IMG/VR virus record: IMGVR_UViG_3300020445_000084
Coordinates: 1 to 22,837 of that record
Source of the DNA: a virus
Reading direction: 5' to 3' (one strand)
DNA: 22,837 nucleotides
The notes beneath the pieces were generated by a model. That model saw nothing but the letters and a program-made list of their open reading frames with translations. It was not told the DNA's origin and searched no databases. How positions within the stretch are numbered: the first letter of the stretch is position 1; every line of letters begins with the position of its first letter. This document shows, one piece after another, positions 1 to 22,837 of this stretch. The position numbers and the translations under genes are program-made.

Positions 1-134
1 CAACCCTTTTAGACATAGGGGATGATTTTAGTTATAAAGATAGGAAGAATTTTACTTTACAACACTTTTTAGAAAGAATCAACATATACAATGAAGAACA
101 ATTTGAATACGAAATAGACACCTTAAAGATATAA
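1..134 (+). CDS. 3-prime end of an unidentified gene (partial)
   Basis: An open frame enters from the left edge, read from base 3, and ends at the TAA at 132-134. About 43 residues are visible, rich in charged and aromatic residues and ending EYEIDTLKI. The codon use (AT-rich, AGA for Arg) matches the downstream genes, so it is probably the real end of a coding region. No domain can be recognised in so short a piece and I assign no function. Its stop codon lies inside the TATAAATA late-promoter box of the next gene. Confidence 0.6.
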   Translation, partial: TLLDIGDDFSYKDRKNFTLQHFLERINIYNEEQFEYEIDTLKI

Positions 135-137
135 ATA
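130..137 (+). promoter_or_regulatory. T4-type late promoter box TATAAATA
   Basis: This is an exact match to the T4 late-promoter octamer, which is read by host RNA polymerase carrying gp55 (also in this window) and activated by the sliding clamp. The box ends 8 bases before the ATG at 146. With the usual T4 spacing the transcript would begin near 143, giving a leader of only a few bases. No -35 element is expected for this promoter class. Confidence 0.7.
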
Positions 138-145
138 GTAGAGTT

Positions 146-697
146 ATGACAGAATTAAATGAGAACACAACAAAAGTCATTAAATTATCTAACGGAGAAG
201 ATATTGTTTGTACTTGTATGCAAAGTCACAATACAGACAAGACCTCACCTATATTGAATATAGCTCAACCTTTAAAGATGCAAATTAAGAATAAAGTCAC
301 AAAGAAAGGGGTTGTTGAAGCTCTTACTTTATCTAGATGGTTGCAACCATTCACAGTAGATGAAAACTATCAATTAGAAAGAAGTAATATCGTTGCTATT
401 AGTGACGCGTCTTATGCACTGAATAACTATTATAACTTTATGTTAAACGCAATAAGTGAATCACCTGATAGTCTTCCACAAAAAGAAGATATTAAATTAA
501 AACAAAGATTCGGGTCACCAGAAGATATAGAGGATGTTGATTCAGAAGTAAGAGAGTTATTTGATAAGTATGTGGATGCTTTATCTAATGGTGGTAAGAA
601 GATAGATAAAACAGAAGAATTACAAGAAGAAATAAAAGAAGAAATAATGTCAGATGAAGACTTTGATAGTTTACCTATTTCAGATACTAAACATTAA
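146..697 (+). CDS. conserved phage protein, possible Sm-like (LSm/Hfq-type) fold
   Basis: A 183-residue protein of uncertain function. The N-terminal ~100 residues follow a pattern I recall from small Sm-like proteins of marine T4-like phages. They start with KLSNGEDIVC (residues 13-22), continue with a strand around ILNIAQPLKMQ, then a strand ending in a QPFT-type segment, an acidic/polar loop and NIVAISDASYALNNYY. The C-terminal ~80 residues are acidic and probably disordered (EEIKEEIMSDEDFDS), beyond the size of a bare Sm domain. If it is Sm-like it might bind RNA, but no experimental or sequence-search support is available here. A TATAAATA box directly upstream suggests late expression with an almost leaderless message. 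There is no clear Shine-Dalgarno sequence. The Sm assignment is inference. Confidence 0.75.
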   Translation: MTELNENTTKVIKLSNGEDIVCTCMQSHNTDKTSPILNIAQPLKMQIKNKVTKKGVVEALTLSRWLQPFTVDENYQLERSNIVAISDASYALNNYYNFMLNAISESPDSLPQKEDIKLKQRFGSPEDIEDVDSEVRELFDKYVDALSNGGKKIDKTEELQEEIKEEIMSDEDFDSLPISDTKH

Positions 698-738
698 CCA
701 CTCTAGAGTATATATTATTACCCCGTGAGGACAACAAT

Positions 739-767
739 ATTATAATCAATTAAACAAGATTTGTCAA
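739..767 (-). promoter_or_regulatory. minus-strand sigma70 promoter, perfect consensus
   Basis: Read on the minus strand, TTGACA (plus bases 762-767) is followed by exactly 17 bases and then TATAAT (plus bases 739-744). Both hexamers are perfect sigma70 consensus. Transcription would start near base 732 and run leftward, antisense to the gene at 146-697. I found no convincing minus-strand gene downstream, so any product would be an antisense or noncoding RNA. It sits back to back with the plus-strand promoter at 823. The decamer TTTGTCAAGG (760-769) is inverted as CCTTGACAAA (821-830), so the two promoters share their -35 region sequence. Confidence 0.55.
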
Positions 768-830
768 GGTTTATTTATAAAAAATAGCAAAAAAGTTTTT
801 TAGTTAAATTATGTTCTTTTCCTTGACAAA
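760..830. repeat. 10-bp inverted repeat containing the -35 elements of two divergent promoters
   Basis: TTTGTCAAGG at 760-769 is the exact reverse complement of CCTTGACAAA at 821-830, with 51 bases between the arms. The arms carry TTGACA on the minus and plus strand respectively. The spacer is AT-rich and includes an A6-G-T6 tract (789-801) that could bend DNA. The arrangement looks like a divergent control region. A replication-related role is possible but not shown. Confidence 0.6.
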
Positions 831-851
831 ATATGTATAACCTAGTACCAT
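823..851 (+). promoter_or_regulatory. sigma70-like promoter for the gp55-gp47-gp46-def operon
   Basis: TTGACA (823-828) is followed by 17 bases and TACCAT (846-851, four of six consensus positions). The region resembles the promoters at 4796 and 7326: TTGACAAAA, then TGT, then ACCT in the spacer. The predicted +1, seven bases past the -10, is base 858, which is the A of the gp55 start codon. No Shine-Dalgarno sequence precedes that ATG, so the message may be leaderless. Confidence 0.5.
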
Positions 852-857
852 GCTAAC

Positions 858-1424
858 ATGTCAAAAAATAAAAAAAAGACCGCTCATTACATAGATAATT
901 CTGAATTTCTTCAGGCTATGAAAGATTGGAAATTAAAGTGTGAAGAAGCTGAAGAAGCGGGAGAAGAAAAACCACCTGTAACAAATTACATAGGTGAATG
1001 TTTTTTAAAGATTGCAAATGGATTATCATACAGACCTAACTTTATTAATTATACTTATCGTTCTGAAATGGTTTCTGATGGTATAGAAAACTGTTTACAA
1101 TATATTCATAACTTTAACCCAGATAAATCAAATAATCCTTTCGCATATTTTACACAGATTATATACTATGCATTTTTAAGAAGAATACAAAAAGAAAAGA
1201 AACAGTCACATATTAAGAATAAGATAATAGAAAAACAACAGTATGAAACTTTTACAACATTAGATGGTGATGATACTGTATATGATGTAAGAGGTTTTGA
1301 CCCAGACATAATGTTGCCAGAAGAAGATGTTTATAAAGTAAAGAAAAAAAATAAAACTACTCTACCATCAGGTCTAGAGGAATATATGACAGATAATAAA
1401 GATGAAGATAGCACTGATAACTGA
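858..1424 (+). CDS. 55: late-transcription sigma factor gp55
   Basis: Sigma-family subunit that directs host RNA polymerase to TATAAATA late promoters. The 188-residue length is close to T4 gp55 (185). The sequence aligns with my recollection of T4 gp55 along most of its length: an N-terminal YIDNSEFLQAMKDWK segment, a central MVSDGIENC...HNFNPDKSNNPFAYFTQ block (T4 has a similar MIADGIE...HNF...NPHAYITQ), and a basic RRIQKEKKQ helix. The C-terminus contains SGLEEYM near the end, in the place of T4's SLDFLYE sliding-clamp-binding motif; clamp binding is inferred. It is the first gene of a tightly packed operon, and its last 23 bases overlap gp47. The start at 858 has no ribosome-binding site and coincides with the predicted transcription start. 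Confidence 0.93.
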   Translation: MSKNKKKTAHYIDNSEFLQAMKDWKLKCEEAEEAGEEKPPVTNYIGECFLKIANGLSYRPNFINYTYRSEMVSDGIENCLQYIHNFNPDKSNNPFAYFTQIIYYAFLRRIQKEKKQSHIKNKIIEKQQYETFTTLDGDDTVYDVRGFDPDIMLPEEDVYKVKKKNKTTLPSGLEEYMTDNKDEDSTDN

Positions 1425-2466
1425 TACCCACTTCGGTGCCAGAAATGACAATGTAAATTTTAACGAATACTTTTATCAATTTTATGAAGGTATTTTTTTC
1501 CCATATCTACAACAAAATAATATTAAAACATGTATTCATTTAGGGGATTGTTTTGATAGAAGAAAGTATGCGTCATATCGTACTGTAAAAGATTTTAGAG
1601 AGAGATTTATATTACCTTTTCAACATTTAGGAATTGACTTACATATGTTAGTAGGTAATCATGATATCTATTATAAGAATACAAGTCAGGTAAATTCACT
1701 TACAGAAATATTAAAAGAAAGATATAACAATATTCATATTTACGAAGATGCAACAGAAGTAGAATTTGATGGTCTTCCAATATTACTTATGCCTTGGATT
1801 AATCAATCAAATGAAATTTATGCAGAAGGTATGATAGATGAAACTAAAGCTGATGTATGTATGGGTCATTTAGAAATAAATGGTTTTCAAATGAATAAGA
1901 ATGTCATAGTTTCTAGCGGCGGCCGTGAAAAAGAATTCTTTAGAAAATTTGATACAGTTATGAGTGGACATTTTCATCATAAATCAGATGATGGTCAGAT
2001 ATATTATCTTGGTACACCTTATGAATTGTATTGGAATGATTGGCAAGACCAAAAAGGATTTCATATTTATGATACAGAAACTAAAACATTAGAAAGAATA
2101 TTAAATCCATATACTATACATGAGAAAATATATTATGATGATACAAAAGAAAATTATCAAGAACATGATATAACAAAGTATGCAAACAAATATGTTAAAC
2201 TTATTGTAGTCACGAAAAAAGATTTATATCAGTTTGATACATTTTTAGATAAATTATATGGAGCAGATGCTTTTGATATAAAAATTGTCGAAGATTTTTC
2301 AGATTTAGATGCAAGTTCAGTATCAGATGATGTAGCTAAAAACACAGAAGATACTGTCACACTATTAAATAGATATATTGATGATTTACAAATTAATTTA
2401 GATAAAGATAGATTAAAAACCCAAATGAAATCTCTATACACAGAGGCTCAAGACCTAGACTTATAA
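1402..2466 (+). CDS. 47: recombination endonuclease subunit gp47 (SbcD/Mre11-like)
   Basis: Catalytic calcineurin-like phosphoesterase subunit of the gp46/gp47 complex. It resects DNA ends for recombination-dependent replication and helps degrade host DNA. The 354 residues compare with about 339 in T4. The metal-binding motifs are all visible in order: DTH (8-10), GDCFDRR (48-54), GNHD (85-88), then MGHLEI and SGHFHH further on. The start at ATG 1402 is supported because the first beta strand, KIALITDTHF, begins right after it, which makes the 23-base overlap with gp55 real. The stop TAA shares its last base with the ATG of gp46, a typical coupling of the two subunits. No key residue is missing. 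Confidence 0.96.
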   Translation: MKIALITDTHFGARNDNVNFNEYFYQFYEGIFFPYLQQNNIKTCIHLGDCFDRRKYASYRTVKDFRERFILPFQHLGIDLHMLVGNHDIYYKNTSQVNSLTEILKERYNNIHIYEDATEVEFDGLPILLMPWINQSNEIYAEGMIDETKADVCMGHLEINGFQMNKNVIVSSGGREKEFFRKFDTVMSGHFHHKSDDGQIYYLGTPYELYWNDWQDQKGFHIYDTETKTLERILNPYTIHEKIYYDDTKENYQEHDITKYANKYVKLIVVTKKDLYQFDTFLDKLYGADAFDIKIVEDFSDLDASSVSDDVAKNTEDTVTLLNRYIDDLQINLDKDRLKTQMKSLYTEAQDLDL

Positions 2467-4178
2467 TGATAAAATTTGAAAAGGTTCGTTGGAAGAATTT
2501 TCTTTCAACAGGGAACCAATTTACAGAAATAGAATTAAATCGTAATGATACAACACTTATCATAGGTGAGAATGGAGCTGGTAAATCCACAGTTCTTGAT
2601 GCACTATGTTTTGCATTATTTGGAAAACCATTTCGTAGTATTAGTAAATCTCAATTAGTCAATACAGTTAATGCTATGGAAACTGTGGTTGAGATTGAGT
2701 TTAGTATTGCAAGTAGAAGATATAAAATTGTTCGTGGTATCAAACCAAATATATTTGAGATATGGCAAAACGATAAGATGTTAAATCAAGAAGCCAATAA
2801 TCGTGACTATCAAAAAATACTAGAACAACAAATACTTAAACTAAACTATCGTTCATTTACACAAGTTGTAATATTAGGTAGTTCAACCTTTGTACCATTT
2901 ATGCAACTAAAGGCAAAATTTAGGAGAGAGGTTGTTGAGGATTTATTAGATATCAAAATATTCTCAATAATGAATATGTTATTAAAACAAAGATTAAAAG
3001 ATTTAGTAGTTGAATTACAAGAAGTAGAATATAATTATAAGTTATGTAGTGAAAAGATAATTATGCAAGAAACTTATATTGAAGATATCAAAAAGAATAA
3101 AGATTTAATCATAAATGAAAAGAATGATAATTATCATCATAATTCATTAGAGTTAGATAAGAAAAAAAATGAAAAGAAAGAATTAGAAAGAATTAATAAG
3201 AATTTATTTGAATCAGTCACAGACCAGATTAGTATAGAATCAAAAGATGTAAAATTAAAAGACTTGCGTTCTACACTTACAGAAAAACAAAAAGAAAAAG
3301 ATAAGATGATTAAATTTTTTGAAGAACATGATGACTGCCCAGTTTGTGAACAAGATATACCTAAAGACTTTAAAACTAAAATGATAGATATCAAAAAAGG
3401 TGAATCGAATGAAATTGTAGATGGTCTTACAAAAATGGAAAAAGAATTAAGTAAAACTGAATTAAGATTAAATGAGATAAAAAAAGTCACAGGTAATATA
3501 CAAACCAATTCAATAGATATTGCAAGTTTAAATACATCTATACAAGAATTAGAAAAATGGAATATGAAAATAGATAATGAAATTACAGAATTAGAAAAGA
3601 GTACACTTAATAATTCTGATGAAGAAAAATTAAATACATTTAAAAAAGAATTTGATGATATTGAATTACAGAAGAAAAGTTTAAGAGAAGAAAAAAATTA
3701 TTCAGAAGCATCTAGAGCCATGTTGCAAGATACAGGTATTAAGACTAAAATTATTAAACAATATTTACCTATCATGAATCAGTTGATTAATAAGTATTTA
3801 GCGTCAATGGAATTTTATGTAAACTTTACTTTAGATGAAAATTTTATAGAAACAATAAAATCAAGATTTCGTGATAACTTTAATTATGATTCATTTAGTG
3901 AAGGTGAAAAAATGAGAATAGATTTAGCACTTTTATTTACATGGCGTGCAATTGCTAAAATGAAAAATAGTACAAATACAAATCTATTAATACTAGATGA
4001 AATATTTGACAGTTCATTAGATAGTGCAGGAACAGATGAGTTCCTAAAAATATTAAACACACTAGAAGGTGAGAATGTATTTGTGATAAGTCATAAACAA
4101 GATGTATTAGTGGACAAATTTAAACACACACTTAAATTTGAGAAGAATAAAAACTTTAGTAAGATGATATCAGCATGA
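2466..4178 (+). CDS. 46: recombination endonuclease subunit gp46 (SbcC/Rad50-like ATPase)
   Basis: ATPase partner of gp47 in the end-processing nuclease. At 570 residues it is close to T4 gp46 (560). Walker A is GENGAGKST (34-42). Two long charged coiled-coil segments, roughly 170-285 and 300-400, flank a zinc-hook CPVC motif (Cys291 and Cys294) where two molecules dimerise. The ABC signature FSEGEK lies at 477-482, Walker B LLILDE at 507-512, and the D-loop SSLDS follows. The layout is that of a compact Rad50 family member and it appears intact. Its ATG overlaps the gp47 stop by one base, and its own TGA overlaps the deformylase ATG (ATGA). Confidence 0.96.
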   Translation: MIKFEKVRWKNFLSTGNQFTEIELNRNDTTLIIGENGAGKSTVLDALCFALFGKPFRSISKSQLVNTVNAMETVVEIEFSIASRRYKIVRGIKPNIFEIWQNDKMLNQEANNRDYQKILEQQILKLNYRSFTQVVILGSSTFVPFMQLKAKFRREVVEDLLDIKIFSIMNMLLKQRLKDLVVELQEVEYNYKLCSEKIIMQETYIEDIKKNKDLIINEKNDNYHHNSLELDKKKNEKKELERINKNLFESVTDQISIESKDVKLKDLRSTLTEKQKEKDKMIKFFEEHDDCPVCEQDIPKDFKTKMIDIKKGESNEIVDGLTKMEKELSKTELRLNEIKKVTGNIQTNSIDIASLNTSIQELEKWNMKIDNEITELEKSTLNNSDEEKLNTFKKEFDDIELQKKSLREEKNYSEASRAMLQDTGIKTKIIKQYLPIMNQLINKYLASMEFYVNFTLDENFIETIKSRFRDNFNYDSFSEGEKMRIDLALLFTWRAIAKMKNSTNTNLLILDEIFDSSLDSAGTDEFLKILNTLEGENVFVISHKQDVLVDKFKHTLKFEKNKNFSKMISA

Positions 4179-4690
4179 GTGAAATTTCAAAATTAGTAGA
4201 ACCTAACAATCCTGCTTTATATGTTCGTTTAGAAGGTATAAGTAAAGAATGTGATAGAGAAAAAGTCAGACAAGATTTAATAGATTCTATGGAGCATTAT
4301 CAAGGAGTTGGTTTATCTGCAAATCAAATAGGTGTTATGGAAAGAGTTTTCATAATGTATGAAGATGTTGATACTAGAAAAATACTTACTGCTTTTAATC
4401 CTAAAATATTAGAAGTATCAAAAGAACAAGTATTAATAGATGAGGGTTGTTTATCATTCCCTGGTATATGGTTAAAGATAAAAAGGCCTTATGCAATCAA
4501 AGTTGAATTTGAAGATGAGAAAGGAAAGAAACATGAGAAAGAATTAGTTGGTTTACCATCTAGGGTATTTCAACATGAATATGACCATATGGAAGGTACA
4601 GACTTTACAAGACTTGCAAGTCCTTTAAAATTAGAAAGGGCAATCAAAAAATTGAACAAGAAACTTACTAAATTAAGAAAGTCCAAATGA
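4175..4690 (+). CDS. def: peptide deformylase
   Basis: Metalloenzyme that removes the formyl group from the N-terminal methionine of new proteins. All three family motifs are present in this 171-residue protein: GVGLSANQIG (44-53), EGCLS (90-94, Cys92 as metal ligand) and QHEYDHMEG, whose His134 and His138 are metal ligands and Glu135 the catalytic base. It keeps a charged C-terminal helix (KLERAIKKLNKKLTKLRK), unlike the shortest phage deformylases. The ATG overlaps the gp46 stop, so it is the last gene of the gp55-gp47-gp46 operon. Phage deformylases are known from marine T4-like phages, where they are thought to sustain turnover or maturation of host or phage proteins during infection. The exact target here is unknown. 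Confidence 0.95.
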   Translation: MSEISKLVEPNNPALYVRLEGISKECDREKVRQDLIDSMEHYQGVGLSANQIGVMERVFIMYEDVDTRKILTAFNPKILEVSKEQVLIDEGCLSFPGIWLKIKRPYAIKVEFEDEKGKKHEKELVGLPSRVFQHEYDHMEGTDFTRLASPLKLERAIKKLNKKLTKLRKSK

Positions 4691-4705
4691 GAATCATTCT
4701 CATTT
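4685..4705. promoter_or_regulatory. Fur-box-like palindrome 1
   Basis: A perfect inverted repeat with 10-base arms around a single central C. The core is TGAGAATcATTCTCA (4688-4702), a 7-1-7 arrangement differing from the classical Fur consensus TGATAATnATTATCA at one position per arm. It covers the deformylase stop codon and lies about 90 bases upstream of the promoter at 4796. As RNA it could fold into an 8-bp stem with a 5-base loop, but no U-run follows, so a terminator is less likely. Binding by a host Fur-family regulator is an inference. Confidence 0.55.
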
Positions 4706-4795
4706 AGTCTGTAAGTCATTGATATTGTTCACTTTTTGTACAATCTGATTTCTTAAAAACTTAAAAATCCTATATAAATCAATAACTTATAACCC

Positions 4796-4825
4796 TTGAC
4801 AAAACTTGTTTCGACCTGTTATACT
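4796..4825 (+). promoter_or_regulatory. sigma70-like promoter for the CobT/VWA gene
   Basis: TTGACA (4796-4801) is followed by 18 bases and TATACT (4820-4825). The stretch TTGACAAAACTTGT is identical to that at 7326, and ACCTGT recurs just before both -10 elements. The predicted start near 4832 leaves a leader of about 25 bases containing a weak GAGAG ribosome-binding site before ATG 4857. A near-match to the late box (TATAAATC, 4773-4780) lies upstream but is not a perfect octamer. Confidence 0.65.
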
Positions 4826-4856
4826 GGTTATGTAAAATCAAAAATCGAGAGAATTT

Positions 4857-7283
4857 ATGAGATATCAAAAAAATCAAAAAATCAAGTTAGATAATATCAA
4901 AGATAAATCAACATTAGTCAAATTATTGGCCGAAGAAGATTTATCTGTAATATATCAAAAAGTTCCTACTGCCAGTTTTAATGTAAAAACTAGGGTAGTC
5001 ACTTTACCTATTTGGAAAGATAAATCAGAAGATGTTGCAGATATGATGTCACTTCATGAAGTGGGTCATGCTTTAGAAACACCTGAAGATATGATGAAGA
5101 AAGGTGTAGATAAAGGAATCAAACATTCTTTCTTAAATGTTTTAGAAGATGTTAGAATTGAAAAAATGATTCAAGATAGATATCTTGGGTCAGTAAGAAT
5201 ATTTAAGAAAGCATATGATGAATTATTAGATAAAGACTTTTTCAATATTAAAGGAAAAGACTTATCAAAACTTAATCTGATTGATAGAATTAATATGCAT
5301 TATAAAAATGTACCAAATGTTCCTTTTCTTGATAAAGAACAAGAATGGGTTAAAAAAGCTAATGAAACTAAAACATCAGATGATGTTGTTAATTTAGCTG
5401 AAAAATTACAAGCTTGGATGAAAGCTCAACCTGAACAACAAGAATCAGATGATATGTTTTCTTTAGATTTAATAGAAGATGAAAATGGTGATATTGAAAT
5501 CGAAAGAGAAGGTGATAAAGATTCAAAAGAAAAAGATTCTGGTGATGAAAAATCAGATGAAGATTCAGATTCAGATTCAAAAGATGATTCAGATTCAGAT
5601 ACTGGTGAAAAATCAGAAGATGAAAGTAAGGATTCAAAAGATACAGAAAAAGATGATTCAGAAGAAGAAAGTAATACCAAACAGGGTAATGGAGCTGAAG
5701 GTGATGAAGATGTTGATGGTATATCTGCGAAAACAGATAAAAACATGAATAGAAGTATGAGAGAAAGCCTTGATGAAAATGCAACAGAAATTGAACATAT
5801 CAATATTCCTAAAGTTAATCTTGATGAGGCAATAATTGATTATAAAACAATTAATAAAGAATTGACAGAACATTATGGTTCTAGAGTAAGGGATGAAGAA
5901 GGTAAAAAATATATGGAATGGATTAAAAAAGATATTGTTAAATATCAAAAAGAACAAGCTCCTACAATTTCATATATGGTTAAAGAATTTGAAATGAAAA
6001 AAGCTGCAGACCAATATAAGAGAGCAACAATCTCTAAAACTGGTCAATTAAATATGGATAAACTACATAGTTATTCTTACAATGAAGACATATTCCTAAA
6101 AATGACTAACTTGCCAGGAGCAACGAATCATGGATTGGTTATGTTCGTTGATTGGTCAGGTTCTATGGCAGATAATTTCCATAATACTATTAAACAGACA
6201 TTGAATTTAGTTTGGTTCTGTAAAAGAGTGAATATTCCTTTTGAAGTTTACGGATTTACAAATGGATATAGTAAAAGAGATGATACTAATAAGAATATTG
6301 GAGCACAAAAACCAAAAGAAAATGATTTAATTGTAAATCAATGTACTTTACTGAATATGTTATCAAGTAGAGCTAATAAAAATGAATTTAATGAAGGTTT
6401 AATTAATTTATGGGCAATCAGTCATTATTATAATGAAAGATATGGTTCAGATTATTCGAATCAAGATGATGGTAAATATGTATATCCAATATACATACAC
6501 GAAAAATACAATTTACATAGTACACCATTAAATCATTCAATAATTTATGCAATGGATTTAATACCTAAATTTAAAAAAGATAATGGAATACAAAAAGTCC
6601 ATACAGTATTTTTAACTGATGGTTCAAGTAATAGTGTTGATAGTAAGTATGAATGGAATATGGATGATAATAGACCATATTCTGAAAGATATGATAAAGA
6701 TGGTTATAAAAAACCTTTACCAGATAATTATGAAGGTTCATATTCTAGAAAATCTTTCAAAGGTAGAGATACAAGGATTTCTCTTGTAGACCCGATTACT
6801 AAAAAGAAATGGTTGCAAAAACCAGAAGAAGATAGATATGATGAAGGTAAAATGATTTATGATAGATATGCGTTTTCATATGAACCACAAACGAATATCT
6901 TAATACAATTCTTGAAAGCAAGAGTACCAGATATGAATGTAGTAAACTTCTTTATTGCTGGTAGAAATAAATCAGGTACAATTCAAAGATATGATTTAGC
7001 ACATATTTTTGGATTAAATACCTACAATGATTCAGATATGGAAAAGATTAAAAGTATTCAAAAAGAGATTAAAAAGAATAATGTTGCAGTATGCACAACT
7101 CAAGCTTGGGATGAGCTATATGTTTTACCAGGTGGAGAAAAATTAAATACTTCGACAGATGATATGTCAGAAGTACAACCTGGAGCTAAAAAAGCAGAAT
7201 TGAAAAAGGCATTCAAAAAAATGTCCACAGGTAGAAAAATGAATAGACCACTGTTAAACAAGTTTATAGGAATGATTGCTTAA
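4857..7283 (+). CDS. CobT-like VWA protein with predicted metallopeptidase motif
   Basis: An 808-residue protein in three parts. An N-terminal region carries HEVGH (67-71) followed by NVLEDVRIE, the pattern of a zinc metallopeptidase-like domain. A middle stretch (about 205-285) is an extreme Asp/Ser/Glu/Lys low-complexity linker. The C-terminal von Willebrand A domain has an intact MIDAS start DWSGS (Asp432, Ser434, Ser436) and a later FLTDGSSNS. Acidic linker plus VWA is the plan of cobaltochelatase CobT and of MoxR-partner proteins. The next gene is the matching AAA+ partner. Marine phage homologues are often labelled CobT or peptidase. Whether the pair handles metal chelation or acts as a protein-remodelling machine cannot be told from sequence. 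The start follows a weak GAGAG site and a clear promoter; the stop overlaps Fur-like palindrome 2. Confidence 0.85.
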   Translation: MRYQKNQKIKLDNIKDKSTLVKLLAEEDLSVIYQKVPTASFNVKTRVVTLPIWKDKSEDVADMMSLHEVGHALETPEDMMKKGVDKGIKHSFLNVLEDVRIEKMIQDRYLGSVRIFKKAYDELLDKDFFNIKGKDLSKLNLIDRINMHYKNVPNVPFLDKEQEWVKKANETKTSDDVVNLAEKLQAWMKAQPEQQESDDMFSLDLIEDENGDIEIEREGDKDSKEKDSGDEKSDEDSDSDSKDDSDSDTGEKSEDESKDSKDTEKDDSEEESNTKQGNGAEGDEDVDGISAKTDKNMNRSMRESLDENATEIEHINIPKVNLDEAIIDYKTINKELTEHYGSRVRDEEGKKYMEWIKKDIVKYQKEQAPTISYMVKEFEMKKAADQYKRATISKTGQLNMDKLHSYSYNEDIFLKMTNLPGATNHGLVMFVDWSGSMADNFHNTIKQTLNLVWFCKRVNIPFEVYGFTNGYSKRDDTNKNIGAQKPKENDLIVNQCTLLNMLSSRANKNEFNEGLINLWAISHYYNERYGSDYSNQDDGKYVYPIYIHEKYNLHSTPLNHSIIYAMDLIPKFKKDNGIQKVHTVFLTDGSSNSVDSKYEWNMDDNRPYSERYDKDGYKKPLPDNYEGSYSRKSFKGRDTRISLVDPITKKKWLQKPEEDRYDEGKMIYDRYAFSYEPQTNILIQFLKARVPDMNVVNFFIAGRNKSGTIQRYDLAHIFGLNTYNDSDMEKIKSIQKEIKKNNVAVCTTQAWDELYVLPGGEKLNTSTDDMSEVQPGAKKAELKKAFKKMSTGRKMNRPLLNKFIGMIA

Positions 7284-7298
7284 TGAGAATCATTCTCA
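7284..7298. promoter_or_regulatory. Fur-box-like palindrome 2
   Basis: TGAGAATcATTCTCA is a perfect 7-1-7 inverted repeat identical in its 15-base core to palindrome 1. It begins directly after the CobT-like stop codon and ends 27 bases before the -35 element at 7326, a position where a regulator could affect the CobS-like gene promoter. The Fur-family assignment rests on resemblance only. Confidence 0.55.
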
Positions 7299-7325
7299 AC
7301 AAGAATTTATGGCAGAAATTGGGGG

Positions 7326-7354
7326 TTGACAAAACTTGTCCAACCTGTCATAAT
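7326..7354 (+). promoter_or_regulatory. sigma70-like promoter for the CobS-like gene
   Basis: TTGACA (7326-7331), 17 bases, CATAAT (7349-7354, five of six). It is preceded by a G5 run and shares TTGACAAAACTTGT and ACCTGT with the promoter at 4796. The predicted +1 is base 7361, which is the A of an ATG that opens a 34-codon ORF. The leader before the CobS-like start is about 100 bases and contains Fur-like palindrome 3. Confidence 0.7.
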
Positions 7355-7360
7355 GGTAGT

Positions 7361-7465
7361 ATGATGAGAAATAGAGAAATGAGAGATTATCTTCCAAATG
7401 AGAATCATTATCATTTAGATTTCAAGTCAAATTCAAAAAAAATAAATGAGGTAAATATAATATGA
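7361..7465 (+). CDS. possible leaderless small ORF (34 aa) coupled to the CobS-like gene
   Basis: The frame starts with ATG ATG exactly at the predicted transcription start of the 7326 promoter and ends with TGA overlapping the next gene's ATG (ATGA). The predicted peptide is polar, with NENHYHLDF in the middle and a lysine/asparagine-rich end. The same frame is open further upstream to 7283, but that part would run through the promoter and is unlikely to be translated. A leaderless upstream peptide could couple translation to the ATPase gene. It may equally be a chance ORF in the leader, since nothing in its sequence is recognisable. Confidence 0.3.
   Translation: MMRNREMRDYLPNENHYHLDFKSNSKKINEVNII
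7399..7413. promoter_or_regulatory. Fur-box-like palindrome 3
   Basis: TGAGAATcATTATCA is a 7-1-7 repeat with one arm mismatch. Its right half, ATTATCA, matches the classical Fur half-site exactly. Flanking bases extend the resemblance to palindrome 1 (AAA on the left, TTT on the right). It lies 45 bases downstream of the -10 at 7349, in the transcribed leader of the CobS-like gene, a position that would favour repression by road-block if a protein binds. Confidence 0.5.
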
Positions 7466-8661
7466 TAAGTTATGATACATTAAATGCTGTACAAAAATCA
7501 TTCGTAGACCTTGCCACTGAAAAGTATGGTGAGAATGCGATTCTTTCTAGAAAAGAAATGAATGATGTATGTACTGAAAATGGATTACCGACAACCGCGT
7601 GGTTGAAGGCTTATAAAATTGGCCACGGTCAATATCAAATACCTTCTAGTAGTGTAAACTCTAGTGAGGTTCCAATGACACCAAAACAGACTATTAGTAC
7701 GGACAATTCTAATACTACTGTAAATTTGATGATGAATACAGAAACTCAAAATCTGATTCCTAGTCATTTTGAAGGGTTTGTACCATGGGGTCATTGTTCA
7801 ACAATTAAAAAGATTATTCAATCAAGGATGTTCTATCCCGTTTTTATAACAGGTTTATCAGGTAATGGTAAGACATTGATGGTTGAAGAATTACATAGTC
7901 AATTAAAAAGAGAATTAATAAGAGTAAACATTACCATTGAAACTGATGAAGATGATTTACTTGGTGGATTCAGATTAATAGATGGTGAAACTAAATTCGT
8001 TCCTGGCCCTGTTATTCAGTCAATGGAAAGAGGATGTACTTTACTTCTTGATGAGTGTGATTTGGGTAGTAATAAACTACTTGCATTACAACCAGTTCTT
8101 GAAGGCAAGGGTGTGTTTCTGAAAAAGATTAATAAATGGATAACACCAAAACCTGGTTTCAATGTGATTGCAACTGCCAATACTAAAGGTAAAGGTTCTG
8201 ATGATGGTAGATTTGTTGGAACGAATATTCTGAATGAGGCATTCCTTGAAAGATTTGCGATTACAATAGAACAACCATATCCTAGTTCAAAAGTTGAGAA
8301 GAAAATCATACTTGGTTCTATGGAAAAGTATGGTAAGATAGATGATAAGTTTGCTGAGAACCTGTGTACATGGGCAGAGGTTATTAGAAAGACTTTCTAT
8401 GATGGTGGAGTTGATGAGTTAATTTCAACCAGAAGACTTGACCACATAGTTAAAGCGTTCTCAATCTTTAAAGATAAGATGAAAGCTATCGAGTTATGTG
8501 TATCAAGATTTGATGATGATACGAAAGAATCATTTGTAGATTTATACACCAAGGTGGATGCTGGAGAAGATATACAAGGTATATCGGATTCTGATGATGA
8601 AAATCTAGATGACCCAGTAGATGAAACTGTTAATGAAGATGGTGGAGCAGTAAACTACTAA
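7462..8661 (+). CDS. cobS: CobS-like MoxR-type AAA+ ATPase
   Basis: A 399-residue AAA+ ATPase of the CobS/MoxR group. Walker A is GLSGNGKT (131-138), Walker B TLLLDECD (193-200), sensor 1 ATANTKGKG, and an arginine-bearing segment NEAFLERF follows. The DDLLGGFRLIDGETKFVPGPV loop is characteristic of CobS-like chelatase ATPases. In bacteria CobS works with the VWA protein CobT to drive cobalt insertion into the corrin ring. Here the upstream gene is a CobT-like protein, giving a two-gene AAA+/VWA pair, while no catalytic CobN is visible in the window. cobS is a recurrent gene of marine T4-like phages. A cobalamin role is possible but unproven. The last ~35 residues are acidic. A short 6-bp hairpin (8666-8682) and a strong terminator follow the stop. 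Confidence 0.9.
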   Translation: MISYDTLNAVQKSFVDLATEKYGENAILSRKEMNDVCTENGLPTTAWLKAYKIGHGQYQIPSSSVNSSEVPMTPKQTISTDNSNTTVNLMMNTETQNLIPSHFEGFVPWGHCSTIKKIIQSRMFYPVFITGLSGNGKTLMVEELHSQLKRELIRVNITIETDEDDLLGGFRLIDGETKFVPGPVIQSMERGCTLLLDECDLGSNKLLALQPVLEGKGVFLKKINKWITPKPGFNVIATANTKGKGSDDGRFVGTNILNEAFLERFAITIEQPYPSSKVEKKIILGSMEKYGKIDDKFAENLCTWAEVIRKTFYDGGVDELISTRRLDHIVKAFSIFKDKMKAIELCVSRFDDDTKESFVDLYTKVDAGEDIQGISDSDDENLDDPVDETVNEDGGAVNY

Positions 8662-8691
8662 GATTTCAAACTTCATGTTTGATACCTCAGG

Positions 8692-8721
8692 CTGAGGGAA
8701 TGAAAGTTCCCTCAGTTTTTT
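8692..8721 (+). terminator. rho-independent terminator after the CobS-like gene
   Basis: A perfect 9-bp stem, CTGAGGGAA (8692-8700) with TTCCCTCAG (8707-8715), has a 6-base loop TGAAAG and is followed by six T residues. It is far more GC-rich than its surroundings. It ends the CobT-CobS block and separates it from the next gene. Confidence 0.92.
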
Positions 8722-8737
8722 ACACAAGAATTATATT

Positions 8738-9325
8738 ATGTTTATACATCCAAAGAAAAAAATAGATTTGTTAAGAGATAAAGCCAGAATGTCATGGAAT
8801 AATCTTCGAGCAAATTTACATTTATGGACACCAGAGATTGCAAATTCAAAACCTTACAAAAAAGATTATCATATAAAATACGATATGTGCAGATTTACAT
8901 ATTGCATGAGTAGAATTCATACTCACTATGAATCAACAAAGGCAGTCAAAGGTAGAACAAAAAATACATATGACCACATACTAGGTTCTTCATTAGTGGG
9001 TGAATGTGTATTAGATAATTCAGATATCTTTCTTAAAGATGAAAAAGGATTTGAGAGAATGTTTGAATTATATTTACATGGATTACTAGTGACCTTTGTC
9101 ACTAAAGAGGAGAATGATTTACTTGCACAATTAAGAGGCAAGTTTTTAACTAAAGATAAGTACAATGAAGTTGGTATTGTACTTAATGATAAAGAAGGTA
9201 ATCAAGTTGAATTACCTGCCCCACCAAAAATATTAACAAAGTGGGAAATAAAGAAATTTGGTTTGAAAGATACTGGTTATAAACCTGTTGAGATTGAACC
9301 AAAAAAACTTATACAATTTGTTTAG
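8738..9325 (+). CDS. hypothetical phage protein
   Basis: A 195-residue soluble protein I cannot assign to a family. Visible traits are a basic N-terminus (HPKKKIDLLRDKARMSWNNLRANLHLW), a stretch rich in His, Cys and Tyr around residues 45-65 (YDMCRFTYCMSRIHTHYE), and a charged C-terminal third with ELPAPPKILTKWE. No signal peptide or membrane segment is apparent. The gene begins 16 bases after the terminator of the CobS-like gene and has no obvious promoter of its own. Its start region is ATTATATTATG, a sequence shared with several replication-gene starts in the window. It is followed by the late-promoter box of hsp20. Confidence 0.8.
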   Translation: MFIHPKKKIDLLRDKARMSWNNLRANLHLWTPEIANSKPYKKDYHIKYDMCRFTYCMSRIHTHYESTKAVKGRTKNTYDHILGSSLVGECVLDNSDIFLKDEKGFERMFELYLHGLLVTFVTKEENDLLAQLRGKFLTKDKYNEVGIVLNDKEGNQVELPAPPKILTKWEIKKFGLKDTGYKPVEIEPKKLIQFV

Positions 9326-9331
9326 AAGTTG

Positions 9332-9339
9332 TATAAATA
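9332..9339 (+). promoter_or_regulatory. T4-type late promoter box TATAAATA (hsp20)
   Basis: An exact late-promoter octamer in the gap between two genes, 67 bases before the hsp20 ATG. With T4 spacing the transcript would begin near 9345, giving a leader of about 60 bases. Late expression of Hsp20 would fit a role in virion assembly or in protecting proteins late in infection. Confidence 0.75.
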
Positions 9340-9340
9340 C

Positions 9341-9369
9341 TTTTGTGAATGCCTAATGGGTTCACAAAA
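9341..9369 (+). repeat. 9-bp inverted repeat in the hsp20 leader
   Basis: TTTTGTGAA (9341-9349) pairs perfectly with TTCACAAAA (9361-9369) across an 11-base loop. It directly abuts the late-promoter box, so a late transcript would contain only part of the left arm, while read-through RNA from upstream would contain the whole hairpin. No U-run follows, so it is not an obvious terminator. Confidence 0.65.
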
Positions 9370-9377
9370 CAATTAAC

Positions 9378-9396
9378 TTTGCTTAACAATAGGAGG
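9378..9396 (+). promoter_or_regulatory. possible ROSE-like RNA thermometer hairpin over the hsp20 Shine-Dalgarno
   Basis: TTTGCTT (9378-9384) can pair with the strong Shine-Dalgarno sequence AGGAGG (9391-9396) around a 6-base loop, leaving one G (9381) bulged. The stem can be extended by a few A-U pairs on its outer side. A UUGCU segment facing the Shine-Dalgarno with an unpaired G is the hallmark of ROSE thermometers, which control small heat-shock genes in alphaproteobacteria. The match is by eye, the stem is weak, and it may be fortuitous. Confidence 0.35.
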
Positions 9397-9406
9397 TTAT
9401 ACTATT

Positions 9407-9838
9407 ATGGTAAAACTAACACATTTTGATGTAAATCAAATAACGCCCTTTAGCATAGGGTTTGATAGGGTCTTTGATAGACTAGTAGATTATGGAACAA
9501 CCTACGAACAAGGTGGATTCCCACCATACAATATCAGAAAGACAGAAGACTTTAAACATGTTATAGAAATCGCATTAGCTGGTTTTAGTAAAGATGAAAT
9601 AGAAGTCATTCTAGCTGATGGTGTTTTAGAGATTAAATCTAAAGATACAGTCACAACAGAAAAACCTAAGGATGATTTAATCCATAGGGGCATTGCAAAA
9701 AGAGCATTCAATAGAAAGTTCACACTTGCAGATGATATTGAAATCAAAGATGCGAAACTAGAAAATGGTTTACTTGTGATAGAATTGGAACAAATCATCC
9801 CAGATGAGAAGAAGCCAAAACATATCAAAGTAAAATAA
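9407..9838 (+). CDS. hsp20: small heat-shock protein Hsp20 (alpha-crystallin family)
   Basis: ATP-independent holdase chaperone of 143 residues. A short N-terminal region (FSIGFDRVFDRLVDYG, like the start of IbpA proteins) is followed by an alpha-crystallin domain from about residue 40 (PPYNIRKTEDFKHVIEIALAGFSKDEIEV). The domain includes LADGVLEIKS and the conserved ENGLLVIELE strand (a G-L/V-L motif near residue 125), and the protein ends with a KKPKHIKVK tail. An IPD element near the C-terminus resembles the IxI-type anchor only loosely. hsp20 is a standard gene of marine T4-like phages. It has the best ribosome-binding site in the window (AGGAGG, 10 bases before ATG) and its own late promoter, so strong late expression is expected. 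Confidence 0.95.
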   Translation: MVKLTHFDVNQITPFSIGFDRVFDRLVDYGTTYEQGGFPPYNIRKTEDFKHVIEIALAGFSKDEIEVILADGVLEIKSKDTVTTEKPKDDLIHRGIAKRAFNRKFTLADDIEIKDAKLENGLLVIELEQIIPDEKKPKHIKVK

Positions 9839-9853
9839 AGTAAAAAAAGTGTT

Positions 9854-9880
9854 AGGAACAGGTTGACAATACCTGTTCCT
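9854..9880. promoter_or_regulatory. operator-like palindrome enclosing a promoter -35 element
   Basis: AGGAACAGG (9854-9862) and CCTGTTCCT (9872-9880) form a perfect 9-bp inverted repeat. The 9-base centre starts with TTGACA, the -35 hexamer of the next promoter. It could be a repressor operator, or an RNA hairpin ending the hsp20 transcript, though only a short pyrimidine run follows. The right half contains ACCTGT, which also occurs just upstream of the -10 elements at 4820 and 7349. Confidence 0.6.
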
Positions 9881-9892
9881 TTCATATATAAT
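9863..9892 (+). promoter_or_regulatory. sigma70 promoter with consensus hexamers for the oxygenase/clamp operon
   Basis: TTGACA (9863-9868), an 18-base spacer and TATAAT (9887-9892): both hexamers are perfect consensus. The predicted +1 is about 9899, only 6 bases before ATG 9905, so the first message would be nearly leaderless. The -35 sits in the loop of a 9-bp palindrome. Confidence 0.75.
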
Positions 9893-9904
9893 GGGATATA
9901 AATT

Positions 9905-10912
9905 ATGGGTATTAAAATATTAGATGGTGATGTAGATTTAGGAGCTGGTGGAGTTTCTAGATTTAATAGTGAAACTGGTAAAGAAGAAATAATCAGACAA
10001 CCAGATAATCCCGACCAACCGTTTACAATAGAAGATTATAATAAAGCTCTTGAAGGAGCTGCCGAAAAACCAAGTGAGAAAAAGATTATGAGTGATGATG
10101 TAAAACAAGTGAAGCGTACAGATATGGTAAACGCACAGAATGAAGCTTCTGAAAATCAACAAGTAGATACAGGTGAACCTGTACCAAAGAATCCTGGCGG
10201 TATTCAAATCGCCTTTAGACCAAAGACAGCAGTAAACATTATGAGGTGTCAATTCCCTAATGAAGTCACAACAGAAATAAATCAACATATTGAAGATGTA
10301 ATTATTCCAAAAAGTACAGACCATTCAGATGGCCTTGTAGGTCAGATTAATCAACATGAAAGGTCAGCACAATTAACTTTCCCACATGAAGATGATGAAG
10401 TTGGTGAAATGTTTGGTGGAGTATTACAAAGACTTGCAAAAGAATATGTTAATAGGTCAATCGGAATAGAATGTGAAACCTCTATTGAATCAATGTGGAC
10501 AGTACATAGTTATAGTGGTGATTACAATCCAATACATGACCATGGTACAAGAACACCAATGGGTGTATCATGTATTATGTATTTACAAGTTCCTAGATGT
10601 ATTGAAAAATTAGGAAATCCGTCAGAAGAATTTGGTGGATTAAATAATTCATCAGGTAATGTTAATGGATTTACATATTTAACATGGGGTCAAAATGGAA
10701 TGCGTGATATTAATATGATGCGACCTATTACAGAAGAATATATTAAACCAGAAGTTGGTACATTAATAATGTTCCCTAGTTGGTTAAGACATGGTGTTAT
10801 GCCTTTCTTTAGTGAAGTACCAAATGATGAGAGAAGAACATTCTCTGCAAATATTAATATTACTTTAAAAGAAAGATTAACTGGTGACCATTATAGGAAA
10901 GATAGGACATGA
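9905..10912 (+). CDS. 2OG-Fe(II) oxygenase family protein, paralogue 1
   Basis: A 335-residue protein whose C-terminal ~240 residues match the phage-type 2-oxoglutarate/Fe(II) dioxygenase family (TIGR02466-like). It has SMWTVHSYSGDYNPIHDHG with His211, Asp212 and His213, then the strand/loop LIMFPSWLRHGVMPF with His296, and ERRTFSANI with the arginine expected to hold 2-oxoglutarate. The N-terminal ~95 residues are polar, Gln/Asn/Glu-rich and probably disordered, and are absent from the two paralogues in this window. Substrate is unknown. The stop overlaps the ATG of paralogue 2 (ATGA). It begins a few bases after a consensus promoter and lacks a Shine-Dalgarno, so leaderless translation is likely. 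Confidence 0.88.
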   Translation: MGIKILDGDVDLGAGGVSRFNSETGKEEIIRQPDNPDQPFTIEDYNKALEGAAEKPSEKKIMSDDVKQVKRTDMVNAQNEASENQQVDTGEPVPKNPGGIQIAFRPKTAVNIMRCQFPNEVTTEINQHIEDVIIPKSTDHSDGLVGQINQHERSAQLTFPHEDDEVGEMFGGVLQRLAKEYVNRSIGIECETSIESMWTVHSYSGDYNPIHDHGTRTPMGVSCIMYLQVPRCIEKLGNPSEEFGGLNNSSGNVNGFTYLTWGQNGMRDINMMRPITEEYIKPEVGTLIMFPSWLRHGVMPFFSEVPNDERRTFSANINITLKERLTGDHYRKDRT

Positions 10913-11694
10913 GTTTAAAAGACCTTTCTGATTCAATGAGTTTACCAAAAAACAAACCAGAAGAAGGTAAACAAAAACAATTTGATACACACGCACAGAT
11001 AAAAACTATTCCGTCATATAAATTAATGGCAATACAAATGCCTGATGCATTTACTGATGATATCAATAAACATATTGATGAAGTTATCATACCAAGTAAA
11101 GTATCTCATGGAAGTCAATTAGTAGGTCAGATTAACAGAAACGAAAAATCTGAACAATATACATTCCCTTTAGATGGTGAAACAGGTAAAGATTTTAAAA
11201 CTGTTATAGATAGATGTGCAACTAGTTTACTTCGCGATAAAACAGGTTATAGTCGTGATAGTATTGCAGATTCTTTTGAAGCGTGGACTGTACATAGTTA
11301 TGAAGGTGATTACAATCCATTACATGCACATGGTTGCCAAACACCAGCTGGACTATCAATGATATTTTATTTGAAAGTACCAAAGTGTATTCAAGATAAA
11401 CCATCATTCCCTACATTACAAAATGCGTCTGGTGATATTGATGGTCATACAGGTTTAATAACATCTACAAATACAATTCAAGATGTTTATAGATTAAAGT
11501 TAGATGCACAAGAATATATAAAACCTAAAAAAGGATTTATGATAATATTTCCTAATTGGTTGCAACATTGTGTTATGCCGTTTTTCGGTGAAGGTGAACG
11601 AAGAACAATGTCTGCTAACTTTAATATTAAAGACAGTAAAGAAACTGTCGCTCAATTTAAATCACCTACATTAAATAAAGAAATTAAATCGTAA
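10909..11694 (+). CDS. 2OG-Fe(II) oxygenase family protein, paralogue 2
   Basis: A 261-residue paralogue of the preceding gene. Shared blocks include an IDEVIIPSKVSHGSQLVGQIN-type segment and AWTVHSYEGDYNPLHAHG with an HxH pair (His139, His141). They also include MIIFPNWLQHCVMPFF carrying the distal histidine, and GERRTMSANF with the 2OG-binding arginine. The iron-proximal motif is HAH here against HDH in paralogue 1; the family usually shows HxH at this place. It lacks the disordered N-terminal extension. Substrate unknown. It ends 11 bases before the sliding clamp gene, and its final codons run into the AAGGAG ribosome-binding site of that gene. Confidence 0.87.
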   Translation: MSLKDLSDSMSLPKNKPEEGKQKQFDTHAQIKTIPSYKLMAIQMPDAFTDDINKHIDEVIIPSKVSHGSQLVGQINRNEKSEQYTFPLDGETGKDFKTVIDRCATSLLRDKTGYSRDSIADSFEAWTVHSYEGDYNPLHAHGCQTPAGLSMIFYLKVPKCIQDKPSFPTLQNASGDIDGHTGLITSTNTIQDVYRLKLDAQEYIKPKKGFMIIFPNWLQHCVMPFFGEGERRTMSANFNIKDSKETVAQFKSPTLNKEIKS

Positions 11695-11705
11695 GGAGTT
11701 ATATT

Positions 11706-12380
11706 ATGAAACTAAGTGAACACACAGTAGAAGTGTTAAAAAACTTTGCGACTATAAATCAAAACCTTGTAATAAAGGAAGGTAGTACATTGACAACAAT
11801 GTCTGCCATGAAAAATATAGTTGCAAAAGCAGAAGTAGAAGAATCATTTGATAAGGAAGTAGCAATCTATGACCTAAATGAATTTCTAGCTTCTATATCT
11901 TTATTTACAAGTCCTATTCTAGAATTTAAAGAAGGGTTTGTAATTATTAAAGAAGAAAATAATCCAAAAAATTCTTTGAAGTATTTTTATTCAGACCCAT
12001 CAGTCGTGACTTCACCAAGTAAAACAATTACTATGCCTAGTAAAGAAATATCGTTTACATTAAATGGTGAAGACTTAAATAAACTGAAAAGAGCAGCAGG
12101 TGTTATACAGGCACCTGATTTAGTATTAGAGAAAAAAGATGTTGGTGTATTCTTAACTGTAAAAGATAAAAAGAATGATACTGCAAATACTTTTTCTTTA
12201 GATGTTGATACAGTTGAAGATGGTAGTGACTTTAAGTTTTTCTTTAAAGTAGAAAATCTAAAAGTTATGGATGGCAATTATGATGTAGAAATATCATCTA
12301 AAAATATCAGTCATCTAGCATCTACAAATAAAGATGTTGAATATTGGGTTGCACTTGAACCTGAATCAAGTTATGAATAA
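11706..12380 (+). CDS. 45: sliding clamp gp45
   Basis: Ring-shaped processivity factor that tethers DNA polymerase gp43 to DNA and, in T4, activates late transcription through gp55. The 224 residues compare with 228 in T4. The N-terminus MKLSEHTVEVLKNFATINQNL closely resembles T4 gp45 as I recall it, and VAIYDLNEFLASISLF, SDPSVV, and the C-terminal YWVALEPES strand follow in the same order. The gene has a good ribosome-binding site (AAGGAG, 11693-11698) and a start context TTATATTATG shared with gp44, gp43 and the gene at 8738. This is a candidate RegA repression site, by inference. gp44 follows after 18 bases. Confidence 0.95.
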   Translation: MKLSEHTVEVLKNFATINQNLVIKEGSTLTTMSAMKNIVAKAEVEESFDKEVAIYDLNEFLASISLFTSPILEFKEGFVIIKEENNPKNSLKYFYSDPSVVTSPSKTITMPSKEISFTLNGEDLNKLKRAAGVIQAPDLVLEKKDVGVFLTVKDKKNDTANTFSLDVDTVEDGSDFKFFFKVENLKVMDGNYDVEISSKNISHLASTNKDVEYWVALEPESSYE

Positions 12381-12398
12381 AAAATTGGATTATATATT

Positions 12399-13334
12399 AT
12401 GGAAACTTTTTTATGGGTGGAGAAACATCGCCCAAGCACAATCAATGAATGTGTCTTATCAGAACATCTAAAAACTACTTTTATAGAATTTGTAAAAGAT
12501 AAACATATTCCAAATTTAATATTATCGGGTGGGCCAGGTATTGGTAAAACAACAGTTGCCAAGGCAATGCTTGATGAAATTGGAGCAACATCATTAGTCA
12601 TAAATGGTTCAGAAGAATCAGGTATTGATGTGCTCAGAAATAAAATCAAAAACTTTGCTTCTACTGTATCACTAGAAGGTGGTCGTAAGTATGTTATACT
12701 TGATGAGGCAGATTATCTAAATCCTCAATCTACTCAACCTGCACTTCGTGGGTTCATGGAAGAATTTCACAAAAACTGTGGATTCATTCTTACTTGTAAT
12801 TATAAAAATAGATTAATAGAACCATTACATTCAAGATGTAGTGTTATAGATTTTATAATTCCTAAAGAAGATAAACCAAGACTTGCAAAAGATTTTTTTA
12901 GTAGAGTTAAAAATATTTTAGAAAATGAAAATATAAAATATGAACCTAGAGTTGTAATGGAAGTATTGACTAAATATTTCCCAGATTGGCGAAGAACTTT
13001 AAATGAATTACAAAGATATTCTACATCAGGCCAAATAGATGCTGGAATATTAGTTAATATATCGGAAGTAAATATAAATGAACTTGTTGCCGCACTCAAA
13101 GCTCAGGAATTCACTAGTGTACGAAAGTGGATTGTACATAATCTTGACAATGACCCTGTGCGTATTTATCGTAGGATTTATGACAGTCTTTATGAGTATG
13201 CTGATAGTAGTACAATACCTCATGCAGTTCTTATCTTATCTAAGTACCAGTATCAGTCAGCTTTTGTGGCCGACCAAGAAATAAACTTGTTGGCTTGTCT
13301 AACAGAAATTATGGTGGATGTGAAATGGAAATAG
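12399..13334 (+). CDS. 44: clamp loader ATPase subunit gp44
   Basis: Large subunit of the clamp loader, an AAA+ ATPase (RFC/DnaX type) that opens gp45 and places it on primed DNA together with gp62. 311 residues against about 319 in T4. The N-terminal LWVEKHRPSTINECVL is the usual RFC box. Walker A is GGPGIGKT (44-51), Walker B LDEAD (101-105), and the trans-acting arginine motif SRC is at 145-147. The C-terminal collar helices are present. The start context is TTATATATTATGG with no strong Shine-Dalgarno. The last 10 bases overlap the third oxygenase if that gene starts at 13325. Confidence 0.96.
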   Translation: METFLWVEKHRPSTINECVLSEHLKTTFIEFVKDKHIPNLILSGGPGIGKTTVAKAMLDEIGATSLVINGSEESGIDVLRNKIKNFASTVSLEGGRKYVILDEADYLNPQSTQPALRGFMEEFHKNCGFILTCNYKNRLIEPLHSRCSVIDFIIPKEDKPRLAKDFFSRVKNILENENIKYEPRVVMEVLTKYFPDWRRTLNELQRYSTSGQIDAGILVNISEVNINELVAALKAQEFTSVRKWIVHNLDNDPVRIYRRIYDSLYEYADSSTIPHAVLILSKYQYQSAFVADQEINLLACLTEIMVDVKWK

Positions 13335-14056
13335 AAAATGTACAAGTGATAAAACCATTTGGGCCTTTAGTTATGGTGGCACAATTACCAGAAGGTATAA
13401 TTAAAAAACTTAATGGAATTGCTGAAGTGGTTAAAGAAAAAGGTGACATGGGCCCAAGACTTGCTGGTATTATAAAAAAAGAAAGTGAAATACCACATTC
13501 CATGTTAGAAGAAAAAAAATGTATGAATATTTTTCATGCATTATCTAGAAGTTATATAGAACAAGCTTATTTAAATTCTGGTCAAAAAAATATATGGGAT
13601 GCAATGGATGTTAAAACTCAAATGCAATCTATTTGGACTGTACATCAATATGAAAATGAATATAATCCACAACACACTCATTCACATTGTCAGATAAGTT
13701 CTGTATTGTATTTAAAAGTTCCTGCTATGAAACCTAGAAACATAACTGGTAAAAGAGATAAGGATGGTGAAATAGAATTTACATTTTGTACAAATGATAA
13801 TATTTTTACAACAGGTTCTTTTGTAATAAAACCAAAACCTGGCATGTGTATATTATTTCCTAATAGTTTGTATCATCAAGTATACCCATTTCAAGGTTCT
13901 GGTGAAAGAAGAAGTATTGCATTTAATATGGCATACAAAGGATTTAAAAAAGATAGTGGAATACAAATTGCTGGAGATAGTGTAAATTTATATAATGAAA
14001 CTAATCATGCAGACACTATACCATGGCGAGTAATGGAACAAGGATATCACAAATGA
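13325..14056 (+). CDS. 2OG-Fe(II) oxygenase family protein, paralogue 3
   Basis: A 243-residue protein of the same family as the genes at 9905 and 10909, lying between the two clamp-loader subunit genes. Key blocks are SIWTVHQYENEYNPQHTHSH (His117 and His119 counted from this start), a CILFPNSLYHQVYPF segment with the distal histidine, and GERRSIAFN with the arginine. The frame is open from an earlier ATG at 13295, but that would overlap gp44 by 40 bases. ATG 13325, ten codons later, gives a short overlap and begins directly with the conserved region, so I prefer it. The spacing of paralogue-specific loops differs from the other two, suggesting an older divergence. Substrate unknown. Confidence 0.85.
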   Translation: MEIENVQVIKPFGPLVMVAQLPEGIIKKLNGIAEVVKEKGDMGPRLAGIIKKESEIPHSMLEEKKCMNIFHALSRSYIEQAYLNSGQKNIWDAMDVKTQMQSIWTVHQYENEYNPQHTHSHCQISSVLYLKVPAMKPRNITGKRDKDGEIEFTFCTNDNIFTTGSFVIKPKPGMCILFPNSLYHQVYPFQGSGERRSIAFNMAYKGFKKDSGIQIAGDSVNLYNETNHADTIPWRVMEQGYHK

Positions 14057-14244
14057 GTTTTAGATTAAGATTTAAAGCTCCTAATAAATTAAGTCAAGAA
14101 TCTGTAAAAAAGTTTCATCATAGTGGTGGACTTTTACATATTGATAATAATGGGATTGGATATATTACACTTAATAGTAAAAGTTTAGAAATAGCAAAAG
14201 AAAATTTAAAAGATATATTAGGTGAAGAAGTAGAGTATGTATGA
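14053..14244 (+). CDS. small hypothetical protein (63 aa)
   Basis: A 63-residue polar protein, MSFRLRFKAPNKLSQ at its start, then HIDNNGIGYITLNSKSLEIAKENLKDILG near the end. No family is recognised. The frame is open from 14023, but ATG 14053 overlaps the upstream stop as ATGA and is the more likely start. It overlaps the gp62 ATG by 8 bases. Its place inside the clamp-loader operon and its coupled start and stop suggest a real gene. It could be a small replication accessory protein, but nothing in the sequence demonstrates that. Confidence 0.65.
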   Translation: MSFRLRFKAPNKLSQESVKKFHHSGGLLHIDNNGIGYITLNSKSLEIAKENLKDILGEEVEYV

Positions 14245-14629
14245 ATTGAAAGAATATTTAAATGCAGTAAACTATTCAAAAGAAAAACTTATGGATGGTG
14301 AAGATGAAATGTGGGAAAAGAAATATCCTGCGTATATTATAAATAAATGTGTGGCTCCTTTTCAAGATACTATATTTTTAGTAAATGAAATGAATAGGAA
14401 TCATCACATAGATAAGAAACTACAATTTGATTTTTTAATAAATAGTTTAAGAAAAAGGAAAAGATACACACCTTGGTTAAAAGCGAAAAAGGTGAAAAAT
14501 CTAGAGTATGTAAAAGAGTATTATGGATATAGTAATGAAAAAGCAAAGTCGGCTCTTAATATACTAAATGATGAACAAATGAAAACTATAATAGATAGTT
14601 TAAATAAAGGCGGTAAACATGGAAAATAA
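14237..14629 (+). CDS. 62: clamp loader small subunit gp62
   Basis: Non-ATPase partner of gp44 in the clamp loader. The 130-residue length is shorter than T4 gp62 (187) but similar to the compact form in marine T4-like phages. Recognisable features are VNYSKEKLM near the start, NEMNRNHHIDKKLQFDFLINSLRKRKRYTPWLKAK in the middle, and YYGYSNEKAKSALNIL near the end, which agree with my recollection of marine-phage gp62. The position between gp44 and regA is the T4 order. It overlaps the upstream small ORF by 8 bases and regA by 11 bases. A TATAAATA octamer occurs inside it at 14338-14345. Confidence 0.85.
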   Translation: MYELKEYLNAVNYSKEKLMDGEDEMWEKKYPAYIINKCVAPFQDTIFLVNEMNRNHHIDKKLQFDFLINSLRKRKRYTPWLKAKKVKNLEYVKEYYGYSNEKAKSALNILNDEQMKTIIDSLNKGGKHGK

Positions 14630-15029
14630 TATAACTTGGTCACAAGAGCAGATGTTTGAGGTTCTGTTAAAAGAACCAGATGACTTCCTAAAGATAAGAG
14701 AAACTTTATCTCGTATAGGAGTTGCTTCTAGAAAAGAAAGAAAATTATATCAGTCATGCCATATACTTCATAAACAAGGAAAGTATTATATTGTTCACTT
14801 CAAAGAATTATTTGCATTAGATGGTAAGAATACTAATCTATCAGAAAATGATATTGCAAGAAGAAATACAATAGTTAAACTTTTAAGTGATTGGGGATTG
14901 GTGACAATGAAAGGAACACCAGAACCTATAGCACCATTAAGTCAAATTAAAATTATTTCTTTTAAAGAAAAAGATGAATGGACTTTAGAAACAAAATATA
15001 ACATAGGTAAAAAGAAAGAGGTAGAGTAG
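14619..15029 (+). CDS. regA: translational repressor RegA
   Basis: Phage RNA-binding protein that represses translation of many early mRNAs, including in T4 those for gp44 and gp45, by binding near their start codons. The 136 residues include a ~10-residue N-terminal extension relative to T4 RegA (122). The match to recalled T4 RegA is strong in PDDFLKIRETLSRIGVA, LYQSCHILHKQGKYYIVHFKELF, DWGLV and ISFKEKDEWTL. It is translated from an ATG overlapping gp62, with AAAGG upstream. The AT-rich TATATTATG start regions of gp45, gp44 and gp43 are plausible targets (inference). Its stop shares a base with the GTG start of the IscU gene. Confidence 0.96.
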   Translation: MENNITWSQEQMFEVLLKEPDDFLKIRETLSRIGVASRKERKLYQSCHILHKQGKYYIVHFKELFALDGKNTNLSENDIARRNTIVKLLSDWGLVTMKGTPEPIAPLSQIKIISFKEKDEWTLETKYNIGKKKEVE

Positions 15030-15436
15030 TGGCATATTCAGATAAAGTTTTAGACCATTATGAGAATCCACGAAATGTAGGTTCACTTGATAAAGATGAC
15101 CCAACAGTAGGTACAGGGATGGTTGGAGCACCTGCATGTGGCGATGTTATGAAACTTCAAATTAAAGTAGATGAAAATGATATCATAACAGATGCTAAAT
15201 TTAAAACCTATGGATGTGGTTCAGCAATTGCCTCATCTAGTTTATTAACAGAATGGGTAAGAGGTAAAACTTTAAATGAAGCAGAACAAATTAAAAATAC
15301 AGAAATAGTAGAAGAACTTGCACTACCACCTGTAAAAATTCATTGCTCAGTCTTGGCAGAAGATGCGATTAAAACTGCGATTGCAGATTTAAAAGGTAAA
15401 CAAGAATCAATGGGTAAATGGCAACCAAACGAGTAA
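15029..15436 (+). CDS. iscU: IscU-type iron-sulfur cluster scaffold protein
   Basis: A 135-residue IscU scaffold on which [2Fe-2S] clusters are assembled and handed on. It starts with GTG overlapping the regA stop by one base. YSDKVLDHYENPRNVG is the usual IscU start. All cluster-related residues are present at the same numbers as in E. coli IscU: Cys37, Asp39, Cys63, His105 and Cys106. The chaperone-recognition motif LPPVK occupies 99-103, the element bound by HscA in bacteria. Everything needed for a functional scaffold therefore seems retained. No cysteine desulfurase or chaperone gene is visible nearby, so the protein would have to work with host IscS and HscA/HscB. Phage iscU genes are reported among marine viral auxiliary genes. 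Confidence 0.95.
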   Translation: MAYSDKVLDHYENPRNVGSLDKDDPTVGTGMVGAPACGDVMKLQIKVDENDIITDAKFKTYGCGSAIASSSLLTEWVRGKTLNEAEQIKNTEIVEELALPPVKIHCSVLAEDAIKTAIADLKGKQESMGKWQPNE

Positions 15437-15443
15437 ATATATA

Positions 15444-16859
15444 ATGAAAAATTTTCAATCTTTTATCACAGAAGAAAATGTGAATGATGGTGATATACAA
15501 ATCGCTATCTTAACTAAAGTATCATCTAAAGAAAAAGAAGTTGTTTCTAATCAAATTAAAGAATACGCAGACAAAAATAATATTCCTTGTCACATAATTA
15601 ATACAAGAAAAGCATGGGTATCTACAAATGATGTAGATAAAGGTGTTATTACTATTACAGATAAAGAAGGTAATAAAGTAGATTATCAAGTAAATAAAAC
15701 TGTGGTATTTGTTCGTGCTGGGGTATTAGATGATGAAGTCGGACTTGCATTACTTTCTACTTTTGAAAAGGCAGGTGCATTTATGATTAACAATCGTGAC
15801 GGAATGTTAACCTGTGATAATAAAATGTCTACCTATATTACATTTAATCAAAATGGAATACAGACACCTAGAACATCAATTATTAATAATGAAGAATCTG
15901 TAAAAGATGCACATGAAAGAATCGGTGGTCAATTTCCCGTAATTATAAAAACAATTACAGGTACACAAGGTATTGGTGTATCAATCGTAAATGATTATAA
16001 GAGTATGATATCTGTTATACAATCTTTATGGAAATTTAATGCAGACTTATTAGTACAAGAATTTTTAGAAATGGATTTTGATATTAGGACTATCGTTGTT
16101 GATGGTGTAATTATAGCATCCACTAAGAGAATAAAACCAAAAGAAGATTTTCGTTCTAATATTCATAGAGGTGCTGATTCAGAACCTTATGTATTATCAA
16201 AAGAAGAAAAAAAATTAATATTAGATGCGTATAGAACAACAGGTGCATACATGGTTGGTGTAGACCATACAATCGTAAAAGGAAAAGCATATATTCTAGA
16301 ATGTAATGGGTCACCTGGTATTGGGTCTAACTTTGGAAATGGTGATGGTAAGAAAACTACAAATGAAAGATTAATTGAGAAGGTATTAGAACATGTTGGA
16401 AAAGTAAGAAGTAGATTTGTAGGTTCAACACAAGTTGCTGGATATGTAGAAAGATTAGAAATTGTAGGACTTGGGCCATATCGTGCTAAACTTGATACAG
16501 GTAATGGAACTAAAGCGTCCATGTTTGTAGTAGACAAATTAGAAATAAAAGGCAAGATAGTTAAATGGGAAAGAGATGGTATAAAACAAACTCATAGAAT
16601 AGTTGGTGTATCTCATCCACACCATGTAGGTAAGATAGATAAAAGACCTATAATATTAGTAGACTTAAAATTTAATAACAAATTATATAAAGATGTACCA
16701 ATAGGACTAACAACAAAAGATTCTAGAAGTACATTTTTAATTAATAGAGAACTTTTAACTAGATTAAAAGTAGCAGTAAACCCAGACAGAAAATTCGTTC
16801 TTTCTAGTTATATAAAAAGAGGCGATGACAATGATGAAGATTATAGGAATCCAAGATGA
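15444..16859 (+). CDS. rimK: RimK-like ATP-grasp ligase fused to a retropepsin-like protease, with capsid-targeting-like N-terminus
   Basis: A 471-residue two-domain protein. Residues ~17-310 are an ATP-grasp ligase of the RimK family, which in bacteria adds glutamates to ribosomal protein S6. It has IIKTITGTQGIG (167-178, with ATP-binding Lys169) and the metal-binding ILECNGSPG (Glu286, Asn288). Residues ~325-460 are a DUF/PF05618-type domain, like RimB, with a retropepsin signature KLDTGNGTKAS (Asp351) and PIGLTTKDSRSTFLINRELL. The first ten residues, MKNFQSFITE, resemble the T4 internal-protein capsid-targeting peptide MKTYQEFIAE, including a gp21-type cleavage site (I-x-E). This suggests packaging in the head, which is an inference. 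The gene follows iscU by 7 bases and its stop overlaps the next ATG. Confidence 0.92.
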   Translation: MKNFQSFITEENVNDGDIQIAILTKVSSKEKEVVSNQIKEYADKNNIPCHIINTRKAWVSTNDVDKGVITITDKEGNKVDYQVNKTVVFVRAGVLDDEVGLALLSTFEKAGAFMINNRDGMLTCDNKMSTYITFNQNGIQTPRTSIINNEESVKDAHERIGGQFPVIIKTITGTQGIGVSIVNDYKSMISVIQSLWKFNADLLVQEFLEMDFDIRTIVVDGVIIASTKRIKPKEDFRSNIHRGADSEPYVLSKEEKKLILDAYRTTGAYMVGVDHTIVKGKAYILECNGSPGIGSNFGNGDGKKTTNERLIEKVLEHVGKVRSRFVGSTQVAGYVERLEIVGLGPYRAKLDTGNGTKASMFVVDKLEIKGKIVKWERDGIKQTHRIVGVSHPHHVGKIDKRPIILVDLKFNNKLYKDVPIGLTTKDSRSTFLINRELLTRLKVAVNPDRKFVLSSYIKRGDDNDEDYRNPR

Positions 16860-17083
16860 TTAATGCGCTCAGAAAAAAATATGAAGCTGAAATTGCCGCT
16901 GCTAAAGCAAACATTGATGTCTATCAAAAAAATCCTGCAGGTATAGGTGAACACCCAGACCTAGTTTCTGCAGTAGATAGTGAAATGTCAAAATTAGCAA
17001 CTGCAAGAGATAAACTTGAAACATTAAATACTTATTATTCAGATGATAATGACCAAGTTTTACTAGCTGAAAATGAAGAATAA
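16856..17083 (+). CDS. small conserved coiled-coil protein of marine T4-like phages
   Basis: A 75-residue protein, helical and Ala/Glu-rich: MINALRKKYEAEIAAAKANIDVYQKNPAGIGEHPDLVSAVDSEM, then a second helix and an acidic tail. The arrangement of two helices around a PxGIGEHPD turn is one I recall from small proteins lying just upstream of gp43 in cyanophages, so it appears conserved in position, but its function is unknown. No membrane segment. The ATG overlaps the stop of the RimK gene (ATGA), indicating coupled translation. Its stop precedes the gp43 start by 20 bases. Confidence 0.8.
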   Translation: MINALRKKYEAEIAAAKANIDVYQKNPAGIGEHPDLVSAVDSEMSKLATARDKLETLNTYYSDDNDQVLLAENEE

Positions 17084-17103
17084 ATAATTAACAAAACTAT
17101 ATT

Positions 17104-19596
17104 ATGCAATTTTATACTAATGTGACCCCTTGGGGCAATACTCTACTTGTTAGAGAATATGTGAATGGTGAAAGAGTTAATCGTAAGGTTAAGTATTCCC
17201 CTACTTTATTTTGTAAAGTAATTAAAGATACTAATTATAAAACTCTTGATGGTCAAAATGTCACACCAATAAAACATCAAACAATTAAAGATGCTAAAGA
17301 ATGGTTGAAGTCTTATGAAGACCAACCACATTTAATCTTTGGAAATACTTTATTTCAATATAATTATATTGCAGATGAATATCCTAATTATGTTAAATGG
17401 GATATTGATAAAATTCTTGTAGTCACTATTGATATAGAAGTCGCTTGTGAGAATGGATTCCCACAAGTTGAGGATGCAATAGAACCTCTACTATCAATTA
17501 CAATTAAGAATCATCAAAATAAACAGATACTCGTTTGGGGTATAGGTGAATATAAAAATACAAGAGAAGATGTGACTTATGTAAAATGTAAAGATGAGAA
17601 AATGTTAATACAAGAGTTTTTATCTTTCTGGCAAAAGAATCAACCAGATGTTATCACAGGTTGGAATACAGAATTTTTTGATATACCATATCTATGTAAT
17701 CGTATTAAAAATTTATATGATGAATATGAGATAAACAAATTATCACCATGGGGTAATGTGTCAAGTAAAGAAGTTTATCAAATGGGTAGAAAACATCAAG
17801 TCTATAATATTCAAGGAGTATCACATTTGGATTTTTATGATTTGTATAGGAAGTTTACATATGTCACGCGTGAGAGCTACAGATTAGACCATATAGCCCA
17901 TATTGAACTCGGTGAGAGTAAAGATGACAATCCATACGAAACATTTAGAGAATGGTACTTAAAGGACTTTCAATCTTTCATTGACTATAATATACAAGAT
18001 GTTGAGATAGTAGATAGATTAGAAGATAAAATGAAACTGATTGAGTTATGTTTAACTATGGCATATGATGCTAAAGTTAATTATATGGATGTACTTGGCT
18101 CAGTAAAATATTGGGATATATTGATTTATAATGAATTGAGAAAAAAGAATATTGTTATACCACAAAAAATAGATAGGAAAAAAACAGAACAGTTTGCAGG
18201 TGCTTATGTAAAAGAACCTCAAGTTGGTTTACACAAATGGGTTATGTCTTTTGATTTAAATTCTCTATATCCACATTTAATCATGCAGTATAACATTTCA
18301 CCAGAGACCTTGGTCGCTGATAAAAAAGTAAAAGACATATCCGTAGAAAGAATGCTAAATAAAGAAGTAGATACATCAGTATTAAAAGATGCGACATTAA
18401 CACCAAATGGTGCATTGTTTAAAACTACAAAAAAAGGATTTTTACCTGAACTCATGCAAAGGATTTATGATGAAAGGGTAAAGTTTAAACAGCTTCTGTT
18501 GGAGGCAAAGAAAGATTATGAAAGAACGAAAGACCCAAAACTTAAAAAGACAATCTCGAAATTTAATAATATCCAAATGGCTAAGAAGATTTCTCTTAAT
18601 AGTGCGTATGGTGCTATTGGTAATAACTGGTTTAGGTATTATAATCTTCTGGTCGCTGAAGCAATTACTACCAGCGGTCAATTTGCTATTAGGTATATTG
18701 AACATTCTCTTAATGGGTATCTTAATAAAATACTTGAAACCAATGGAGAAGATTACATTATTGCGTCAGATACGGATTCGGTGTACATATGTTTTGACAA
18801 ACTTGTTAGCAAAGTATTCAAAGGAGAAGACAAAGATAAAATCGTGGACTTCTTGGACAAGGTGGCTACAGATAAAATTGAACCTTTTATTGATAAGGCT
18901 TATACGGAACTCGCTGAATATGTAAATGCGTATGAACAAAAAATGGTTATGAAAAGAGAAGTAATTGCAGACAAAGGAATTTGGGTTGCAAAGAAAAGAT
19001 ATATCTTAAATTCACATGATATTGAAGGTGTTCGTTTTAAAGAACCTAAACTAAAAATTATGGGAGTTGAAGCTGTGAAGTCATCAACCCCTGCAGCTTG
19101 TAGAGAAAAGATTAAAGAAGCATTAAAAATTATAATGAATGAAGATTCAAAAGTGCTAAATACTTTTATACAAGATTTTAGAAAAGAATTTATGAATCTA
19201 AAACCAGAAATGGTTGCGTACCCACGCTCTGTAAATGGATTAAACAAGTGGACTGAATCACATAATCTATTTAAGAAAGGAGCACCGATACATTGTAAAG
19301 GTGCAATATTATATAATTATCTTATTAAAGATAAAAAATTATTAGGAAAATATCCTTACATACAAGAAGGTGATAAGATTAAATTTTTACATATGAAAAT
19401 ACCTAATACATATCAATCAACCTCTATATCATTTATGACTAAATTACCAAAAGAATTAAACTTACATGGTATTATAGATTATGATATGCAATTTGAAAAA
19501 TCATTTATAGAACCTTTAAAGTTTATTACTGATATTATTCAATGGCAAATAGATGGTAGTTATGGTACACAAGCATCTTTAGAGGATTTTTTTTAA
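17104..19596 (+). CDS. 43: family B DNA polymerase gp43
   Basis: Replicative DNA polymerase with 3-prime to 5-prime proofreading, 830 residues (T4 is 898). Exonuclease motifs are Exo I DIE (Asp110, Glu112), Exo II GWNTEFFDIPYL, and Exo III YNIQDVEIVDRL. Polymerase motifs are A FDLNSLYPHL (Asp384), B KKISLNSAYGAIGN, and C SDTDSVY (Asp556, Asp558). The protein ends QASLEDFF (823-830), matching the clamp-binding peptide found at the C-terminus of T4-type polymerases. No disruption or intein is seen. The start lies in ACTATATTATGC without a Shine-Dalgarno and may be controlled by RegA (inference). The stop TAA overlaps the next ATG by one base. Confidence 0.97.
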   Translation: MQFYTNVTPWGNTLLVREYVNGERVNRKVKYSPTLFCKVIKDTNYKTLDGQNVTPIKHQTIKDAKEWLKSYEDQPHLIFGNTLFQYNYIADEYPNYVKWDIDKILVVTIDIEVACENGFPQVEDAIEPLLSITIKNHQNKQILVWGIGEYKNTREDVTYVKCKDEKMLIQEFLSFWQKNQPDVITGWNTEFFDIPYLCNRIKNLYDEYEINKLSPWGNVSSKEVYQMGRKHQVYNIQGVSHLDFYDLYRKFTYVTRESYRLDHIAHIELGESKDDNPYETFREWYLKDFQSFIDYNIQDVEIVDRLEDKMKLIELCLTMAYDAKVNYMDVLGSVKYWDILIYNELRKKNIVIPQKIDRKKTEQFAGAYVKEPQVGLHKWVMSFDLNSLYPHLIMQYNISPETLVADKKVKDISVERMLNKEVDTSVLKDATLTPNGALFKTTKKGFLPELMQRIYDERVKFKQLLLEAKKDYERTKDPKLKKTISKFNNIQMAKKISLNSAYGAIGNNWFRYYNLLVAEAITTSGQFAIRYIEHSLNGYLNKILETNGEDYIIASDTDSVYICFDKLVSKVFKGEDKDKIVDFLDKVATDKIEPFIDKAYTELAEYVNAYEQKMVMKREVIADKGIWVAKKRYILNSHDIEGVRFKEPKLKIMGVEAVKSSTPAACREKIKEALKIIMNEDSKVLNTFIQDFRKEFMNLKPEMVAYPRSVNGLNKWTESHNLFKKGAPIHCKGAILYNYLIKDKKLLGKYPYIQEGDKIKFLHMKIPNTYQSTSISFMTKLPKELNLHGIIDYDMQFEKSFIEPLKFITDIIQWQIDGSYGTQASLEDFF

Positions 19597-20501
19597 TGAG
19601 TGGTAAAGGAGATAAAAGAAGACCTATGCAAATAGAAAGACAACAATTTGATAATAATTGGGATATTATATTTCAAAAAAATATGATAGATAAAATTTTA
19701 ATTAATGAAGTAGATAAAACTGTACCAGATAAAGAAGTAGCATTATTATTATCTGGTGGTGTTGATTCTATATCTGTTGGATTTGCGGCAGAAAGACTTG
19801 GTAAAAAAATACATGCATATAGTTTTAGATTGGATAGTGAACCATCTTATGATTATAGTAAGGCAAAAGATATTGCTCAAATGAGAGATTGGAAATTTAC
19901 AGGTATAATAATTGATACTAGTAAATTAATAAATGACTTTCATGCATTAGTAGATTTAGGATGTAAAAAGAAAACACAATTTGAATGTACATATCCATTT
20001 TTACATATCTACCCAGAAATAGAAGAAGAATTTGTTTTATCTGGTTGGGCTGCTGATGGTTATTATGGATTGAGTAAAAAAGCCATGATACATTATAAAG
20101 GTGATAACTTTAATGAATTTAGAGATGATTATTTTAAGGAAGAAAATAGAGCTGGTTATATATGGCATAATAAAGTTGCAAAATTATTTTATAAAAAACT
20201 TATTACCCCATACTTATCTGAATCAGTTAAAGAATTCTTTTATAAACATAATCATAAACAATTAAATAGACCATTTCAAAAACATCATGTAAGAAATGGA
20301 TTTTATGAATTTAATGAAATAGGTAAAGTAGAAAATCATTTAAACTTACAAATAGGAAGTGGTGTAAATAAACTATTTGAAACTTTGCTAAATAATAAAG
20401 AAATAAACTTTAAAAATAGAACAAGAATGTTAGATGTATATAGAGATAACCATGTTAGGTATCAAAATAATGAATCTACATTGGATGAATTTTTATTATG
20501 A
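19596..20501 (+). CDS. PP-loop ATP pyrophosphatase, asparagine-synthase-like, with phage KGDKRRP N-terminal motif
   Basis: A 301-residue protein with the PP-loop SGGVDS (53-58), followed by AERLGKKIHAYSFRLD, the pattern of the ATP-pyrophosphatase domain of asparagine synthase. The glutaminase domain of true asparagine synthetase B is absent. The first ~27 residues, MSGKGDKRRP followed by QQFDNNWDIIF, match a short motif I recall from stand-alone small phage proteins, so this looks like a fusion. The C-terminus NESTLDEFLL resembles sliding-clamp-binding peptides such as the gp43 tail next door. Enzymes of this type adenylate a substrate before amidation or thiolation. Its position between gp43 and three DNA methyltransferases suggests a role in DNA modification, but that is a guess. 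Start and stop overlap both neighbours. Confidence 0.82.
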   Translation: MSGKGDKRRPMQIERQQFDNNWDIIFQKNMIDKILINEVDKTVPDKEVALLLSGGVDSISVGFAAERLGKKIHAYSFRLDSEPSYDYSKAKDIAQMRDWKFTGIIIDTSKLINDFHALVDLGCKKKTQFECTYPFLHIYPEIEEEFVLSGWAADGYYGLSKKAMIHYKGDNFNEFRDDYFKEENRAGYIWHNKVAKLFYKKLITPYLSESVKEFFYKHNHKQLNRPFQKHHVRNGFYEFNEIGKVENHLNLQIGSGVNKLFETLLNNKEINFKNRTRMLDVYRDNHVRYQNNESTLDEFLL

Positions 20502-21592
20502 AATACAAACCATATAATTTAAAAGATGTTGTTAAGGCTTCAGAACAAGAGAAGTTTACAGTAGTATCTACATTTGCTGGTGGTGGTGGAAGTTCCACAG
20601 GTTATCGTTTAGCTGGTGGTAAGATATTATGTGTAAATGAATTTGTTGAACAAGCAATAAATACATATAAAGAAAACTACCCAGACACACCTGTACTACC
20701 AGATGATATTAAAAAACTTACAGCAGAAAACTTTAACAAGTATGGTGAGATAGATATTTTTGATGGTTCCCCACCATGTTCTGCTTTTTCTGTATCGGGT
20801 GCAATGGTACAAGGAAAACATTCTAAAGGTTGGGGTCAAACTAAAAGTTATTCTGATGGTAAGAAGATTGAGAATATAGAAGATTTATTTTTTGAGTTTT
20901 TAAGAATTGCAAAAGATTTAAGACCTAAAGTTATTGTTGCTGAAAATGTAAAAGGACTAACTGTGGGTGAAGCAAAACAATACTATTATAAAATTACAAA
21001 TACATTTGAAGAAATAGGATATGATGTATCATCTAAAGTTTTAAATTCTGTACACTATGGAGTACCACAAACTAGACAAAGAACTATTTTTATTGCTGTT
21101 CGTGAAGACATAACTCAAAAGGCAGGATTAACATTTATGAATATTAATAGTTTATTCCCAGAAGAAAGTAATCAAGTAGTCACATTAGAAGATTGTTTAA
21201 GTGATATTGAAGTAGATAGAAAAGAAGCAGACAGACTAATAGAAAAATTTAAGAAAACATCACATTATGAAACTTGGTTGAAAATGCCAGATGACCCAGA
21301 CAAGGTTGAAACTGGTGCTGATTATCATCCTAAAGGTCATCACTTTAATATGAAAAAAACATCTAGACATAAACCTGCTCCAACAATTACAGCAACAGGT
21401 GGAGCAATACATTGGCATGAACCTAGACACTTTACAATTAAAGAAACAAAAAGAATGATGTCATTACCTGATGACTTTAAATTAACAGGTAGTTTTAATC
21501 AACAGTCAGAAAGATGTGGTAGAATGGTACCACCATTAATGATGAAAGCAATTGCAGAATCAATTTACGAAAAGGTGTTAAAAAAATTATGA
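20498..21592 (+). CDS. DNA C5-cytosine methyltransferase, copy 1
   Basis: A 364-residue Dcm-type enzyme that transfers a methyl group from SAM to C5 of cytosine. Motif I is FAGGGGSSTG, motif IV GSPPCSAFS with nucleophile Cys94, motif VI AENVKG, motif VIII QTRQRTIF. A variable region holds the target-recognition segment before TITATGG (motif IX). Motif X reads GRMVPPLMMKAIAESI, where GNAVPP is more usual. All catalytic elements are present. No restriction endonuclease is adjacent, so it is probably a stand-alone methylase protecting phage DNA. A diverged second copy starts at 22092. The ATG overlaps the stop of the PP-loop gene. Confidence 0.94.
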   Translation: MKYKPYNLKDVVKASEQEKFTVVSTFAGGGGSSTGYRLAGGKILCVNEFVEQAINTYKENYPDTPVLPDDIKKLTAENFNKYGEIDIFDGSPPCSAFSVSGAMVQGKHSKGWGQTKSYSDGKKIENIEDLFFEFLRIAKDLRPKVIVAENVKGLTVGEAKQYYYKITNTFEEIGYDVSSKVLNSVHYGVPQTRQRTIFIAVREDITQKAGLTFMNINSLFPEESNQVVTLEDCLSDIEVDRKEADRLIEKFKKTSHYETWLKMPDDPDKVETGADYHPKGHHFNMKKTSRHKPAPTITATGGAIHWHEPRHFTIKETKRMMSLPDDFKLTGSFNQQSERCGRMVPPLMMKAIAESIYEKVLKKL

Positions 21593-22095
21593 ATTATGTA
21601 GGTAGGGTAAGTACACCAAAAAGTAGAAAAGTCACACCCAATGATTTAATAATGACAAACTCATCTACTGCTAAATTTATAATAGATTACTTTAAACCTA
21701 CAGGTAAGATACTAGAACCTTGTAGAGGTACAGGTTCTTTCTATAACCAATTTGAAGGTGATAAAGATTGGTGCGAAATAACAGAAGGTAAAGATTTTCT
21801 TGATTATGATAAAAAAGTTAATTGGATAATAACTAATCCGCCATTTAGTATTTTTGATAAATTTTTATTAAAGGCATTTGAAGTTGCAGATAATATAGTT
21901 TTCTTTTGTCCTTTAATTAAAACATTTAAAGGTAAAAAACTTGACATGAAGATTAGAGAATATGGTGACATAAAAGAAATAGTACACATGGGTGGTGGTA
22001 ATAATCATGGATTCCCATTTGGATTTTCTACGGGCTGTATATATTATAAAAAAAATTATACAGGTGATATAAAATATACAAGAGTTTACGAATGA
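21589..22095 (+). CDS. SAM-dependent DNA methyltransferase, NPPF type
   Basis: A compact 168-residue methyltransferase. The SAM-binding motif is LEPCRGTGSFYNQF (motif I) and the catalytic motif TNPPFS (Asn83-Pro-Pro-Phe86) is that of amino methyltransferases acting on adenine N6 or cytosine N4. FCPLIKTFKGK and a short C-terminal strand region with HGFPFGFSTGCIYYKK follow. It is small for this class and contains no evident target-recognition domain, so target choice must rest on short loops. It is nested between the two paralogous C5 methyltransferases, with ATGA overlaps on both sides, so the three are co-translated. Adenine as substrate is the usual guess for NPPF but is not proven. Confidence 0.85.
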   Translation: MNYVGRVSTPKSRKVTPNDLIMTNSSTAKFIIDYFKPTGKILEPCRGTGSFYNQFEGDKDWCEITEGKDFLDYDKKVNWIITNPPFSIFDKFLLKAFEVADNIVFFCPLIKTFKGKKLDMKIREYGDIKEIVHMGGGNNHGFPFGFSTGCIYYKKNYTGDIKYTRVYE

Positions 22096-22837
22096 AATAT
22101 AAACCATACAATTTAAAAGATGTAAAAGAAGCATCGGCACAAAAAAAGTTTAATGTAATCTCTACATTCGCAGGTGGGGGTGGTTCATCTACTGGTTATA
22201 GATTAGCAGGTGGAGATATACTTTGTATAAATGAATTTGTAGAAGAAGCTAGAAAAACATATAAAGAAAATTACCCCGATACACCAATCATACCTGGTGA
22301 TATAAAAGAACTTACAGGGAAAGACTTTTTAGAAGTTGCAAATATTAAAGAAGGTGAATTAGATATACTAGATGGTTCACCACCATGTTCAGCATTTTCA
22401 ATGTGTGGTACATTAGGAAAGTCTGGTTCAAAACATTCTGATGGTTGGGGTAAAACTAAAAAGTATTCAGATGGTAAAATAGTAGAAAATATTGAAGATT
22501 TATTTTTTGAATATTTAAGAGTTGCAAAAGATATAAAACCTAAAGTAATTATAGGAGAGAATGTTGCAGGCCTATTGGCAGGAGAAGCTAAATTTAAATT
22601 AAATGAAATTGTAAACACATTTGAAAAAATAGGATATGATGTATCATATAAAGTTTTAGACGCATCATACTTCGGTGTACCACAAAGAAGAAATAGAGTA
22701 TTCTTTATTGGTGTTCGTGAAGATGTGACAGAAGCAATAGGATTATCATTTATGAATATTTCTGGTATCTTCCCACAAGAAAATAAAGAAGTAGTCACAA
22801 TAGGAGAGGCATTTGACGGATTAGAGTTAGATTCAGA
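22092..22837 (+). CDS. DNA C5-cytosine methyltransferase, copy 2 (partial, runs off the right edge)
   Basis: An open frame of about 248 codons without a stop before the window ends. The ATG overlaps the upstream stop (ATGA). The protein begins MKYKPYNLKDV, the same as copy 1, and shares motif I FAGGGGSSTG, motif IV GSPPCSAFS (Cys99), an ENV motif VI, and the FGVPQRRNRVFFIG motif VIII block. It differs by insertions after motif IV (GTLGKSGSKHSDG) and in the segment before it. The two genes look like a tandem duplication that has diverged. The target-recognition region and motifs IX-X lie outside the window. Confidence 0.93.
   Translation, partial: MKYKPYNLKDVKEASAQKKFNVISTFAGGGGSSTGYRLAGGDILCINEFVEEARKTYKENYPDTPIIPGDIKELTGKDFLEVANIKEGELDILDGSPPCSAFSMCGTLGKSGSKHSDGWGKTKKYSDGKIVENIEDLFFEYLRVAKDIKPKVIIGENVAGLLAGEAKFKLNEIVNTFEKIGYDVSYKVLDASYFGVPQRRNRVFFIGVREDVTEAIGLSFMNISGIFPQENKEVVTIGEAFDGLELDS

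Follow-up and report, generated by a model that had tools for sequence, protein, structure and literature searches.

Three palindromes around the cobT- and cobS-like genes of a marine phage are probably operators for the host Fur protein. They appear to belong to a larger set of such sites, which in one T4-like clade stands beside a single class of sigma70-type, probably early, promoters. The window, by which we mean the whole 22,837-nucleotide stretch analyzed here, derives from a T4-like marine phage of the Kyanoviridae type and covers only part of its genome. Its open reading frames (ORFs) include gp55, gp47, gp46, peptide deformylase, the CobT-like and CobS-like proteins, Hsp20, three 2OG-Fe(II) oxygenases, gp45, gp44, IscU, a RimK-type ATP-grasp protein, and gp43, where the gp names are readings of the ORFs aided by comparison of gp47 with cultured phages. 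Among cultured phages, gp47 is closest to that of the Melnitz methylophages (58%), followed by Pelagibacter phage HTVC008M (52%). The window showed no sign of lysogeny.

Palindromes and promoters in the window

The features around the two genes are as follows.

4685..4705, no strand assigned: Fur-type box 1, TGAGAATCATTCTCA within a 21-bp palindrome (scan and alignment of relatives)
4773..4779, + strand: T4-type late promoter-like TATAAAT, kept in relatives (alignment)
4796..4825, + strand: sigma70-type promoter of cobT, TTGACA-N18-TATACT, with a TGT/CTGT spacer motif (sequence match)
4857..7283, + strand: CobT-like protein (HEVGH metallopeptidase motif and VWA-type DWSGS motif)
7284..7298, no strand assigned: Fur-type box 2, TGAGAATCATTCTCA (scan; intact in close relatives)
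7326..7354, + strand: sigma70-type promoter of cobS, TTGACA-N17-CATAAT (sequence match)
7361..7465, + strand: possible leaderless 34-codon leader ORF holding box 3 (its TGA stop overlaps the cobS ATG)
7399..7413, no strand assigned: Fur-type box 3, TGAGAATCATTATCA (scan)
7462..8661, + strand: CobS-like AAA+ ATPase of the MoxR/AAA_5 type (Pfam AAA_5, E 3.7e-16)

An exact scan of the window agreed with a previous sequence-only reading, which had placed TGAGAATCATTCTCA at 4688-4702 and 7284-7298 and TGAGAATCATTATCA at 7399-7413 and had seen no fourth copy; the sole extra match at up to three mismatches lies at 3125-3139 and has three. All three sites match exactly the 15-bp 7-1-7 inverted repeat TGAKAATNATTMTCA, the Fur operator pattern, and box 1 extends to a perfect 21-bp 10-1-10 palindrome (AAATGAGAAT-C-ATTCTCATTT, 4685-4705). 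The TGA of box 1 doubles as the def stop codon, and the 15-mer ends (4702) 93 bp upstream of the -35 element of the cobT promoter (4796). Box 2 lies immediately 3' of the cobT stop and ends 27 bp before the -35 element of the cobS promoter (7326), and box 3 starts ~38 bp downstream of the expected start point. Nor was the motif scattered through coding regions, the outcome that the earlier reading had named as counting against it: boxes 1 and 2 and nearly all boxes of the clade are intergenic or start at a stop codon, box 3 inside its possible small ORF being the exception.

The promoters at 4796 and 7326, described earlier as related, are indeed good sigma70-type matches and have in common the spacer motif TGT-N5/6-CTGT. 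The TATAAAT upstream of cobT is the late consensus as used in previous work (PMC9004378).

Conservation among relatives

A scan by CobS alignment yielded 80 loci, a panel chosen by protein in which some contigs already belonged to an earlier set. Intact boxes stood before cobS in all seven relatives with at least 77% CobS identity, and the six of these whose cobT upstream region is covered all had a box before cobT as well. At 72-73% CobS identity, three relatives had decayed boxes (e.g. TGAGAATCATTCCTA), and all remaining loci had none. In a second panel, from a scan with the CHASE2-cyclase protein of these phages, a box lay at or just after the gene end in 12/13 loci with at least 90% identity vs. 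0/65 below 90%, where a few relatives keep TAAGAATCATTCTCA or TAAGAACCATTCTCA at the equivalent place. Part of the clade set was retrieved via the box itself, and only the protein-retrieved panels are unbiased. The boxes mark one clade, in that they occupy the same places in all close relatives and none is intact in more distant ones. Because they are clade-bound and present at several loci together, they are distributed as expected if a trans-acting protein reads them.

Across ten orthologous cobT upstream regions, the box was the best conserved block of the alignment, with 17 of its 19 columns invariant vs. 33 of the 91 columns between box and -35. The varying columns were the centre (C, G, or A) and position 12 of the 15-mer (C or A). 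Box position at cobT was kept within 1-2 bp across the clade; in L098 and L102, another gene replaces def upstream, yet the box remains 92-93 bp from the -35 element. Box 2 was also intact in L004, in which box 3 is half-deleted, and L120 has lost box 3. Kin of the leader peptide occur in L102, L031, L037, L229, L233, and L234, with a shortened version in L004. A supposed box between cobT and cobS in L022 and L106 was rejected; the upstream gene there is a nucleotidyltransferase-like ORF.

Association with one promoter class

The 123.7-kb relative G001 carries seven boxes vs. none with a reversed control pattern: three at cobT/cobS, two after the cyclase gene, and two elsewhere. Each precedes a sigma70-type promoter, with the exception of the third cobS box. 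Among the clade loci, a box lies at most 130 bp upstream in 40/40 distinct TGT/CTGT promoters vs. 1/16 other TTGACA promoters, though the first figure is partly biased by clade loci found through the box and stands at 4/5 in G001 alone, where one promoter of the same class lacks an exact box. An example of a box-free promoter of the other TTGACA kind is found at 9863, before the first 2OG oxygenase gene. In sister phages, the TGT/CTGT promoter class is present and the boxes are absent. A box with a nearby TTGACA occurred in 94 viral stretches, compared to 21 for a scrambled palindrome.

Outside this clade, TGANAATNATTNTCA had no match in Melnitz, HTVC008M, Mosig, AG-345-F15, T4, KVP40, T7, or S-PM2. 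A 31-base query around the palindrome found similar sites in many cultured phages. Phage phi92 has seven TGANAATNATTNTCA sites; three exact boxes fall inside 67 bp of DNA that is free of genes, and further ones lie close to the termini. T5-like Salmonella phages have three or four boxes, some of them in gene-free DNA toward the genome ends. In L187 and L204, which represent a second phage lineage (GC 43-44%), a single exact box lies in the gap separating divergent cobS and cobT.

The sets in phi92 and the T5-like phages bear on another use of the same protein, in which the boxes would titrate host Fur as phage DNA multiplies and so derepress host iron uptake, their place at promoters reflecting only the available intergenic space. 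Boxes that lie off the core promoter, are highly symmetrical, number several per genome, and in some phages sit in gene-free stretches would suit such a decoy. Yet the clade boxes track one promoter class, other strong promoters being mostly free of them, and the cobT box hardly moves. Moreover, the typical Fur pool is large relative to about seven boxes per genome, a number that is few for titration. We therefore consider a decoy rather unlikely and operators for host Fur the better account of the clade boxes.

Boxes at bacterial iron genes

The window IscU shares 81-86% identity with beta- and gammaproteobacterial IscU, Methylophilales being among the best matches, and an IscU tree placed it no more finely than within the beta/gammaproteobacteria. 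In members of these groups that are plausible hosts, the same 15-mer stands before iron genes. The genome family of G011, a Nitrosomonadales genome that we take to be Methylophilaceae, contained TGAGAATNATTCTCA in 28/120 genomes and the reversed control in none. Among the genes that adjoin boxes, here and in a few other groups, are ten TonB-dependent receptors, FeoB, FTR1, and three Fe/Mn superoxide dismutases (SodB). Not all copies are at iron genes, as in some larger genomes of the family the neighbors are ETF or LysR-type genes. Two groups of marine gammaproteobacteria have boxes before iscR and before a solute-binding protein that we read as FbpA-like and iron-type; at iscR, the box lies 31 bp before TTGACA, an arrangement as in the phages. 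As a positive control, the sole site with up to two mismatches in the 600-625 kb stretch of E. coli K-12 fell in the fepB-entC gap.

The Fur box of beta- and gammaproteobacteria (7-1-7, TGATAATnATTATCA) and the phage boxes share not only this 15-mer but also a free central base and a GAG/GAT exchange. Among low-GC viral loci, 12 of 23 distinct one-mismatch sites carried G4>T or the mirror change C12>A, a share expected to be about one in 21 if all changes were alike; seven of the 12 were in the T4-like clade. The GAGAAT/GATAAT exchange is a common alternative in Fur boxes, and the phage boxes display the degeneracy of such boxes, with a free centre and G or T at position 4. As judged from the sequences, the variation is of the Fur operator type and not of the RNA hairpin type.

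The palindromes might also bind some other regulator, phage-encoded or host, that shares this sequence by accident. That the boxes are confined to one clade and follow a phage promoter class would agree with such a protein, as would the several small phage proteins encoded next to them for which Pfam gave no match. However, both the exact sequence and the GAG/GAT degeneracy equal those of boxes at bacterial iron genes, and we see only a slim chance of a coincidental regulator. A Fur protein encoded by the phage was rejected as the reader of the boxes, since PF01475 matched no gene in the window, G001, or the relatives (incomplete records).

Very unlikely, in our view, is that the palindromes act as RNA hairpins after stop codons, serving as terminators or 3' end stabilizers of the upstream gene. 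The boxes often start at or beside the upstream stop codon, and box 1 folds at -8.6 kcal/mol. By contrast, the folds of box 3 and the two L004 sites are much less stable (-2.9 to -3.5 kcal/mol), and box 3 is away from any gene end. An intrinsic terminator was rejected because no T-run follows the sites and because all 12 G4>T/C12>A variants break the stem, none of them compensating. Chance or coding coincidence is exceedingly improbable: first-order Markov statistics, taken from the AT-rich window fragment itself, predict only 0.0005 copies of TGAGAATNATTCTCA and 0.004 of TGAKAATNATTMTCA per window, and boxes 1 and 2 are conserved and intergenic (box 1 shares a stop codon only), even though box 3 falls in the possible leader ORF, whose product includes a conserved NENH peptide. 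Neither chance, nor coding, nor a hairpin is a likely explanation of boxes 1 and 2, and host Fur operators remain the preferred reading.

The CobT-like and CobS-like genes

The earlier reading had described the two genes as a chelatase-like pair. This label is doubtful because the CobT-like protein has HEVGH and DWSGS motifs and relatives annotated as “peptidase,” because the CobS-like protein is an AAA_5 ATPase, and because no CobN-like ORF was noticed among the ORFs of the window, which is part of an incomplete genome. At an E-value of 0.001, Pfam gave no match for the CobT-like protein itself. The “chelatase pair” is probably misnamed and would consist of a metallopeptidase-VWA protein and a MoxR-type AAA ATPase.

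Proposed mechanism

The suggestion that the phage captured host metal control for this pair holds in part. Its core is favored by sites that are conserved, promoter-associated, and identical to iron-gene boxes, and by the lack of a phage Fur in the records searched. Its restriction to a chelatase-like pair does not stand, as the promoter set is wider than cobT/cobS and the function is in doubt, and capture as such stays an inference.

We propose that host Fur with its metal would bind the boxes and that bound Fur would shift the output of the boxed promoters with cell iron. In iron-replete cells, Fur could dampen these promoters by spreading outward from the box or by forming a loop over the promoter; with box 2 on one side of the cobS promoter and box 3 on the other, looping or a block to elongation is possible there. 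Looping via box 3 is complicated by its position in a possible leaderless leader ORF and by its absence from L120 and half-deletion in L004. Damping seems somewhat likelier than activation because the distance from box to -35 varies (11-102 bp) and keeps no fixed helical phase. A helically phased activator site was rejected, as the spacing does not repeat.

Fur sites usually, but not obligatorily, overlap the core promoter. The phage boxes miss it, lying upstream of the -35 element or, for box 3, downstream of the start, so the overlap of classical repression is absent and the boxes do not fit simple steric repression well. This counts against classical repression, not against Fur binding. It also sets the phage boxes apart from the bacterial ones, which lie on the core promoter of iron genes, whereas those of the phages are 11-102 bp upstream of -35 at genes other than iron uptake genes.

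Comparison with known systems

In the open-access literature, the only phage Fur box that we found is that of the sit operon in lambda-like prophages (PMC6969025). There, a Fur box before the sitABCD operon is believed to bring this phage operon into the Fur regulon of the host (PMC6969025). It is phage-borne like the clade boxes (PMC6969025), but sitABCD is metal-transport cargo of temperate phages, whereas the boxes described here accompany promoters that serve core genes and small genes in T4-like phages. Melnitz-type methylophages have a reported curli operon (PMC9004378), and genes of the curli type are present in the box clade too; Melnitz infects a methylotroph and, unlike the box clade, has a genome without any Fur-type box.

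In cyanophages, PhoB (pho) boxes allow a host nutrient regulator to read promoters of marine T4-like phages. In both cases a host regulator would act on phage promoters, with phosphate and PhoB there and iron and Fur here. What is new here is the putative placement of host regulator sites on phage promoters with iron replacing phosphate.

We regard it as an even call that a lytic T4-like marine clade built its own host-Fur regulon, with at least seven boxes at several promoters including those of cobT/cobS, by which host iron would tune infection, and that other lytic phages evolved Fur-box sets independently, among them the phi92-like and T5-like enteric phages and the second lineage (L187 and L204). 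Because phi92 and similar cultured coliphages carry exact Fur-box arrays, binding, iron response, and titration are measurable in E. coli. Iron limits growth across much of the ocean. If our reading is true, a lytic phage able to read the host iron sensor would tie the dynamics of infection to the supply of iron; a comparable tie to phosphate is attributed to pho boxes.

Possible regulatory features around cobT and cobS

The regions upstream of cobT and cobS hold candidate features besides the Fur-type boxes, and an opposing promoter-like sequence lies elsewhere in the window:

4724-4745, TTGTACAAT-like repeat between box 1 (the Fur-type box upstream of cobT) and the cobT promoter
7361-7465, candidate leaderless leader ORF of 34 codons, with an ATGA overlap with the cobS start
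from 767, minus strand, perfect TTGACA-N17-TATAAT, oriented opposite to the gene order

The repeat is conserved in relatives and is possibly the site for a second regulator. Peptides related to the candidate leader are present in seven relatives.

Fur-type boxes in other phages

In a phage lineage different from that of the window (GC 43-44%), a Fur-type box lies between divergent cobS and cobT:

L187 4921-4935, Fur-type box
L204 8776-8790, Fur-type box

Separately, exact matches to the Fur box form an array in a stretch without genes in phi92, a lytic coliphage available in culture (phi92 136993-137059, equal to L433 1485-1551); further boxes lie close to its termini, and T5-like Salmonella phages have three to four each (L431, L432 and L433 1485-1551 underlie these observations). 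We found no description of these enteric phage boxes in the open-access library searched.

Cyclase, iron and sulfur genes

Several phage genes deserve mention here:

L006 8707-10548, CHASE2 and class III nucleotidyl cyclase (~614 aa), with orthologues elsewhere
L126 6053-6472, rubrerythrin
L126 3881-4099, TusA

In L006 and the orthologues, the cyclase gene neighbors FecR-domain and curlin-like genes, with CsgG in related loci, and the TGA of a Fur-type box often doubles as the cyclase stop codon. In the record of the 123.7-kb relative (G001), cobT (L102 4419-6869) and the cyclase gene (L125 1268-2842) are each broken into several frames, which may reflect sequencing errors or genuine decay. 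This relative encodes the rubrerythrin and TusA, and the window encodes IscU; a single phage group carries several iron and sulfur proteins.

Follow-up and report, generated by a model that had tools for sequence, protein, structure and literature searches.

The RimK-like gene and its setting

The window analysed here is a 22.8-kb fragment (22,837 nt) of a marine T4-like virus, record IMGVR_UViG_3300020445_000084. Homologues of the 46/47 recombination nuclease, peptide deformylase, hsp20, gp45, gp44, gp62, regA and gp43 are part of its gene order, some of them named from sequence alone, and the head genes lie beyond the reach of the window. A gene for a RimK-like ATP-grasp ligase with a RimB-like (retropepsin) domain is flanked by a NifU-like gene and gp43 (Table 1). 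The same slot is occupied by RimK in Pelagibacter phage Mosig EXVC030M, and in Methylophilales phage Melnitz-3 RimK adjoins gp43. HTVC008M has no RimK gene, indicating that RimK is not essential to this phage group.

Table 1. Coordinates of the RimK-like gene, its parts and its neighbours in the window
Feature	Position	Strand	Evidence
regA homologue (translation repressor), conserved T4-like setting	14619..15029	+	phrog_242, 2e-61
NifU-like Fe-S scaffold gene, immediately upstream of RimK	15029..15436	+	phrog_8429, 2.6e-41
RimK-like ATP-grasp ligase with RimB-like (retropepsin) domain, 471 aa, stop codon included	15444..16859	+	PF08443 RimK, 8e-36; PDB RimK matches by sequence and fold; PF05618 in 14/46 homologues
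Leader MKNFQSFITE, proposed capsid-targeting propeptide; key residues F4, F7, I8, E10	15444..15473	+	222/224 intact phage homologues vs 0/23 cellular RimK; IPIII determinants 4, 7, 8, 10 (PMC9026906)
Predicted prohead-protease cut E10/E11 (ITE/E)	15471..15476	+	gp21 L/I-x-E rule; gp23 of relatives
Variable linker, residues 11–18, from leader to first strand of fold	15474..15497	+	mean column entropy 2.18 vs 1.32 in catalytic domain; model strand 1 at residue 19
RimK ATP-grasp catalytic domain, residues 125–293; D274, E286, N288 and RSN 237–239 invariant	15816..16322	+	profile, PDB alignment, homologue alignment
RimB-like retropepsin domain, about residues 333–445; DTG at 16494–16502 (D351–G353)	16440..16778	+	PF05618 over cut-off in Mosig orthologue; PF05618 hit in 14/46 homologues
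Family-B DNA polymerase (gp43), 830-aa ORF, downstream anchor of replication cluster	17104..19596	+	order kept in Mosig, L171 and L172

Two other groups of genes were observed in the window. Tandem paralogous C5-type DNA methyltransferase genes, each starting MKYKPYNLKDV, lie at 20498–21592 and 22092–22837 with a methyltransferase-like ORF (21589–22095) between them, all named from sequence alone. A set of three 2OG-Fe(II) oxygenase-like genes, including a pair of neighbouring paralogues, lies at 9905–11694 and 13295–14056; the gene at 13295–14056, the only one of the three tested by profile, matched phrog_81.

The late promoter TATAAATA was absent from the 200 bases upstream of RimK in all 123 distinct homologues, i.e., no dedicated late promoter for this gene was found, whereas it is present at gp22 and some gp23 genes. 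RimK may be read from the replication operon, and read-through or a stable early protein could possibly supply the enzyme at prohead assembly. Elsewhere in the window, TATAAATA occurs as a T4 late-promoter-like motif at 9332–9339, 68 bases ahead of hsp20 (9407). Over the window as a whole, sites of this kind show no enrichment.

The RimK profile PF08443 matched residues 125–293 with 123.8 bits against a cut-off of 21, and the best PDB matches by sequence and fold were RimK, including the RimK-RpsF complex. Residues K127, K169, D274, E286 and N288 were invariant over 46 homologues. The D, E and N aligned with those of RimK 5zct and are presumably metal ligands, in keeping with the roles of metal- and ATP-site residues in RimK. 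From these alignments, the catalytic domain is apparently intact. The window protein alone scored below the PF05618 cut-off for the RimB-like domain; the Mosig orthologue scored above it, and the DTG was kept in every two-domain member of alignment A1. The Melnitz clade has no RimB-like domain and retains the N-terminal leader described below, indicating that the leader travels with RimK.

Bacterial RimK relatives add glutamates to a ribosomal protein. The phage protein has the ATP-grasp fold and family motifs in common with bacterial RimK/RimABK, to which it is about 26% identical, and differs from them in its leader and its fused C-terminal protease domain. Bacterial RimB takes glutamates off polyglutamated RpsF and stimulates RimK, and the substrates of both are Glu-rich tails (PMC11957791). 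The RimBK hybrid of Desulfotalea psychrophila has both domain types in one chain, as in the phage, but in the reverse order, with RimB first in the hybrid and last in the phage, and no leader is reported in it; this hybrid cut polyglutamate and did not glutamylate the RpsF tested (PMC11957791). Because the one bacterial RimB-RimK hybrid so tested did not glutamylate S6, ribosomal protein S6 as the target, which the first-pass annotation drew from the family name, is a guess, plausible but less likely than not.

The N-terminal leader and its match to T4

The ORF opens at ATG 15444, reading MKNFQSFITEENVNDGDIQIAILTK, and this start codon is fixed by upstream stops in several relatives. The first-pass annotation had proposed a T4-type capsid-targeting peptide at 15444–15476; this span holds 11 codons, so its end is set back to 15473 for a leader of ten residues, and the leader itself was confirmed. 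MKNFQSFITE is, as had been stated, identical to MKTYQEFIAE at six of ten positions (M1, K2, Q5, F7, I8 and E10), and the latter proved to be the exact start of T4 IPII and IPIII. T4 IPI is a variant in which the targeting half is alike (MKTFKEF) and ITE lies at residues 17–19. A fold beginning after the leader was also borne out by a match of Rimk_N from residue 19, which is weak and below the Pfam cut-off. In the AlphaFold2 model, the first strand spans residues 19–24 and residues 2–12 have pLDDT <50; as modelled, the leader is disordered and outside the RimK fold.

In IPIII, the first 10 residues suffice for incorporation, residues 4 and 7 are the main determinants of targeting and residues 8 and 10 those of processing, and an Asp at position 10 blocks processing and not targeting, the gp21 cleavage site being after L/I-x-E (PMC9026906, a review of the work of L. 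Black). These four functional positions are the ones conserved in the phage RimK leader. Among 123 distinct leader-bearing homologues, position 4 was F in 119 and L in 4, position 7 was F or Y in all, position 8 was I or L (F in 2), and position 10 was E in all and never D. In alignment A2, which was built from leader-bearing sequences, column conservation at positions 4, 7, 8 and 10 is partly by construction. Positions 5, 6, 9 and 11 varied freely between the fixed residues. The F, I and E codons at the fixed positions varied synonymously, indicating selection on the peptide.

The RimK proteins of the window, Mosig and Melnitz were each used to search viral contigs, which gave a set of 228 homologues in all. 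The motif [FYL]xx[FYL][ILVMF]xE was found close to the start in 222 of the 225 with readable N-termini; the three exceptions were one truncated protein (L244), one with a single change (L342, FSQFSTE) and one without the motif (L318). In this comparison of N-termini, a check proposed earlier, 222 of the 224 phage proteins whose start is intact thus bear the leader, and this count is the unbiased figure for its conservation. The leader-bearing homologues span three clades that are only about 30% identical. Many start with GTG or TTG, and the distance from start codon to motif depends on the clade. By column entropy, the linker following the leader is among the least conserved parts of the protein.

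Genes for the gp21 prohead protease and the gp22 core protein are present in Mosig and in the relatives G001, whose RimK is 82% identical to that of the window, and G002. Their gp23 proteins carry F-[LM]-x-E at the T4 gp23 cut position, RSFLKE/AAPTN in G001, KAFMTE/AAPTN in G002 and QAFLSE/AAPTN in Mosig, the cuts being placed by the L/I-x-E rule and by analogy with T4. The residue following the predicted cut is E, Q, K or A in RimK and always A in gp23. Taken together, the conservation of the leader, its specificity (see below), the positions known from mutagenesis and the group's own gp23 site strongly support the reading of the leader as a capsid-targeting peptide of T4 type with a cleavage site of gp21 type.

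Distribution of the leader and links to virions

A scan of a genome collection yielded 25 loci, comprising 23 cellular RimK-like proteins and two 'archaeal' loci that turned out to be phage contigs. The leader was expected to be absent from bacteria and, as anticipated, none of the 23 cellular proteins has it; most cellular RimK begin directly at the first strand of the fold. The other two loci, L171 and L172, filed as Woesearchaeota and Thaumarchaeota MAGs, were rejected as cellular carriers of the leader; both have it, and both are T4-like phage fragments with the order gp62-regA-RimK-gp43. The cyanophages S-RIM12 and S-CAM8 resemble the virus of the window in being T4-like marine phages with a RimK domain. 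However, theirs is another RimK, beside psbA/psbD and purine genes, 24–26% identical, without a protease domain and with the leaderless start MKLWMLGNRL. Since cellular and these cyanophage RimK have no leader, the leader follows one phage lineage of RimK and neither the fold nor every T4-like phage RimK; for the same reason, the possibility that it is an inherited part of the RimK fold was rejected.

Chance was assessed by shuffling the N-termini of 2,061 ORFs called from nine phage genomes. In this sample, 0.15 proteins with at least 6 identities to MKTYQEFIAE were expected after shuffling. For the pattern M-x2-[FY]-x2-[FY]-[ILVFM]-x-E, 0.26 were expected and 7 observed, namely T4 IPII, IPIII and gp61.1, the RimK of G002, the Syn9 cytidyltransferase and one protein each in G001 and Melnitz-3. 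A chance match was rejected on the basis of the shuffles and the conservation. The motif is short and the phage homologues are all of common ancestry, which would favour a fortuitous resemblance or common descent of an N-terminal part of the RimK fold; nevertheless, with a shuffle expectation of about 1e-4 per protein and a leader that is conserved where its flanks are not, absent from cellular RimK and disordered in the model, this explanation is extremely improbable. The first-pass annotation had also suggested looking for further such starts, and no second gene start in the window has the pattern.

Leader-like starts were also observed in other proteins. T4 gp61.1 (L117:18966–19130, AF158101, minus strand; 54 aa, 'hypothetical') starts MKTFKEFIKE, identical to the IPIII tag at 7 of 10 positions, and by its sequence looks like an overlooked internal head protein. 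It adjoins the primase gene and 61.2 (adfA, anti-DarT, PMC9391042), so that this leader bearer, as phage RimK, lies beside a replication gene. DUF6267 proteins of marine T4-like phages start MKTFNQLLTE or ...FSKYITE, a 361-aa Melnitz protein starts MQGFKTFLSE, and proteins of 151 and 131 aa start MKTFKKYIKE and MKNFKNHIAE (loci L101:2574–3821, L144:12203–14528, L094:3336–3791 and L145:2306–2701).

Further support for capsid targeting came from virions in which a protein of a different family bears such a leader. A putative citidylyltransferase, T4-GC190, was detected in purified virions of cyanophage S-SM1 (Sullivan et al. 2010, PMC3037559). The S-SM1 protein SSM1_190 ('T4-LIKE GC: 190') starts MKKFSAFLNEAE (MKKFSAFLNEAERS, S-SM1 record) and gp184 of cyanophage Syn9 starts MKKFSAFLSEAERS. 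Thus the same kind of leader, MKKFSAFL[SN]EAE, is carried by an enzyme whose fold and cargo are unrelated to RimK, and in this virus family a leader-bearing protein is particle-associated. The T4-GC190 genes lie at L347:28257–29420 (S-SM1) and L141:16735–17883 (Syn9), and a related 806-aa protein of G002 (L101:157–2577) starts MKKFKQILNEAK.

The distant phage YerA41 has a RimK homologue, 29% identical, annotated as a 'structural protein'. The particle proteome of this phage lists 63 proteins, including polymerases and helicases (PMC7354516), and may include contaminants. Because the homologue is leaderless and the particle list holds many replication proteins, YerA41 was not accepted as direct proof of packaging, and its listing offers weak support. 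In the literature, we found no virion proteome of the leader-bearing RimK phage group and, among open-licence papers, no earlier report of a leader on RimK.

Placed in the replication cluster, with regA on one side and the polymerase on the other, the gene has no late promoter of its own, a setting that would suit an N-terminal motif for interaction with a phage replication or translation protein, its resemblance to the T4 tag being convergent. This reading is very unlikely, since the leader matches the mapped targeting and processing residues, including the invariant E10, as well as the gp23 cut sites, and since leaders of this type are also carried by unrelated proteins, of which one was detected in virions.

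Proposed route into the next host

The leader is very probably a genuine and conserved propeptide for capsid targeting of the T4 type, carried by a RimK ligase with a RimB-like retropepsin domain, as judged from the comparisons above, and packaging of the enzyme into the head appears likely. The best explanation of the whole, to which we assign a probability of roughly 0.78, is packaging guided by the propeptide, cleavage by gp21, delivery into the next cell and early modification of a host protein. We infer targeting, cleavage and injection as follows. The enzyme would be made during infection, and F4 and F7 of its leader would bring it into the prohead core; the phage gp21 would cut after I/L-x-E, freeing the enzyme from the leader; the enzyme would be enclosed with the DNA as the head fills, reach the next cell along with it, and there modify a host protein ahead of the translation of phage genes. 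Because the key positions of the leader match the T4 head-loading tag, it is probable that the enzyme accompanies the viral DNA into the new host, and delivery with early action is favoured on balance; which substrate it would meet there, S6 or another, is speculative. Several observations speak against this route, namely the lack of a late promoter near RimK, its location in the replication cluster, the residue after the predicted cut, which unlike that of gp23 varies, and the missing RimK gene of HTVC008M.

T4 offers the closest parallel. IPI, IPII and IPIII have leader length, spacing and all four functional positions in common with phage RimK, and in both cases an I/L-x-E cut site occurs in a T4-like phage with gp21 and gp22. 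However, the T4 internal proteins are small (precursors of 95–193 aa; IPI inhibits a restriction enzyme), whereas the RimK cargo is a 471-aa two-domain enzyme, and IPII and IPIII adjoin the lysozyme gene e, whereas phage RimK lies in the replication cluster. The T4 ADP-ribosyltransferase Alt is packaged in the head, is cut by gp21 and, on entry, modifies the machinery of the host. Under the proposed model, phage RimK would work in a manner like Alt, although the enzyme is unrelated and the leader and proposed target differ. Fusion to IPIII or its tag has allowed foreign proteins up to the size of beta-galactosidase to be packaged and delivered in T4 (PMC9026906), indicating that the size of the cargo is no obstacle.

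Alternatively, the leader would recruit the enzyme to the prohead and be cut by gp21, and the enzyme would then act in head assembly of the producing cell, or ride along, with no role in the next one. The leader itself accounts for packaging only, injection and early action being inferred, and RimK and RimB act on Glu-rich tails, while the core protein gp22 is itself very rich in Glu in these phages. On the other hand, the T4 internal proteins take the same route and act in the next host (PMC9391042, PMC3012670), and the T4 leader is removed at prohead maturation, before DNA fills the head (PMC9026906). A role confined to the producing cell is thus improbable, and delivery into the next host is preferred.

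The phages with a leader-bearing RimK are some of the ocean's common phages, and their relatives infect Pelagibacter and Methylophilales. It is conceivable, at slightly less than even odds, that abundant marine T4-like phages pre-load a polyglutamate ligase-protease, inject it and alter the host ribosome or another Glu-tailed protein before expression of their own genes, and that the tag serves for general delivery of diverse enzymes in Kyanoviridae and Straboviridae. If so, use of the T4 head-loading tag would reach beyond the small anti-restriction proteins of enteric phages and include a two-domain enzyme, these phages would have a route by which host translation could be reset just as the DNA enters, and injected proteins could be predicted from genome sequence alone by a sequence rule.
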